Part shown: piece by piece, positions 1 to 64,000 of the stretch
Layout: each line of letters begins with the position of its first letter
Position numbering within the stretch: the stretch's first letter is position 1
Assembly (NCBI GenBank): GCA_016195085.1
Contig: JACQAG010000048.1
Span: 1-64,000 of the forward strand
From: Pseudomonadota bacterium
GTDB taxonomy: Bacteria; Pseudomonadota; Alphaproteobacteria; SHVZ01
Length of the DNA: 64,000 nucleotides
Reading direction: 5' to 3'
The notes under the pieces: generated by a model
What the model was told of the DNA's origin: nothing
Seen by the model: the letters and a program-made list of their open reading frames with translations, nothing else
Database searches by the model: none
Translations under genes and position numbers: made by a program

Positions 1-636
1 GAACAAGATGAGATAGTTGAGATCATGCACCTTGGTCATCATGTCCTGCTGGGTGAGGCGCTTCTGGATCACCCGCTCGGCGACCTGGTCGGCACGGGCG
101 GCGACCCGGCTCCAGGCATCGCCGAAATGCTCCTTCACCCGATCGAGGCCGATCAGTTGCACCTTGCTCACCATCACCTGGTCGACATTGCGCACGAGAT
201 CGCTGGCGCATTTCAGGAAGTCCTCGGGATCGCCGCGATCAAGGCCGGGCGATGGCACGGCCGGGCGAGGAGACGTTCGCGAGGGTGCGGCCTTCTTCGC
301 CGGAGAGAAGATCTCGGAGATGCTGCGGGACACCTTGGCGACGGTGGAGGCATCCTTCGGCGTCGGCGTCGGCTTTGGCGCTACGGGCGTGCGCGTCCGC
401 TCTCCCTGAAAGCGGGCGGCGTCCGCCTGGTCGGCAAAGCGGAACATGACCAAAACCCGCTGCGCCGCGCCGCCGCCGACGGCCGGCTTCGACATGCCCT
501 GAAATTCCATCTTCCACGGAGCTTTGGCATTGAGCTTGAGCCAGGCTTCGATCGGATCGAGCTCGCTCTGGCTCCTGAGCGAAAGCCGGATCTCGTAGCG
601 GAGCGTCGCTCCATTGTCGGCAGTCATGGCTGACAT
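1..636 (-). CDS. Hypothetical protein, 3' part beyond the window edge
   Basis: An open minus-strand frame runs from an ATG at 636 to the window edge without a stop, giving 212 codons of a longer protein. A GGGAGA ribosome site precedes this ATG; a second in-frame ATG lies at 627. Residues 1-75 look globular, 80-130 are a Pro/Ala/Lys-rich linker, and the rest (from about DFLKCASDLV) is helical and begins what may be a second domain. The tail resembles the start of GGDEF-derived domains in alphaproteobacterial proteins, but that is recollection, not proof. It lies 57 bp downstream of a receiver gene and probably belongs to the same operon as the kinase at 1087. Confidence 0.6.
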   Translation of the reverse strand, partial: MSAMTADNGATLRYEIRLSLRSQSELDPIEAWLKLNAKAPWKMEFQGMSKPAVGGGAAQRVLVMFRFADQADAARFQGERTRTPVAPKPTPTPKDASTVAKVSRSISEIFSPAKKAAPSRTSPRPAVPSPGLDRGDPEDFLKCASDLVRNVDQVMVSKVQLIGLDRVKEHFGDAWSRVAARADQVAERVIQKRLTQQDMMTKVHDLNYLILF

Positions 637-693
637 GCTCATCTCCCGTCATTTGATCCCGGTCATGCGCAGACGCGCGCCGAACCGGAGCTT

Positions 694-1071
694 TCAGTGA
701 CCCGATGCCGACAACACGCTGCGAACGACGTCCAGCAGAGCCGCCGCCCCGAACGGCTTCGCCAGGGTCGCGGTGGCGCCGAACTTGGCGGCGAGCGGCA
801 GGAAGTCGGCATTCGCCGCGCGTCCTCCACCCGAAATGGCGATGATCGGGGTCCGCGGGTCGAGCTTGCGGATCGTCTGGATCGTCTCGATGCCCTCTTT
901 CTCCGGCATGATGATGTCGGTGATCACCAGATCCGGCTTGTCCTGCTGGAAGGCGGCAAGCCCCGCCTTGCCGTCATTGGCGCAGCGAACGGAATGCCCT
1001 TCGCGCGTGAGCACGGTCTGGATCACCGCCCTGATCCCGCTTTCATCATCGATCACCAAGATGCGAGACAT
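694..1071 (-). CDS. CheY-like single-domain response regulator
   Basis: A 125-residue stand-alone receiver domain. The acidic pair (IDDE, residues 7-10), the phospho-acceptor Asp in LVITDIIMP (about residue 52), the Thr/Ser of IIAISGGG and the Lys of TLAKPFG are all present, so it should accept phosphate. There is no output domain. The start lies 15 bp after the stop of the histidine kinase at 1087-2925, in the same direction, so that kinase is the likely donor. It would relay to another protein or act by protein-protein contact. Confidence 0.9.
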   Translation of the reverse strand: MSRILVIDDESGIRAVIQTVLTREGHSVRCANDGKAGLAAFQQDKPDLVITDIIMPEKEGIETIQTIRKLDPRTPIIAISGGGRAANADFLPLAAKFGATATLAKPFGAAALLDVVRSVLSASGH

Positions 1072-1086
1072 TGCGCTCCGCTCCCT

Positions 1087-2925
1087 CTAGGCAGGTTGCA
1101 GTCGGTGGCCGGGTGCGGCTGCCCGCGGCAAATAGACAGAAAAGCAGGCGCCTTTTCCGGGCACGCTTTCGACGTCGAGATAGCCGCCGAGCTCGGTCAC
1201 CACCCGGCGCGCGGTGTAGAGGCCGAGGCCGACGCCGCTGCCCGCAGCTTTGGTGGTGAAGAACGGCTCGAACAGCCGCTCTCGCACCACGGGCGGAATA
1301 CCCGGACCGTCGTCCTTGACGGCAAGCCGCACATAGTCGACCGGGGCGCTTCCGCCGCCGGTATGCGATCCAACCGCATCGAAGCCGGCGCTGGCCGAGA
1401 TCTCGATGCGGCCGGGCTCCGTTCCGATCGCATGGGCGGCATTCGTCACCAGATCGGTGAAGACCTGCTTCAGCTTCTCCTCGCCGGCTTGGACAGCGCC
1501 GATATCGGGCTCGACCCGCTCCACCAGCTCGATGTTCCCGGGAAGCCCGCCGCGCAAGGATTGGCGAAGCCGTGCCACGAAGCCGGCGAGGTCGAGCTGC
1601 GAGCCCGAGGCCTGCTCCTCGCGGCTGAATGCCAGGACCCGCTTGATCAGATTGGCGATCTGCTGGGCGGATTGCCGCATCTGGGCGACGCTGTCGCGCT
1701 CGAAGCTGCCCTCAGGCAAGGCCTCCTCCGCCATCTCCCCCAAGGTCATGATCGGCACGAGCGCATTGTTGATCTCGTGGGCGATGCCGCCCACGAGGGT
1801 GCCCAAAGCCTGCAGCTTCTGTGCTTGCCGCAGTCGCTCCTTTGCCGCTTCCTGCTCGCGTTGGCGGTGCGCGCGCCGGCGAAGCTGCAGGACGATGAGC
1901 CACGATCCACCGACGATCAAGCCGACCAGCGCGGCATAGAAGCCAAGCACCACGACGCGATCCTGGTACCAGCCGGCGAGGGCGTCGGCGCGGTTGATCG
2001 ATACGCTGATCACCAGCGGCAGCTTGTCGAGGGTCCTGTAGCTGATGATGCGCTCGACACCGTCGATGCTGCTGACGGCGGAAAACGTGCCGACCGGCGC
2101 TTTCGGCAAGTGCAATGTGAAGAGGGGCCCCGCCGCAACCGACATTCCCATGAAAATCGGCAGCGAAGGCTCACGCACGACGACGGTGCCGTCCAGCAAG
2201 GCGAGCGTAATGAACAACCGCTGGCGGCGTGTCATCGACTGGTAGAAGGTGGCCAAAGAGGAGGGATCGACCAAGGTGGAGGTGACGCCGCCGAAGGTTC
2301 CGTCCGCGAGGTTGAACCGGCGCGTCACCGGGAGGCGATACGTGCCGGACTGGACGGACAAGGCCGGCCTGCCGATGTACATCCCGACCGAGGCGCTGTC
2401 GCGATGCACGCGAAATTCCGGGAGCGCCTCGGTGTTGAGCGGCCATGGCGAGCGCGAAACGGCGCTGTACAGCCGGTCGCCGTGCTCGTCGGTCCAGGAC
2501 AGGTTCAAGGCCGCCGCGGTGCTCAGCCGAAATTCGACCAAGGCCTGGTAGGGACGATCGCCTGCCGACGGCCCCCAGTGACCATCGCGCATCAACCGCT
2601 CTCGTTCTCTGTTGGCCGCCTCCAGCGTGCGATCGACGTCCTCGAAGACCAGGGTCGCATGCTCGGCCAGGACGTCGGTGAAGTCCTGAATGCGATGCTC
2701 GGCTTCGGCGATCTCAACCTGATAGCCGCGCACCAGCATCTCGGCGACGAACCCCGACAGCGCCAGCACCAAGGTTGCGGTGGCGATCGCGACGAACCGG
2801 ACCGGTGGAACGCGCTGCAGCAGGCCGCCGATCGGCCGCAGCGCGCGCACGCCGATCGAGCCTGCCCGCTCGATGCCGCTCCACAGCCAGAGCGGGAACG
2901 GACGGCTTCCGCGAGAGCGAGACAT
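1087..2925 (-). CDS. Membrane sensor histidine kinase with extracytoplasmic sensor domain
   Basis: About 612 residues from the ATG at 2925 (a longer frame starts at 3000; the 2925 start leaves a purine-rich AGGGGAT just before it). Order: cytoplasmic N-terminus, TM1 near residues 42-65, a periplasmic region of about 250 residues in the style of PDC/Cache sensors, TM2 ([15 protein letters not shown]), a short coil, then HisKA with the H-box [13 protein letters not shown] and an HATPase domain with DDGPGIPP and [11 protein letters not shown]. There is no PAS domain between TM2 and the kinase core. The ligand is unknown. The downstream CheY-like gene is its probable partner. Confidence 0.88.
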
Positions 2926-3057
2926 ATCCCCTATTTCGCCCCCTATCCGGGATCGATTGCCGGCTTGGCGCACAACTCTCCGGAAGGACCAGACGATCAC
3001 GGCAAGCCAAGCTCCAAACTTTCAGGGGCAATATACAGCACTGGCGGATAGATTCTA

Positions 3058-3541
3058 AAGAATAAAGACGATCTTCAATTTATATATATTTGTTCTTTTC
3101 AGATAATTACCAATTCGCTTCTATGATATATTGAAATTCAATTGGTTAATGTTTGTTAACTAATAAGATATCGCCGGCAATGTGCCTGTATTCGCATTGT
3201 GAATGTTTCTGGCGTTGACGGCTTAGTTCCATTTTGTGGAATGGGATAATCGCCGACGGCGGCTCCGCAGGCTCGGTGGAGGCCGATAAATCTTCAATTT
3301 AAGCGGTATTGTTGCAAGTTCTCGGTGACACTACTTGGCGCCTTTAAACCTAGGCGGGTTATTTATTGCATTCTGGGAAGCCTGCCCCCGCATCCGACCG
3401 ACCAAGCCGAACAGCGCGGGCACCCGGGAAACGGGCCCGCCGTCTCTGAAGCGCGGCCTTCCACCAACCAACGATCCAAGCGCATCCGCATTGCTATTGC
3501 ACACCTCCGTCCCAAGAGCCCATAGCCGCGGCTTCGGCGCT
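3058..3541. other. AT-rich intergenic region without a convincing gene
   Basis: This gap is clearly AT-richer than its surroundings between about 3050 and 3330. It sits upstream of the kinase read leftwards from 2925 and downstream of the hybrid kinase that ends at 3542, so promoter elements for the former and a terminator for the latter are expected. A GTTAA-N6-TTAAC palindrome lies at 3145-3160. An 88-codon minus-strand frame at 3331-3597 shows no family resemblance and overlaps the hybrid kinase gene, so it is not called. Confidence 0.5.
3145..3160. promoter_or_regulatory. GTTAA-N6-TTAAC palindrome in AT-rich leader
   Basis: The palindrome is preceded by ATTG (ATTGGTTAA overall). On the other strand the same ATTGGTTAA with a following TTAAC occurs at 12006-12024, upstream of the multi-PAS kinase. 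The shared half-sites upstream of two kinase genes suggest one DNA-binding protein, but the spacing differs (6 and 5). Confidence 0.3.
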
Positions 3542-6103
3542 CTAAAGCTTCTGCCCGCCATCGATGACCTGACGGATCTTCCGCGCCAGGTCCGCAACTT
3601 TGTAGGGTTTGCCCAGCAACGTAGCTCCCTTGATCTTTGTCAGCTTGCTCAGCAGTGCGGGTTCGCTGTAGCCGGAGGTGAACAGCAGCTTGATCTCCGG
3701 CCGCTTGGCGCGGGCCTGCTCGGCGAGATCGACCCCATTCATGCCGCCAGGCATGACGAGATCGGTGAACAACAGATTGATCCCCAGGTTGCGGTCGAGG
3801 AGAGCGAGCGCCGCAGGCCCATTCGGCGCTTCCAGCACGCGATAGCCGAAGCGCGACAGATGCTTCGCTACGACGTTACGGACGCCGCCGTCATCCTCCA
3901 CCAGGAGGACGACCTCTCCGGCCTTCGCCGAAGCGATGGTCTCCGCCGCCTTTGGCGCTCCGATCGTCGTCGCCTCGGCATCCGCCCGCGGCAGATAGAG
4001 GCGAATGGTAGTGCCTTGCCCGATCTCGCTATAGACCTTGATGTGGCCGCCGGACTGCTTGACGAAGCCGAAGACCATGCTGAGGCCGAGCCCGGTGCCT
4101 TTTCCCGGCGCCTTGGTGGTGAAGAAGGGCTCGAACGCCCTTGCCGCCACCTCCGGCGGCATGCCGATGCCGGTATCCGACACGACCAGCGCAACATAAT
4201 CGCCCGCGACGACCTCGGGATTTTGCGCCGCATAGGCTTCGTCCAAGGACACGTCCTTCGTCTCGATGATGAGCTTGCCGCCGTCGGGCATGGCATCGCG
4301 GGCATTGACCGCAAGGTTGGTCAAGGCCGACTCGAGCTGTGTCGGGTCGGCCAGCACCGGCCAGAGATCGGCGCCGAGCTGTAGATCGATCTCCACGTTT
4401 TCGCCAAGGGTGCGAGACAGAAGGCGAACCATGCCTTCGACCAGATTGTTGATCTCGATCACGTTCGGTTCGAGCGTCTGTCGCCTGGAGAATGCCAGTA
4501 GCTGGTGTGTCAATTCTGCCCCGCGCGAGGCCGCCCCGAGCGCAGCCGTGATCATTGCCTTACCCTCGGCCCGGTCCTCGATGGTGGCTTCCAGAAGGTC
4601 CAGATTTGCCATGACGATGGTCAAGAGATTGTTGAAGTCATGGGCGACCCCGCCGGTGAGCTGGCCGATTGCTTCCATCCGCTGCGATTGGCGAAGCTGG
4701 CCCTCGGTCTTCCGTCGAGCGGTTATGTCGTGGACGATGCCGACGAAGAAGGAGCGTCCTTCCCGCTGCGCCTCGCCCACCGACAGTTCCATGGGAAAGG
4801 TCGTGCCGTCCTTGCGCAGACCCATGACCTCGCGGCCGATGCCGATGATCTTCGGCTTGCGGGTTCGATTGTAGGTCTCGAGGTAACGGTCATGCTCTTC
4901 CTGGTAAGGCGAGGGCATCAGCATCTTGAGGTTCTGGCCGATCACCACATCGGCGCGATAACCGAAGAGACGCTCGGCCGCTGGGTTGAACATCGAAATC
5001 GTGCCGCGGGAGTCGATCAGGATCATCCCGTCGACGGCGGTGTCGAAGACGACGCGGAAGCGTTGCTCGCTTTCGTGCGCGGCTCGTTCGGCGGCGGCTC
5101 GGACTGCCACCTCCTTCTCGAGGGCCTCGGCGCGGTCCTGCAACTCGCGATAGAGCTTCACGTTCTCGTAGATCCGGCCGGCCTGGGCGCCGAGATTGAC
5201 CACGACGTTCTCGTCCCCGTCGGAAAACCGATCGAGCCCGATCTTGTTGATCAGGCATATCCAACCATAGACGACGCTGGGCGATGCGATCGGCGCCACC
5301 AGCAGATTGTGGATCGGCGGAAAATCCCGGGGCAGCCCGACTGAGGCGGGATCGCCGTCGAGACCGTCGAGCCGGATGATGGAGCGCTTCGAAAGCACCT
5401 CCTCGATCTGGCCCCAGCGAGTCGGAAGGCGGCTCAAACTGGCGGCGAGGGCGGGATTGACGCCGCTGACGCTGAAATGCAACAGCTCGGTCGTGCTCAA
5501 GCCGAGAACGCCGACGATGGCGTATTTCGCCGCGACGGCAGCGCGCACCCCCGCACAGAATTTTCCGAACAGCTTCGCCGGATCCCGCTCCTGGTCGAGA
5601 CGCAACCCCAATTCGATGACGGTCGATAACTTCTCGTTGACGGTCCTCAGGGCGTCCGCCTTTTCGAGAAGTTCGTCGGCCAAGAGCCTGGAATGTTCGC
5701 GATCGAACGCTTCCACCTCCACCTTGGGAGGCGTGATAATTCCGAGCGCTTGCTCCACGGTCGACAGCACCAGCGCCGGCTCGCAGGGCTTGAAGAGGAA
5801 AGCCCCGACCCCGCACTGCTTGGCCAGCGCCAAGGCTTCGGGGCGGAGATAGTGGGCGGTCGAGAAGATGACCGGCGTGGCCGCGAGGCTGGGATCGGCT
5901 CGGAGCGCGCGCACGAAATCGTAGCCGTCCATGGTCGGCATCAGGATGTCGCTGATGATGAGGTCGGGACACTCCCGGCGAGCGACCTCCAGCCCCTCTA
6001 GACCGTCACCGGCCTCGACCACCCGGTAGTGCCGATAGGAGAGCAGGGTCGCGAGATAGTCGCGGTTCTCGGGACGATCGTCGACGATGAGGACTGTGGT
6101 CAC
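3542..6103 (-). CDS. Hybrid sensor histidine kinase REC-GAF-PAS-HisKA-HATPase-REC
   Basis: 853 residues, no membrane segment, so cytoplasmic. REC1 (1-120) has VDD, ISDILMP and FKPC. A GAF-type domain follows (about 165-315), then a coil, a FixL-type PAS (about 345-465), HisKA with GGVAHDFNNLLT, HATPase with DTGIGMPP and GKGTGLGLSM, and REC2 (735-850) with VEDD, LFTDLVMP and LGKPY. The PAS resembles FixL around IIGIGREVMG, but the position that I recall as the haem-ligand His in FixL is Lys here (KPKIIGIG), so oxygen sensing by haem is doubtful. The start ATGA overlaps the stop of the double receiver gene by 4 bp. Confidence 0.92.
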   Translation of the reverse strand: MTTVLIVDDRPENRDYLATLLSYRHYRVVEAGDGLEGLEVARRECPDLIISDILMPTMDGYDFVRALRADPSLAATPVIFSTAHYLRPEALALAKQCGVGAFLFKPCEPALVLSTVEQALGIITPPKVEVEAFDREHSRLLADELLEKADALRTVNEKLSTVIELGLRLDQERDPAKLFGKFCAGVRAAVAAKYAIVGVLGLSTTELLHFSVSGVNPALAASLSRLPTRWGQIEEVLSKRSIIRLDGLDGDPASVGLPRDFPPIHNLLVAPIASPSVVYGWICLINKIGLDRFSDGDENVVVNLGAQAGRIYENVKLYRELQDRAEALEKEVAVRAAAERAAHESEQRFRVVFDTAVDGMILIDSRGTISMFNPAAERLFGYRADVVIGQNLKMLMPSPYQEEHDRYLETYNRTRKPKIIGIGREVMGLRKDGTTFPMELSVGEAQREGRSFFVGIVHDITARRKTEGQLRQSQRMEAIGQLTGGVAHDFNNLLTIVMANLDLLEATIEDRAEGKAMITAALGAASRGAELTHQLLAFSRRQTLEPNVIEINNLVEGMVRLLSRTLGENVEIDLQLGADLWPVLADPTQLESALTNLAVNARDAMPDGGKLIIETKDVSLDEAYAAQNPEVVAGDYVALVVSDTGIGMPPEVAARAFEPFFTTKAPGKGTGLGLSMVFGFVKQSGGHIKVYSEIGQGTTIRLYLPRADAEATTIGAPKAAETIASAKAGEVVLLVEDDGGVRNVVAKHLSRFGYRVLEAPNGPAALALLDRNLGINLLFTDLVMPGGMNGVDLAEQARAKRPEIKLLFTSGYSEPALLSKLTKIKGATLLGKPYKVADLARKIRQVIDGGQKL

Positions 6104-6930
6104 GGGGTGCGGTCTCCCCTCGGACGTCGAGCGAGAAGCCGATCGATCTCGGCAAGGAGCTGGTTCGGATCGAGGGGCTGGTAGAGAACGGAGTCGGGCT
6201 TGGTTCTGGTGCGCAGCATCGATTCGAGCTCCCGCGGCGGCACTGAGGAGACCAGCAGGAAGGGAATGGCGCCCAGCGTCGACTCGGCTCGCAAGGCTGC
6301 AAGCAGGTCGAGCCCGTCCAGCCCCGGCATCGACATATCGGAGAGGAATAGATCCGGGGGGGCGGCCAGCGCCATGCGCAGCGCCTCCTGCCCGTCTTGG
6401 GCGCAGGACACCTCGAATCCGTGCGGGGACAACAGGTTTCCGAAGAAGTCGAGATTGTCCGCGCGGTCGTCCACCGCAAGGATGCGGCCTCGGCCCCGCT
6501 CCGAGGCGGTCGCCTTCATCGACGCCACCGATGAGCTAGTGCGGTCTGTCGTCCGCATCGTTGCCTGCGGCAGGTATTCCTGCAGGCTGCCGAGGAATTT
6601 CTCCGGCTCGATCGGCTTCGCCATGTAGCCGTCGAAGCCGGCAGCGAAGGCGCGCTCGCGGTCGCCGACCATGGCAAGCGCAGTCACCGCCACCACCGGG
6701 ATCGAGCGCAGCGCCGCGTCGGCCTTGAGCCGGGCGACGACACCGAAGCCGTCGATCTTCGGGAGCTGCACGTCGCATAGCACTAGGTCCGGCCGCTCGC
6801 GGGCGATCGCGGCCAGACCTGCCTCGCCATCGGCGGCGGTCGATGCCCGCCAGCCTGCCGACTGGATGAGATAGACCATGAGGTCGGTGTTGTTCTGGTT
6901 GTCCTCGATGACCAGCACCCTGGGCACCAT
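6100..6930 (-). CDS. Double-receiver (REC-REC) response regulator
   Basis: 276 residues made of two receiver domains and a short linker, with no output domain. REC1 (about 3-122) is DivK-like, with IEDN, LVLCDVQLP and YMAKPIEP. REC2 (about 145-270) keeps VDDR and LFLSDMSMP, but the invariant Lys is Gln (VLYQPLDP), so it is probably a non-switching or altered receiver. It starts 12 bp after the stop of the multi-PAS kinase and overlaps the hybrid kinase start by 4 bp. The three proteins are therefore likely co-translated and may form one phosphorelay. Confidence 0.9.
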   Translation of the reverse strand: MVPRVLVIEDNQNNTDLMVYLIQSAGWRASTAADGEAGLAAIARERPDLVLCDVQLPKIDGFGVVARLKADAALRSIPVVAVTALAMVGDRERAFAAGFDGYMAKPIEPEKFLGSLQEYLPQATMRTTDRTSSSVASMKATASERGRGRILAVDDRADNLDFFGNLLSPHGFEVSCAQDGQEALRMALAAPPDLFLSDMSMPGLDGLDLLAALRAESTLGAIPFLLVSSVPPRELESMLRTRTKPDSVLYQPLDPNQLLAEIDRLLARRPRGDRTP

Positions 6931-6942
6931 GGCGATACCCCG

Positions 6943-11865
<4,923 letters not shown>

Positions 11866-12216
11866 GGCCCCTGTCCGAGATGAGGGAAAGAGATCCTATA
11901 TCTTGAAATTGAATTCGTTGATAACAAATCGAGTTGAATATTGTGGTATGCTTCGATATCACTTAATAATACTGGACTTGAAAAAGAATTATTCAAGACG
12001 AAATAGTTAATATTGTTAACCAATTTGATCTTGGCAGCAATCCGCTGGCGGCAATCGAACATAGGTTTATCGCATTTTGATAATACATGCCCTTGTGGTG
12101 GTATTTCGCGGCGACTGCACTTCCACCGGTCGCACCGGTCCCACCAGTCGTGGGACGGTGCATTCGCGTATGTTACTGGCACTTGAGCAAAGGTGTCTTG
12201 CGACTGGATGAGCGGA
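11866..12216. other. AT-rich intergenic leader of the multi-PAS operon
   Basis: No gene is seen. The half next to the kinase start (11880-12060) is AT-rich and presumably holds the promoter of the three-gene kinase operon. It includes a GTTAA-N5-TTAAC palindrome at 12006-12020. The other half contains short CCACCGGT/ACCGGT/CCACCAGT dyads that could end transcription of the receiver gene at 12217. Confidence 0.5.
12006..12020. promoter_or_regulatory. GTTAA-N5-TTAAC palindrome upstream of multi-PAS kinase
   Basis: Perfect five-base half-sites about 140 bp upstream of the kinase start. It is followed by CCAAT, so the minus strand reads ATTGGTTAA, the same nonamer as at 3141-3149. A role as a repressor or activator site is inference. 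Confidence 0.3.
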
Positions 12217-12615
12217 TCAATGTTCACCGTCGGCGCAGCCCCGCCCCTGCACCCGACCGACCAAGCGGGACAGCTCACCGCCGCGAAACCGCGTCGAGCG
12301 GATCGAGGTCGCGCCGAGCTGCTTTGCCATGCGGAGATGGCTCGCTCGGTCGAGCGGTCGGCCGCCGCCGGCAATGGCGAGCATCGGCACGCTCGGATCG
12401 TTGGCGCGGAGCGCACGCATGGACTGCACGACCTCGGCCTCAGGCATGGCGATGTCAATCATCACCAAATCGGGCCGTTTTCGCCTGAAGGCATCGATGC
12501 CGGCTTGCCTGCCCTCCGCGCAAACGACCTTATGACCGGCGTCGACCAGGATTGCCCGGAGGGTTTCCCTTAGATCAGGGTCATCGGCGATCAATAAGAC
12601 ATCGGCCAAGTCCAT
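12217..12615 (-). CDS. Degenerate single-domain response regulator
   Basis: 132 residues from the ATG at 12615, which has GGAG upstream; the frame continues to 12651 without support. The acidic pair (IADDPD) and acceptor Asp (LVMIDIAMP) are present. The conserved Lys near the end of the fold is missing: the segment reads TSIRSTRF where a TKP-like motif is expected. The tail (RLVGRVQGRG) looks unstructured. There is no output domain. It lies alone, 350 bp from the multi-PAS kinase, in the same direction. Confidence 0.78.
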   Translation of the reverse strand: MDLADVLLIADDPDLRETLRAILVDAGHKVVCAEGRQAGIDAFRRKRPDLVMIDIAMPEAEVVQSMRALRANDPSVPMLAIAGGGRPLDRASHLRMAKQLGATSIRSTRFRGGELSRLVGRVQGRGCADGEH

Positions 12616-13030
12616 GACTCCAGCTCCGATATTTCGCCTAGAAGCGGCCACGGTCGGCTTTCGTATGATCGACCGGTGTTCGGGCGCATGTCGGCGATCC
12701 GGCAGATTGGAGTGAATCTAGGCGGCATGGATCGGTATTTCTTGGACGGCCTTGCGGGGCTCAGAACGTTCTTGCGCTTTTCCAGGGTCTTCTCGACCTC
12801 AGCGTGGCGAAGTCCCTTGATTGGCGACATCTGGGAGACCAACGTTGCGTGCCGGATGGGGTGCCAATGTGATGATTCCGAAGTTCGTGGGCGAACTTCG
12901 GAATCTGAATCACACCGGCTTCAATGGATTAGCGGCCCGCTTATCCCGAGCGTGTCGCTTCTCGCCTAGCTCGGGGGACGCACCTCGGAAGTACCGGGCG
13001 GTTTATCCTACGAACCTCCCATTCGGTGCA
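12616..13030. other. Intergenic region with a truncated dispersed repeat
   Basis: No convincing gene. It contains the partial repeat copy at 12868-12947. Frames on either strand (for example minus 12591-12842, which contains LRHAEVEKTLEKRKN) overlap the receiver gene and match no family I know. Confidence 0.45.
12868..12947 (+). repeat. Dispersed palindromic repeat, copy A (truncated)
   Basis: Begins TGTGATGATTCCGAAGTTCG, closes the hairpin with CGAACTTCGGAATC, then TGAATCACAC and TCAATGGATTAGCGGCCCGCTTATCCC (given in parts). It stops matching copies B and C before their second hairpin. Confidence 0.75.
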
Positions 13031-14392
13031 CTAGGAGCTCTGCAGAATGCTACGGCGACGAGCCAGGGTCGGAGTTTGGCCCGTCAGTCGCCGGAAGTGC
13101 CTGGCAAAGTGGCTTTGATCGGAGAATCCGACCGAGAGAGCGATTTCCGCTATCGGCAGATTTGTCGACTCGAGCAGCTCTCTCGCACGCTCAATGCGCC
13201 GCTGGAGTAAATAGCCATGCGGCGGCATGCCAACCGCCCGCTTAAACGCGCGCGCGAAATGCCATATCGATAGGCCCGCGATTTTCGCCAGCGCCGCAAG
13301 GCCGACATTTTCGCGTAGAGAAACATCAATATACTCGAGCACTCGGCGCAGCACGATCGGCGAGAGACCACCACGATGTTGCCGGTCGACGATGGTATCC
13401 CTCATGTCCGCCAATTGGCCGATCCGAGGTCGCGCATGGAAGATGCTCGCACCGCTGTTCTTGGCAATTCCCGACCTGGCAATCGGTGCGGTCACGATTG
13501 TGCGCCAACCGGCCTCGTCACGGATGCTCGTGAGTCGACCAGGAAGATCGCCCCCCGAATTTCCCCGGAACAGGGAAAGATCGCGTGCGAAGAATTTCCA
13601 CAAACTGACGCCGCCGTGCAGAGACTCGTCGTTGAGATCAAGCGAGTCACGCGCATTGCGATCGGCGCCCACGATCCGCTGATCGGTATCCACGGCCAGT
13701 AATAGTGCGCTCGAACCTCCATTGTCCCGAGACAATGCGAGAATCCGGTCGCGGCTGAAGCGTGCGCGGAAGAGGCGCTCTTGTATGGCGCGCGCGGCAT
13801 TGAGGGTGATCGGAAGGGAAAGTGCATGGGCTCCCTCCGACACGTCAGGGTTCATCGAGGATACGTCGAGCACGGAGCATAGCCTACCGTCGGGAGCGAA
13901 GATCGGAGCTCCGGAGCAACTGAGGCTGATGTTCCGCGCACGGAAGTGCTGATGCGTATGCACGGTCAATGGTCGGAGTTCCCTGATGCACGTCCCGATC
14001 CCATTCGTGCCCTCAACGCTCTCGGACCAAACGCCGCCTAACCATATACCCCAATGCTTGAATCGATCGGCTTTGGCTTCGTCGCCGCGGTGGTCGATCG
14101 CAATTCCATTGGCGTCGCAGAGAAGGACGACATAGCCGGCGTTACGCATGACGGAATACAGCTGGTCGAGTTCGACACGGCCGATCTCGATTTGATATTC
14201 AAGTGGCTCGCGGAGTCCATTCAGTTCGTGCTGAGTTACGATTTGTGCCGGCGCAACATTTCCAGGATCGATATGATGATCCTTCAGACTTCGCCGCCAG
14301 GACTCTGCCAATCTGCCAAGGGCAGCAGAGTCGGGCGGCCCCTCGACGGACAGGCTTACTCGGTCAATGTGATGGGAAGCCGGCATTGCCAT
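13031..14392 (-). CDS. AraC-family regulator with AcoR-like N-terminal sensor
   Basis: 453 residues. The first 300 resemble the N-terminal sensory half of sigma-54 activators of the AcoR type: W.E..EGTNGIGTC (about 125-140), a His-rich HTHQHF, CSGAPIFAPDGRLCSVLDVSS, and a second PAS-like part (LLAVDTDQRIVGADRNAR). The last 100 residues are a standard AraC/XylS double helix-turn-helix (AALAKIAGLSIWHFARAFKRA and IAEIALSVGFSDQSHFARHFRR, in parts). There is no AAA+ or Fis domain, so this is an AcoR-type sensor joined to an AraC output. The start at 14392 has no strong ribosome site. The target is unknown; the COG4280 operon lies 200 bp upstream in the same direction. Confidence 0.85.
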   Translation of the reverse strand: MAMPASHHIDRVSLSVEGPPDSAALGRLAESWRRSLKDHHIDPGNVAPAQIVTQHELNGLREPLEYQIEIGRVELDQLYSVMRNAGYVVLLCDANGIAIDHRGDEAKADRFKHWGIWLGGVWSESVEGTNGIGTCIRELRPLTVHTHQHFRARNISLSCSGAPIFAPDGRLCSVLDVSSMNPDVSEGAHALSLPITLNAARAIQERLFRARFSRDRILALSRDNGGSSALLLAVDTDQRIVGADRNARDSLDLNDESLHGGVSLWKFFARDLSLFRGNSGGDLPGRLTSIRDEAGWRTIVTAPIARSGIAKNSGASIFHARPRIGQLADMRDTIVDRQHRGGLSPIVLRRVLEYIDVSLRENVGLAALAKIAGLSIWHFARAFKRAVGMPPHGYLLQRRIERARELLESTNLPIAEIALSVGFSDQSHFARHFRRLTGQTPTLARRRSILQSS

Positions 14393-14599
14393 GATCCATG
14401 AACGGCGATTAGAGAGAACATCGTCGCGACAAAGCGCGCCTTAATTCATGAGCCAGAAACGTCCAAACCTTCACCAGGACCGCAAGGTCCAATTTCATGA
14501 GACGTATGTAGAACCCATGCCGGAGACATCAATACGTTTAGCCCGGATTATTCATCACGGCGACGCGTCCGCTTTCCCCCCGATAGCTGCCGTGATATT

Positions 14600-14806
14600 T
14601 CAGTGCTTACCCGCTCCCAGCACGTTCGCAATGAGCACGCCGAGGCAACCAAACAACAGAATGACGCCTCCCGCTATAGGAACATCCGGCATCAGAGATG
14701 CAGAAATACCGGCAAGTACGATGACCGTAAGGACCGCCAGCGCCAGCGAGCCGTCATCAATGATCAATCCGGTCAGCTCGCGAAAGACGGCGACCAGCGT
14801 ATTCAT
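14600..14806 (-). CDS. Small two-helix membrane protein, partner of COG4280 protein
   Basis: 68 residues with two hydrophobic helices (LALAVLTVIVLAGISASLM and GGVILLFGCLGVLIANVLG) around a short loop. Its ATG overlaps the stop of the upstream gene as ATGA (4 bp), which implies translational coupling and a joint complex or pathway. The function is not known. Confidence 0.78.
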   Translation of the reverse strand: MNTLVAVFRELTGLIIDDGSLALAVLTVIVLAGISASLMPDVPIAGGVILLFGCLGVLIANVLGAGKH

Positions 14807-15522
14807 CTCACCGCCTCCGGGCTCGCTCGCCGCGCCAGGACGACTGCGGTGAGTCCAACGGTCAGGAACAGCGCTGCAAATCCGACGATCGCGAGATCCG
14901 CGCCCGGCCAAGCCACGCCGAGACCTTCTCCGGTCCAAAACATGCCGAACGCGGACAGCATCACGCCGACGGCGAACTTGAGCGTGTTTTCGGGAACCCG
15001 CGCCAGCGGGCGATGAACGACAAAACCCGCACCGGCAACCAGCAGACATGCCGCAAGTGCACCAGCGCTCGCAGGAACAAGCAGCCCGCGGCCCGCGCTC
15101 ACCGCAATCACGGTGAACACCACTTCGAGGCCTTCGAGAAAGACGGCCTTAAAGCTGGCTAGCGCCGCAAGCCAATCGAGCTTTGCCACGTGGCGGCGTG
15201 CTTGCTCGCGCAGTTCCGCCGTTTCGGCCGCGAAGGCCATAGCTTCATCATGTAGCGGAATGACACCGGCTGCGCGGAGGATCGCCTTTCGCAGCCAGCG
15301 CATGCCGAACATCAACAGCAGGACCCCGATCGCGAGCTGCAGAAGATGCAGAGGGACATGATCGAGGACAGGGCCAAGCACCGCCACGATGAGGGCCAGC
15401 AACAAAAAGCCAGCGAGGGCGCCAAGCCCCGCGGGCCGCCAGCCGCGAACCGTGGCGACGGCGAGGACGATCGTCAACGCTTCCACCGCCTCGACCAACG
15501 AGGCCAAGAATGCGGCCGTCAT
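14803..15522 (-). CDS. COG4280-type multi-pass membrane protein
   Basis: 239 residues from the ATG at 15522; the frame extends to a GTG at 15618, but the membrane fold starts exactly at MTAAFLASLVEAVEALTIV. Six or seven transmembrane helices are visible. Two similar motifs, LVEAVEALTIVLAV near the N-terminus and FLEGLEVVFTVIAV in the middle, recall the glutamate-containing REGLE helices of FTR1-type iron permeases, so an inverted-repeat transporter fold is plausible. I recall this protein type as COG4280, whose substrate is not established. It is coupled to the 68-residue gene that follows. Confidence 0.78.
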   Translation of the reverse strand: MTAAFLASLVEAVEALTIVLAVATVRGWRPAGLGALAGFLLLALIVAVLGPVLDHVPLHLLQLAIGVLLLMFGMRWLRKAILRAAGVIPLHDEAMAFAAETAELREQARRHVAKLDWLAALASFKAVFLEGLEVVFTVIAVSAGRGLLVPASAGALAACLLVAGAGFVVHRPLARVPENTLKFAVGVMLSAFGMFWTGEGLGVAWPGADLAIVGFAALFLTVGLTAVVLARRASPEAVR

Positions 15523-15551
15523 AACCGGCCCGATGTTTGCCAAACTACCTG

Positions 15552-15800
15552 TCACGCGATGCCTCCGCGAGCCCGTATGCTTGTTCGTGGAGAAGATCTT
15601 CTGGTTAGTGTGGGCCACCGCTCAAGCTCGCGATCGATCATCAGAACGTCATGCCTGAGTTCAACCATAGTGGGAATGCCCTGGCCTGTTAGCGGCGGGC
15701 CGAAGACCGCCGCGAGCACGATAATTGTCGCCAGAGTCCAGCCGAGGAGGGATTGGGTGGATCTACCGCTGCGCTTGCAGCGCGATGCAGCAACGCGCAT
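15552..15800 (-). CDS. Possible small membrane protein
   Basis: An 82-codon frame between the LysR gene and the COG4280 gene. Residues 16-40 form a hydrophobic helix (SLLGWTLATIIVLAAVFG) followed by a helical segment (VELRHDVLMIDRELERWP). It reads in the direction of the COG4280 operon and could be its first gene. No family is recognised, and chance is possible at this GC content. Confidence 0.3.
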   Translation of the reverse strand: MRVAASRCKRSGRSTQSLLGWTLATIIVLAAVFGPPLTGQGIPTMVELRHDVLMIDRELERWPTLTRRSSPRTSIRARGGIA

Positions 15801-15919
15801 CGATTTGCCCTTACTGAGGTTCCGTCGTGGAACATAGGGTGGGTCTCAGCATGCTGGAAATGCATTCTCTTCATTGGTACATGTCCATGGAGAATGTGCA
15901 AGCGGTGGAGGTATTCCCC

Positions 15920-16846
15920 ATGGCCAAATCCAGCGTAAATATGGCTGCCATCGACCTTAATCTGCTGGTCGTCTTCGACGCCGTCATGCAGGAACGAAGC
16001 GTGACACGGGCCGGCAACCGCCTCGGCCTTAGTCAGCCCGCGATGAGTCACGCCCTGGCCAGGCTGCGCCATATGCTGAAGGATGAGTTGTTCATCCGCA
16101 GCCCCAAGGGCATGGTGCCCACGCCACGGGCCGAGCAATTGGCTTTGCCCGTCAGGCAGGCACTGGACGGATTGCAGCATTCGCTTGAACCGACCCAATT
16201 CGACCCTTCGAAAGCGACGCGAACCTTCAGCGTTGCAGTTGACAATTATGCGGCGCTCGTTTTGGTCGGGTTACTGGCCTCGCGCATGGGCAAAATTGCT
16301 CCGGGAGTGACGGCTGAGTTTCGCCCGAGTGGCACGCTCAATATCCTCGACCTGCTCGATAACGGTGAGATTGATCTCGCGATCGGGCCTTTCGCCAAAT
16401 CAGGCGAACGATTTTCACACCAAGCCCTGCTGAAAGACGAATTCGTCGCGGTATTGCGAAAAAACCATTCCGCGACAACCACCAGAGAACTGTCAATCGA
16501 AACGTTTGCTGCCCTGCCGCATCTTGAGATCTCATCAGTTCGCCACACTACCGATTTCATTGATCAGGCTCTCGGACTGCGGAAGCTGACGCGCCGGATA
16601 GCACTGCGCGCGCCCTTGCTGTCTGCTGTGGGCATTTTGGTCGGGTCGGACATGGTGTCCATCTTCCCGCGACGCATCGCCGAAGAGCTGGTGCGTCATC
16701 GTCCACTCGCCATTCGCTCCCTGGCTCATTCGTCACCAACAATTGAGACAGCGATGATTTGGCCGCGACGGCTTGATAATCAGGCCGCGCATCGTTGGCT
16801 GCGCGAGTTGGTCATCAAAATCTGCAAGAGCCAGCGTGCGAAGTAG
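15920..16846 (+). CDS. LysR-family transcriptional regulator
   Basis: 308 residues from the ATG at 15920, which has GGAGG 9 bp upstream; the frame opens earlier at 15827 without support. The N-terminal winged helix-turn-helix is typical (LNLLVVFDAVMQERSVTRAG, LSQPAMSHALARLR, LFIRSPKGMVPT). The effector-binding domain follows (about 95-300) and resembles the NodD/NahR subgroup, whose ligands are often aromatic compounds. It is divergent from the 82-codon frame and the COG4280 operon, which could be its target. Confidence 0.9.
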   Translation: MAKSSVNMAAIDLNLLVVFDAVMQERSVTRAGNRLGLSQPAMSHALARLRHMLKDELFIRSPKGMVPTPRAEQLALPVRQALDGLQHSLEPTQFDPSKATRTFSVAVDNYAALVLVGLLASRMGKIAPGVTAEFRPSGTLNILDLLDNGEIDLAIGPFAKSGERFSHQALLKDEFVAVLRKNHSATTTRELSIETFAALPHLEISSVRHTTDFIDQALGLRKLTRRIALRAPLLSAVGILVGSDMVSIFPRRIAEELVRHRPLAIRSLAHSSPTIETAMIWPRRLDNQAAHRWLRELVIKICKSQRAK

Positions 16847-16891
16847 ACGAATGTCTGCCGCGGGTCACTAGCAGGCGCGCCGCCGATACCG

Positions 16892-17254
16892 CTATTTCTT
16901 CGCGGCGATCTTGTGGGAGAAGCGAAGGCCTTCGATCAGCTCGTTGGCTTTGCCGTGGTGGGTGTCTACCTTGTGCTCATCCGGCTCGCTGCCCCAGATG
17001 AACTCGATGCCCACGCCTTCGAAGGCCGCGGTGATGTCGCGGCGCGTGCGGAACTGCAGCGAGCGAACATTCATCTCGAAATCGGCGATGGTCTTGCGCG
17101 CGAGCTCCGAGCGCTCCGCCAAGTCCGCCTGCGTCCAGCCCAGGATCGCGCGCGCGGCGCGGCATTGCGCCGGAGACAAGACCCGTCGAGGCTCTTTCTT
17201 TTTCGCATCCGCGACGGCTTCCTGGTCGCGGATGGCCCCGCGCGCGCGCCCCAT
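16892..17254 (-). CDS. XRE-family DNA-binding protein
   Basis: 120 residues. A basic N-terminus (KKKEPRRV) precedes a Cro/CI-type helix-turn-helix at about 26-80 (SPAQCRAARAILGWTQADLA, ERSELARKTIADFE). The rest of the domain (LQFRTRRDITAAFEGVGIEF) has the usual layout of small alphaproteobacterial XRE regulators. A short C-terminal tail ends HKIAAKK. It stands alone, convergent with the LysR gene. The target is unknown. Confidence 0.85.
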   Translation of the reverse strand: MGRARGAIRDQEAVADAKKKEPRRVLSPAQCRAARAILGWTQADLAERSELARKTIADFEMNVRSLQFRTRRDITAAFEGVGIEFIWGSEPDEHKVDTHHGKANELIEGLRFSHKIAAKK

Positions 17255-17620
17255 CGGTCTCGTCCCTTGGAACCCGGATGTATTTCACGCTTTGGTAGAA
17301 TCCACCGTCTTCTGCACCGGAGGCAGCTATCCGTGAACCAAAGCCGTGGTTGCAAAAGATATTAGGCAATAGAAATTGTTGCGCAATCCCATACTAATAC
17401 TCTCCGTGAGCTATTTCATGCGGAATGAGCATTTCCGCAATGGCGCGGACCTACGTTAGATAGCGAGCGAATTCATCGACGTAGATCGAAGGTACGTCCC
17501 CGGCGGGCCTCCGTCCGGCGCTTGCGCGGCCTTGGCGGCTGCAACATGCTGGCGCGCCCGATCGAGCGGGGGCTTCAGCGCGCCGCGCTCGCAATAAGAC
17601 CAATCCCCGAGGAAACGCCC
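17255..17620. other. Divergent promoter region, no gene seen
   Basis: The gap separates the XRE gene (minus) from the amidohydrolase gene (plus). It contains a moderately AT-rich stretch at 17340-17420 that may hold both promoters. No repeat or RNA gene was recognised. Confidence 0.4.
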
Positions 17621-18604
17621 ATGACCGTCGTCGACGTCCACACCCACATGCTGAGCGAAGCCTGGGTCGAGCTCATCAAGTCCCATGGCGCGCCCCGCTA
17701 CGCGGTCAAGGCGAGCCAGGACGGGCCCAGGGCGATCTTCTGGGACGGCGCGCCGTTCATGACCCCGCAAGGCGGCCATATGGACTACGGCGTTCGCCTC
17801 AAAGCCATGGACGAGGCCAAGGTCGACATCGCCATCGTCTCGCTCACCTGCCCCAACGTCTATTGGGGCGGGCCCGACATCAGCCTTAAAGCCGCCCAAG
17901 TGATGAACGACGACATGGCGGCGGCTGAGAAGCGCTATCCCGACCGCATCCGCTGGATCGCGTCCTTGCCTTGGGAATATCCGACCCTCGCCGTGGCCGA
18001 GCTCGAGCGGTCGCTGGCCAAAGGTGCCGTCGGCGTCATGGTGCTCGCCAACATCGCCGGCAAATCCCTGACCGATCCCCTGTTCGAGCCGATCTGGCGG
18101 GCGATCGACAAAAAGGGATTGCCGGTGCTCGTGCATCCGACCGCACCGCCCGGCACGCCGGAGATGGATATGCGCGACTACAACCTCATCGCATCGGTCG
18201 GATTCATGTTCGACACGACCTTGGCGTTTGCGCGCATCATCTTCGATGGCTTTCTCGATCGCTTTCCCAATCTGCGTCTCATCGCTTCCCATGCCGGGGC
18301 AACCTTGCCCTATCTCGCCGGCCGCTTCGATGTCTGCTTCGACAACATGAACGCCTGCCGCATCAATATCAAAGAGCGGCCGGAGGCCTATCTTCGCCGC
18401 ATCGCATACGACAGCGTCACCTATCGCAAGGAGGCGCTCGAGCTGTGCGTGTCGGTCGGCGGCGCCGAGAACCTCCTCTATGGTTCCGACTATCCGCACA
18501 ACATCGGCGACATGAAGGGCTGCCTCGCCCGCGTCGATGCTCTGCCCGCGGCCCAAGCCAAGGCAGCGCGCGGCGGCAACGCGATCAAGCTGTTCAAGCT
18601 GTAG
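17621..18604 (+). CDS. Amidohydrolase family protein (ACMSD-like)
   Basis: 327 residues from the ATG at 17621 with GAGG upstream; the frame opens at 17522 but the family fold starts at TVVDVHTHML. Metal-ligand motifs of amidohydrolase 2 (ACMSD-like decarboxylases or hydrolases) are present: HTH at residues 7-9, LVHPTAPPG (middle), ASHAGATLPYLAGR and LYGSDYPHN near the C-terminus. The reaction is a metal-dependent hydrolysis or non-oxidative decarboxylation of an unidentified carboxylate. It has no operon partner. Confidence 0.88.
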   Translation: MTVVDVHTHMLSEAWVELIKSHGAPRYAVKASQDGPRAIFWDGAPFMTPQGGHMDYGVRLKAMDEAKVDIAIVSLTCPNVYWGGPDISLKAAQVMNDDMAAAEKRYPDRIRWIASLPWEYPTLAVAELERSLAKGAVGVMVLANIAGKSLTDPLFEPIWRAIDKKGLPVLVHPTAPPGTPEMDMRDYNLIASVGFMFDTTLAFARIIFDGFLDRFPNLRLIASHAGATLPYLAGRFDVCFDNMNACRINIKERPEAYLRRIAYDSVTYRKEALELCVSVGGAENLLYGSDYPHNIGDMKGCLARVDALPAAQAKAARGGNAIKLFKL

Positions 18605-18652
18605 GGCCCAGATTGAGAAGTTCGTCGGACAATGCAACACCTGCACGTCGAT

Positions 18653-18755
18653 CGTGCGTCCTTCGACGAGCTCAGGATGAGCGGAATTGTGCGTCGCAGA
18701 AGGACCGGCGTGGCAGAAAGAAAAGCCTCATCCTGAGCTCGTCGAAGGACGCACG
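18653..18755. repeat. 28-bp perfect inverted repeat (CTTCGACGAGCTCAGGATGA type)
   Basis: Arms at 18653-18680 and 18728-18755 are perfect reverse complements of 28 bp with a 47-bp spacer. The core CTTCGACGAGCTCAGGATGA is a very common intergenic repeat in alphaproteobacteria. It follows the amidohydrolase stop and may act as terminator or mRNA stabiliser. Confidence 0.8.
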
Positions 18756-18878
18756 GCAGCAGTCCGAGATTTCATCGTGACTGAGAAACTTCTCGGTCAG
18801 GACGCCAGGGTAGAGCGCGCGAATTGGTGCTTAAACCCCGATTGATGGACGCAGCTTCTGGAAGCTACTATTCGCCGC

Positions 18879-19184
18879 ATGCGGGCAGTCGGTTTGAAAG
18901 TCCTCAAGAACAAACTGAGCGAGTATGTGCGTCTGGCCGCGAGCGGCGAGACCGTACTGGTGACCGTCCGCGGCCGCGTCGTCGCCGAGATTGTGCCGCC
19001 ACGGTTAGGGCGAAGCCCGCCCTTTGCCGATGCGCAGCTGATTGAGGCGGCGCGCGAAGGTTGGGTCACGCCGCCGGTGCTGGAGGGAGGCCCGCCGCCG
19101 CGCAAGCCCGTCATGAGCTTCAGCGAGCTCATGCGGGAGCTGGGACGCGACCGCGAGGATCGCTGGCGACGCCGTAGGGTCTAG
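18879..19184 (+). CDS. Phd/YefM-type antitoxin without adjacent toxin
   Basis: 101 residues. Residues 1-42 have the prevent-host-death DNA-binding fold (GLKVLKNKLSEYVRLAASGE, VLVTVRGRVVAEIVPP). The second half is a toxin-binding tail rich in Arg and Pro. A PIN-domain toxin normally follows a few bases later on the same strand. Here the next gene is a histidine kinase on the opposite strand whose stop overlaps this stop by 4 bp (19181-19184), so the toxin is absent. Confidence 0.8.
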   Translation: MRAVGLKVLKNKLSEYVRLAASGETVLVTVRGRVVAEIVPPRLGRSPPFADAQLIEAAREGWVTPPVLEGGPPPRKPVMSFSELMRELGRDREDRWRRRRV

Positions 19185-20566
19185 CCCGCGACGCGGCGGG
19201 GCGCCAGCTCGGCGATCGAGGCGACGGTGCGATCGGCGGGGAACGCCAGCGTGATCATGGTGCCGCGATCGGGCGTGCTCTCGAGCTTGAGCTGGCCGCC
19301 ATGCAGGCCCATGAGGTCGCTGGCCAAGGTGAGGCCGAGCCCGGCGCCGCGGGTGCGTTTGGTTACCGTGTTGTCCACCTGGCCGAAGCGCGCCAGCGCC
19401 CTCGGGATGTCCTCCGGCGCAATCCCGATGCCGGTGTCGGCCACCCGCACCTGGATGCCTTCCGGCTCGGTCCAGGCCGAGACCGTGATCGATCCGCCGG
19501 CAGGCGTGTATTTGATCGCGTTCGAAAGCAGGTTGAGCAGGATCTGGCGCACCGCGCGCTCGTCGCCGATGAGCAGCGGCAGATTCTCCGGCAGGTCCGC
19601 CTCCAGCTTCACCTCAGCCGCCCGCGCCCGGTCGCCGATCATGGTCGAGACCGTGTCCACGGTGCGCGGCAGGTGGATCGCCCGCTCGTCCAGCTGCCAG
19701 TGGCCCGCCTCGATCTTGGAGAGATCGACCACGTCGTTGATGAGGTCGAGCAGGTGCTGGCCGGAGGATTCGATGTCCCGGGCGTATTCGATGTAGCGCG
19801 CCGAGCCCATCGGCCCGAACATCTCGTCGCGGAGGATCTGCGACATGCCGATGATGGCATTCAACGGCGTGCGGAGCTCGTGGCTCATATTGGCGAGAAA
19901 GGCGGACTTCGCCTTGCTCGCGGCTTCCGCCTTCTCGCGCTCCTCGGAGAGCATGCGCTCATGCTCCCAGCGCGCGCCGATATCGCGGGTGATGCACACC
20001 ATCTCCACGGCGCGATCGGCCTCGTTCTGCTGGGCGAGCTGCATCTCGACATGGCGGTAGCCGTCGCGCTCGGATCGAAGCCGGCAGGTGGCGACCCCGC
20101 TTCCCTCGGCCAGCGTCTGTTCGTGGCAGGCCTGCAGGACGCCGAGGTCGTCGGGATGCACGAGGTCGTAGACCGAGCGGCCGACCAGCGCATCGGGATG
20201 ATGGCCGAGAAGCCGGAAGGCCGAGGCGGAGGCGTAGAGGAAGATGCCGTCGGCAGTGTGGCGCGAGATCGTGTCGGTCGCACTCTCCACCATCAGCCGG
20301 TAGGAGGCCTCGCGCTGGCTGAGCTCGGCTTCGCGTTTGAGCTGCCGCTCGATCACGGTTTCGAGCGCCGTCACCAGCTGCGGCATCGACACGCCGAGAC
20401 GGCTTTGCTGGGGCAGCTTGCCGCTCTCCCCGCCCGCCAGGCGATGCACCGTGCGCAAGAGCGGTGTGGTCTGGCTGAGTGCCGTCCAGCGGCCGCTCCA
20501 CCACGCCGCCGAAGCGATCGCGATCAACGCCGCCATGATCGTGAGCGCGCTGTAGGACATGAGCAT
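19181..20566 (-). CDS. Membrane-anchored PAS histidine kinase
   Basis: 461 residues. One N-terminal membrane helix (ALTIMAALIAIASAAWW, about 6-22), a linker with a coil, one PAS domain (about 92-210; SYRLMVESATDTISRHTADG), HisKA with NMSHELRTPLNAI (about 235) and HATPase with NLLSNAIKYTP, DTGIGIAP and GAGLGLTLAS. There is no receiver domain and no response regulator next to it, so it is an orphan. The resemblance is to PleC/DivJ-type kinases in the kinase core only. A composite repeat sits directly upstream of the start. Confidence 0.9.
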   Translation of the reverse strand: MLMSYSALTIMAALIAIASAAWWSGRWTALSQTTPLLRTVHRLAGGESGKLPQQSRLGVSMPQLVTALETVIERQLKREAELSQREASYRLMVESATDTISRHTADGIFLYASASAFRLLGHHPDALVGRSVYDLVHPDDLGVLQACHEQTLAEGSGVATCRLRSERDGYRHVEMQLAQQNEADRAVEMVCITRDIGARWEHERMLSEEREKAEAASKAKSAFLANMSHELRTPLNAIIGMSQILRDEMFGPMGSARYIEYARDIESSGQHLLDLINDVVDLSKIEAGHWQLDERAIHLPRTVDTVSTMIGDRARAAEVKLEADLPENLPLLIGDERAVRQILLNLLSNAIKYTPAGGSITVSAWTEPEGIQVRVADTGIGIAPEDIPRALARFGQVDNTVTKRTRGAGLGLTLASDLMGLHGGQLKLESTPDRGTMITLAFPADRTVASIAELAPRRVAG

Positions 20567-20580
20567 ATCCGCCTCGCTCT

Positions 20581-20698
20581 CTAGTGTCCCGCCCCTGAAA
20601 TTCGTCCGCGAATTTCAGGGATGAGCGGGCCACTAATCTATTAAGTCTAGTGTGATGATTCCGAAGTTCGCCTGCGAACTTCGGAATCATCACACTAG
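20581..20698 (-). repeat. Dispersed palindromic repeat, copy B (complete)
   Basis: 118 bp with inverted ends CTAGTGT/ACACTAG. It has two hairpins: CCCTGAAATTCG/CGAATTTCAGGG at 20591-20620 and GATTCCGAAGTTCG/CGAACTTCGGAATC at 20657-20688. They are separated by the conserved AGCGGGCCACTAAT. The copy lies inverted relative to copies A and C, immediately upstream of the PAS kinase gene. Confidence 0.85.
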
Positions 20699-20872
20699 TG
20701 CCTGCCGGCGAAGGCCCTGTCGTCCCGGCGATTTGATCGCCTCGGCAGTTCCGCCTTGCTTGCCGCAAAGCTAGCGGCGGCCGGTTAATTTTTCATTGAA
20801 ACGGCGAGCGGCGGTGTCCGGCAATACGTTGAGATTGCCTCAAAATGTCAAACGCCCGCCGGTCTAGCGGCG

Positions 20873-21772
20873 TTAACCCAGGAATTCCAAGACCGTACCA
20901 GTGGCTGCAGAAGAAGGGACCCGAACGCCACCTTGGATCGCATCGAACCGGACCCCCGCCGTCTGGAGAAGCCGGGCGGTCGCCGCCGCGCTCCGCACCT
21001 TCAAGGACAGCACGGCGAAGACCGGGGCGTGCCGGGCAAAGCCGCTCTCGCCCGGGTATTGCTCGGCAAAGCCGCCGGCGGAGAGTACCCGGATCGGGGC
21101 GTTGCCGGTTGCGACCTCGCAGCCGCCGGGAATCCGCTTCGCTGCCGCTCCGAAGACGGCGCCATAGGCGCGGCCCGCCGCCTCCGGGTCGGCCGCAACC
21201 AAGGTGATCTGGGCAAGACCCAAAGCACCGTTGGCATGCTCGAGATACTCCGGCAGCCAAACGAGATCCCTTGTGTGGTGCTGGCAGAGGAATGCGCGCC
21301 CGCCCGGGGTCATGGCGCCGTCGAGATGCACCACGGTGAAGCGCGCGTCCTTGCGGACCGCGGGGGAGGTTGGGAGGGGGTGAGGATTACCCCCTCCCAA
21401 AGCCCTCCCTGGCGGTAGCTCGACCGGGCGGCCGAAATCGACGGCCGGCTTCGGCCCGAGCCCGGCCGCCTCCAGCTTGCGCACGGAAGCGCGCGCATCC
21501 TCGGTCTTGAGCGCCAGCGCCGCCAGCCCCTCGCGCTCCTCGAGGATCGCCGCGAAATCGGCATTGAGCGGCTGCGGCTTCGCCACGCTCAGGAGCTCGA
21601 AGTAATTGGCCTCCTGCAGCATGACGCAGTGGTTGACGGTATCGAGCTTGCTGTGACGGCCGAGCGGGGTCAACGTGAAGCCCAATCTCTGATAGGTCTT
21701 GCGCGCCGCCTCGAGGCTCTGCGCCAGGATCACCACGTGATCGATTCCGGTGATGCCGGTTGGCATCGGCAT
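20873..21772 (-). CDS. VOC (glyoxalase-like) protein with an in-frame palindrome insertion
   Basis: 299 residues from the ATG at 21772 (GAGGAAC upstream). The N-terminal half starts ITGIDHVVILAQSLEAARK, typical of glyoxalase-like VOC proteins, and the second half repeats the fold (ITLVAADPEAAGRAYGAVFG). At about residues 119-137 the sequence GRALGGGNPHPLPTSPAV interrupts the fold between VELPP and KDARFTVVHLDG. The DNA for this insert (21370-21400) is a perfect 12-bp hairpin of a repeat also found between genes at 25775-25801. It follows the flavin oxidase gene by 16 bp, so the two are probably one operon. Substrate unknown. Confidence 0.82.
   Translation of the reverse strand: MPMPTGITGIDHVVILAQSLEAARKTYQRLGFTLTPLGRHSKLDTVNHCVMLQEANYFELLSVAKPQPLNADFAAILEEREGLAALALKTEDARASVRKLEAAGLGPKPAVDFGRPVELPPGRALGGGNPHPLPTSPAVRKDARFTVVHLDGAMTPGGRAFLCQHHTRDLVWLPEYLEHANGALGLAQITLVAADPEAAGRAYGAVFGAAAKRIPGGCEVATGNAPIRVLSAGGFAEQYPGESGFARHAPVFAVLSLKVRSAAATARLLQTAGVRFDAIQGGVRVPSSAATGTVLEFLG
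21370..21400. repeat. Palindromic repeat inside the VOC gene
   Basis: A 12-bp perfect stem (TTGGGAGGGGGT / ACCCCCTCCCAA) with a 7-base loop GAGGATT. 26 of 27 bases from GGGAGGGGG to CCCCTCCC match the intergenic copy at 25775-25801. It keeps the reading frame. Confidence 0.85.
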
Positions 21773-21788
21773 GGGTCGTTCCTCTTTG

Positions 21789-23072
21789 TCAGTCGCGCCG
21801 ATCGAGCCAGCGATAATAGAGCAGCATCGAAGGTGCGAGATGTCGGACCAGGCCGTGGAAGGGAATTGGTCGGGGGGCGGTGAAGGGCAGGGGCAGCTCG
21901 TCGGCCGGCCGCCCAAGCGCCGCCTCGGCGAGCACACGGCCGATCGCCGTCGACAACGCCACGCCGCGGCCATTGCATCCGGTCCAGCCCCAAAGCCCGG
22001 GACCGAGCGCGTAGAGATGCGGCAGCCGGTCCGGTGTCACCCCCATCAATCCATGCCACACATGCTCGAACTCCGGCCGATCCAGCTGCGGGAATGCCGC
22101 TTGCAGGCGCAGGGTGATCCGTCGCCTGAGCCGGGGGCCATGATTGTAGGCGACGACCATGCGTCCGCCGGTCACCAGCCGCCCGGCGCCGTCGAGATGG
22201 AAGGCGAGGAGGTCGCCTCTGGTGTCCGACAGGCCGTGGCCTTCGGGCATGATGGTGCGGCGGACATTCTCCGAGATCGGTGCGGTCGCCACTTGATAGA
22301 TCTGCACCGGCACCGCGCTTCGTGCCTGCGCGGGGTTGAGATCGCCGGTATAGGCGTTGGTGGCGAGGATCACTTGCTTTGCCACCAGCGTGCCGCCCGG
22401 GCTCGCCAACCGCCAGCGCTCATGCTCAGGGGTGAGCGCCTCCACCTTGCTATCGGTGTGGATGCAGGCGCCGGCGGCGAGCGCGGCACGCGCCAGCCCG
22501 CGGGCATATCCCAAGGGGTTGATGTGCCCGCCGGTCCGGTTGAGCCAGCCGCCATACCAAGCCTCGGATCCGGTGAGCCGAGCCATGCGGGTCCGGTCCA
22601 GGAGCTCGACCGGTGCGCCACGCCGGCGCCATTGCTCGAAGCGGGCGCGGCTCTGTGCCAGACGGCTTTCCCGATGCGCCGGCTGGATCCAGCCGGCCTG
22701 CACCGCCTCGCAGTCGATCCGGTGCTTGGCGATGAGCTGGAAGACCCCGTCGGCCGCATCCCTGACCAGGCCGGCCAAGGCCTCGCCCTGCTTCTCGCCC
22801 AGGCGGCGAACGAGATCGTCGGGATCGCCCCTGGCCAGGCTCGGGATCACCTGGCCGTTGTTGCGTCCCGAAGCGCCCCAGCCGATGGGGCCGGCTTCGA
22901 GGAGTGTCACCCTGGCTCCCGCCTCGGCCAAGGCGAGTGCCGCGGCGAGCCCGGTATAGCCGCCGCCGATGACGGCGATGTCGGTCTCGGCGGCACCGGC
23001 GAGCGGGCTCGTCGCCGGGGCGGCCGGCGCGGTTTTCGCCCAGAGGGATGGCGGAAGGGGATAGGCGGACAT
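21789..23072 (-). CDS. FAD-dependent amine/amino acid oxidase (DAO family)
   Basis: 427 residues from the ATG at 23072. The frame continues upstream only by running antisense through the SDR gene. The Rossmann FAD site is DIAVIGGGYTGLAAALALAE (about 30-50) followed by an acidic strand end (VTLLEAG). GWGASGRNNGQVIP is the motif of gamma-glutamylputrescine oxidase and related DadA-like enzymes. The C-terminus has GLMGVTPDRLPHLYALGPG and GWTGCNGRGVALSTAIGRVL. It probably oxidises a secondary or primary amine to an aldehyde or imine with H2O2 release; the true substrate is unknown. It pairs with the downstream VOC gene. Confidence 0.87.
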   Translation of the reverse strand: MSAYPLPPSLWAKTAPAAPATSPLAGAAETDIAVIGGGYTGLAAALALAEAGARVTLLEAGPIGWGASGRNNGQVIPSLARGDPDDLVRRLGEKQGEALAGLVRDAADGVFQLIAKHRIDCEAVQAGWIQPAHRESRLAQSRARFEQWRRRGAPVELLDRTRMARLTGSEAWYGGWLNRTGGHINPLGYARGLARAALAAGACIHTDSKVEALTPEHERWRLASPGGTLVAKQVILATNAYTGDLNPAQARSAVPVQIYQVATAPISENVRRTIMPEGHGLSDTRGDLLAFHLDGAGRLVTGGRMVVAYNHGPRLRRRITLRLQAAFPQLDRPEFEHVWHGLMGVTPDRLPHLYALGPGLWGWTGCNGRGVALSTAIGRVLAEAALGRPADELPLPFTAPRPIPFHGLVRHLAPSMLLYYRWLDRRD

Positions 23073-23142
23073 GAGCACGCAGTCTCGGTTGGATGCGCAA
23101 AACTGGCAACCGTCACATACTAGGGGGCACCAGGGAGGGACC

Positions 23143-23910
23143 ATGCTGTTCGACATGCAAGGCAAGGTGGCGGTGGTGACCGGGTCCAGTCGGGGCATCG
23201 GCCGGGCGATCGCCCATGCGATGGCGCGGGCCGGAGCCTCGGTGGTGATCTCCAGCCGCAAGCTCGAACCCTGCCAAGGGGTCGCGGCCGAAATCGCCGC
23301 CTTCGGCGGCAAGGCCATCGCCATTGCCTGCAATGTCGGCCGCAAGCCGGAGCTGGAGGCGCTCGTCGCCGGTGCGCGCAAGGCTTATGGGCGGATCGAC
23401 GTCATGGTCGCCAATGCCGCCGTCAACCCGCATTTCGGGCCGCTTCTCGCCATCACCGACGAGGCCTTCGACAAGATCATGGCGACCAACGTCAAGAGCA
23501 ATTTGTGGCTGGCTCAGCTGGTGCTGCCGGAGATGGCGGAGCGCAAGGACGGATCGATGATCATCGTCTCCTCCATCGCCGGCCTGCGCGGCGCCACCAC
23601 GCTCGGCGCCTACGCCATCTCCAAGGCCGCCGACTTCCAGCTCGCCCGCTCGCTCGCGGTCGAGTGGGGGCCGTCCAATGTGCGGGTCAACTGCATCGCG
23701 CCGGGCTTGGTAAAGACCGACTTCGCCCGCGCCCTCTGGGAAGATCCGGTGCTTTACGAGAAAGCGGTTCTCGGCAGCCCGCTCAGGCGCATCGGCGAGC
23801 CCGACGACATCGCCGGCGCGGCGGTCTTCCTGGCCAGCCGCGCCGGCGCCTTCATGACCGGCCAGGTCATCATCGTCGATGGCGGCGCCACCATGATTGC
23901 GTGGGGGTAG
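23143..23910 (+). CDS. Short-chain dehydrogenase/reductase
   Basis: 255 residues from the ATG at 23143 (AGGGAGG upstream). The NAD(P) motif is TGSSRGIG (about 13-20), followed by NAAVNPHFG. The catalytic triad region has IIVSSIAG (Ser) and YAISK (Tyr, Lys), and the C-terminus has the usual GQVIIVDGGATMI. It is divergent from the amine oxidase with 70 bp between the starts, so the two may share a control region. Substrate unknown; the closest general type is the FabG-like classical SDR. Confidence 0.9.
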   Translation: MLFDMQGKVAVVTGSSRGIGRAIAHAMARAGASVVISSRKLEPCQGVAAEIAAFGGKAIAIACNVGRKPELEALVAGARKAYGRIDVMVANAAVNPHFGPLLAITDEAFDKIMATNVKSNLWLAQLVLPEMAERKDGSMIIVSSIAGLRGATTLGAYAISKAADFQLARSLAVEWGPSNVRVNCIAPGLVKTDFARALWEDPVLYEKAVLGSPLRRIGEPDDIAGAAVFLASRAGAFMTGQVIIVDGGATMIAWG

Positions 23911-23992
23911 ACCGACGCGCCGTTGACCCCGGCTCGGTCCCACTGGCAGCATCGCCGGCCGCCCGCATCCTCCTCGAGAAAGACCTGAGGCC

Positions 23993-24982
23993 ATGGACAG
24001 CCGATCGCTCTATCCCGAGATCGAGCCCTACAGCTCCGGCATGTTGCCGGTCGACAATCGCCACGCGCTCTACTGGGAGCGCTCAGGCAACCCCCAGGGC
24101 GTGCCCGCGCTCTTTCTCCACGGCGGTCCCGGCGGCGGCACGCGTCCGGCCAATCGCCGCTACTACGATCCGGACTTCTTCGACATCATCCTCTTCGATC
24201 AGCGCGGCTGCGGCCGCTCGGTCCCCAATGGCGAACTCGCCAACAACGACACCCAGCACCTCATCGCCGACATCGAGAGCCTCCGCCAGCATCTCAGCAT
24301 CGAGCGTTGGCTGGTGACCGGCGGCTCCTGGGGCAGCTTCCTCTCGCTCGCCTATGCCGAAGCGCACCCGGAGCGCTGCCTTGGCTTGCGCGTGCACGGG
24401 ATCTTTCTCGGCAGCCGCGAAGAGGTCGACTGGTGGTACACCGGCATCCGCAACACCTTCCCCGAGCGCTGGCAGGCCTTCATCGAGTTCCTGCCGGAGG
24501 TCGAGCGCGGCAATCTGCTCGATGCCTTCCATCGCCGGGTGACCGATCCCGATCCGGCGGTGCACCTGCCGGCGGCGGTGGCGCTTCGCACCTATTCGGG
24601 GTGGACCCAGACCTTCCGCGAGGATCCCATGCACGTGGCCAAGCTCCTGGAGCCCCAGGCCTGCGTGCCGCTGGCACGGTTCTTCACGCATTTCGGCGTC
24701 AACGGCTTCTTCATGCCGGAGGGCACGATCTTGGCGAACATCGGTCGCATCCGCAGCCTTCCGGGAATCATCGTGCAGGGCCGCTACGACGTGGTCACCC
24801 GCATGCGCATCGCCTATGAGCTGAAGCAAGCCTGGCCCGAGGCCGAGCTGCAAGTGGTGACCGAGGCGAGCCATAGCGGCACCGAACGGCCGATGGCGGA
24901 GGCGTTGACCGGTGCCACCGAGCGGCTGAAAGCCCGCCTCAAGGCCGGCGGCGTTCAGCCAAGAGCCGGCTCACGCGCCTAA
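23993..24982 (+). CDS. pip: Proline iminopeptidase
   Basis: 329 residues of the alpha/beta hydrolase family S33. The oxyanion motif HGGPGGGTRP (about 43-52), DQRGCGRS (about 72-79) and nucleophile elbow GGSWGS (about 108-113) are those of proline iminopeptidases, which remove N-terminal Pro from peptides in the cytoplasm. The catalytic Asp and His lie in VQGRYDVVTR and EASHSG near the C-terminus. Length fits the family (310-330). It follows the SDR gene by 82 bp in the same direction. Confidence 0.92.
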   Translation: MDSRSLYPEIEPYSSGMLPVDNRHALYWERSGNPQGVPALFLHGGPGGGTRPANRRYYDPDFFDIILFDQRGCGRSVPNGELANNDTQHLIADIESLRQHLSIERWLVTGGSWGSFLSLAYAEAHPERCLGLRVHGIFLGSREEVDWWYTGIRNTFPERWQAFIEFLPEVERGNLLDAFHRRVTDPDPAVHLPAAVALRTYSGWTQTFREDPMHVAKLLEPQACVPLARFFTHFGVNGFFMPEGTILANIGRIRSLPGIIVQGRYDVVTRMRIAYELKQAWPEAELQVVTEASHSGTERPMAEALTGATERLKARLKAGGVQPRAGSRA

Positions 24983-24989
24983 GGGTGGC

Positions 24990-25008
24990 CCAGCGATCGA
25001 ATCGCTGG
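24990..25008 (+). terminator. Hairpin after the proline iminopeptidase gene
   Basis: CCAGCGAT-CGA-ATCGCTGG, an 8-bp perfect stem 7 bp after the pip stop, between convergent genes. No T-run follows, so its strength as an intrinsic terminator is uncertain. Confidence 0.5.
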
Positions 25009-25027
25009 CGCCGGGCGGCCGCGGCAT

Positions 25028-25246
25028 TCACTCCTTCAGGCGCCGCTCGAGCTCCGCCAGCACCTGGGAGCGGAAGCGGCCGCCTTCGGCCCGGGCCTTC
25101 TCCAACAGGCGCACCGCCAGGCTTTCCTTCGGCGGAAACCCCATCTGGTGGCGGGCCATGCGCTCGGCCATGTCGAGAACCTCCGGGTCCACGCGCTGCC
25201 GGAGCTCCCGGATCCGCATCATCGCCTTTTCGCGCTCGGCGGACAT
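25028..25246 (-). CDS. Small helical protein of unknown function
   Basis: 72 residues from the ATG at 25246; upstream codons of the frame run antisense through the next gene. The protein is charged and almost entirely helical (EREKAMMRIRELRQRVDPEV, ESLAVRLLEKARAEGG). No motif is recognised. It is divergent from the zinc-ribbon-like gene at 25316, with 69 bp between the starts. Ribosome site weak. Confidence 0.5.
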   Translation of the reverse strand: MSAEREKAMMRIRELRQRVDPEVLDMAERMARHQMGFPPKESLAVRLLEKARAEGGRFRSQVLAELERRLKE

Positions 25247-25315
25247 GAGGGCCAGCACATCACAGCCATCATTGCCTGGCAAGCCTCGGGCCACCCCGTG
25301 TAAACTACCGCCACG

Positions 25316-25732
25316 ATGAAGTGCTGCATGTGCGAGGCGAACGCGATCGTCAGCTTCGGAGTCACGAAGGCGGCAGCCCAACGCTACAAGCAGGCCAAGC
25401 GTACCTACTACGCCTATGGCCACCGCGAGACCCTGCTGGTGTTCTGCGACCAGCATTTCGAAGAGGCAGCACTCACTTGGCCCGGGCTTGCCACCAATCC
25501 CGTGCAGCCGGTCAACCGCTACAAGCAGGCAGGTGTGACCGCGATCGAGCGTTTGCGTGGCAAGCTGCAGGAGCCGGCGACGCGCGAGCGGGTGCTGATG
25601 CTCTGGCGCGAGGCGGCGATCGAGGACCGGCGTTCGAGCCGGGCGGTCGGATCGCGCCGGCGCAACCGCGCCGGGGAGGAGCACACCATCCGCCTCCTGG
25701 AGCAGATGCGCGATCTCTTGGCGAAGAGCTAG
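25316..25732 (+). CDS. Putative zinc-ribbon protein of unknown function
   Basis: 138 residues. The N-terminus MKCCMCEA and a later FCDQHFEEA form two possible metal-binding knuckles separated by about 40 residues, including a basic, Tyr-rich stretch (YKQAKRTYYAYGHRE). The C-terminal half is basic and helical. The function is unknown; small basic zinc proteins often bind nucleic acid, but nothing here proves that. The frame is well kept and lies over no better frame. Confidence 0.6.
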   Translation: MKCCMCEANAIVSFGVTKAAAQRYKQAKRTYYAYGHRETLLVFCDQHFEEAALTWPGLATNPVQPVNRYKQAGVTAIERLRGKLQEPATRERVLMLWREAAIEDRRSSRAVGSRRRNRAGEEHTIRLLEQMRDLLAKS

Positions 25733-25747
25733 GGCGCACTACTCCTT

Positions 25748-25935
25748 TCTCACCTCTCCCTGGGGGTGGGTTTCGGGAGGGGGTGAGGATCACCCCCTCC
25801 CCGTCCCTCCCTGGGGGAGAGGTCGCGCGCCGCTGGCGCGCGGGTGAGGGGAGGCGCCTGCTGCCAAGATCGGTGGGTGATGTGCGGGCGGGGCCCCTCA
25901 CCCCGCCCCTCTCCCGGAGGGAGAGGGGGAAGAAA
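25748..25935. repeat. Cluster of palindromic intergenic repeats
   Basis: Three hairpins between convergent genes: GGGAGGGGGTGA/TCACCCCCTCCC at 25775-25801, a CTGGGGGAGAGGTCGCG..GCGCGGGTGAGGGG unit at 25811-25855, and a CCCCTCACCCCGCCCCTCTCCC/GGGAGAGGGG unit at 25891-25930 (given in parts). These are REP-like elements. Confidence 0.75.
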
Positions 25936-25956
25936 GACAGGAGGAAAGAGCGATGC

Positions 25957-26754
25957 TCAAGCCCGGGGCTGGAAGCCCTCGGCCATGACCGCGCCGCGGA
26001 AGGCGGTCTCGATCTCGAGCTGCTTCAGCTCGGCGCCGACGAAGTCGCGGGTGGAGACCACGCCCTTGAGCTTGCCGTTGTCCACGATCGGCATGTGCCG
26101 GTAGCCGGACTCGCGCATATGCCGCAGCGCCACCAGCGTGCTCTCCGAGGAAGGCATGGTGTAGGGGTTCTTGGTCATCACTTTCTCGAGCGTCGTCGTC
26201 TCCACATTGAGACCTTCGGCCACCACGCGCTTCACCATGTCGCGTTCGGTGAACACGCCCACCAGGACGTCCTTGGCGTCCATGACCATGATCGCGCCGA
26301 TGTTGCGCTTGGCCATGGTCTTCGCTGCCTGGCGGACCGTGGCCGTCGGCGGTAGGCTGGCGATCTTCTGATTCTTGATGATATCGGCGATCTTGCGATT
26401 CATGCCGGTCTCCATTTCCCGCGCGGCCGCAATGGCTGCGCCGGCCATCTCCTGGGCCAGATCGAGGTTCAGTCGTGAGGACGGTTTTGCCGAGAGCGTG
26501 CGCACCACCAGCGCCAAAGCCAGCGCCTGCACCGCCTCGGCATCGCCCGGCCCCCCAGCCTTCGCCAAGCTTGCCAATATCTGCCCCAGGGTTTTTTCCA
26601 CCTCGGCGGGCGCACGCACGCGCTGATCGAGCTGGAAGAACAGCTCCATCGGCACGCCGTCGGCGCGTTGTGTGTGGATTTTGAGTTTGCCGGTCATTGC
26701 GGGTGTCCCCGCTTTCCTCGACGAGGTGGTGGCCTTGATTGGCTCTGGCGGCAT
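25957..26754 (-). CDS. CBS-domain protein
   Basis: 265 residues if started at the ATG at 26754 (GAGAGG upstream); an ATG at 26697 is an alternative. The first 140 residues (LKIHTQRADG, VEKTLGQILASLAKAGG) are helical and not recognised. Residues about 140-265 hold two CBS motifs: VRQAAKTMAKRNIGAIMVMD..GVFTERDMV and VMTKNPYTMPSSESTLVALRHM with YRHMPIVDNGKLKGVVSTRD (in parts). Such pairs bind adenosyl nucleotides and sense energy state or S-adenosylmethionine. Upstream codons of the frame come from repeat copy C, which argues against longer starts. Confidence 0.82.
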   Translation of the reverse strand: MPPEPIKATTSSRKAGTPAMTGKLKIHTQRADGVPMELFFQLDQRVRAPAEVEKTLGQILASLAKAGGPGDAEAVQALALALVVRTLSAKPSSRLNLDLAQEMAGAAIAAAREMETGMNRKIADIIKNQKIASLPPTATVRQAAKTMAKRNIGAIMVMDAKDVLVGVFTERDMVKRVVAEGLNVETTTLEKVMTKNPYTMPSSESTLVALRHMRESGYRHMPIVDNGKLKGVVSTRDFVGAELKQLEIETAFRGAVMAEGFQPRA

Positions 26755-26830
26755 TATCCTCTCGCAGCCGCCATGGGCGCAATGGCGCCGTCTCGCACTG
26801 CGATGCGCCGATATCGCAATGCAATAGCGC

Positions 26831-26950
26831 CCGGTGCGATGATTCTGAAGGTCGTTGCCGAACTTCGGAATCTGAATCACACTCGTTCCAATGGATTAGT
26901 GGCCCGCTTTTCCCTGAAATTCGCGGCCGATTCTCAGGGGCGGGACACGT
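26831..26950 (+). repeat. Dispersed palindromic repeat, copy C
   Basis: Contains GATGATTCTGAAGGTCG / CCGAACTTCGGAATC, then TGAATCACAC, TCCAATGGATTAGTGGCCCG, CCCTGAAATTCGCGG and TTCTCAGGGGCGGGACACGTG. Same order as copy B, with several changes in both hairpins. It lies between the CBS gene and the 6-phosphogluconate dehydrogenase gene, which diverge. Confidence 0.82.
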
Positions 26951-27062
26951 GCCTATTTCATCTATATGACGGAGCTGGCATTTCTCACGCCGGCTGGCCT
27001 GGCGCGAGGGCGCCGGGAAGGGCCGCATACCTAGGTGTGGCCGGTGCCGAGAGCGGTGGGTG

Positions 27063-28460
27063 ATGAGGGCAATCGGGCTGATCGGGCTGGGGGTGATGGG
27101 GCGCAATCTGGCGCTCAACCTCGCCGGACACGGCATCGCCGTCCACGCCTACGACCTGGATGAAGCCGCCCGCACCGGTCTTGCCGGCCTCGAATCCATC
27201 CGTCTTTCCCGCTCGCCCGCAGCGCTGCTCGCTGGGCTCGAGCGGCCGCGGGCAATTCTGGTCATGGTCAATGCCGGCGCGGCGACGGATCGGGCGATCG
27301 AATCCCTGGAGCCGGGTCTTAGCGCCGGCGACATCCTCGCCGATGGCGGCAATGCGCATTACACCGACACCATCGGACGCGCCCGCGCGCTCGGGAAATC
27401 CGGGGTGCGCTTCCTCGGCCTCGGCGTCTCCGGCGGTGCCGAGGGCGCGCGCCTCGGCCCGGCGCTGATGGCGGGGGGCGATGCCGGCGCCTTCCGGGAG
27501 CTCGAGCCGATCCTGGACGCGATCGCGGCCAAGGCCGGCGGTCGCGCCTGCCTCGGCTATTTCGGCGGCGACGGCGCCGGACATTTCGTCAAGATGGTGC
27601 ACAACGCCATCGAATATGCAGTCATGGCGGCGATTGCCGAGGCCTGGTTCGCGCTGCGTCATCTCGCCGGCCTCGCCCACGGCGAAGCGGCCGAAGCGAT
27701 CGCCGGCTGGAATCGTGGGGAGGCTCAGAGCTATCTCCTGGAGATCACCGCCGACGTGCTCGGGCGCATCGATGGTGCCAGCGGCCAACCGCTGGTCGAG
27801 ATGGTCCTCGACCGGGCCGAGCAGAAGGGCACCGGCGCCTGGGCGGTGGAAGCCTCGCTCGCTCTCGGCGTGGCGGCGCCGAGCCTCGCCGAGGCGGTGT
27901 TCGCGCGCACGCTCTCTTCGGCAAAGGAGGAGCGGGTCGCAGCCGAATTGCGTCTGGGCTCGCCCTTGCACGTCGACCCCAGCCAGCGCGACGCGCTGCG
28001 CCGGCAGCTCCCCCGCGCGCTCTTCGCCGCCACGCTTGCCTGCTACGCCCAGGGTTTCCAGCTCTTGGCGGCCGGCTCCAGCCAGCATGGCTGGAACATC
28101 GATCCGGCCGCGGTGGCGGAGGTTTGGCGGGGCGGCTGCATCTTGCGGGCGGCGCTCTTGGACCCGATCGCGGCTGCGTTTCGCGGCGCGCCCGGACTTG
28201 CCAATCTCATGCTCGATTCCGCCCTTGCCGCGGCGATGGCGGAGCGCGAGGCGGATTGGCGGGCGATGGTCGCGGCAGCTCTCGTCGGCGGCGCACCGGT
28301 GCCGGTTCTGGCCTCCGCACTCGCCTATGCCCAGGGCTACCGCACAAAGCGCGGCGCCGCCGCACTCATCCAGGCCCAGCGCGATCGCTTCGGCGGGCAT
28401 GGCTTCCAGCGCATCGACCGGCCCGGCAACCATCACGGACCATGGAGCGGGCCCGAGTGA
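27063..28460 (+). CDS. gnd: 6-phosphogluconate dehydrogenase (decarboxylating)
   Basis: 465 residues from the ATG at 27063 (a GTG is one codon upstream). NADP site GLIGLGVMGRNLALNLAGHG. Substrate and catalytic motifs are VSGGAEGARLGP (about 130), HFVKMVHNAIEY (catalytic Lys, about 180) and YRTKRG near the C-terminus. It converts 6-phosphogluconate to ribulose 5-phosphate, CO2 and NAD(P)H in the pentose phosphate or gluconate route. Its stop overlaps the GTG start of gluconokinase by 4 bp, which gives the expected pathway order in one transcript. Confidence 0.93.
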   Translation: MRAIGLIGLGVMGRNLALNLAGHGIAVHAYDLDEAARTGLAGLESIRLSRSPAALLAGLERPRAILVMVNAGAATDRAIESLEPGLSAGDILADGGNAHYTDTIGRARALGKSGVRFLGLGVSGGAEGARLGPALMAGGDAGAFRELEPILDAIAAKAGGRACLGYFGGDGAGHFVKMVHNAIEYAVMAAIAEAWFALRHLAGLAHGEAAEAIAGWNRGEAQSYLLEITADVLGRIDGASGQPLVEMVLDRAEQKGTGAWAVEASLALGVAAPSLAEAVFARTLSSAKEERVAAELRLGSPLHVDPSQRDALRRQLPRALFAATLACYAQGFQLLAAGSSQHGWNIDPAAVAEVWRGGCILRAALLDPIAAAFRGAPGLANLMLDSALAAAMAEREADWRAMVAAALVGGAPVPVLASALAYAQGYRTKRGAAALIQAQRDRFGGHGFQRIDRPGNHHGPWSGPE

Positions 28461-28954
28461 AAGACCCTATCGTGATCGTGCTCATGGGCGTGTGCGGCTC
28501 CGGCAAGTCGACCGTGGGCCAGGCGCTGGCACGCAAGATCGGCGCCGACTTCGCCGAGGGCGACCGGTGGCACCCGCCTGAGAACATCGCCAAGATGACG
28601 AAGGGGGTGCCGCTGGAGGATGCCGATCGCTGGCCCTGGCTCGATGCCCTCGCCCGGGCGATCGAAGGCTGGGTCGCCGCCCGGCAACGCACCGTGCTCA
28701 CCTGCTCGGCGCTCCGCGAGTCCTACCGCGAGGTGCTGACCCAGGGCCGCGCCGGCGTCAGCCTCGTCTATCTCAAGGGCGATCAGCAGCTGATCGCCGA
28801 GCGGCTTGCCCGCCGGCGCGACCATTTCATGCCGGCCGCGCTCTTGCCGAGCCAGTTCGCGCAGCTCGAGGAGCCCGCCGGCGTGCCCGCCATCGACATT
28901 GCCCCGCCGCCCGATGCGGTGGCCGAGACGATCAAGAAGACGCTGGGGCTGTAG
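28457..28954 (+). CDS. gntK: Gluconokinase
   Basis: 165 residues from a GTG at 28457 that overlaps the gnd stop (GTGA); an ATG at 28442 is possible. Walker A is MGVCGSGKST. EGDRWHPPENIAKMTKGVPL is the gluconate-binding signature of GntK-type kinases, then DRWPWL, TCSALRESYRE and FMPAALLPSQFAQLE. It phosphorylates D-gluconate to 6-phosphogluconate, the substrate of the preceding gene's enzyme. Length fits the family (160-175). Confidence 0.93.
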   Translation: MKDPIVIVLMGVCGSGKSTVGQALARKIGADFAEGDRWHPPENIAKMTKGVPLEDADRWPWLDALARAIEGWVAARQRTVLTCSALRESYREVLTQGRAGVSLVYLKGDQQLIAERLARRRDHFMPAALLPSQFAQLEEPAGVPAIDIAPPPDAVAETIKKTLGL

Positions 28955-28960
28955 CGGCGA

Positions 28961-29069
28961 GATGCCCCCACCCCGACCCTCCCCCACGCTGACGCATGGG
29001 GGAGGGAGCAGGAGGCGCATCTCGACTCCCTCCCTCGCCGAAAGCGGGGGAGGGCGGGGTGGGGGCATC
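28961..29069. repeat. Composite palindromic repeat after gluconokinase
   Basis: The outer arms GATGCCCCCA (28961-28970) and TGGGGGCATC (29060-29069) are perfect complements. They extend into CCCCG.CCCTCCCCC / GGGGGAGGGCGGGG with one bulge. Inside lie ACGCTGACGCATGGGGGAGGG and CCCTCCCTCGCCG. It is the same repeat style as at 25748 and 32998. Confidence 0.75.
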
Positions 29070-29149
29070 ATCCGACGCGTCCGGCTCGCTCTTGCCAGGC
29101 ACGCGCTCCTCGCGGCACCATCGATCCTCGAAACCGTGGGAGGGAACCC

Positions 29150-30802
29150 ATGACCCAGGCAGCGAGACTTGTGCCGGCGGCGGCGATGGCGGTGCATCCC
29201 GTGCGCGGACGCTGGTCGGAAGCGATCGATGGTCTGTTTCGCGCCTGGGACAAGCCGGGCTCGCCCGGCGCCATCCTTGCCGTGATCAAGGACGGTGCCG
29301 TCGTCCATCAGCAAGGCTATGGCTTGGCCGTAGTCGAGCACGGGCTCCGCCACACGCCCACCACCCGCTTTCGGATCGCCTCGGTCACCAAGCACTTCCT
29401 GTCGGTGGTGGCGCTCCTCTTACAGGACGAGGGCAAGCTCAGCCTCGATGACTCGGTGCGCAAATACCTGCCCGAGCTGCCGGACTATCGCTACACGGTG
29501 ACGCTCCGGCAGATGCTGACGATGTCGAGCGGCATCCGCGATCTGGGCGAGACCCTGACGCTCTCAGGCGTGATGACCACCACCACCATCGATGCCGCAG
29601 CGCTGCATGAGTTCGCCTGCCGGCTGACGACGCTCAACTTCCCGCCGGCGACCCAGATCTCCTACTCCAACACCAATTATCGCCTGGTGCAGGCGGTGGT
29701 CGAGCGCCTCACGGGGCAGAGCCTGGCCGAGCTGCTGCGCCAGCGCATCTTCGCACCCATGGGCATGACCATGACCCAGCTCTCCGAAGACCAGGGCGAG
29801 ATGTTCCCGGAGATGGCCGGCGGCTACTGGTTCGATGAGGGCCGGATCCGGCTTGGCCGCTCCGGCATGCACTATTCCGGCTCCGGCGGCATCGTCTCCT
29901 GCCTGGCCGACATGCTGCTCTGGCATCAGGCGTTCCGCGACGGCGGCCCGTTCCGCCGCGGGCTCATGGGCGAGCTGGAGCGCCTCGGCCGGCTCGGCGA
30001 CGGCCGCAGCCTCGACTATGCCTTGGGCCTCACCGTCACTAGCTACCGAGGGCTCCGCACCGTCGGTCATGGCGGCAGCCTTCCCGGCTTCAAGACGCAG
30101 CTCATGCGCTTTCCCGAGCACGATCTCGGCGTCATCATCCTCGCCAATCGCGAAGACGCCGTGCCCTACGCGCTCGCCCGCCAGATCGGCGATGCAGTGC
30201 TGGCCGAGCATATGCGACCGACGCTGGCGGTGCCCGCCGGCAGCGAGCGTCTCGCCGGCACCTATATCGACAAGGCCACCGGCTACACCCTCGATCTCAA
30301 GCTCGCCGAGGGAACGCTGAAGGCGAGCTTCCTCGGCGCCGACGAGGCCTTGGAGCCGACGCCGGATGGCGGCTTCAAGCAGACCGGCGGCCATATGGGG
30401 ATCGTGCTGACACCGCCCGCCGCTACCGGTCGTCCGCAGCGTTGGCGCGGCACCATCGGCTGGGGCTTGGCCGTCGAATGGACCCCGGTCGAGGCGTTTC
30501 AGCCGGCGGCGAACGAGCTCGTCGCCTATCTCGGGCGCTATGTGAGCCCGGAGACCGGGGCGGTGCACCAGATCGCCATCCGCGACGGCCATCTTGCGAT
30601 CCGCATGGGCTTGGGGCCGCATCCGACGCCTTGGGCCCCCTGCGAGGCGATCATCGCCGACGTCTTCCGCTTCGTCTCCAAGCATATGCAGTGGACGGCG
30701 CGGCCGGCGCTCCGCTTTCGCCGCGGCAAGGACGGCACCGTGGTGGCGCTGGAGCTCTCGGCCAATCGCAGCCGCGATCTCCTGTTCGAGCGCATGGCCT
30801 AG
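29150..30802 (+). CDS. Serine hydrolase of the beta-lactamase/DD-peptidase fold
   Basis: 550 residues. The penicillin-binding fold occupies about 20-360: SVTK (active Ser and Lys, about 80), YSNTNY (Tyr, about 182) and GHGGSLPG in the HxG position (about 305). No signal peptide is seen, so it is probably cytoplasmic. A C-terminal part of about 190 residues (ERLAGTYIDKATGYTLDLKL onward) is lipocalin-like, as in D-aminopeptidase and related esterases. Likely an aminopeptidase, esterase or amidase; the substrate is not known. The ATP-grasp gene follows after 41 bp. Confidence 0.85.
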   Translation: MTQAARLVPAAAMAVHPVRGRWSEAIDGLFRAWDKPGSPGAILAVIKDGAVVHQQGYGLAVVEHGLRHTPTTRFRIASVTKHFLSVVALLLQDEGKLSLDDSVRKYLPELPDYRYTVTLRQMLTMSSGIRDLGETLTLSGVMTTTTIDAAALHEFACRLTTLNFPPATQISYSNTNYRLVQAVVERLTGQSLAELLRQRIFAPMGMTMTQLSEDQGEMFPEMAGGYWFDEGRIRLGRSGMHYSGSGGIVSCLADMLLWHQAFRDGGPFRRGLMGELERLGRLGDGRSLDYALGLTVTSYRGLRTVGHGGSLPGFKTQLMRFPEHDLGVIILANREDAVPYALARQIGDAVLAEHMRPTLAVPAGSERLAGTYIDKATGYTLDLKLAEGTLKASFLGADEALEPTPDGGFKQTGGHMGIVLTPPAATGRPQRWRGTIGWGLAVEWTPVEAFQPAANELVAYLGRYVSPETGAVHQIAIRDGHLAIRMGLGPHPTPWAPCEAIIADVFRFVSKHMQWTARPALRFRRGKDGTVVALELSANRSRDLLFERMA

Positions 30803-30843
30803 CGGCGCAGGCGCTACGCCTCGACTCCAAGGTCAGGCTCGTA

Positions 30844-32133
30844 ATGGCCAGCGCCGCAAGCACGCCCAAGACCGTGCTGGTCATGGGCATGGACGAGGAC
30901 ATGGCGAGCCGCCTCGGCCGCGCACTCGGCCACCTGCCCTACCGGTTCGCCAAGCTGGGCGACGACGCCGACACCGATCCGTGGCGCTGCAAGCCGAGGG
31001 AGTTCCTGGCGCGCGCCACGGCCGAGGTGCGGGCCTCGCCCACGCCGGTCGCCGGTATCATCGGCCTCGATGATTTTCCGCCGAGCCTCTTGGTGCCGAT
31101 GCTGTGCCGCAGGCTCGGCCTGCCGGCCAACGATCTCGCCGCCGTGCTCCGCTGTGAGCACAAATGGTGGAGCCGCCTCTGGCAGGCCCGCGCGGTTCCG
31201 GATGCGGTGCCGCCATTCCAGCTGATCGATCCGCGTCGTCCGCTTGAAGCCTCGGCGCTCGCGATCGGCTTTCCGTTCTGGCTGAAGCCGGTCAAGGCCT
31301 ACATGTCGATGTTCGGCTTCAAGATCACGGGCGAGACGGAGCTCCGCGCCGCCATGGAAGAGGCCGGCGCCAAGCTGCCTTCCTTCGTCTCCAGCTTCGA
31401 TGAGATCCTCTCGCTCGCGCCTAAGCGGGCGAAGCACGATGACGTGGACGGCACCCACCTCTTGGCCGAGGGCCTCATGTCCGGGCATCAATGCACGCTT
31501 GAAGGCTTCGTCGACCGCGGCCGCGTGGTGAGTTTGGGTGTGGTCGACTCGATCCGCTTCCCGAACCGGGTGAGCTTCAAGCGCTTCGACTATCCCTCGC
31601 GCCTGCCGCGTAGGGTGCAAGAGCGCATGGCCGAGGTGGTCGAGCGCTTCTTCACCGCCATCGGCTACGACAACGCGCAGTTCAACGTCGAGTTCTTCGT
31701 CGAGCGCTCCAGCGGTCGCCCGCTCATCATCGAGGCGAACAGCCGCTTGTCGCCGCAATTCGCCGATCTCTTCGAGAAGGTGGACGGCGTCAACACGCTG
31801 CAGACCCTGGTCGAGCTGGCGACCGGCGTGCCGCCCGCCGGCGGCGGCCGCCAGGGCCAGTTCCGCATGGCGGCGAGCTTCGTGCTGCGCAGCTTCGAGG
31901 ACAAGCTGGTGCGCCGCGTGCCCGAAGCGGACGACCTGGCGCGCGTGGTCGAGGCCGTGCCCGATGCGCTGGTGCGCGTGCTGGCCGATACCGGCGACCG
32001 CCTCTCCACCTCCCCGCATCAGGACAGCTATAGCTACCGCTACGGGCTGGTGAATGTCGGCGCCGACAGCGAGGCCGAGCTGGTCGCCAAGTACCAGCGT
32101 GTCAGGGCGATGCTGCCCTTCGAATTCGAATGA
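30844..32133 (+). CDS. ATP-grasp domain protein
   Basis: 429 residues. The ATP-grasp fold is visible from LPANDLAAVLRCEHKWWSRL (about 97) through FPFWLKPVKAYMSMFGFKIT (Lys for ATP, about 140-160) and LLAEGLMSGHQCTLEGFV (about 205), to FNVEFFV and LIIEANSRLSPQFADLFE (Mg ligands Glu and Asn, about 280-305). Such enzymes join a carboxylate to an amine or thiol through an acyl phosphate. It follows the serine hydrolase in the same direction, a pairing that fits peptide or amide metabolism. The substrates are not known. Confidence 0.82.
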   Translation: MASAASTPKTVLVMGMDEDMASRLGRALGHLPYRFAKLGDDADTDPWRCKPREFLARATAEVRASPTPVAGIIGLDDFPPSLLVPMLCRRLGLPANDLAAVLRCEHKWWSRLWQARAVPDAVPPFQLIDPRRPLEASALAIGFPFWLKPVKAYMSMFGFKITGETELRAAMEEAGAKLPSFVSSFDEILSLAPKRAKHDDVDGTHLLAEGLMSGHQCTLEGFVDRGRVVSLGVVDSIRFPNRVSFKRFDYPSRLPRRVQERMAEVVERFFTAIGYDNAQFNVEFFVERSSGRPLIIEANSRLSPQFADLFEKVDGVNTLQTLVELATGVPPAGGGRQGQFRMAASFVLRSFEDKLVRRVPEADDLARVVEAVPDALVRVLADTGDRLSTSPHQDSYSYRYGLVNVGADSEAELVAKYQRVRAMLPFEFE

Positions 32134-32151
32134 GGCAAAGCCGAGCTTCCC

Positions 32152-32382
32152 TCAGCTCTTCTCGTCCCGCTCGGCGGAAAGTTCGGCCACCCGGTCGGCG
32201 ATCCGGTGCCGGAGCGCGCCCGGCAGCGCATCGAAGGCGGCCTGGGCCAGCAGCACATCCACGAGCTGGCCGCTCTGGGCAGCCTTCAGTATGTCGCGAT
32301 ATGCTTCGCTCGCTGGGCCGACGATCTCGGCGATGCTGCGGGCGATGAGCGCGAGCGCCGCGCTTTGGCTGAGGCGGGACAT
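32152..32382 (-). CDS. Small helical protein of unknown function
   Basis: 76 residues from the ATG at 32382, convergent with the ATP-grasp gene (18 bp between stops). Helical throughout: SAALALIARSIAEIVGPASE, YRDILKAAQSGQLVDVLLAQ and a charged C-terminus. No family is recognised. It is divergent from ridA. Confidence 0.5.
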   Translation of the reverse strand: MSRLSQSAALALIARSIAEIVGPASEAYRDILKAAQSGQLVDVLLAQAAFDALPGALRHRIADRVAELSAERDEKS

Positions 32383-32521
32383 GGGCGACAGGAAGGCGTG
32401 ACTGGGACCGTTGCAGGGAGGCGCCGGCGGCACCTTACATGGATTTCCCGCGGAGGCTAATCCGGTTTGAATCAAATCCACTCTAAATGCATTCTTTGCC
32501 TCTAACGCACGGAGATTGCCT

Positions 32522-32908
32522 ATGAATCGTGCATTTTCCCCACCCACCGCACCGGCTCCGGCCTCCTCCTACAGCCAGGCGGTGGAAGTCCCGGCAAATG
32601 CCCGCTGGCTGGTCATTTCCGGACAGGTGGGTGTCGCCCCGGACGGCAAGGTGGCCGCCGGCATCGAAGCCCAGCTCGAGCAGATCTACACCAACATCGC
32701 CGCGGTCCTGAAAGCCGGCGGCATGGACGTGCCCGACCTGGTCAAGCTCACCGTCTATCTGTTGAAACCGGAGGACATCGCGGCCGCGCGCAAAGTGCGC
32801 GACAAGCACCTGGGCGGCCACAAGCCGGCCTCGACCCTGGCGATCATCGCTGCGCTCGCGAGCCCGCAATTCCTGGCGGAGGTCGAGGCGATCGCCGCCA
32901 AGGCGTGA
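32522..32908 (+). CDS. RidA/YjgF family protein
   Basis: 128 residues from the ATG at 32522 (GGAGA upstream). The family signature is present: SYSQAVEVP, LVISGQVGVAPDGKVAAGIE, QIYTNIAAVLKAGG, LVKLTVYLL and the C-terminal PASTLAIIAALASPQFLAEVEAIA (in parts). The active-site Arg of true RidA, usually in an (R)PAR motif, is not seen here: the region reads HLGGHKPAST, with Lys. So deamination of 2-aminoacrylate-type imines is doubtful. More likely a relaxed RidA-family member. Confidence 0.85.
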   Translation: MNRAFSPPTAPAPASSYSQAVEVPANARWLVISGQVGVAPDGKVAAGIEAQLEQIYTNIAAVLKAGGMDVPDLVKLTVYLLKPEDIAAARKVRDKHLGGHKPASTLAIIAALASPQFLAEVEAIAAKA

Positions 32909-32997
32909 GGCTGCGCGCTCGTGCACGTTCAGCTTAGATGTGATCACCCGTCACGTCCGCCCTATCCTTGAGCGTAATGGGCAAGACGGAAGGCATC

Positions 32998-33115
32998 GTC
33001 ACCTCTCCTTGGGGAGAGGTTGCGAGCGGTAGCGAGCGGGTGAGGGGACGCGGCGGTTGCAGGCTTTGCACGACCTCTCTTGCTCCCTCTCCCAAGGGAG
33101 AGGGAGCAAGAGAGG
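32998..33115. repeat. Palindromic repeats with a 20-bp hairpin between convergent genes
   Basis: The first unit is ACCTCTCCTTGGGGAGAGGT with TGCGAGCGGTAGCGAGCGGG and TGAGGGG (33001-33047). Then comes a perfect 20-bp stem at 33074-33093 and 33096-33115 with only AA between. It lies between the stops of the RidA-family and gamma-glutamyltransferase genes and could serve as a terminator in both directions. Confidence 0.8.
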
Positions 33116-33144
33116 ACCATCGATTCTACCTAGCGGGAACGCGC

Positions 33145-34923
33145 TCAGCGCCCGAGGGCGTAGCCCTGCATGCCGCGCGGGTTGGCGCCGGCTTTGAACA
33201 GCGTCCCGTCCTTGGCGACGGCCGACAAGCGGCCCTCGCTCCAATCGCCACCGGCCTCGGCTGCGTGGCCGCGCCGCTTCAGCTCTTCCACGGTCTGGGG
33301 GTGGAAGCGGCCCTCGACCACGACCCGGCCGGGCTTCGCGTCCCGGGGATAGAACGAGCTGGGGAAGTGCTCGGTGTGGAAGGCCGGGCACTCGATCGAT
33401 TCCTGCAGATTCATGCCGTGATGGGCGACATGCAGGAAAAACAGGACCGACCACTGGTCCTGCTGGTCGCCGCCGGGCGTGCCGAAGGCGAGGTAGGGCT
33501 CGCCGTCGCGATAGGCGAAGGAGGGCGTCAAGGTGGTGCGCGGCCGCTTGCCGGGCTTGATGCCGTTGGGCCCGGTCTCGTCCAGCGAAAACAGCTGCCC
33601 GCGGGTGCCGAGGCAGAAGCCCAAGCCCGGCACCACCGGCGAGCTCTGCAGCCAGCCGCCCGACGGCGTCGCCGAGACCATGTTGCCGTGGCGGTCGATC
33701 ACATCGAGATGGCAGGTGTCGTTGCCGTGGGTTCCGGTGCGCGCCATCGTCGGCTCGCCGGCGCCGCTCTGGTCGTAGACGCGGGTGGACGCCGTCGGCT
33801 TCGCCCAGTCGGTGCGCGGGTTGTAGCCCGGCACCGGACCGGCGACGAGCTCCATCGAGGCGTCCTTGCCGAGACGCCGGCGCCGCGCGTCATTGTAGGC
33901 ATCCGAGAGCAAGGTCTCCATCGGCACCTTGACGAATTTCGGATCGCCGTAATAGGCCTCGCGGTCGGCGAAGGCGAGCTTGGCGCATTCGACCACGGTG
34001 TGGACGAATTCCGGCGACAAGGGATCGCTGCCCTCCAGGCCGAGAGACTTGAGCAAAGCCAATTGCTGCAGGAAGACCGGACCCTGGCTCCACGGACCGC
34101 ATTTCAGCACGGTGTAGCGCCCGTATTGGTAGGAGAGCGGCTCTTCGAAGCTCGCCTGCCAGCGCGCCATGTCGTCGGCCGTCAGCTGGCCGGCATGGGG
34201 CTCGCCCGAGGTGTCCATGAGCTTGCTGCGGCAGAAGCGGTCGATCGCCTCGGCGACGAAGCCGCGATACCAGGCATTGCGCGCCGCCTCGATCTGCCTC
34301 ACCCGGTCGCCGCCTGCCGCCTCGGCTTCCTTGACCACGCGTGTGTAGGTGGCGGCGAGATCGGGATTGCGGAAGAGCGTGCCGGCTTCCGGGATCTTGC
34401 CGCCGGGCTGATAGACCGCGGCCGAGCTCGGCCAATAGGTCCGATGCAGATCGGCCACGGATTCGATCGCCTGCGGGATGCGCGGCACCAGGGGATAGCC
34501 CTGGCCGGCAAAGCCGATGGCCGTCTCGAGCACGGCGCGGGGTCCGAGCGTGCCATGGTCGCGCAACAAGAGCATCCAGGCATCGAAGGAGCCGGGCACG
34601 GTCGCCGCCAGAAACCCGGTTCCGGGCACGAGATCGAGACCGAGAGAGCGGTAATAGGCCTCGGTCGCCTTCGCCGGCGCCACACCCTGGCCGCACAGCA
34701 CCTTGGTCTTGCCCGACTTCGCGTCATGCACGATCGCCGGCACCTCGCCGCCGGGCCCATTCAGATGTGGCTCGACGATCTGGAGGGCAAACGCGGTCGC
34801 CACCGCGGCATCGAAGGCGTTGCCGCCCTTCTCCAGGATCGCCATGCCGGCGGCGCTGGCGAGCCAATGAGTCGAGGCAACCATGCCGAAGGTGCCGAGG
34901 AGTTCCGGTCGGGTGGTGAACAT
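33145..34923 (-). CDS. ggt: Gamma-glutamyltransferase
   Basis: 592 residues from the ATG at 34923 (AGAGAG upstream). The frame continues to 35004 only over the antitoxin leader. N-terminal ASTHWLASAAGMAILEKGGN and AFDAAVATAFALQIVEPHLN are family signatures. The self-processing site is the Thr in GNDTCHLDVIDRHGNMVSAT (about residue 395), then SGGWLQSS and NGIKPGKRPRTTLTP. It transfers or hydrolyses gamma-glutamyl groups from glutathione and related compounds. No clear signal peptide is present, unlike periplasmic Ggt, so a cytoplasmic acylase-type role is possible. Confidence 0.88.
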   Translation of the reverse strand: MFTTRPELLGTFGMVASTHWLASAAGMAILEKGGNAFDAAVATAFALQIVEPHLNGPGGEVPAIVHDAKSGKTKVLCGQGVAPAKATEAYYRSLGLDLVPGTGFLAATVPGSFDAWMLLLRDHGTLGPRAVLETAIGFAGQGYPLVPRIPQAIESVADLHRTYWPSSAAVYQPGGKIPEAGTLFRNPDLAATYTRVVKEAEAAGGDRVRQIEAARNAWYRGFVAEAIDRFCRSKLMDTSGEPHAGQLTADDMARWQASFEEPLSYQYGRYTVLKCGPWSQGPVFLQQLALLKSLGLEGSDPLSPEFVHTVVECAKLAFADREAYYGDPKFVKVPMETLLSDAYNDARRRRLGKDASMELVAGPVPGYNPRTDWAKPTASTRVYDQSGAGEPTMARTGTHGNDTCHLDVIDRHGNMVSATPSGGWLQSSPVVPGLGFCLGTRGQLFSLDETGPNGIKPGKRPRTTLTPSFAYRDGEPYLAFGTPGGDQQDQWSVLFFLHVAHHGMNLQESIECPAFHTEHFPSSFYPRDAKPGRVVVEGRFHPQTVEELKRRGHAAEAGGDWSEGRLSAVAKDGTLFKAGANPRGMQGYALGR

Positions 34924-35055
34924 GGGTCTCTCTGGAAGGGTACGGTGAGCCGCGAGATCGAGGCGGATGCGCCCAGAGTAGTGCCGAAGCGCGGAGGCCT
35001 GCAACTCGCGCCAGCCTCAGCGGCGCCATCGGAGATGGTTGCATCGAGGGGGTCG

Positions 35056-35334
35056 ATGGCTATTTTGGTCCGGAATGGAGGCAATTTGGAGCCGACGGTG
35101 CCGATCAACCTGTCCATCAAGAATGTTCCTGGCGACATCGTCGCGCGGCTCCGGCAGCGCGCCGCCCGTCACCACCGCTCGCTCCAGGGAGAGCTCATGG
35201 CGATCATCGAGGAGGCGGTGCGCGCGCCGCAGCTCTCGACGCCCGATCAAGTCCTGGCGGAAGTCCGCCGGATCGGCCTGCGGACGCCGGTCGCGTCCGT
35301 CCGCATGATCCGCGCCGATCGCGATGGCCGTTGA
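35056..35334 (+). CDS. Ribbon-helix-helix antitoxin (FitA-like), toxin lost
   Basis: 92 residues from the ATG at 35056 (GAGGGGG upstream). VPINLSIKNVPGDIVARLRQ followed by RAARHHRSLQGELMAIIEEA is the FitA/Arc-type DNA-binding fold of VapB antitoxins. An ATG at 35324 overlaps the stop, exactly where a VapC toxin should begin, but that frame (MAVEVAVAAAFRH...) stops after about 50 codons, runs into the cytochrome gene, and lacks PIN-domain acidic residues. The toxin seems deleted. It is divergent from ggt. Confidence 0.78.
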   Translation: MAILVRNGGNLEPTVPINLSIKNVPGDIVARLRQRAARHHRSLQGELMAIIEEAVRAPQLSTPDQVLAEVRRIGLRTPVASVRMIRADRDGR

Positions 35335-35408
35335 GGTCGCCGTCGCCGCGGCCTTTCGTCATGTGGTCCATCATCGGATCTTTCCTCCGGAGTCTCTGAT
35401 GGAAATGC

Positions 35409-35894
35409 TCACCTCGTGGTTTGGTTCATCTGCTCCTGACGCAATCGAATCTCTTGCGGCCAGCTATTCTTGATGAAGGCGAGGACCGCCCAGATCTGCC
35501 GGTCGGAGAGTGTCGGTCCGAAGGCCGGCATGTCGCTCTCGTAGCCGGGCACCACGGCCGACAATCCGTCCTTGGTGATCGTGAACAGTTGGCGATCCGG
35601 GTGGTGCCAGGTGTGACCGTCTGCGTCGTGCGGCGGCGCCGGCAGGCGGCCATTGGCCAAGCGCTCGCGCCAGTTCGGTTGCCCTTCGAGGTCCTTGCCG
35701 TGGCAGCTTGCGCAGTGCACGGCGTAGACCGCGCGTCCTTCGGCGACGAGGCGCGGGTCGTCGGCATTGGCAGCACTCTGGCCTCGCCACTGTAGCCAGA
35801 CCGCGACGGTCCCCGCGGCCGCTGCAACCGCCGCGGCGCTGAGACCATAGGCGAGCATTTTCTTGGCGGGACCCACGAAGCGATCAGCATTCAT
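35409..35894 (-). CDS. Membrane-anchored cytochrome c
   Basis: 161 residues. An uncleaved or signal-type helix at about 14-34 (YGLSAAAVAAAAGTVAVWL), then one class I haem c domain: CASCHGKD (about 59) and a distal Met in ESDMPAFGPTLSD (about 122). It acts as a periplasmic electron carrier. It is the last gene of the copper/thiol operon; the SCO and CcdA neighbours fit a role at the end of a periplasmic electron path. Confidence 0.88.
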   Translation of the reverse strand: MNADRFVGPAKKMLAYGLSAAAVAAAAGTVAVWLQWRGQSAANADDPRLVAEGRAVYAVHCASCHGKDLEGQPNWRERLANGRLPAPPHDADGHTWHHPDRQLFTITKDGLSAVVPGYESDMPAFGPTLSDRQIWAVLAFIKNSWPQEIRLRQEQMNQTTR

Positions 35895-36024
35895 GCTTGA
35901 TCGCCGCGGTGATCTCGCCGGGATCGGCGAAGATCACTGACGCCCGATCGCCCATCATCCCGGCGCCGACGATGGCGGGAACGCGGCGAAATCGATTGGG
36001 TCGCTGATCTCCGGGCCGGATCAT
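35884..36024 (-). CDS. Possible 46-residue thioredoxin-fold remnant
   Basis: The ATG at 36024 overlaps the CcdA stop as ATGA, and its stop lies 11 bp inside the cytochrome c gene. The product contains RFRRVPAIVGAG and ASVIFADPGEITAAIKH, which look like the cis-Pro strand and last helix of a thioredoxin-like protein without its CxxC part. It is either a small gene or the tail of a deleted one. Evidence is position and pattern only. Confidence 0.33.
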   Translation of the reverse strand: MIRPGDQRPNRFRRVPAIVGAGMMGDRASVIFADPGEITAAIKHEC

Positions 36025-36764
36025 CCGATGCTCGCGAATCCCGGAATCGTTTCGAGCAGCCAATAGGCGAAGGTCGACATGGTGCCGGTGATCATGGCTA
36101 TTCCCATGACCACCATGACCCCGCCGGCCAGCACCTGCAGAGACCGGCCGAGGCGGCGGAGCGGGCGAAGACGCGTCGCGACCGTATCGGTGCACGCCGC
36201 CGCGACGAGGAAGGGCAGGCCTAGGCCGAGCGAGTAGATCGCAAGCAGGATAATGCCTTGCTGCACCGTTGCGGTGGTGGCGCTCACGGTCAGAATCGCC
36301 CCCAGCACCGGCCCGATGCAGGGCGTCCAGCCGAAGGCGAAGGCGAGGCCGAGGACGAAGGCGGCGATCGGCGTGCCGCCACCCAGGTTTTCGCCGAGGC
36401 GCCATTCGCGCTGCAGCCATTGGAGCCGGAGCGCTCCGGTCATAGCGATGCCGAACAGAATGACGATGACCCCGCCGATGAGGTTCGTTTCGTAGCGATG
36501 CCGCAGCAGCAGGTGGCCGATCGCGGTGGCGCTGGCTCCGAACAGGACGAACACGGTCGAGAAGCCGAGAACGAAACAGAGGCTGAGGCCGAGAACCGGC
36601 AGCCTCGATCGGGTTCGCTCTTCTGGCGAGGGTCCGCTCAACGGTCGCCCGGCAATGAAAGAGAGATAGCCGGGTACGAGCGGGAGGACGCATGGCGACA
36701 GAAACGAAACCGTTCCCGCAAAGAACGCCGTCGCCAGACCGACTGCCGAAAGATCGATCAACAT
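36021..36764 (-). CDS. ccdA: Cytochrome c biogenesis protein CcdA (thiol reductant transporter)
   Basis: 247 residues from the ATG at 36764; codons upstream run over the SCO gene's end in another frame. Six membrane helices. The two redox Cys are in FLSPCVLPLVPGYLS (about residue 24) and FGWTPCIGPVLG (about 148), the DsbD/CcdA signature. It carries reducing equivalents from cytoplasmic thioredoxin across the membrane to periplasmic thioredoxin-like proteins, here most likely the two encoded upstream in the same operon. Confidence 0.92.
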   Translation of the reverse strand: MLIDLSAVGLATAFFAGTVSFLSPCVLPLVPGYLSFIAGRPLSGPSPEERTRSRLPVLGLSLCFVLGFSTVFVLFGASATAIGHLLLRHRYETNLIGGVIVILFGIAMTGALRLQWLQREWRLGENLGGGTPIAAFVLGLAFAFGWTPCIGPVLGAILTVSATTATVQQGIILLAIYSLGLGLPFLVAAACTDTVATRLRPLRRLGRSLQVLAGGVMVVMGIAMITGTMSTFAYWLLETIPGFASIG

Positions 36765-36810
36765 GGCAATTCGGAGCACGCGCCTGGGCGGCCGAGGGCT
36801 CTGCCAAGCC

Positions 36811-37893
36811 TCATCTGCCCGAAAGGTGGTTCCGGTAGCGCAGGAGACGCGGCGGCGTGGTGCCCGTCTTGTCGTTCTGCACGTCGCCCTCGACCAGCAC
36901 CGGCGTGATTGAGAGACGCGGGCCTTTGGGACCGATGCGATAGGTCTCCGGCACGACCCAAACGCTCGACTCATGGAAAGCGCCGACGCCGCATGCGGTG
37001 CGGCTCGGCAGTTTCGTGATCGTCAGCAGCAGGTTCTTGGCGGTTTCGTCGTCGCGAGCGATCCGGGCGTCGGCAGCGACGGCGAGGATGTTCTTGGTAT
37101 TGCCATTGTAGGCCCAGTAGGTGACGCCGGTGTCGTTGTCCCGAGCCAGCCGGAACAGGAAGTCGCCATTGTCGAGCCGCTGCAGGTTGCTGAGATCGGC
37201 GCGTTTGAAGATCTCAAGATTGCCGATCTCCTTTGGGGCCGCGGCGTCGGTCCTGGCCGGCGCGACCGGCTTCTTCTGCGGCAGGTACCGCTCGACCTCC
37301 GCCACGATCGCCTCGGGCTCGGTGCCGGAGGGGAGCATGGCGAGGAAGTGTCCGTCCGTGTCCACGAGATACAGCAGGCCTGGATGACCGAAGGTGAACT
37401 CGTAGGAACCGGCCGCCGTCGGCGCCATGCGCTCGAACTCCACCTTGTAAGCCTTCGTCACCATGGCGATCTGCTCGGGTGTGCCCGTCAGCCCGAGGAA
37501 GCGTGGATGAAGCGGGCCCAGCCAATCGGCCAGGCGCTCCGGGGTATCCCGTTCCGGATCGATGGTGATGAAGAGCGGCTGCACGCCCGCCGCCCGGCTG
37601 CCCAGCAGATCCATCGCGGCCGCGATGTTCTGGGCGTCGAGAGGGCAGATGTCGGGGCAGTTCGTGTAGCCGAAATAGATCAGCATGAGCCTGCCGCGGA
37701 ATTGGGCGTCCGACACCGTCCGGCCGTTATGGTCGAGAAGGGTGAAGGGTCCGCCGATCTCTCCCGCGGCGTCCGCCGCGGAGGATTTCGTCGCGGGATT
37801 GTGAGCGACGGCAGCCGAGGCGAGTGCGGCCGTGAGGACAGCAGTGCCGAGCATGGCAAGGGCGCGGCGGAGGCCGGTCATGGGCTTGAGCAT
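36811..37893 (-). CDS. SCO1/SenC protein with an additional C-terminal domain
   Basis: 360 residues from the ATG at 37893 (GGAGGA upstream). Signal peptide about 1-33 (TAVLTAALASAAVAHN). SCO domain about 45-215: FTLLDHNGRTVSD, YFGYTNCPDICPLD (CxxxC copper site), TIDPERDTPERLADW and FTFGHPGLLYLVD with the copper His. SCO proteins normally end there. Here about 130 further residues (from EIFKRADLSNLQRLDNGDFL) form a separate domain that ends RNHLSGR; I do not recognise it. SCO proteins deliver copper or reduce thiols for CuA sites. Confidence 0.88.
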   Translation of the reverse strand: MLKPMTGLRRALAMLGTAVLTAALASAAVAHNPATKSSAADAAGEIGGPFTLLDHNGRTVSDAQFRGRLMLIYFGYTNCPDICPLDAQNIAAAMDLLGSRAAGVQPLFITIDPERDTPERLADWLGPLHPRFLGLTGTPEQIAMVTKAYKVEFERMAPTAAGSYEFTFGHPGLLYLVDTDGHFLAMLPSGTEPEAIVAEVERYLPQKKPVAPARTDAAAPKEIGNLEIFKRADLSNLQRLDNGDFLFRLARDNDTGVTYWAYNGNTKNILAVAADARIARDDETAKNLLLTITKLPSRTACGVGAFHESSVWVVPETYRIGPKGPRLSITPVLVEGDVQNDKTGTTPPRLLRYRNHLSGR

Positions 37894-38021
37894 CGGGAGT
37901 CCTCCATGAAGGATTGCTCTATAGGAGTTCGGCCGATGAGGCCGAGAGGTTACACGTCGCGAGGCCAGCGGATCCATGAACCGGTCCGCCGATCCGGCGC
38001 ACGACCTTCGTTTCCTCGCGT

Positions 38022-38669
38022 TCAATGGTCGTCATTGGAGAGCGCGTTGACGTAGAGGATCAAATTGGTCTCGCCGAAGTCGAGGCCATGGAAGCGCGCC
38101 CTGAGATTGCCGCTCTTGTCGATCACGTGGGTCACCGCGCCGTGCATCAGCATGCCGTCTTCTCCCGGCGTGAACTCCAGCCCGTAGCGCTTGGCGATCC
38201 CTCGCGTCGCCGCAGGCTTGTCGGCCCCGCTGGTGAGGAAGACCCAGTTCGCCGGTTCGAGCCCGTGCGCCGGTCCGTAAGCCTTGAGCGCGTCGGGCGT
38301 GTCCCGCGCCGGATCGGTGGTGACGGTCATGAACTCGACGATGTCGCGCATCGGCGTCCGGTTCACCTTGGTCTGGATCGAGGCCAGCTTCTCGCTCTGC
38401 AGCGGGCAGATATCCGGGCAGTTCGTGTAGATGAACCACAGGACCACCACCTTGCGGCGGTAGTCGGAGAGGCTGACGGCGCGGCCGCCGGCGTCCGTGA
38501 GCGTGAAGCCGGCTGCCGGGCGGTTCACGAATTCGACGAAGGGCTCGCGCTTGAAGAGCTGGTCCTCGAGCTCCTTCAGCGAGTGGGCCGAAGCCGGCTG
38601 CAAGGCGAGCCAGAGGATCGGCGGGACCAGGAGGCCGAGCGGTCGCAGGGTCACGAGGACGCCTGGCAC
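38022..38669 (-). CDS. SCO1/SenC family copper chaperone
   Basis: 215 residues from a GTG at 38669, 1 bp after the upstream stop, with AAGGA before it. Signal helix about 5-28 (LGLLVPPILWLALQPASAH). SCO fold: FTLTDAGGRAVSLSDYRRK, FIYTNCPDICPLQSE (CxxxC), TTDPARDTPDALKAY and LMHGAVTHVIDKSG with the His ligand. Periplasmic. It is a paralogue of the next gene without the extra C-terminal domain. Confidence 0.9.
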   Translation of the reverse strand: MPGVLVTLRPLGLLVPPILWLALQPASAHSLKELEDQLFKREPFVEFVNRPAAGFTLTDAGGRAVSLSDYRRKVVVLWFIYTNCPDICPLQSEKLASIQTKVNRTPMRDIVEFMTVTTDPARDTPDALKAYGPAHGLEPANWVFLTSGADKPAATRGIAKRYGLEFTPGEDGMLMHGAVTHVIDKSGNLRARFHGLDFGETNLILYVNALSNDDH

Positions 38670-38670
38670 C

Positions 38671-39108
38671 TTAGGTCCTTACCTTGGAAATCAGCGGCTC
38701 GGAGGTTCGAGGTGCGGACCTGTCGCCGCCGACCGCCGGCTCCAAGGGGATCTCCTCGAAGGTCCCCTCGATGGTGATCGGCTCCGGCCGCGCGGCCGAT
38801 GCAAGCGGGCCGATCGGCGGGTTCACGACTGAGCTCGTCTCCGGCATGCTCGGCGCCTGGCCCGCTTGGGTCGAGCACGACTTGCCGCCCATGCTCTGCA
38901 TGCAGATGCCGAGCGCGCACATGGCGAGGCAGGGGAGCACCGACAGCAGGATCGGGGCGACGCCGATGGCGGCGAGCCAGCCCCAGCCGAGCGATAGGCC
39001 GACCGTCGAGAGGACGATGGCGGCCACGATCAGTCCGCGCCGGCCGGTGAGCCAGGTGCGAGCCACGGCAAACACGTCTTGGCCGATTGTAGGATTGACG
39101 GATCTCAT
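38671..39108 (-). CDS. Small Cys-rich membrane protein of copper/mercury-type clusters
   Basis: 145 residues from the ATG at 39108, whose ATGA overlaps the TlpA gene stop. One or two membrane helices at about 25-65 (GLIVAAIVLSTVGLSLGWGW, IGVAPILLSVLPCLAMCALG) contain Cys at LPCLAMCALGIC and continue into MGGKSCS. The C-terminal 70 residues are soluble and Pro/Glu-rich. Proteins with the PCxxMCxLGxC pattern are common next to metal resistance genes; function unknown. Confidence 0.72.
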   Translation of the reverse strand: MRSVNPTIGQDVFAVARTWLTGRRGLIVAAIVLSTVGLSLGWGWLAAIGVAPILLSVLPCLAMCALGICMQSMGGKSCSTQAGQAPSMPETSSVVNPPIGPLASAARPEPITIEGTFEEIPLEPAVGGDRSAPRTSEPLISKVRT

Positions 39109-39698
39109 GGAGTCTTTTCCTTCGAATTCGAGGTTGCGGGGGCAGCGATGGCGCGGGCGATCAGCGCGACGATTTCGGCGCTGTCCCATTCCGACTGGCC
39201 GATGAGACGTCCGAGCTCGGTGCCGTCGCGGCCGATGAGCAGCGACGTCGGCAACCCGTAGACGCCGAGATCCCGCGCCGCCTTGCCCGAGCTGTCGAGA
39301 TAGAGGGCAAGCTTGACGATGCCGATCTCCGCATAGAACCGGCGCACCGGGTCCATGCCGGCGCGGTCGATGGAGAGTGCCACCACCTCGAAATCCGGCC
39401 CGCCGAGCTTCGTCTGCAGCCGGTCGAGCGTCGGCATCTCCTGGCGGCAGGGGACGCACCAGGTGGCCCATAGGTTCAGGAGGACCACCTTGCCCCGGAA
39501 GTCCTCGAGGCCGAGGCCGTGTCCCTCGCCATCGGTGAAGCGAATGGCCGGGACCGGCTGTGGGATCTCGTGCAGCTGCAAGACGAGGCTCCGTGCCTCA
39601 GCCATCCTCGCACCCGTCGACAGCACGAGCGCCAGCATCAGCACGGCGATGGCCGCCCAAGGAGAGGCCAAGAGATCGTTCGGCCGAAGATGGGTCAT
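39105..39698 (-). CDS. TlpA/ResA-like periplasmic thioredoxin
   Basis: 197 residues from the ATG at 39698, ATGA-overlapping the CcmG-like gene. N-terminal membrane helix (WAAIAVLMLALVLSTGARMA). Thioredoxin fold: IRFTDGEGHGLGLEDFRGK, LNLWATWCVPCRQEMPTLD (active CxxC) and cis-Pro in YGLPTSLLIGRDG. Acts as periplasmic thiol reductant, probably reduced by the CcdA of this operon and reducing SCO or apocytochrome thiols. Confidence 0.88.
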   Translation of the reverse strand: MTHLRPNDLLASPWAAIAVLMLALVLSTGARMAEARSLVLQLHEIPQPVPAIRFTDGEGHGLGLEDFRGKVVLLNLWATWCVPCRQEMPTLDRLQTKLGGPDFEVVALSIDRAGMDPVRRFYAEIGIVKLALYLDSSGKAARDLGVYGLPTSLLIGRDGTELGRLIGQSEWDSAEIVALIARAIAAPATSNSKEKTP

Positions 39699-40297
39699 TG
39701 CTGCAGCCTCGCAATGAGCGGCAGGATTTTCTCCCGGAGGTCCCGCGGCGTCAGCGCGCCGATCTGCTTGAAGGCGATGCGCCCGTCCCGGTCGATGACA
39801 TAGGTCTCGGGCACGCCGTAGACGCCCCAATCGATGGCGACGCGACCGTCGCGGTCGGCTCCGGTCCGGGCATAGGGATCGCCCATGGTGTCGAGCCAGC
39901 GCGCGGCGTCGGCCGGCGGATCCTTGTAGTCGATGCCATAGACGGGGACCGGTCCATCATGGGCGAGCCGCATCAGCAGCGGATGCTCCTCACGGCAGGC
40001 GACGCACCAGGAGGCGAAGACGTTGACGAGCGAGACCCGGCCCTTGAGATCGTCGCTGGACAATCCGAGAGATCGTCCCTGCACCGGCGGCAGCTTGAAT
40101 GTCGGCGCCGGCTTGCCGATGAGGGCCGAGGGCAGGTCTTGCGGATTCCCGGTGAGGCCGACAGCGAGCACGACGGCGATCCCGGCGAACGCGACCAGCG
40201 GCAGGGCGAGCCAAAGCCGGCTGGAGCCTCGCTCCGTCGCGCCCAAAGACGCATCGACCATCGGCCGGTCTCGATGCAGCTCCGTCGCCACGGTCAT
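39695..40297 (-). CDS. CcmG/DsbE-like thiol:disulfide oxidoreductase
   Basis: 200 residues with an N-terminal membrane helix (about 28-50). The fold has the marks of CcmG: LIGKPAPTFKLPPVQG, LVNVFASWCVACREEHPLL (CxxC), GIDYKDPPADAARWL and the glutamate of YGVPETYVIDRDGRI. DsbE/CcmG reduces the haem-binding Cys of apocytochromes c. It overlaps genes on both sides by 4 bp. No other ccm genes are here, so it may serve this operon's own proteins. Confidence 0.88.
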   Translation of the reverse strand: MTVATELHRDRPMVDASLGATERGSSRLWLALPLVAFAGIAVVLAVGLTGNPQDLPSALIGKPAPTFKLPPVQGRSLGLSSDDLKGRVSLVNVFASWCVACREEHPLLMRLAHDGPVPVYGIDYKDPPADAARWLDTMGDPYARTGADRDGRVAIDWGVYGVPETYVIDRDGRIAFKQIGALTPRDLREKILPLIARLQQ

Positions 40298-40749
40298 TGC
40301 GTCCCGAACGCCGGCGCACCCGGCGCGATCTGATAGACCGTGAGCGGGCCGCTCTTGGGACCGTCCATGCCGGGCGTGCCCATGGGCATGCCGGGGAGCG
40401 AGATGCCGGTGATCTTCGGGCGTTCACGGAGCAGCCGGTGGATGAGGTCGACGGTCACGTGGCCCTCGACCACATAGCCGTCGATCATCGACAGATGGCA
40501 GCCTTCGAGGCTCGTAGGCACGCCGCGCTCCTTGCTGATGAGCGACAGATCCTGGGTGTAGACAACCTTCACCTTGAAGCCGTTTTGCCTGAGATAGGTG
40601 GCGTAGTCCTCGCAGCAGGTGCATTGCGGATTTTTGTAGAGCGTCACGTCCTTCGAGCTTGCCGGCGCCGCTGCCGGCGTCGCTTGGGCCAACGCCTGCA
40701 GCGGCGCCAGCAATCCCGCCAGCAGCGCTGCGACGATGAGCGTTCTCAT
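40294..40749 (-). CDS. DUF411 metal-binding periplasmic protein
   Basis: 151 residues with a signal peptide (LIVAALLAGLLAPLQALAQA). The DUF411 core is TLYKNPQCTCCEDYATYLRQ, then GFKVKV, GVPTSLEGCHLSMIDGYVVE and HVTVDLIHRLL. Cys of CTCC and GCH plus Met in GISLPGMPMGTPGMD could bind Cu(I). Ribosome site GGAGAGA. Such proteins accompany multicopper oxidases and copper exporters. It starts 36 bp after the multicopper oxidase gene. Confidence 0.87.
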   Translation of the reverse strand: MRTLIVAALLAGLLAPLQALAQATPAAAPASSKDVTLYKNPQCTCCEDYATYLRQNGFKVKVVYTQDLSLISKERGVPTSLEGCHLSMIDGYVVEGHVTVDLIHRLLRERPKITGISLPGMPMGTPGMDGPKSGPLTVYQIAPGAPAFGTQ

Positions 40750-40785
40750 GGTTTCTCTCCTTTCAATGTCGTCTCGGATGCGCGC

Positions 40786-42207
40786 TCAAGCCACGCGGAT
40801 GACCGTCATCATCCCGCCCTCCTGGTGGTCCGGGATGTGGCAGTGGATCATCCAGTCGCCGGGATTGTCGGCGACGAAGGCGATCTCGGCCTGCTCGCGC
40901 GGCGGCACCAGCACGGTGTCGCGCCACTCCCGGTACCGGGTCGGCTTGCCGTTCCGGGTGACCACGCGGAAGGAATGGCCATGCAGATGGACCGGGTGAT
41001 ACCAGGCAGTCTCGTTGCGGATGGCGAGGAGCGCCGTGGCGCCGCGCCGGAGCTTGATCGAGGGCATGAGGTCGTGGGCCATGGCGGCGACACCGTTGAT
41101 CGACCACATGGCGCTGCCCCGCATCATGCCCATCATGCCGCCCCCCATCATTCCACCCTGGGAGCCGCCGCCCATCATTCCGCCTTCCAGCACGATCTCG
41201 TGCCGTTCCGCGGCCGCAAGATCCGGTTCCGGCATGGTGTTCGGCGGGAGGCGCGCAATATCCTCCGCCGTGCGGCGCGGCAGCGGCGTCTCGTCGCTGT
41301 ACGCAATGGTGACGAGCCGATAGGTGAGGTTGTCATAAAACGGGTCGATGATCGGCAATCGGTCCCTCGGCTTCCCGGTCAAATCCAGGATCAAATCCGT
41401 CCGCATCGCGGGGCCGAGCACGACTTGCTCGTCTTCGGGCTCGTGCGGCTCGACCGGCTGTCCGTCATAGGCGATGACAAACGGCCGATGCCCGCGGAAC
41501 TCCAGAGCGAAGACGCGGGCCGCCGCGGCGTTGATCAGCCTGAGCCGGATCCGCTCGCCGGCACGCACGGTGAAATCCTTCGCGACTTTGCCGTTGACGG
41601 TGACGGTGTTGCCGATCCGGCCGGCCATCGCCATCTCCATCCGGTTCTCGAAACCGCCGGCGATGGAGGCGTCGCGCAAGAGACGAAAATCGCCGAGCAC
41701 CCAGACCACGTCGCGGTCGACCTTCGGCGGCTCCGGCTCCTCGACGATGAGCGGGCCGTAGAGGCCGCGTCCGATCTGCTCGGGGCTGTTGTCGTGCGTG
41801 TGGTACCAGTAGGTGCCGGCGTCCGGCAGGTCGAATTCGTAGGTGAAGCTGGCGCCGGGCTGGATCGTGTCCTGGGTCAAACGGGGCACGCCGTCCATGG
41901 CGTTGGGCACGCGGATGCCGTGCCAATGAACGGTCGTGCCCTCCTTGAGACGGTTCTCGACGACGGCGCGCAGCCGCTCGCCCTGGCTGAGGCGGATCTC
42001 GGGCCCCGGAACGGTGCCGCCATAGCCCCACACCGCGGTCTCGGGATGGGGCGATCCGACGATGGGCACGCGTCCGGGCTTGGCGATGAGGCGCAAGCCG
42101 ATCGGATCGGCAGCGGCGATCGCCGGGTGCGGCACGGCGGCCGCGAGCGCGACACTACCCGCCGCGATGATGAAATCTCTGCGGCACAGAGCTGGAGTCG
42201 TGGTCAT
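40786..42207 (-). CDS. Tat-exported multicopper oxidase
   Basis: 473 residues, ribosome site GAGGA. Tat-like leader CRRDFIIAAGSVALAAA. Copper motifs are TVHWHGIRVP (about 85), YWYHTHDNSPEQIG (about 125), HPVHLHGHSF (about 415) and MIHCHIPDHQEGGMM (about 455), so types 1, 2 and 3 copper sites are complete. A Met/Gly-rich loop at about 335-365 (GGMMGGGSQGGMMGGGMMG) resembles the substrate-copper loops of CueO and CopA. Probable Cu(I) oxidase in the periplasm. Confidence 0.92.
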   Translation of the reverse strand: MTTTPALCRRDFIIAAGSVALAAAVPHPAIAAADPIGLRLIAKPGRVPIVGSPHPETAVWGYGGTVPGPEIRLSQGERLRAVVENRLKEGTTVHWHGIRVPNAMDGVPRLTQDTIQPGASFTYEFDLPDAGTYWYHTHDNSPEQIGRGLYGPLIVEEPEPPKVDRDVVWVLGDFRLLRDASIAGGFENRMEMAMAGRIGNTVTVNGKVAKDFTVRAGERIRLRLINAAAARVFALEFRGHRPFVIAYDGQPVEPHEPEDEQVVLGPAMRTDLILDLTGKPRDRLPIIDPFYDNLTYRLVTIAYSDETPLPRRTAEDIARLPPNTMPEPDLAAAERHEIVLEGGMMGGGSQGGMMGGGMMGMMRGSAMWSINGVAAMAHDLMPSIKLRRGATALLAIRNETAWYHPVHLHGHSFRVVTRNGKPTRYREWRDTVLVPPREQAEIAFVADNPGDWMIHCHIPDHQEGGMMTVIRVA

Positions 42208-42341
42208 CGGTAGTCCTCACGACCTCGCGCACGGCGTATCGGGTCCAGATGCGCGTAGGATGTCGACGCAAGACGACAGGCGCCGTCAGGCGTCTCAGGC
42301 GACGAACGAGACCGCGATCCGCCGACAGGCGGATCAGGGTC

Positions 42342-42716
42342 TTAGGCCCGTGAGGACGCTTTGGGAGGGTGGGGGTCGACCTGGCGCGGGACGCCGAGAT
42401 CCTGAGGAACGGATTGTGCCGTCCAAATCACCACGCCTTGCCGCTCGACGGCAGCAAGGACGGCCGGAAGAGCGACGAACGACGGACACGTCGCATCGCA
42501 ACCGGCGACCGCCATGCCGTTGCCCTTGCTGTCCGTTGGGCAACCCGCGCAACCAGACTCGCTGGCATGACCGATGCTGACGACCGTCCCCGTCTTCCCG
42601 GATGCATCCTGCATCCCTGCCGCCATGGGTGCTGCAAACGCCAGCGCCGGCCCAAGCACAAGGACCGCGACCAGGGAAATCCGCACGATGCGAGCGAGCA
42701 GGGGGAACGTCATCAC
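42342..42716 (-). CDS. Small exported Cys-rich protein
   Basis: 124 residues with a signal peptide (RISLVAVLVLGPALAFAAP). The mature part has ESGCAGCPTDSKGN and AGCDATCPSFVA, four Cys in CxxC/CxxxC spacing that could bind copper. This layout is common for short proteins next to copper genes. It lies 134 bp upstream of the multicopper oxidase in the same direction and may start the operon. Confidence 0.72.
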   Translation of the reverse strand: MMTFPLLARIVRISLVAVLVLGPALAFAAPMAAGMQDASGKTGTVVSIGHASESGCAGCPTDSKGNGMAVAGCDATCPSFVALPAVLAAVERQGVVIWTAQSVPQDLGVPRQVDPHPPKASSRA

Positions 42717-42809
42717 GCTAACATATAGCGCCGATCGGCCGTAGTGCCAAGACGTGAGAGCGGAACATCGCCGATATGTCGGCGCTCGTGGGTAAATTTC
42801 GCAGAATCG

Positions 42810-43037
42810 TCAATCGGAACGGTGATGACGATCGGACCGCGAAGTCTCACGCCGATCCGGCTTGGCCTGGGGAATCTGCAGATAGGCGCGCTCGATCTGG
42901 GTGGGGTCATCGCCACGGCACGCCATGATTTCCAGGGCGCGGAGCAGATGATCGGCTACCCCGAGGTCCCGCTCACGGCATGCCCTGGCGAACGCAGCGG
43001 ATACGTCGTCGGCCAAGGTGCATCGTCTTGCGGCCAT
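42810..43037 (-). CDS. Small conserved alphaproteobacterial protein
   Basis: 75 residues. The core DVSAAFARACRERDLGVADHLLRALE is a pattern I associate with short proteins widespread in Rhodospirillales and Rhizobiales, often called hypothetical. The C-terminus is basic and unstructured. It reads upstream of and in the same direction as the Cys-rich gene with a 93-bp gap. Function unknown. Confidence 0.65.
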   Translation of the reverse strand: MAARRCTLADDVSAAFARACRERDLGVADHLLRALEIMACRGDDPTQIERAYLQIPQAKPDRRETSRSDRHHRSD

Positions 43038-43236
43038 CGTCGTTCTCCAAGGCTGACGACGCGAAACCGATCAGGCTCAGGAGAAGGTCACATTGCCGCA
43101 ATCATGGCATTGCGGCAAGGCTCGCTAGAGTCCGGAGCCGACCGGCCCGCGCGGGGCAGCGTCTGTGCAGGCTCCATCGACCTCAGCGCGAGAAAAGTGT
43201 AGCCTGCCCCCGCTCCCAAACACGAGGAGAAGGTCG

Positions 43237-43650
43237 ATGGAAAAGGTTAGCCGAAGGTCAGCATTGGCGATCGGATTGGCAGCTGCTTCTGCTGCCGTGA
43301 TGCAGCCCGCCGCTTCGCAAACCACGGACCCGCTCGCCGGCAAGGACTCCGCGCCATATCCAGGAGTTGTGGTTCGGACCTATGGCGACAGCCCGGCCAT
43401 GATCCCCGGTTTTAAGACCGTTTCGATGCGTGACGTAATCGTGCAGCCAGGTGCGAAAACCATGGGTCCGCCCATGGCGAATGCCATGGTCTGCCACGTC
43501 ACCGAAGGTGAGCTTCGGGTGGAGCAAGATGACAAGACTTTTACGGCCAAAAAGAATTTCGTTTGGACCTGCGACAAGGGCACAAAGGAGCAGGCGTCCA
43601 ACGTCGGGAACGTGGTCGCTATCATGCGGATCACGGACCTGAAGGCATAA
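43237..43650 (+). CDS. Tat-exported cupin-like protein
   Basis: 137 residues from the ATG at 43237 (GGAGAAGG upstream). Twin-arginine leader SRRSALAIGLAAASAAVM. The rest looks like a small cupin barrel: VIVQPGAKTMGPPMANAMVC, HVTEGELRVEQDDKTFTAKK, FVWTCDKGTKEQASNVGN. The two-His cupin metal site is incomplete: one His (VCHVTEG) is seen. Periplasmic, function unknown. A hairpin follows its stop. Confidence 0.75.
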   Translation: MEKVSRRSALAIGLAAASAAVMQPAASQTTDPLAGKDSAPYPGVVVRTYGDSPAMIPGFKTVSMRDVIVQPGAKTMGPPMANAMVCHVTEGELRVEQDDKTFTAKKNFVWTCDKGTKEQASNVGNVVAIMRITDLKA

Positions 43651-43696
43651 AGCTCGAAAACCGGGGACGCGAAAACCCGGAACGGACCAGTCCGGC

Positions 43697-43725
43697 CGGC
43701 TGATCCCAATATTGCGGATCAGCCG
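43697..43725 (+). terminator. Hairpin after the cupin-like gene
   Basis: CGGCTGATCC-CAATATTGC-GGATCAGCCG: a 10-bp perfect stem 47 bp after the stop. No T-run follows. Confidence 0.5.
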
Positions 43726-43892
43726 TGCAGATGCCGATGGAGCTACGCCAGCTTGTGCAATGGTGCAGTCACGCCTGCCTTTCACAGCCCTGCTGATCGC
43801 GCGGTCGTCCGTGATCGAGGCGCTCAGCGCGCATGGCGTCGAGGTCGCTATGCTCGCCGGCGGTTTGTCACGGCCGCAACGCCGAGCGCCTG

Positions 43893-44696
43893 CTATCTCG
43901 TCAGGTCATAGACCTTCTTAAGTTCGGGATTGAGCAAGGTCACAGGCAGGCCGGAATCCTTGATCGCCTTTTCGTAGTCGGCGATGGTCGTACCGCCCGG
44001 CGGCACGACCAGTCGGTGGTGATGGGGGATGATGGTTTTTAGGTTCGGGTTGTCGGTTCGCAGCAATCGGACGACCTCGACGAGTTCCTGCGGGTCCTTG
44101 TTCGCCGACATGTGGAGGATGGCGACATCCGGCTTGTAGAGTCGGCCCCAGAGCTGCATGTCGAGGGTGAGCGCCGTGCTGCCGCCGAAATATACCGTCG
44201 TGCCGTTCTCGAACGTCATAACGAAGCCCATCGCCGCGCCGCCGTAGAGCTTGTCTGGCGTGCCCGAGCCATGTACCGATCCGACATTGCGGATGGTGAT
44301 GCCGTCGATTTTGTTCCAATCGCCGGGGCTCGAGCGCAGGACCTGGGAGAGCGGTACTTTGCGCGGCTCGAAATAGACCGAATACATCTCGAAGCTGGTG
44401 ACAATTTTCGCGCCGGTCTTGATCGCAATCTCATCTGTCGAGCCGACCTCGTCGCCATGCCCGTCGGCTACCACGATGACGTCGACCTTCGGGAAATCAT
44501 CAACCTTGACCGGGCTGTCCGGGTTGGTGACGAAGGGGTTGATGAGGACGACCTTCCCGGTCGGTGAGGTCAGACGGAAGATCGACCAGGAGAACCACTC
44601 CAACTTGACAGGCGCGGTCTGCGCCTGCGCTCCGACCGGCGCCGCGATCCAGGCCATCACGATCAAGGCCGCTACGGCGATCCATCTCAACCGCAT
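43893..44696 (-). CDS. Exported metallo-beta-lactamase-fold protein with altered metal site
   Basis: 267 residues with a signal peptide (IAVAALIVMAWIAAPVGAQA). The fold resembles UlaG-type metallo-hydrolases: INPFVTNP, VDVIVVADGHGDEVG, SVHGSG and VYFGGSTALTLDM. The usual HxHxDH metal motif reads DGHGDE here, with the first and last His replaced. A later IIPHHHR may supply ligands. It could be an inactive or differently metallated enzyme. It stands alone. Confidence 0.78.
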   Translation of the reverse strand: MRLRWIAVAALIVMAWIAAPVGAQAQTAPVKLEWFSWSIFRLTSPTGKVVLINPFVTNPDSPVKVDDFPKVDVIVVADGHGDEVGSTDEIAIKTGAKIVTSFEMYSVYFEPRKVPLSQVLRSSPGDWNKIDGITIRNVGSVHGSGTPDKLYGGAAMGFVMTFENGTTVYFGGSTALTLDMQLWGRLYKPDVAILHMSANKDPQELVEVVRLLRTDNPNLKTIIPHHHRLVVPPGGTTIADYEKAIKDSGLPVTLLNPELKKVYDLTR

Positions 44697-45065
44697 CTTT
44701 TCCTCCCCGATAATGTTGACAACACCTGCGGCCAGAATTCAGACCCATGAGGCCCGCCGGCCGTCACAATTGCAATGCACGGTCGCCTGACGCGGACTTC
44801 GATGCAGACCTTCGGCTACTGACGTCGTCGATGGACATGCAACACCTCTTACCGATCGTCGGCAGCTTGGCGGAAGCGAGCGGTCGGATTCCCAATACGG
44901 CCTGCGAACGGGGTTTTTTCCTTGCTTGGTTCCTGCTCGACCTTGCCGGCCATTGCCGGCCGGCGTCGTACTGAGGTTCGCTCGGGCGACCGCGGGTACA
45001 GTCGTACGGATCAAAAGTTGGAATGCCGAGGCGGTGCAGGTTGGGTTTAGCCAGCCGCTCGATCG
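44697..45065. other. Intergenic region, no gene seen
   Basis: Frames of 75-91 codons on both strands show no family pattern. No repeat, hairpin or RNA gene was recognised. Confidence 0.4.
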
Positions 45066-45542
45066 TCAGGTACCGCCCCTCTCGGATAGAGCCCATTCGA
45101 CCAGGTTCGCGAGCACGAGGCCGAATGCAACGTGTCCGATCAGGGAGGCAGCCTCCGGCATCACGGCTTCGTTCCCCTGGAACAGGTGACTCATGAACAC
45201 TCCGGCGCCGATGATCGGCAGCAGCAGCAAATTGGCGGCGAGCCAGAGGACCGCGCCGCACAAGAGTCCGCGCACTATCGGGCTCGCCGGCAGGTACGGC
45301 CGGACCAATAGATAGGCAACGGGATAAGCGATCGAGCCGGTGACGTAGTGGGCCATGGTGCCGAGCACGGCGTTGTCGCCAAAGAAAGCGGTCAGGAGCT
45401 CGGTGACGTCCATCGGGAAGCCCGTGAGGAGAGGCGCCCCGTAATGCATGAGAAGGGTGAACACCAGAGTGGCAAGGAAGCCGGCGGCGATGGCCGCGGC
45501 AACAGCGCCTTGGCGTGAAACAATAGGAGCCGGGGCGGTCAT
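45066..45542 (-). CDS. Four-helix membrane protein of unknown function
   Basis: 158 residues with four hydrophobic helices: AVAAAIAAGFLATLVFTLLM, HYVTGSIAYPVAYLLV, GLLCGAVLWLAANLLLLPII and SLIGHVAFGLVLANLVEWAL. A helix pair contains His (HYG, HYV, GHVAFG). It resembles DUF6789-type proteins in layout. No operon partner. Confidence 0.7.
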   Translation of the reverse strand: MTAPAPIVSRQGAVAAAIAAGFLATLVFTLLMHYGAPLLTGFPMDVTELLTAFFGDNAVLGTMAHYVTGSIAYPVAYLLVRPYLPASPIVRGLLCGAVLWLAANLLLLPIIGAGVFMSHLFQGNEAVMPEAASLIGHVAFGLVLANLVEWALSERGGT

Positions 45543-45837
45543 GTTCGAACGGATTTCATGCTGACTGTGCCCCTATGAAGTATTCTGTCCTTGTTGCCAG
45601 CACTTCGTGCCGGCCCCGTATTTTGATACTACATTCACGATCTTGTGAATGAAATTTGTGAGTGCCGAAGCGCCGAGCGGGCGAAATGCGCGATCTTCGA
45701 GGAATTCGATGCCACGACAACGCATTGCCGGAAATGAAGAGGTCGCCGTCGCACGGGCGGTACGCGAGCGACGCGCGGTCGCTTTCCCCGCCTCGCCATG
45801 ACCGTCGCTTAGCCAGACGGGTACGGTCGCACCGGCA

Positions 45838-46635
45838 ATGGCGATGCACCCCGGCCCGCGCAGTTTTGGTGGCGTCAACTGGATCGGCCTGCGGACGTTA
45901 TCCGAGCGCGAGGTGAGGCGCTTCCTCAAGGTTGCCGCCCAGACCGTCATCGGGCCGGTGGTGACGACTTTGTTGTTCCTCGTGGTGTTCTCCGTGGCGC
46001 TGGGCCGCAGAGCCGCACCCGCCGACGGCATCGCCTACCTGGAGTTCCTGGCACCCGGCCTGATCATGATGACGATGGCGCAGAACGCCTTCGCCAATAC
46101 GTCCTCGTCGCTTCTCATCGCCAAGGTGCAGGGCACCATCGGCGACCTCTTGATGGCGCCGCTGAGCGCAGGCGAGCTCGTCTGCGGGTTCGCTCTCGGC
46201 GGGGTCACCCGCGGTCTCTTGGTCGGCATCGTCGTCGGCCTCGCCACGTGGCCCTTCGTGCGGTTCGGCTTCACGCATCCGGGCTATCTCATGTTCCACG
46301 CCCTCGCCGCGTCGCTTCTCCTGGCGCTGCTCGGCATTCTGGCTGGTCTCTGGTCGCAGAAGATGGACCAGCTTGCCGCGGTGACGAACTTCGTCATCGC
46401 GCCGCTGACCTTCCTCTCCGGCACCTTCTATTCGATCGGCGACCTCCCGTCGGCGTTCCGGGCCGTGGCCTACCTCGATCCGTTCTTCTACATGGTCGAT
46501 GGTTTCCGCTACGGCATCGCCGGTCACGCGGACGGTCCGCTTGCGATCGGTCTTATGGTGATGATCGTCGCCAACATCGCGCTCGCCGGCGCCTCGAGGC
46601 ACCTGATCATGATCGGCTGGCAGCTGAAACCTTGA
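45838..46635 (+). CDS. ABC-2 type transporter permease
   Basis: 265 residues with six membrane helices and the ABC-2 signature (LIAKVQGTIGDLLMAPLSAG; LTFLSGTFYSIGDLPSAFRA; YLDPFFYMVDGFRYG). It should form the membrane part of an exporter of polysaccharide, drug or lipid type. The ATPase gene that normally comes directly upstream is absent: the 295 bp before it hold no gene. Positions 46381-46460 recur, about 88% identical, at 57441-57519. Confidence 0.88.
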   Translation: MAMHPGPRSFGGVNWIGLRTLSEREVRRFLKVAAQTVIGPVVTTLLFLVVFSVALGRRAAPADGIAYLEFLAPGLIMMTMAQNAFANTSSSLLIAKVQGTIGDLLMAPLSAGELVCGFALGGVTRGLLVGIVVGLATWPFVRFGFTHPGYLMFHALAASLLLALLGILAGLWSQKMDQLAAVTNFVIAPLTFLSGTFYSIGDLPSAFRAVAYLDPFFYMVDGFRYGIAGHADGPLAIGLMVMIVANIALAGASRHLIMIGWQLKP

Positions 46636-47075
46636 GTCGGCCTCCGCGACCCGAGCCGACCTTGCGCGTCCCCGGGGCTTGCCCCTCGGGCTGGGCCGCG
46701 TGCCGCAACCGACCGATGGTGGGGTAGTAGAAGCCTCGATCATTTGGCAATCGTGCGGCGTGCCATCAGAACAGCGCACCGCTGTTTTCTGCGATAATTC
46801 TACTTCTTGTTCCTGTAGGGGCTACAGGTGATATCTCTCTTAGAGGCAAGAGCCAAGAGCAGAGCGCCATGATGCAATCGAGGAATCGCAACGGCGGCAC
46901 GAGCCGTGCGACTCGGCGGGGTGGACCATCTGGCGCCCGGCACCATAGTTGAGTTGCCGCGCGGGTGGGCGTGTAAGGCAACCACGTTTGCCGTACTGGC
47001 GGCTGGGCGGGAGCCCGTGATGCGAGGCTGGCGACGGTGACGCCACGAATGGACGAAGGCAGGTCTTCGGCCTAG
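46636..47075. other. Intergenic region with MerR-type promoter, no gene seen
   Basis: Short frames only. The notable element is the MerR-type promoter at 46807-46837. The first 27-codon frame after it (46866) is basic and unlike any known protein. Confidence 0.5.
46807..46837 (+). promoter_or_regulatory. MerR-type promoter/operator upstream of rod-like gene
   Basis: TTGTTC, a 19-bp spacer containing the perfect palindrome CCTGTAGGGGCTACAGG, then TATCTC. The long spacer and central dyad are hallmarks of MerR-family promoters. It matches the mer promoters at 48302 and 50699. The next plus-strand gene starts 240 bp later. Confidence 0.65.
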
Positions 47076-47504
47076 ATGGAGGGGATGGTGAACAGTATTC
47101 AGATCGGGCTCAGCGGCGCCGTCGCCGCGGGACAGCGGTTGGAGACGACGGCAAGCAACGTGGCCAACATCCGCACGCCCTCGGTGCCGAACCAGCCGCT
47201 AGCACCGCAAGTGGCATCGCCGGCCAACACCGCCCGGCTGTTCAGGCCGGCCCAGACCGTGCAGACCAACCTCGCGACCGGCGGTGTCAGCGCCTTCGCT
47301 GCTCCGGTCGTGCCGCCATCGGTGCCGGAGTTCAACCCAGATGGGGCCGATGCGGGCCCGAACGGCCTGGTCAACCGGCCCAACATCGATCCGGCGCGCA
47401 CGGCGGTCGACCAGCTCGATGCTGTCCGCCAGCTCCAGGCGAACCTGATCACCATCCGCGCCGGAGACCAGGTGCTGAAGACCGCGCTCGACGTTAAGGC
47501 CTGA
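47076..47504 (+). CDS. Flagellar rod protein-like (FlgC-like) protein
   Basis: 142 residues. The N-terminus (IQIGLSGAVAAGQRLETTAS followed by NVANIRTP) has the pattern of flagellar rod proteins (xxxNVANxxTP). The C-terminus (LDAVRQLQANLITIRAGDQV, LKTALDVKA) matches the C-terminal helix of FlgC. The middle is Pro/Ala-rich and shorter than in rod proteins. There are no other flagellar genes near it. Start alternatives at 47076 and 47085 are not separated by a clear ribosome site. Confidence 0.7.
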   Translation: MEGMVNSIQIGLSGAVAAGQRLETTASNVANIRTPSVPNQPLAPQVASPANTARLFRPAQTVQTNLATGGVSAFAAPVVPPSVPEFNPDGADAGPNGLVNRPNIDPARTAVDQLDAVRQLQANLITIRAGDQVLKTALDVKA

Positions 47505-47627
47505 ATGCGGATGGGAGCGGTCGGCGCCGCATCATCCGTCGTCGGTTGGCTGATGTTTCCCCGGCGTTCCACATATGGCCGACGTCATACTCGGCAGACT
47601 GGGTCCCCGGGATGGACTAGGGACTCC

Positions 47628-48110
47628 TCAGCGTGCGCGCGACGATGCAGCCGAACGCGGAGAGGCGTTCGGCAACGGCAGGCGCGTCCGCGGATCGAAC
47701 AATACGTCGATGATCGGGCATTCAGGCACCTTGCCTCTGCTGCAATGCGACGCCATCGTCTCGAGCACGTTCTTGAGCTTTCTTAGGTCCGAAATCTTCC
47801 GCTGGATCTCGCGCACGTGCTCGAGCACCAGGGCTTCGACCTGCGCGCAGGTGTACTTGCCGCCGTCGACGAGGCGGAGCAGCTCACGAATTTCCTCGAG
47901 CGTGAACCCTAGGTCCCGGCTCCGCCGGACGAAGTTCAGCCGCTTGAGAAGAGCTTGGTCGTAGAGGCGATGGCCGCTCTGGCTGCGGGGTGGCGGAGGC
48001 AGAATGCCGATTTGCTCGTAGTACCGGATCGTCTCGATATTGCAGCCGGTCCGGACGGCGAGCGCGCCCCTGGTTAGAAGTTTCTCGGCCTCGGCCTTGC
48101 TGCTCGCCAT
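47628..48110 (-). CDS. merR: MerR-type mercury-responsive regulator
   Basis: 160 residues from the ATG at 48110 (GAGAAGA upstream). The MerR winged helix comes first (RGALAVRTGCNIETIRYYEQ, IGILPPPPRSQSGHRLY). Then the dimer helix. The three Hg-binding Cys are at the places expected from Tn501 MerR: KYTCAQVE, MASHCSRG and VPECPIID. It should repress and, with Hg(II), activate mer promoters by DNA untwisting. It is divergent from the membrane-protein genes it probably controls. Confidence 0.9.
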   Translation of the reverse strand: MASSKAEAEKLLTRGALAVRTGCNIETIRYYEQIGILPPPPRSQSGHRLYDQALLKRLNFVRRSRDLGFTLEEIRELLRLVDGGKYTCAQVEALVLEHVREIQRKISDLRKLKNVLETMASHCSRGKVPECPIIDVLFDPRTRLPLPNASPRSAASSRAR

Positions 48111-48128
48111 TCTTCTCGCTCCGAAATC

Positions 48129-48143
48129 CTGTAGTCGATACAG
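48129..48143. promoter_or_regulatory. Probable MerR operator upstream of merR
   Basis: CTGTAGTCGATACAG, a dyad with five-base arms 19-33 bp upstream of the merR start codon. The arms match those at 48308 and 50705. Autoregulation is likely; the -35 and -10 hexamers are weak in both orientations. Confidence 0.5.
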
Positions 48144-48301
48144 ACCATAGTCTCCTGGCGCTGGCCCCGCAACGACCGGGCCGACGTCGCCGTGCGGCCA
48201 CCCGGATCGCATTGGCGTCCGATCAACCTTGCCTCGCCCTCCCCTTCGCAGAAGGTTCGATCAAACTCACAAACATGTGCGTTCCGCACCGAAAATTCTC
48301 C

Positions 48302-48332
48302 TTGAACCTGTACCTACTACAGAACCCATGTT
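48302..48332 (+). promoter_or_regulatory. MerR-type promoter of the first mer membrane-protein unit
   Basis: TTGAAC, a 19-bp spacer with CTGTACCTACTACAG, then CATGTT. The spacing is that of MerR-family promoters. It lies about 110 bp upstream of the gene at 48441. Confidence 0.72.
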
Positions 48333-48440
48333 GCAGGCGTTGGGCGGCATCATCGTGCGGAAATGCTGGTACGAACAAGACCGGCGTGACCGGTCTTCGG
48401 TCTGCCGAGGCAATGACACCGGTAAACGGAGGAGTGAACC

Positions 48441-49007
48441 ATGAATGTGAACGGTGGGCTCAGCTTCCTCGGTAATTCGATGCCAAATGCGGCAGCTTCT
48501 GCCCCCGACAAGACCCCGGTTATCGGCAGTCTGTTCGTGGGATTCCTCGGCTCCTTGTGTTGCGGCGGTGGTTTGGTTTTCGGAGCGATCGGGTTGGGCG
48601 CTTTCTACAGCGCGCTCCAGATAGCGCGGTACATACCCGAGGCGCTGGCCGGCAGTGCTGTCCTGATCCTGCTTTTGAACTGGCTTTATTACCGACATAG
48701 AGCCGTGAGCCTTCTGGCCGGGCACGCGAACTGTGATTGCAGCAGCTTGCGCCGCGCCGCGCTATGGAGCGGCTTTATGGGGCTGGTGATGATGGCGCTG
48801 AGCTTCGTATTTCTTGAGTGGCTCAATCACGGCGTCATTCATGCCGGGCATTTCATGCATGACCCGTCATACGCCAGCGCCATGATTCCCGGCGTGCCGA
48901 ACGTACATCTGGGGTATCTCGCGCTTACGTACCTTGCGCTCCCCGTGCTTGCGATCCTGCCGTTCCCAAGAAATCCGGAGCGATCCTCGCTGGAAGGCGC
49001 TCAATAA
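48441..49007 (+). CDS. Membrane protein with Cys pair, mercury operon
   Basis: 188 residues, strong ribosome site GGAGGAG. About four helices. The first contains LCCGGGLVFGAIGLG, a vicinal Cys pair in the first helix as in MerT and MerF. A loop has NCDCSSLR. A His-rich stretch before the last helix reads NHGVIHAGHFMHDPS. It is the first gene after the MerR-type promoter. Probably takes up or passes on Hg(II); family not recognised, only its first half resembles MerT. Confidence 0.72.
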   Translation: MNVNGGLSFLGNSMPNAAASAPDKTPVIGSLFVGFLGSLCCGGGLVFGAIGLGAFYSALQIARYIPEALAGSAVLILLLNWLYYRHRAVSLLAGHANCDCSSLRRAALWSGFMGLVMMALSFVFLEWLNHGVIHAGHFMHDPSYASAMIPGVPNVHLGYLALTYLALPVLAILPFPRNPERSSLEGAQ

Positions 49008-49025
49008 GTTCAACGGGAGGCCGCC

Positions 49026-49277
49026 ATGAATGAGAAGCCTGTTGCCGGTCTTTTCACCGTCATCGCCTCTGTGCCGCTCCTCCTGTGCTGCCTCGGGCCG
49101 GTCGTCCTTGGCTCGGTTATTGGTGGAATAGTGAGCTTGCTGGGCGGGCTCAATCCGGCAGCCGCCGTCGCGAGTGCTCTCGCCATTGGAGTTGCCGTCT
49201 ACGCGATCATTCGCTGGCGGAAGGTCTGGGTTCGCCGATGCGCATTGAATGGTCGGATCGAGCCGACCGTTGGCTGA
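49026..49277 (+). CDS. MerF-like small membrane protein
   Basis: 83 residues, ribosome site GGGAGG. Two helices, the first with LLLCCLGPVVLGSVIGG (Cys pair), the second ALAIGVAVYAIIRWRK. A single Cys follows (VRRC). Length and layout match MerF, a mercuric ion transporter of about 81 residues with two helices and two Cys pairs; the second pair is not complete here. It is a close paralogue of the gene at 50323 (both start MN(E/D)KPVAG). Confidence 0.72.
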   Translation: MNEKPVAGLFTVIASVPLLLCCLGPVVLGSVIGGIVSLLGGLNPAAAVASALAIGVAVYAIIRWRKVWVRRCALNGRIEPTVG

Positions 49278-49331
49278 TGAGTCAGGTCGGAAGGACCGCA
49301 TGAAACTCATCTGCAAGGGAGGAATAGCAAA

Positions 49332-50204
49332 ATGGGTAACAGCATGGCGCCGCCATCCGTCTTCCAAGCGCTGCGTGGCGCTCCACCTTCTATCGACTTC
49401 TGGCTGCCGCGGTGCTGTGCGTTGTTGGCGACGGCCATTGGCCCACTGCCGCTTGTCCTCGATTTACGGTGGAACGTCTCAATGGCAAGCACAGGGCCGG
49501 TCCTGTGGGCCCTCTCTGTCGCTCTGGTCGTCGCAGCCGGGTTGCTCGCGCACCGCAACAACGACCGCGGACTGTTGCGTACGCTTTTTGTCGCCCTGTT
49601 GGGCGGCACGCTTGCCACCAACACCTATGACACCTTCCGATTCTCCGGCTTCAGCGGGGGTGTTATCGCGATGGACGAGGCTGGCGATTTCGGCGGCCGA
49701 CTGACAGGGCAGATCGCACCCGGGCCAATGCATCATGGAAGCGGCAGTGATCACATGGGCAAGAGTACTCATGTCGGAAGCGGTCCGGGGCCCTCAGAGG
49801 CGGCTCATGACACGGCAACTCAGCATGCCGGCGCCGGCATGCATGCCCAGAGCGAGCCAGGCGGATCACAGGCGATGCAGGGGTCAGGCGGCGAGCACGC
49901 AACCGACAGTATGGATCATGAAGGAAAGTCCGCCGGCCAACCTAATTCGGTAAAGACCATTTTGATCGGCTATGCATGGCACATTTGGGCTGGCGTGATG
50001 TTCAGTTTGGCCTTCCTCATTCTGTTCAGCGCGCGCCACTGGTGGATGCCGATCCCATATATGGTTCTCTTCATTTATCCGGGAATGGTCTTTGCCATGG
50101 GAGCGGACACGACCGCCAGCTTCGTGTGGGAGGCTGCAGGTCACGCCGCCTTCGGTGCGACCCTCGGCGCCGTAGGCTGGGCATATCTGAGCCGTGCTTC
50201 CTAA
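49332..50204 (+). CDS. Membrane protein with long His/Met-rich loop, mercury operon
   Basis: 290 residues, ribosome site GGGAGGAA. Three helices in the first 110 residues, then an extramembrane loop of about 90 residues rich in His, Met, Gly and Ser (MHHGSGSDHMGKSTHVGSG, AGAGMHAQSEPGGSQAMQ), then three helices (IWAGVMFSLAFLILFSARHW; YMVLFIYPGMVFAMGAD). A Cys pair lies near the N-terminus (PRCCALLA). The loop looks like a soft-metal sponge. Family not recognised; position in the mer cluster is the only functional clue. Confidence 0.68.
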   Translation: MGNSMAPPSVFQALRGAPPSIDFWLPRCCALLATAIGPLPLVLDLRWNVSMASTGPVLWALSVALVVAAGLLAHRNNDRGLLRTLFVALLGGTLATNTYDTFRFSGFSGGVIAMDEAGDFGGRLTGQIAPGPMHHGSGSDHMGKSTHVGSGPGPSEAAHDTATQHAGAGMHAQSEPGGSQAMQGSGGEHATDSMDHEGKSAGQPNSVKTILIGYAWHIWAGVMFSLAFLILFSARHWWMPIPYMVLFIYPGMVFAMGADTTASFVWEAAGHAAFGATLGAVGWAYLSRAS

Positions 50205-50322
50205 GCATGCGTCACTGTCGGGTGGCCGTGCGCTTGGCATGACCCTGCTATTCAGCTGCTAAGCGGCGGTTGCGGCGACGCGGCCACCGGGACGTGATCG
50301 CCACAAGCATGATGAGGTCGCC

Positions 50323-50607
50323 ATGAACGATAAACCTGTCGCCGGTTTTGCGACCGCCGCAGTGGTCGCGCCGCTCGTTGTTTTATGCTGCCTGGGTCCG
50401 GTTGTCCTCGTTTCCGTTCTTGGCGGTGCAGTCACCTGGTTTGCCGGGTGGGGACTCGCCGAGGCGGCAGCCGGCGCTCTCGCGGTCGGCCTTGTCGCTT
50501 ACGGGATTCTCCGTTGGCGAAGGGCGCGGCTCCGGCAAGATGGTGCGCAAACACATACGTCCGGGCAGGGCCGGCATGCGCTCCCGACGCTCGGCCCGAA
50601 GCGATAA
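50323..50607 (+). CDS. MerF-like small membrane protein, second copy
   Basis: 94 residues, GAGG upstream. First helix with VVLCCLGPVVLVSVLGG, second helix AGALAVGLVAYGILRWRR, then a polar tail with His. It is clearly paralogous to the gene at 49026 and follows the His/Met-rich protein gene. Probable Hg(II) carrier. Confidence 0.72.
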   Translation: MNDKPVAGFATAAVVAPLVVLCCLGPVVLVSVLGGAVTWFAGWGLAEAAAGALAVGLVAYGILRWRRARLRQDGAQTHTSGQGRHALPTLGPKR

Positions 50608-50698
50608 CGTCGCGCGGCCCTGAGCCATTTGCGGCAGGTGACGAGGCTGGCAGCAAACCCTCCTCACAAATCTGTGTTCGCCGTCACGAATTTTCTTG

Positions 50699-50729
50699 TT
50701 GAACCTGTAGCTCCTACAGGACCTATATC
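50699..50729 (+). promoter_or_regulatory. MerR-type promoter of merTPA
   Basis: TTGAAC, a 19-bp spacer (CTGTAGCTCCTACAGGACC) and TATATC. The dyad CCTGTAGCTCCTACAGG sits in the spacer. It is the best match in the window to a mer promoter, 32 bp before merT. Confidence 0.82.
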
Positions 50730-50760
50730 GTTCTCAGCCGTTGCCAGGAACCGAAACGCG

Positions 50761-51180
50761 ATGGACAGCACCGTGCAGCACACACTGGGGGGCACGACCT
50801 CGGCATTGCGTGACCGAAGCCAGGCCGATTCCTCGACCCACAAGGCGGGATTGATGTCGTTGGGCGGCATTCTGGCGGCCCTTGGCGCAGCTTCGTGCTG
50901 CGTGGTGCCTTTCGCGCTGTTCACGCTCGGGATCAGCGGCGCCTGGATCAGCAACCTGACGGCCCTCGAGCCCTATCAGCCGATCTTCGCCGCCGTCACG
51001 CTTGGCTTCCTCGGCTATGGATTTTACCTCGTCTACCTCAAACCCAAGGCCGCCTGCGTCGAGGGCTCCCACTGCGCCAAGCCGAGCTCAGGCCGCATCG
51101 CGAAGATCGGGCTGTGGACGGCGGCGCTCCTCGTCATCGTCGCCCTCGGCTTCCCTAAGCTCGCACCGCTGTTCCTCTGA
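50761..51180 (+). CDS. merT: Mercuric ion transport protein MerT
   Basis: 139 residues. Three helices. First helix pair ASCCVVPFALFTLGISGAWI is the MerT signature, then NLTALEPYQPIFAAVTLGFL and a loop with two Cys (AACVEGSHCAKP). It moves Hg(II) from periplasmic MerP into the cytoplasm, where MerA reduces it. The merP gene follows after 29 bp. Confidence 0.93.
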   Translation: MDSTVQHTLGGTTSALRDRSQADSSTHKAGLMSLGGILAALGAASCCVVPFALFTLGISGAWISNLTALEPYQPIFAAVTLGFLGYGFYLVYLKPKAACVEGSHCAKPSSGRIAKIGLWTAALLVIVALGFPKLAPLFL

Positions 51181-51209
51181 TCGATCTTCTAGCCCGAAGG
51201 AGAGACCCC

Positions 51210-51518
51210 ATGCTTCGACACATCGCCGCTGCTGCTGCCCTTGCCGTGATACTTTCGCCCTTGGCGGCCCAGGCGGCCGAAAAGATCGTCGTCCTGAATG
51301 TCGACAATGCGACCTGCGGACTCTGCGGGCCGATCGTGAAGAAGACGCTCTCGCGGGTGTCTGGCGTCAAGGCGGTCGAATTGAACGAGGGATGGTTCAG
51401 CTCGGGTGCCGTAGCGACGGTCACCTTCGAGGATACGGTCACCACCGTGGCCGCTCTCATCGCCGCGACGACCAAAGCCGGCTATCCGTCGCGCCCGGCG
51501 AACTTGGCGACGCAGTAA
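51210..51518 (+). CDS. merP: Periplasmic mercury-binding protein MerP
   Basis: 102 residues with ribosome site AAGGAGAG. Signal peptide ends LSPLAAQA. The mature ferredoxin-like HMA fold has NATCGLCGPIVKKTLSRVSG, giving TCxxC for Hg(II) binding (usual GMTCxxC, here NATCGLC), and ends ATTKAGYPSRP as usual. It scavenges Hg(II) and hands it to MerT. Confidence 0.9.
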   Translation: MLRHIAAAAALAVILSPLAAQAAEKIVVLNVDNATCGLCGPIVKKTLSRVSGVKAVELNEGWFSSGAVATVTFEDTVTTVAALIAATTKAGYPSRPANLATQ

Positions 51519-51581
51519 CCCACCTCAAGCCACTGGAAGCGTCGGACGGAGCGCTCTGAATTTGAGGGAATGGGACTTTAC

Positions 51582-53018
51582 ATGACCATGCACGACTGTT
51601 GCGCAATCGAAACCAATAAGCCGAACGGCCGATACGATCTGGCCGTCATCGGCGCGGGCTCGGCCGGCTTCTCGGCGGCCATTACGGCGGCCGAGCTTGG
51701 CGCCCATGTCGCCCTCATCGGGCACGGCACCATTGGCGGCACCTGCGTCAATATCGGGTGCGTGCCGTCGAAGACCCTGATCCGGGCGACGGAGACGCTC
51801 CACCATGCGGAGACGGCCGCGCGCTTCGCGGGCATCCGGGCGGAGGGCCGGATCGCGGACTGGCGCGCCGTGGTCCGGCAGAAGGACGAGCTGGTATCCT
51901 CGCTCCGCCAGGCGAAGTACGTCGACCTGCTGCCCAGCTACAACACCCTCGCCTATCTGGAGGGTCAGGCGCGCCTGGTGGATGGCGGCGTTGCCATTGA
52001 CGGTCGCTTGGTCAAGGCCGCGAAGATTGTTGTGGCGACCGGTGCTGCGCCCGCGCTTCCGCCCATCCCAGGCATCGAGGCAGTACCTTATCTGACCAGC
52101 ACCACGGCGCTCGAGCTCGAGCGGTTGCCGAAGTCCCTGCTCGTCATCGGCGGCGGCTACATCGGTTGCGAGCTCGGCCAGATGTTTGCCCGTGCGGGCG
52201 TGAAGGTGACCATCGCGTTCCGCACGCGTCTGCTGCCCGAAGCCGAGCCGGAAATCGGCGAAGCGCTGACCCGCTACTTTCGGGATGAGAGCATCGTCGT
52301 CCGCGGTGGGCTCACCTATCGGGACATCCGGCAGGGGCCGGACGGGGTGACGCTTTCCGTTCTGGCGGGCGGCGCTGCGGAAAGCATCGAGGCCGAGCAG
52401 GTCCTTGTCACGACCGGACGCCAGCCCAACACGAAGAGCCTGGGTCTCGCGGCGGCCGGCGTGGAGCTTCTGGCGAACGGCGGCATCAAGGTGGACGACC
52501 GGATGCGAACCTCCAAGCCCGGCGTCTACGCCGCCGGCGATGTCACGGGGCGCGATCAGTTCGTCTACATGGCGGCCTATGGCGCCAGGATCGCGGCAGC
52601 GAACGCGCTCAATGGCGACAGCCAGCGCTACGACGCCGCGGCCATGCCGGCGGTCGTGTTCACCGACCCGCAGGTTGCCAGCGTCGGCCTGACGGAAGCC
52701 AAGGCGCGCCGACAAGGCTTTGAGGTGAAGACCTCCGCGCTGCCGCTTGAATACGTCCCTCGGGCGCTCGCCGCGCGCGACACGCGCGGCCTCATCAAGC
52801 TCGTCGCCGAGGCCAAGAGCGGCAAGCTGCTCGGTGCCCACATCCTGGCGCCCGAAGGCGCCGACAGCATCCAGACGGCGGCGCTTGCGATCAAATGCGG
52901 GCTCACGGTCGGGCAGCTCGCGGAGACGATATTCCCCTACCTAACGACGGTCGAAGGACTGAAGCTTGCGGCTCAGACCTTCAACAAGGATGTCACCAAG
53001 CTGTCCTGCTGCGCCTGA
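51582..53018 (+). CDS. merA: Mercuric reductase
   Basis: 478 residues from the ATG at 51582 (GAGGGA 12 bp upstream; an ATG at 51570 is too close to it). FAD motif AVIGAGSAGFSAAI, redox pair GGTCVNIGCVPSK, NAD(P) motif VIGGGYIGCELGQ and C-terminal FPYLTTVEGLKLAAQTF and KLSCCA, so the C-terminal Cys pair that receives Hg(II) and the conserved Tyr are present. No N-terminal HMA domain, a common variant, but MHDCC adds a Cys pair. Reduces Hg(II) to volatile Hg(0) with NADPH. Confidence 0.95.
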   Translation: MTMHDCCAIETNKPNGRYDLAVIGAGSAGFSAAITAAELGAHVALIGHGTIGGTCVNIGCVPSKTLIRATETLHHAETAARFAGIRAEGRIADWRAVVRQKDELVSSLRQAKYVDLLPSYNTLAYLEGQARLVDGGVAIDGRLVKAAKIVVATGAAPALPPIPGIEAVPYLTSTTALELERLPKSLLVIGGGYIGCELGQMFARAGVKVTIAFRTRLLPEAEPEIGEALTRYFRDESIVVRGGLTYRDIRQGPDGVTLSVLAGGAAESIEAEQVLVTTGRQPNTKSLGLAAAGVELLANGGIKVDDRMRTSKPGVYAAGDVTGRDQFVYMAAYGARIAAANALNGDSQRYDAAAMPAVVFTDPQVASVGLTEAKARRQGFEVKTSALPLEYVPRALAARDTRGLIKLVAEAKSGKLLGAHILAPEGADSIQTAALAIKCGLTVGQLAETIFPYLTTVEGLKLAAQTFNKDVTKLSCCA

Positions 53019-53030
53019 AAGGGCAGCGTT

Positions 53031-53303
53031 ATGGCGCGAGGCTCCGGAATCGGACTGGCCCCCATGATCGCCGCCAAGGTCGTCTGCTGTGGTGGTCTCT
53101 GCCTCGCCGCGACCGGGACACTTTCCGGCTTCGGCGCTTGGCTGACCGGAAGCGGCCACGTATGGATCGGTGCCGCGGTTGGGGCTCTTCTCATCGCGAT
53201 CGCGCTGTGCTCAATCGCCGTCGCTGCAGGGCCGATGGCCAACATGGCGCAAATACCGCCCTTGGACATCGCGCTCGTCCGGTCTCGTGGGCCGGCGCTA
53301 TGA
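53031..53303 (+). CDS. Small CC membrane protein between merA and the cyclase
   Basis: 90 residues, 12 bp after merA. Two helices: AAKVVCCGGLCLAATGTLSG with Cys pair plus a third Cys, and AAVGALLIAIALCSIAVAAG with a fourth. It looks like a minimal mercury carrier in the manner of MerE or MerF but matches neither clearly. Its stop overlaps the cyclase start as ATGA. Confidence 0.7.
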   Translation: MARGSGIGLAPMIAAKVVCCGGLCLAATGTLSGFGAWLTGSGHVWIGAAVGALLIAIALCSIAVAAGPMANMAQIPPLDIALVRSRGPAL

Positions 53304-54529
53304 GTGTGCCTCTGGGAGCAGAGGTATCCAGCGCTGGTTTCGATAGCTATCGGGAAACCTGCGGCTCGGCCGACCTCGCGCTGGCGCTTACGCAAGCCGC
53401 CCTCAAGTCACAGCAGACGGAAGCCTTTGTTAGCGCGGCGGGACGCACGTTGTCCGATTCGCCTCTTCGGGCGGCACGATTGTTCGTCAGCATGCGCGCG
53501 CTCCACCCGGCCTTCCGCGCCCGCACTTACCTCTGGGAGCAGGACACCGGATACGTCCGCACGGTGGAATGGCCACACGGTCTTGAAAATCGCCCAGGCT
53601 ATTACGATTCGCCTGATCACCTGGTTCATCGGACTGGCTCGGAGCTCCGTGTCCGCCGTCCGGGCATGAGCGGTGAACACACATGCGACCTTTACGGGAC
53701 GTTGCGAGCACAGGGCTACACCGACTACCTGATCGTCCCGCTTCTCCTAGGCGACGGCACGATCAACACCCTGTCGATTGCCACGAGAGAGCCGGCCGGC
53801 TTTCGGGACCACGACCTCGATTGGCTCCGCGAAAGCGCTCCGTTGTTCACCGTCATCCTCGAGCGTCACACCGCGCTCGAGGCGCTGGATGCCGTCTTGG
53901 AGGCGTATCTCGGACGCGGCGTCGGCGAGCAGATCCTGCGCGGGAAGATCCATGCCGGCGATGGCGAGCTGATCGACGCCGCGATCCTGATCGCCGATCT
54001 GCACGACTTCACCCAGCATGCGGCGCACCTTGACCCGGCAGCCACGGTAGCGCTGCTCAACCGGTATTTCGACTGCCTCGTAAGCCCAATCCGGGAGCAC
54101 GCCGGCCACGTCCTCAAGTTCATGGGCGATGCGGTTCTCGCATTCTTCCCTGCCCTGGCGGCCGAAGCGGCGCCCGACCCGCTGGCCGCCGTCGGTGCGA
54201 TTCGCCGGCGCCTTGCCGCGCTGAACACCGTTCGCTCAAGCGCAGGACAAAGGCTGCTTCGGCACGCTCTCTGCGTTCATTACGGTCAGGTGCTGTACGG
54301 CAATATAGGTTCGACCGAGCGGCTCGACTTCACAATCATCGGGGAAGCGGTTAACCTTACGGCGCGTGGCGTCGAGGCAGCGAAGGAGCTCGGCGTCGAG
54401 TACCTCTTCACGGGCGCTTACGTGGAGCGCTTTGGCGCGGTGGGCCTGACATTCTCGGGTCACCGGATACTGAGGGGTATTCCGCAACCGGTCGAGATGT
54501 TCACGCCCGCCGGTGATTGGGCGTGCTGA
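53300..54529 (+). CDS. Class III adenylate/guanylate cyclase in the mer operon
   Basis: 409 residues, cytoplasmic, start overlapping the preceding stop by 4 bp. Residues 1-215 form a GAF-like sensory part (TYLWEQDTGYVRTVEWPHG, GYTDYLIVPLLLGDGTIN, STAT replaced by SIATREP). The catalytic domain has ILIADLHDFTQHAA (metal Asp), LKFMGDAVLAFFP (second Asp), HYGQVLYGNIGSTERLDFTI and GEAVNLTARG (Asn and Arg for transition state). The lysine/aspartate pair for adenine choice is not certain, so cAMP is likely but not proven. A cyclase inside a mer operon is unusual. Confidence 0.88.
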   Translation: MSVPLGAEVSSAGFDSYRETCGSADLALALTQAALKSQQTEAFVSAAGRTLSDSPLRAARLFVSMRALHPAFRARTYLWEQDTGYVRTVEWPHGLENRPGYYDSPDHLVHRTGSELRVRRPGMSGEHTCDLYGTLRAQGYTDYLIVPLLLGDGTINTLSIATREPAGFRDHDLDWLRESAPLFTVILERHTALEALDAVLEAYLGRGVGEQILRGKIHAGDGELIDAAILIADLHDFTQHAAHLDPAATVALLNRYFDCLVSPIREHAGHVLKFMGDAVLAFFPALAAEAAPDPLAAVGAIRRRLAALNTVRSSAGQRLLRHALCVHYGQVLYGNIGSTERLDFTIIGEAVNLTARGVEAAKELGVEYLFTGAYVERFGAVGLTFSGHRILRGIPQPVEMFTPAGDWAC

Positions 54530-54678
54530 GCCATTGCGTCTCGGTGCTCTGGCGTCAGTCATCGTTATGTGCCGGGGGCCCGAGGTTGCTGTCGATGGGG
54601 ACGTTCGCGGTTAACCCAACCTTGCTCCGGAAAGTCGGGAGTGTACCGCTTGCGAGCAATCATCAACGGAGAGGCATC

Positions 54679-55080
54679 ATGATCGCGAGCACGACCGAGC
54701 ATCCGACTAGCGGATTTTCGAAGCGGAATCTCGACAAAATCGGGGTCGGTGGATCAGTCTTCGCGGCGCTCTGCTGCCTTGGCTTTCCGGCCCTTATCTC
54801 CGTTCTATCGGCGATCGGACTGGCGTTCATCCTGAGGGATGCGGTCCTGATCCCGCTGTTGCTGGTGTTCCTGGCCGTTACCCTTTACGGGCTGTATCTC
54901 GGAATTCGCCACCACCATGAGCCCTGGGCTCTGATCCTGGGCGGGGTTAGCGCGGCCGTGACCTTCGGGTTCATCGGGATCGCGCCGAATGGTGCCCTTG
55001 CCGGCGTCGGCATAGCCGGCCTGGTGGTCGCCAGCCTTCTGAATGTCTGGCTCAGGACACGCCAGTTGCGAGCCGGATGA
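54679..55080 (+). CDS. merC: Mercury transport protein MerC
   Basis: 133 residues from the ATG at 54679 (GGAGAGG upstream). Four helices. The MerC signature is NLDKIGVGGSVFAALCCLGF followed by PALISVLSAIGLAF, and the last helix is GVGIAGLVVASLLNVWL. It lies 149 bp after the cyclase gene. MerC is an alternative inner-membrane carrier for Hg(II). Confidence 0.92.
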   Translation: MIASTTEHPTSGFSKRNLDKIGVGGSVFAALCCLGFPALISVLSAIGLAFILRDAVLIPLLLVFLAVTLYGLYLGIRHHHEPWALILGGVSAAVTFGFIGIAPNGALAGVGIAGLVVASLLNVWLRTRQLRAG

Positions 55081-55171
55081 TGCCAAGGCGTCACCACCCT
55101 TCTGGCGGGACCGAGGTCGACCTTGATCGCGGTTTCCGTCAGCCTGCAAATCTCGTTTAGATGGTGGCTAG

Positions 55172-56518
55172 ATGGCCAAAACGTACGACCTTGTGATTGT
55201 CGGCTCCGGCACGGCGGCGCAAGTGGCAAGCGCGCGGATCCGCGCCGCCGGATGGAAGGTTGCTGTAATCGATCACCGTCCGTTCGGCGGCACCTGCGCG
55301 CTGCGGGGTTGCGATCCGAAGAGGATGCTGATCAGCGGCGCCGAGGCCATCGACGCCGTCAAGCGCATGCGCGGGCACGGTGTGGCGGGTGAACCGCGGC
55401 TCGACTGGCGCCAGCTGATGGCGTTCAAACGCAGCTTCACCGACCCGGTTCCGCACAAGCAGGAAGAACGCTACGCCGAGAATGGAATCGACACCTTCCA
55501 CGGGCTTGCCCGGTTCAGCGGTACCGATGCTGTCGCCGTCGAGGGCCAGGAACTCAAATCCCGTTACATTCTAATCGCAGCCGGCGCGCGTCCGGTCCCG
55601 CTCGACATGCCCGGCGAGGAGCATGTCGTGACGAGCGATCGCTTCCTCGAACTCGATGCGCTGCCCGAGCGCATCGCCCTGGTGGGCGGCGGCTACATCG
55701 CCGCGGAATTCTCCCATCTCGCCGCGCGAGCCGGCGCGCGGGTAACCGTGTTCCAGCGCGCCGAGCGGATGCTCCCCGCCTTCGACCCGGATCTGGTCGG
55801 CTGGCTCATGGCGAGATTCGACGAGCTCGGCATCGAAGTGCGCACGCGCTCGTCGGTGCAACGCATCGACAAGACGGCCGATGGCTTTCTCGTGCATGCC
55901 TCGACCGATGGCCAAACACAGATGGTGGCCGCCGATCTGGTCATACATGCCGCCGGCCGCGCGCCCGATCTCGACGCGCTCGATCTCGCTGCCGCCGGAA
56001 TCGCTGCCGAAAAAGGCCGGCTGAAGCTCAATGAGTACCTCCAGAGCGTCTCCAACCCCAAGGTCTACGCGGCCGGCGATGCGGCAAACAGCGGTCCGCC
56101 GCTGACGCCGGTATCGAGCCATGATGGCAAGATCGTCGCCCGAAACCTGCTCGACGGCAATCGACACAAGCCCGACTACCGAGGCGTGCCTAGCGTCGCG
56201 TTCACGATTCCGGCGATAGCGGCTGTGGGCCTGAGCGAGGCGGAGGCGCAGTCGAAGGGGCTGAAATTCCGTGTTAACTCGGAGATGGTATCCGAATGGT
56301 ACACGGCGCGACGGCTAAATGAATCGGTATACGGCTTCAAGACGCTGGTCGAGGAGGATACCGACCACGTCTTGGGCGCCCATGTCGTAGGCCCGCATGC
56401 CGAAGACGTCATCAATCTCTTCGGTCTCGCAATACGCCACGGTCTGACGAGCAAAGATCTGAAGTCGACGATGTTTGCCTATCCGACGGGCGCCTCGGAT
56501 ATCGGCTACATGCTTTAG
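55172..56518 (+). CDS. MerA-like flavin disulfide oxidoreductase with altered C-terminus
   Basis: 448 residues. FAD motif VIVGSGTAAQVASARI, redox pair GGTCALRGCDPKR, NAD(P) motif LVGGGYIAAEFSHLAARAGA, and second FAD motif KVYAAGDAANSG. The C-terminus reads FAYPTGASDIGYML, where disulfide reductases have HPT and a Glu, so the catalytic base pair is changed. There is no terminal Cys pair as in MerA. It lies between merC and merB, so a part in organomercury or thiol handling is plausible. The substrate is unknown. Confidence 0.85.
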   Translation: MAKTYDLVIVGSGTAAQVASARIRAAGWKVAVIDHRPFGGTCALRGCDPKRMLISGAEAIDAVKRMRGHGVAGEPRLDWRQLMAFKRSFTDPVPHKQEERYAENGIDTFHGLARFSGTDAVAVEGQELKSRYILIAAGARPVPLDMPGEEHVVTSDRFLELDALPERIALVGGGYIAAEFSHLAARAGARVTVFQRAERMLPAFDPDLVGWLMARFDELGIEVRTRSSVQRIDKTADGFLVHASTDGQTQMVAADLVIHAAGRAPDLDALDLAAAGIAAEKGRLKLNEYLQSVSNPKVYAAGDAANSGPPLTPVSSHDGKIVARNLLDGNRHKPDYRGVPSVAFTIPAIAAVGLSEAEAQSKGLKFRVNSEMVSEWYTARRLNESVYGFKTLVEEDTDHVLGAHVVGPHAEDVINLFGLAIRHGLTSKDLKSTMFAYPTGASDIGYML

Positions 56519-56571
56519 CCAATGGTCAACTCGTTCAAAACGGCCGGCACGGCCGGTGGAGAGGCCAAAAA

Positions 56572-57330
56572 ATGCACTTGCAGGATCTGCCATCCGTTGA
56601 GCTGAGGCCGGGCGTTCGGCGCCCGGATTGGTCGGCGATTACTAAGCCTGCGGCGCAGGAAGCCCTCTTGCGTCGTGCCGTCGCGCGGTCGGGCCTCATG
56701 GCAAAGTGGTCGACCGAGCTGGAGCCCGGCCAGGATTTGGCGTGGCGGACGGTGCTGGAGCTATTTGCCCGCCTCGGACGGGCTCCCCGACTGAAAGAAA
56801 TAGCTTCGGAGCTGGATATGCCCGAGGAGAAGCTCGCAGCCGTGCTCCACCAGCTGCACGGCCGCGACCTCATCGGGGTCGACGAGAACCAAAGCGCGAT
56901 CGTGCACGCTTATCCCCTCGCTCAGCGTGATACGGGTCATCGCGTCGAGCTCAACGGGGTGCGCCTAAATGCTCTGTGCGCGGTCGATGCGCTCGGTATG
57001 GGCTCAATGTATCGGAGGGACGTGGCCATTCAATCCGCCTGCAGATGCTGCGGAACGGAGATCCGTATTACCACCGCGCAGCGCGGGACGGCGCTCGCGA
57101 GCCGCTCTCCGGCCGGTTCCGTCGTGTGGTACGACCATGCTTACGAGCAGACGGCCGCGGCTTCGTGCTGCCCGATGATCGCCTTCTTCTGCAGCGACGC
57201 GCATCTACAAGTATGGCTGACGCGGCAGGTGCCGGCCCGCATCGGCTGCCGGTTGGCGCTCGATGAGGCATTTGAGGTGGGCCGGGCGATCTTCGGCCCC
57301 GTTCTGAGCCCGGCAACCAGTCCGGTGTAG
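56572..57330 (+). CDS. merB: Alkylmercury lyase (organomercurial lyase)
   Basis: 252 residues, ribosome site GAGAGG. The N-terminal 75 residues are helical with a winged-helix part (LELFARLGRAPRLKEIASEL). The catalytic core has NALCAVDALGMG (Cys and Asp corresponding to C96 and D99 of R831b MerB) and AAASCCPMIAFFCSDAHL (corresponding to C159). It cleaves C-Hg bonds, giving Hg(II) for MerA. Longer than the 212-residue R831b enzyme, by an N-terminal and a mid insertion (SACRCCGTEIRI). It is the last gene of the island. Confidence 0.92.
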   Translation: MHLQDLPSVELRPGVRRPDWSAITKPAAQEALLRRAVARSGLMAKWSTELEPGQDLAWRTVLELFARLGRAPRLKEIASELDMPEEKLAAVLHQLHGRDLIGVDENQSAIVHAYPLAQRDTGHRVELNGVRLNALCAVDALGMGSMYRRDVAIQSACRCCGTEIRITTAQRGTALASRSPAGSVVWYDHAYEQTAAASCCPMIAFFCSDAHLQVWLTRQVPARIGCRLALDEAFEVGRAIFGPVLSPATSPV

Positions 57331-57440
57331 TCTCAGCGCGTTTCTTAACACCGACGCAAGCGCGGATCTCATTCACCCTCCAATGTGCCGGCAACACCAC
57401 CTTGTGCTGAGGTGTGGCCAATCGTGGTGTTCGCAAAGCG

Positions 57441-57519
57441 GTGACGAACTTCGTTATCGCCTCTCTGACCTTCCTCTCCGGCGCCTTCTATTCGATCGGC
57501 GGCCTCCCGCCCGCGTTCA
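57441..57519 (+). pseudogene. Fragment of an ABC-2 permease gene (direct repeat of 46381-46459)
   Basis: About 80 bp encode AVTNFVIASLTFLSGAFYSI and GGLPPAF, matching the permease segment AVTNFVIAPLTFLSGTFYSI and GDLPSAF. About 70 of 80 bases are equal to 46381-46459. No other part of the gene is present. Together with the intact gene it brackets the mercury island. Confidence 0.8.
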
Positions 57520-57546
57520 AGCAGAGCCTGACGCGACCCTTTCTCA

Positions 57547-58125
57547 TCAGAAAGACGATCCGGGCTCGGCGAGGAAGTTGGCTTCGGCCTCGGTGGTCTC
57601 GCGGCCCAAGGCGGCGTTGCGATGGGGGAAGCGGCCGAAGCGTTCGATGATGCCACGGTGCCGGATCGCGTAGTCGACGGTGGAGGCGAGGCGCGGATCC
57701 GCCTCGGCCAGCTTGCGGTAGAGCGCGACCGAGCGGTCCTGGTCGGCCGGCATCTCCGAATGCTGGAACGGCAGATAGAAGAACTGTCGCTGCACCGGGA
57801 GAAGGCGCTCATCGAAGCCGCGGGCCAAGGCCTGCTCGGCCACCCAGCGCGCCTTCGTGTCGGCGGCAAAGGCCTTGGCTTGGCCGCGATAGAGGTTGCG
57901 GGAGAACTGGTCCAAGAGGATGGTCAGCGCCAAAGCCCCTTCCGGATCGGCGATCAGCCGGTCATGGGCACCCTCGCGGGCGCGGGCGAGCTCGTCTTCG
58001 AAATGCCGGCGGATGGCCGCATCGAAAGCCGGGTCCTTGCGAAACCAAACCTCGCGGGTTGCGCCGAACTCGGGCGAGCCCGGCGCCCCGAACCAGAAAT
58101 CGAGCAGACTGCGCACCAGGGTCAT
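57547..58125 (-). CDS. DUF924 family protein
   Basis: 192 residues from the ATG at 58125. Family motifs are LLDFWFGAPGSPEFG, REVWFRKDPAFDAAIRRHFE, LTILLDQFSRNLYRGQAKAF, FFYLPFQHSEMPADQDRSV and YAIRHRGIIERFGRFPHRN (in parts). Helical, TPR-like. Function not known. Its length is normal for the family. It is divergent from dgcN. Confidence 0.88.
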   Translation of the reverse strand: MTLVRSLLDFWFGAPGSPEFGATREVWFRKDPAFDAAIRRHFEDELARAREGAHDRLIADPEGALALTILLDQFSRNLYRGQAKAFAADTKARWVAEQALARGFDERLLPVQRQFFYLPFQHSEMPADQDRSVALYRKLAEADPRLASTVDYAIRHRGIIERFGRFPHRNAALGRETTEAEANFLAEPGSSF

Positions 58126-58254
58126 GGCGCCGGTTTCCGAGGTTGGGCGTGCGGCATTGGCGAGGCTTCGGCTTCCGCTTTGCAATCCGACTTTTTCCGA
58201 TAATATTGCCGGCCGTTTGGGGGCCGGGACGGTTCCGGCCCGGAGAGGTGGGGC

Positions 58255-59253
58255 ATGAAGATCAGGCATCCTTATCTGTTGTTCATCGGCGATGCGCCGG
58301 ACCAGCTTGCCGCCAAGACGGCCAACGGCGTCAAGGTCTGGCGTCCGAAATGGTGCCTCGGTCAGTTCCGCTTGGAGGGCTGCAAGGTCGATCTCGGACT
58401 GCCGGACATGTCCATCGATGCCGCGGCCAAGGCCGGGGTCAAGAGCGTGCTGGTCGGCGTCGCCAATCGCGGCGGCGTCATTCCGCCGGCCTGGGAGGCG
58501 CATCTGGTGAAGGCGGTCGAGCGCGGCATGGACGTCGCGAGCGGCCTGCACAAGCGCTTGAGCGATCTGCCGCGGCTGGCGGCCGCCGCCAAGGCCAATG
58601 GCCGCACCCTGTTCGATGTCCGCCACCCCGACCGCGACTTCCACGTCGGCACCGGCATCAAGCGTCCGGGCAAGCGCTTGCTCACCGTCGGCACGGATTG
58701 CTCCATCGGCAAGATGTTCACCTCGCTGGCGCTGGAGAAGGAGATGCAGGCCCGCGGCGGCAACTGCGATTTCCGCGCGACCGGCCAGACCGGCATCTTC
58801 ATCGCCGGCTCGGGCGTGTCGATCGACGCGGTCATCTCCGATTTCGTCTCCGGCGCGGTCGAATTTCTGGCCCCGGCCAACAAGCCCGATCACTGGGATT
58901 TCATCGAGGGCCAGGGCTCGCTGTTCCACGCCTCCTATGCCGGCGTCACCTTGGGCCTCATCCATGGCTCGCAGCCGGATGCCCTGGTGCTCTGCCACGA
59001 GTTCGGCCGTCCGCATATGCGCGGGTTGCCGGGCTACAAGCTGCCGGACCTCGCCACCTGCATCGCCGCCAACATCCAAGCGGCCAAGCTCACCAACAAG
59101 CACGCCAGATGCGTCGGCATCTCCGTCAACACCCAGTCGCTGCCGGAGAAGAAGGCGCTCGCCATCCTGAAGCGCACCGAGGACAAGCTGGGCCTGCCCT
59201 GCGTCGATCCGTTGCGCACCGGTGTGGGTCCGATCGTCGACAGGCTGATGTGA
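58255..59253 (+). CDS. dgcN: DgcN-type N-acetyltransferase (DUF1611) for D-glutamate use
   Basis: 332 residues. DUF1611 features are seen: VGVANRGGVIPPAWEAHLVK in the first third, the P-loop-like TVGTDCSIGKMFTSLALEKE (about 143-162), FRATGQTGIFIAGSG and DFIEGQGSLFHASYAGVTLG. Members named DgcN acetylate D-glutamate (from acetyl-CoA) before racemisation by DgcA. The stop overlaps the next gene as GTGA, and that gene is the matching racemase, which supports the assignment. Confidence 0.87.
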   Translation: MKIRHPYLLFIGDAPDQLAAKTANGVKVWRPKWCLGQFRLEGCKVDLGLPDMSIDAAAKAGVKSVLVGVANRGGVIPPAWEAHLVKAVERGMDVASGLHKRLSDLPRLAAAAKANGRTLFDVRHPDRDFHVGTGIKRPGKRLLTVGTDCSIGKMFTSLALEKEMQARGGNCDFRATGQTGIFIAGSGVSIDAVISDFVSGAVEFLAPANKPDHWDFIEGQGSLFHASYAGVTLGLIHGSQPDALVLCHEFGRPHMRGLPGYKLPDLATCIAANIQAAKLTNKHARCVGISVNTQSLPEKKALAILKRTEDKLGLPCVDPLRTGVGPIVDRLM

Positions 59254-60254
59254 GCCAAGCCACGCTCACCGTCCGGCGCGAGGTCTTTCCGATCCGTGCC
59301 GGCGGCTTCTCCACCAGCCGCGAGGCCGCCGCCGCCAAGCCCCGCACCGAGGCCGAGGTGGTGACGGCGGAGATATCCGAGGGCGGTTTCACCGGCCGCG
59401 GCGAATGCGTGCCCTACAAGCGCTATGGCGAGAGCATGGACAGCGTCGTGACGCAGATCGAAAGCGTGCGCGCGCTGGTCGAATCCGGCGGCGGCCGCGC
59501 CAAGCTGCAAGCTGCCTTGCCCCATGGTGCCGCCCGGAACGCTGTCGACTGCGCCTATTGGGATCTGGAAGCCAAGCGTGCGGGCAAGCGCGCCTGGGCT
59601 CTGGCAGGGTTGCCGGAGCCGAAGTCGGTGGTGACCTGCTATACCTTGAGCGTCGACACGGCGGCGAAGATGGGCGAGGCGGCGCGCGCCAGCGCCACCC
59701 GGCCGCTCCTCAAACTCAAGCTCACCGGCGAGGGCGATCTCGAGCGCGTCAGGGCGATCCGCGTCGGCGCTCCCGGCGCGAGGCTGGTGGTCGATGCGAA
59801 CGAGGCTTGGACCATCGAGCAGTATCAAGGCTACGCCCCGGAGCTGGCGAAGCTCGGGGTCGAGCTCATCGAGCAACCCTTGCCGGCCGGCAAGGACGGC
59901 GATCTCGCCCGGGTGCCGCACCCGGTGCCGGTCTGCGCCGATGAGAGCTGCCACGACCGCGCCAGCCTATCCCAGCTCAAGGGCCGCTACGAGGCGATCA
60001 ACCTCAAGCTCGACAAGACCGGCGGCTTGACCGAGGCCTTGGCGCTGTTGGACGCGGCGCGCGCCGCCGGCTTCGAGATCATGGTCGGCTGCATGGTCGG
60101 CACTTCGCTCGCCATGGCCCCGGGCGTGCTGGTGGCGCAAGGGGCACGCTGGGTCGACCTCGACGGTCCCCTGATCCTCGCCCGCGACCGCGAGCCCGGC
60201 CTCAAATTCGAGGGCAGCATCGTCCACCCGCCGGAGCCGGCGCTCTGGGGGTAG
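59250..60254 (+). CDS. dgcA: N-acetyl-D-glutamate racemase DgcA (enolase superfamily)
   Basis: 334 residues from the GTG at 59250. Enolase-superfamily fold of the dipeptide-epimerase type: lysine of LLKLKLTGEGD (KxK), metal ligands in LVVDANEAW, ELIEQPLPAG and VCADESCHD, and second base Lys in AINLKLDKTGG. It would turn N-acetyl-D-glutamate into the L-form for deacetylation. Often labelled L-Ala-D/L-Glu epimerase; the coupled dgcN gene favours DgcA. Confidence 0.87.
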   Translation: MSQATLTVRREVFPIRAGGFSTSREAAAAKPRTEAEVVTAEISEGGFTGRGECVPYKRYGESMDSVVTQIESVRALVESGGGRAKLQAALPHGAARNAVDCAYWDLEAKRAGKRAWALAGLPEPKSVVTCYTLSVDTAAKMGEAARASATRPLLKLKLTGEGDLERVRAIRVGAPGARLVVDANEAWTIEQYQGYAPELAKLGVELIEQPLPAGKDGDLARVPHPVPVCADESCHDRASLSQLKGRYEAINLKLDKTGGLTEALALLDAARAAGFEIMVGCMVGTSLAMAPGVLVAQGARWVDLDGPLILARDREPGLKFEGSIVHPPEPALWG

Positions 60255-60363
60255 CGACGTAACTGCCAACGCCCCCGCAACCGGCTCGACACGGCTAGCG
60301 GCCTCGGATCTACTATCGCCGCCGAAACGCCCGATGAAGGCGAAGACGAGAAGGGGGCAGAGC

Positions 60364-61593
60364 ATGACGACTGAAAGTGCCGGCGGCGGGCGGGTCAGCG
60401 TCGCCTTGCCGTTGCAAATGTTTTTCGGGCTGGTGGCCGGGCTGCTGCTGGCCTTGACCTGGCCATCCGCTGCGGCCTCGCTGCAGCCGATCGGCACGGC
60501 CTTCATCGAGGCGATCAGGATGATCATCATCCCGCTGATCGTCTCCTCGGTCAGCTTGGGCACCTACAAGATGGGAGCCAATATCCGCCAGCTCGGCCGG
60601 GTCGCCGTCGTCAGCTTCAGCTATTTCTATTTCGCGACGTTCTGCGCGATCGTCATCGCGCTGGTGCTCGACGGCATCGTTCATCCCGGGATCGGCGCCG
60701 GGCTCGTCCCGACCGGCAAGATCCCGCCCAATCTCGCGGTGTCGATCGACTGGATAAAATTTCTGCTGGATCTGATCCCGTCCAACATCGTCGCCGTCAT
60801 GGCGGCGGGGAGGCTGCTGCCGACGCTGGTGTTTGCGGTCCTGTTCGGGGTGGCACTTGCCGGCATCGGCGCGCGCGCGCGGCCGGTCGTCGACCTTTTG
60901 GAAGCGATCATGGCGGCGATGTTCCGCCTGACGCAGTGGATCATCGCGCTGTCGCCGCTGGCGATCTTCGCGCTCATGGGGTTTCTGTTCGCGACACAGG
61001 GCCTGGGCGCGGTGCTCGGCCTCGCCAAGCTGATCGGCCTCATGTATGTCGGGCTCGCCATCGAGATCGCGATCTTCTGCGTCATGCTGACCGCGATGGG
61101 GGACCGCCCGCTCTACGTCTTCCGCCGGATCCTCGAGCCGCTGCTGCTCGCCTTCACGACGCGCTCCTCGGAGGTGACGCTGCCGGTCCACATGAAGATC
61201 CTGCAGGAGATGGGCATCCCGAACAAGATCGTGTCGGTCGTGTTGCCGCTCGGCTACAGCTTCAACCAGGACGGCTCGATCCTGTACCAGGCGCTCGCCG
61301 TCACTTTCATGGCCGAGGCCTACAACGTCGCGCTCGATTGGCCGGCGTTGCTGACGATCCTGATCACGGTGCTGATTGCGAGCAAGGGTGGGGCCAATAT
61401 CCCCTCGGGCTCGCTGGTGATCCTGGCGACTGTCCTGACCGCGATCGGGCTGCCGGTCGAGGCGATCGCGCTGGTCGCCGGCGTCGATGCGTTCATGGAT
61501 ATGGGCCGCACCGCCGTCAACGTGCTGGGCAACACGGTCGCGACCAAGCTGGTGACCCGCTTCGGCGGCAGCGCCGCACATGAGACGGCTTGA
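60364..61593 (+). CDS. Dicarboxylate/amino acid:cation symporter (DAACS)
   Basis: 409 residues from the ATG at 60364 (AGGGGG upstream). Eight helices and two re-entrant loops as in GltPh. Motifs are FIEAIRMIIIPLIVSSVSLG, the Ser-rich hairpin AFTTRSSEVTLPVHMK, GYSFNQDGSILYQALAVTFM, SKGGANIPSGSLVILATVL and VAGVDAFMDMGRTAVNVLGN (Asp and Asn of the substrate/Na site). Family members carry glutamate, aspartate or C4-dicarboxylates. It lies 109 bp after dgcA and probably imports D-glutamate or a related acid. Confidence 0.9.
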   Translation: MTTESAGGGRVSVALPLQMFFGLVAGLLLALTWPSAAASLQPIGTAFIEAIRMIIIPLIVSSVSLGTYKMGANIRQLGRVAVVSFSYFYFATFCAIVIALVLDGIVHPGIGAGLVPTGKIPPNLAVSIDWIKFLLDLIPSNIVAVMAAGRLLPTLVFAVLFGVALAGIGARARPVVDLLEAIMAAMFRLTQWIIALSPLAIFALMGFLFATQGLGAVLGLAKLIGLMYVGLAIEIAIFCVMLTAMGDRPLYVFRRILEPLLLAFTTRSSEVTLPVHMKILQEMGIPNKIVSVVLPLGYSFNQDGSILYQALAVTFMAEAYNVALDWPALLTILITVLIASKGGANIPSGSLVILATVLTAIGLPVEAIALVAGVDAFMDMGRTAVNVLGNTVATKLVTRFGGSAAHETA

Positions 61594-61610
61594 CCGAGAC
61601 CATCCATCCG

Positions 61611-62630
61611 TCAATTGGCGAAATTGCTTTGCCAGACCCGCTCGATCTCGGTCATGACGTCGCTGTCGAGACCGCCGGAAGCTGACGCGGCCGCGATTTC
61701 GTCAATCTGGTCGATCGAAGAAAAGCCGCCGAGCACCGTCGTCACGCCGGGATGGGTCAACACGAAGCGATAGGCCGCCTGGGCGAGACTCATCTCCGTT
61801 CGCTGCGCCAGGAACTGAAATGTCCCGGCCTTGCGGATCAGAGCCTCCCACGCCGGCGATCCCGTTTCCTTTGGGCGGGCGAGGGGATGAGTTTGCTGGC
61901 CTGCTAGACCCGCATCCGACAACGCGCCACCGGCGAGCGGACTGTAGACGGCCACGCCAACATCGACAGCCTGAGCCGCCGCTATGACATCGCCGAAATC
62001 GCGGTCGAGCTCGAGCCCGTGCGGCTTCGGCCGGCCGGCGGTGGGATTGAGAAGCGTATAGGGCAGGTTGATGAGCTGGAACAGTTCGGTCGCGAGCAGC
62101 TGGCGGACCTCCTCGCCGTCATTGCCGCGACAGACGAACCCGGCATGGCGCGCCTTTCCGGATTTGACGATCCGCCGAATGCCGTCCAAGGCGCCACCCG
62201 GCCGCATGAAGTCCTCGAGCCAAAGCGTGGCGTAGGAGCGTCCTTCCATAAGGGGACGCACGGCGACGGGGCCGTTGTGGATCTCAATGGCATCCAGCGC
62301 ATCGATCCCTAGCCTCTGTAGGCTGTCCTCGGTCGAACGAACGATGCGTCCGGCAATGTCGCCCAGATCCTCGGCGCGGATTTCCACCTTGGACGTCACG
62401 AACGGACGGAACTTCAGCTCCTTGAGCACGCGGCCGAGATTGCGCTCGGCCGCACCCGCACCGTAGTCCGGCGCGATGTCGAAATAGTTGACGCCCAGTT
62501 CCCAGGCGCGGGCGACGGCATGACGCTGCTCTTCGAAGCTTCCCTTGACCATCAGGCCGGCATTGCCGCCGCAACCGAAGCCGACCTCGGAAAACGAGAA
62601 GTCGATCGAGCCGACATGCCGGTATCTCAT
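61611..62630 (-). CDS. Aldo/keto reductase
   Basis: 339 residues. TIM-barrel oxidoreductase with the catalytic set Asp-Tyr-Lys-His: YFDIAPDYGAGAAERNLG, FVTSKVEIR and AIEIHNGP. NADP binding is expected near the C-terminus (TVLGGFSSIDQIDEI). Cytoplasmic. It reads upstream of nothing obvious but follows the Rieske oxygenase gene in the same direction by 14 bp, so the two are probably co-transcribed and act on one aromatic or sugar-like compound. Substrate unknown. Confidence 0.9.
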   Translation of the reverse strand: MRYRHVGSIDFSFSEVGFGCGGNAGLMVKGSFEEQRHAVARAWELGVNYFDIAPDYGAGAAERNLGRVLKELKFRPFVTSKVEIRAEDLGDIAGRIVRSTEDSLQRLGIDALDAIEIHNGPVAVRPLMEGRSYATLWLEDFMRPGGALDGIRRIVKSGKARHAGFVCRGNDGEEVRQLLATELFQLINLPYTLLNPTAGRPKPHGLELDRDFGDVIAAAQAVDVGVAVYSPLAGGALSDAGLAGQQTHPLARPKETGSPAWEALIRKAGTFQFLAQRTEMSLAQAAYRFVLTHPGVTTVLGGFSSIDQIDEIAAASASGGLDSDVMTEIERVWQSNFAN

Positions 62631-62644
62631 GGCAAGTGCGCGGG

Positions 62645-63988
62645 TTAGCGCCTGGCATCGACGGCAGCGCGGGTTTTCACCTCGTGCGCCTCGATAGCCC
62701 GATGCAGCTCTTTGACCTCTTCGATGATCGGGCCATAGCGGTCCACGTCATCGTTCACGAAGCCCTTGTGATAGTACTTTCTGAAATTGTGGCGCAGCAG
62801 GGTCTCGGGCTTGGAGAAGTCCGGCGGCGCCTCGTTGCCGTAGATGATGTCCGGGCTGGTGTGGAAGGTGTTCATCGGCTCCTGGCCTTCCTCCACCCGT
62901 CGAATCTGCTCATCAAGCTGGCGGCGCAAGAGCACGATGGCGATATCGGTGCGGCCGAGCAGTTCCTGGGTGCGATCGGCGATCGGTCCTTGCGCGACCC
63001 AGACGATCGCATCCTGCGCCAGGACATAGTCGAGAATGGGTTCGCCCTTCTCGTTGTGGGTCGGCGGCACGTAATAGGGCACGACATCCTGGCTGGGCGC
63101 ACCGACGCCAGGCGGGGCCGCATAGACCTGATAGCAGATATGGTAGGTGTGGGTGTCGTCCATGGGCACGCGGATCTGATATTCGCTGCGTGGGGCGCCG
63201 GTCTTTCCCGTCTGGGTGTAGAAGGGGAAGACGACGGTCGAATGCTGTTTTTCGTGATCGGATTCCGCGCCGAGCTCCTTCGAATAGCGAATGCCCTTGG
63301 CGAATCCGTATTTTGTCTGGTGCGCGTAGAGCTCCTTGATGCCGATCCCTGTCTTCTTGCGGGTATGAAGCGTGTGGAGCTGGCTCGACGCCCGCTCATC
63401 GAGCCTTCCCTGCCGTTCCAGGGTGTACTCGAATGCGTGGCCATGGGCATAGGCGCTGTGGGTCGGATCGCCGGTATTCTCCTGGCACTGGAGCCAATTG
63501 CAGTCGATCACCATGACGGCGATTTGACGGATCGCATTCGGCCAGACGAACAGATCCCAGCGCGGCAAATCGGGTGCGGGATGCGGGCCCATATAGGCGA
63601 AGACCAAGCCTCCCAGCTGGCGCACCGGATAGCCCTTGAGCTTCTGTTTGAGCTCGGCCTTCGGGGTGCGCTCCATCGGCCGCTCGCGGCAGGCGCCGGT
63701 CTCGTCATAGAGCCAACCGTGATACGGGCAGCGCAAGCCGCACTCATCGGGGATGCCGTATTGCAGATCGACGCCGCGATGCAGGCACCGATCGCCGATC
63801 AGCCCGAGCTTTCCCGCCTTGTCCTTGTAGAGGGTCAGATCCTCTGAGAGGATCCGGACTCTCCTGACGGGGTTTTCCAATAGCTGAGCATAGGGAGCGA
63901 TCGGGATCCAATAGCGACGCATCAATTCCCCGCAAGGCGTTCCAGGGCCAATGCGGGTCAGACGCTCGTTCTGTTCTTTGGTCAGCAT
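62645..63988 (-). CDS. Rieske non-haem iron oxygenase, large subunit
   Basis: 447 residues. Rieske cluster ligands are in DRCLHRGVDL and LRCPYHGWLYDE (CxH and CxxH, about 68-91). The mononuclear iron site is NWLQCQENTGDPTHSAYAHG (Asp and two His, about 170-189). The layout is that of phthalate/vanillate-type single-component oxygenases, which demethylate or hydroxylate aromatic acids with a separate reductase. No reductase gene is in the window; it may lie beyond the right edge. Ribosome site GGAGGT at the start. Confidence 0.9.
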   Translation of the reverse strand: MLTKEQNERLTRIGPGTPCGELMRRYWIPIAPYAQLLENPVRRVRILSEDLTLYKDKAGKLGLIGDRCLHRGVDLQYGIPDECGLRCPYHGWLYDETGACRERPMERTPKAELKQKLKGYPVRQLGGLVFAYMGPHPAPDLPRWDLFVWPNAIRQIAVMVIDCNWLQCQENTGDPTHSAYAHGHAFEYTLERQGRLDERASSQLHTLHTRKKTGIGIKELYAHQTKYGFAKGIRYSKELGAESDHEKQHSTVVFPFYTQTGKTGAPRSEYQIRVPMDDTHTYHICYQVYAAPPGVGAPSQDVVPYYVPPTHNEKGEPILDYVLAQDAIVWVAQGPIADRTQELLGRTDIAIVLLRRQLDEQIRRVEEGQEPMNTFHTSPDIIYGNEAPPDFSKPETLLRHNFRKYYHKGFVNDDVDRYGPIIEEVKELHRAIEAHEVKTRAAVDARR

Positions 63989-64000
63989 GCTGTACCTCCC

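Follow-up and report, generated by a model that had tools for sequence, protein, structure and literature searches.

Second-messenger enzymes and mercury resistance operons

Mer operons, which belong to the most thoroughly studied of mobile resistance systems, have been described as self-contained detoxification machines. A large survey of mer systems covered MerA, B, P, T, C, E, F, G, R and D and included no cyclase (PMC8261052). It has been described that mer operons of the Tn501/Tn21 type encode Urf2 (Mrp), an EAL protein which is a functional c-di-GMP phosphodiesterase in Cupriavidus metallidurans and which is induced by metal along with its operon (PMC6629876). Second-messenger enzymes in mer operons consequently have a precedent in Urf2/Mrp, one overlooked by an initial sequence-only reading of the DNA studied here, which held that such operons encode regulators, carriers, reductase and lyase, not cyclases. 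The window (the whole stretch of 64,000 nucleotides analysed) possesses a mer locus in which a GAF and class III nucleotidyl cyclase of 409 amino acids is encoded (53300..54529; coordinates refer to the window and to its + strand unless otherwise stated). This protein resembles Urf2/Mrp, another second-messenger enzyme with its gene in a mer operon, but Urf2/Mrp has an EAL/DUF3330 composition, degrades c-di-GMP rather than synthesising cAMP and occurs in another mer lineage and at another position. Kinship with Urf2/Mrp was ruled out, as the protein has no EAL domain and matched only Guanylate_cyc and GAF.

Three further groups of described or sequenced proteins are close to the cyclase. Solitary alphaproteobacterial GAF and class III cyclases share its domain order and catalytic residues, but they lack its cysteines Cys129 and Cys325, are not linked to mer genes in the short flanks read and are set apart by a long stem with 100/100 support. 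CyaC of Spirulina platensis and CyaB of Pseudomonas aeruginosa have the same catalytic fold in model comparisons (Foldseek TM 0.78-0.79 on the target), whereas their upstream sensors differ and they are not linked to metals. Plasmid pMR68 of Pseudomonas sp. K-62, which has three mer clusters, carries the same cyclase (57.9% identity), although there the gene adjoins merB2 and is not placed after merA; the paper describing pMR68 makes no mention of it (PMC3737084). Within the open-access literature searched, no paper was found that treats a mer operon or mercuric reductase together with an adenylate or nucleotide cyclase, and the closest papers, by title and abstract, likewise refer to no mer-borne cyclase. 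The mer-borne gene, predicted to encode an adenylyl cyclase, is real, recurring and apparently undescribed.

Organisation of the locus and its recurrence

The locus begins with a merR-type regulator on the - strand (47628..48212), identified by MerR/CueR-type NCBIfam and Pfam matches, for which a start near 48110 (MASSKAEAEK) is more likely. On the + strand, merT (50761..51180; Pfam MerT, 2.3e-28; ORF listed from 50629, with the ATG at 50761 as the likely start) is followed by merP (51210..51518; NCBIfam MerP/HMA match, under the MerP cut-off) and by merA for mercuric reductase (51570..53018; TIGR02053, 558 bits, over the NCBIfam MerA cut-off). Twelve nucleotides past the merA stop lies CC90, encoding a membrane protein of 90 amino acids with a K-x-x-CC motif (53031..53303) and homologues in mer loci L010, L013, L014 and L015. 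The ATG of the cyclase at 53300 overlaps the TGA of CC90 (53301-53303) as ATGA, so that the ORF coordinates agree with the 12-bp spacing and 4-bp overlap initially read from the sequence. That reading also had merC and merB following the cyclase. Both are present, but the first, a MerC/MerF-like membrane protein gene (54679..55080; Pfam MerC, 2.2e-14; weak NCBIfam MerF/MerC), is separated from the cyclase by 149 nt from its probable start at 54679, and a gene for a MerA-like flavoprotein disulfide reductase (55172..56518) sits between it and merB, which encodes an organomercurial lyase (56572..57330; Pfam MerB, 7e-30). The flavoprotein recurs in mer loci L010, L015, L016 and L017 with 46-66% identity across loci, does not reach the curated cut-offs for either MerA or glutathione reductase and is possibly another accessory mer enzyme. 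Between the regulator and merT, window positions 49332-50204 encode a membrane protein of 290 amino acids without a Pfam match (C-terminus GYAWHIWAG...FIYPGMVFAMG); a homologous fragment adjoins the cyclase of pMR68 (L009, 11441-11707).

The genes merT, merP, merA, CC90 and the cyclase form a same-strand run with a MerR-type promoter in front. This promoter/operator, P2 (50699..50729; TTGAAC-ctgtagctcctacaggacc-TATATC, with a dyad and a spacer of 19 nt), was identified 5' of merT by sequence match in a pattern search; this MerR-type promoter (CTGTAGnnnCTACAG) has close counterparts 5' of merT in L014 and L015. As the search pattern was derived from P2, independent support is provided by the sites in other loci and by a second site in the window, P1 (48302..48332), where TTGAAC and CATGTT flank 19 nt with the dyad CTGTAccta-CTACAG (none expected in shuffled sequences). 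No promoter was detected when a generic sigma-70 scan was applied, as is expected for MerR-type sites with spacers of 19 nt, and a consensus scan found no strong terminator between merT and the cyclase. MerR-type promoters together with this lack of a strong terminator make co-transcription of merA and the cyclase likely. A further operator-like site of the MerR family occurs at 46806-46837, outside the mer run described.

Recurrence of the order merA-CC protein-cyclase in other genomes had been set beforehand as a check, and the arrangement was found again, with the same order in L015. Relatives were sought in one scan of 84,980 genomes using two eight-residue patterns from the GAF module, a method blind to mer context. 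Nine were obtained, and eight of them lie in mer clusters when their flanks are searched with the mer proteins of the window; the remaining one, L012, starts 5 bp from the edge of its contig. Chance proximity was ruled out on these grounds, all eight relatives with readable flanks being in mer clusters. An assembly artefact was also ruled out, as the two genes are well inside the window and isolates as well as complete plasmids show the arrangement too, and so was phage origin, neither phages nor viral contigs having yielded a match. Plasmid searches added two carriers, pMR68 and a plasmid of Leisingera aquaemixtae R2C4, the latter with the order merA-hypothetical-merB-CcdA-cyclase. In L013 and L014 the order is merA-CC-merB-cyclase, L013 also having a CcdA-like gene between CC and cyclase. 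Same-strand runs of cyclase and mer genes occur in L013, L014 and L015 as well, and five loci have the CC protein immediately behind merA. The association is nevertheless rare: among 36 MerA loci in 385 alphaproteobacterial genomes only that of the window has the cyclase, and a wider tally of 398 proteobacterial and 346 Leisingera-family genomes gave no new member of the subfamily.

Domains, catalytic residues and phylogeny of the cyclase

The catalytic domain (residues 224-400; 53969..54499) matches Pfam Guanylate_cyc (PF00211) at 30.9 bits against a cut-off of 21.9. As the sequence-only reading had claimed, the cyclase is complete, with the metal-binding aspartates D233 and D277 and the transition-state residues N352 and R356; in the alignment each pair is kept in all seven members of the mer-type clade. 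The same holds for K273 and T345, the ATP-type specificity pair of class IIIb, whereas the guanylyl cyclase Cya2 carries E in place of K273. The product had first been given as cAMP or another cyclic nucleotide; K273/T345 disfavours a guanylyl cyclase and predicts ATP as the substrate (IIIb type). With all six catalytic residues present, membership of class III is well supported by the sequence.

The GAF-like N-terminus noted at the outset was borne out by several methods. Pfam GAF (PF01590) is just under its cut-off when the whole protein is scanned, but the N-terminal part alone exceeds it (23.9 against 22.4 bits), and this part matches Pfam GAF in six of eight relatives. Sequence-profile comparison of the module with solved structures found nothing, so that its placement among these comes from fold comparison: an AlphaFold2 model of the module (residues 43-195; 53426..53884) has a mean pLDDT of 84, and Foldseek gave as best matches the GAF domain of a Nostoc response regulator and those of PDE5/PDE6, including cGMP-binding PDE GAFs. 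On the profile and the model, the N-terminal part is assigned a GAF fold. The full-length model is weaker (pLDDT 68), with its catalytic part matching the CyaC/CyaB fold. The sequence HTCDLYGTLRAQGY may resemble the bilin-Cys region of phytochrome GAF domains.

In a tree of 39 proteins, six mer-linked cyclases and the contig-edge copy L012 form a single mer-type clade, which has 100/100 support and a long stem (1.83 changes per site). A profile of this type scores the module of the window at 315 bits and any other relative in the 385 alphaproteobacteria at no more than 104. The general GAF-cyclase family is common, the N-module profile being matched in 118 of these 385 genomes, and 11 further cyclase matches occur in the genome of the window. 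In the MerA tree, proteins from the cyclase loci are scattered without clustering, which argues against a single common ancestor of the cyclase-bearing mer clusters. One cyclase clade with scattered MerA partners implies that the cyclase either moved between mer clusters or was lost from most of them, and that its linkage to mer outlives recombination among these clusters. It is well supported by these comparisons that the gene is an accessory mer gene, its subfamily being found almost only in mer clusters.

Conservation within the mer clade is equal in the two domains (mean identity of 58% for GAF and 58% for cyclase) while in the general family it is 34% and 46%, respectively; equal conservation is expected if all members sense one signal. 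Exactly one cysteine per domain is invariant in the clade, Cys129 in the GAF module (codon 53684..53686) and Cys325 in the catalytic domain (codon 54272..54274), and neither occurs in any of the 32 non-mer relatives, which have F/Y/H at the first site and A/G/S/T at the second. The two cysteines could be structural, because the long stem fixed many residues.

The mer-type protein is also found in incomplete form. One mobile mer element, seen in ten plasmids of the Agrobacterium/Rhizobium type and in four genomes, retains the GAF half and has lost the cyclase half, the copy stopping directly past the linker beside an inverted hisI gene. The resulting stand-alone GAF module of 221 amino acids (L010, 8967-9632; also L017, L018, L019 and L020; identical in the ten plasmids) is either a remnant or a separate sensor. 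In an Afipia copy, a frameshift splits GAF from cyclase. Together these copies indicate that the cyclase half is dispensable in some carriers.

Possible roles of the cyclase in the response to mercury

The explanation we favour, and hold to be somewhat probable on the sequence comparisons, is that this accessory mer gene encodes a GAF-regulated adenylyl cyclase which would link mercury to host cAMP. Hg(II)-bound MerR would switch on the operon, cyclase included; the GAF module, via Cys129 and perhaps Cys325, would report intracellular Hg(II), organomercurial or thiol stress and adjust activity; and cAMP would act via the host's own cyclic-nucleotide-binding regulators, so that a mobile detoxification operon would speak to host physiology. 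The host genome encodes cNMP-binding domains in 11 places, and cAMP receptors would thus be available. Counting against mercury-linked cAMP signalling are the GAF-only and frameshifted copies, the lack of a cAMP receptor in the flanking genes examined and the lack of MerA, at the threshold used, in the metagenome-assembled genome of L012. If the favoured explanation is true, a conserved mer-specific cAMP enzyme would mean that some mer operons also signal to the host cell, and some bacteria may broadcast a cell-wide alarm while detoxifying mercury. Taken with Urf2/Mrp, this would point to at least two recruitments of second-messenger enzymes by mer elements.

The subfamily-specific cysteines and the equal conservation of the two domains make a thiol-based sensor of mercury or organomercury plausible. 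In its strongest form, the GAF module would sense Hg(II) or organomercury directly through Cys129, giving the first toxic-metal-gated adenylyl cyclase and a mobile operon with its own cAMP output; this we put forward tentatively, as possible rather than probable. The invariant cysteines allow a direct test of metal sensing by the GAF module.

A rival to the favoured explanation, on the whole unlikely, is coupling through expression only, in which Hg(II) would induce the cyclase via MerR, the GAF module would sense a cyclic nucleotide, a metabolite or redox state, and the rise in cAMP would be set by transcription. A MerR-type promoter would by itself give mercury dependence, GAF domains commonly bind small molecules, and the Foldseek neighbours include cGMP-binding PDE GAFs; set against this, the sole invariant GAF cysteine is specific to the mer clade and the module is more conserved than is usual for a sensor that is free to vary. 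We give little credence to the opposite effect, that Hg(II) or organomercury would bind Cys129/Cys325 and inhibit the cyclase, cAMP falling for as long as free mercury persists and then recovering after clearance by MerA. Mercurials commonly inhibit thiol-bearing enzymes, and the model places Cys325 in one of the core strands of the catalytic domain, but two mercury-reactive thiols kept merely for poisoning would be a costly design unless regulatory. That recombination brought the cyclase into mer clusters, which carry it with no role related to mercury, is very improbable: mer clusters move and pick up genes, members of the subfamily are few (one of the 36 alphaproteobacterial merA loci sampled) and GAF-only and frameshifted copies exist, but all catalytic residues are retained by the six unbroken copies although these are only 51-57% identical, mer linkage is kept across several bacterial orders despite differing MerA partners, and neutral decay is already disfavoured.

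Two other genes were noted in the cyclase-bearing and GAF-bearing clusters. In two mer operons of Leisingera (L013, 7058-7888; L082, 715-1545), the gene for a CcdA-like thiol-redox membrane protein separates merB from the cyclase, which hints at thiol chemistry in the vicinity of the enzyme. Mer clusters on plasmids unrelated to each other (L010, 9563-9979; L011, 5659-6081, in pMR68) enclose a hisI-like gene for phosphoribosyl-AMP cyclohydrolase, that of pMR68 corresponding to orf5 in the description of the plasmid (PMC3737084).
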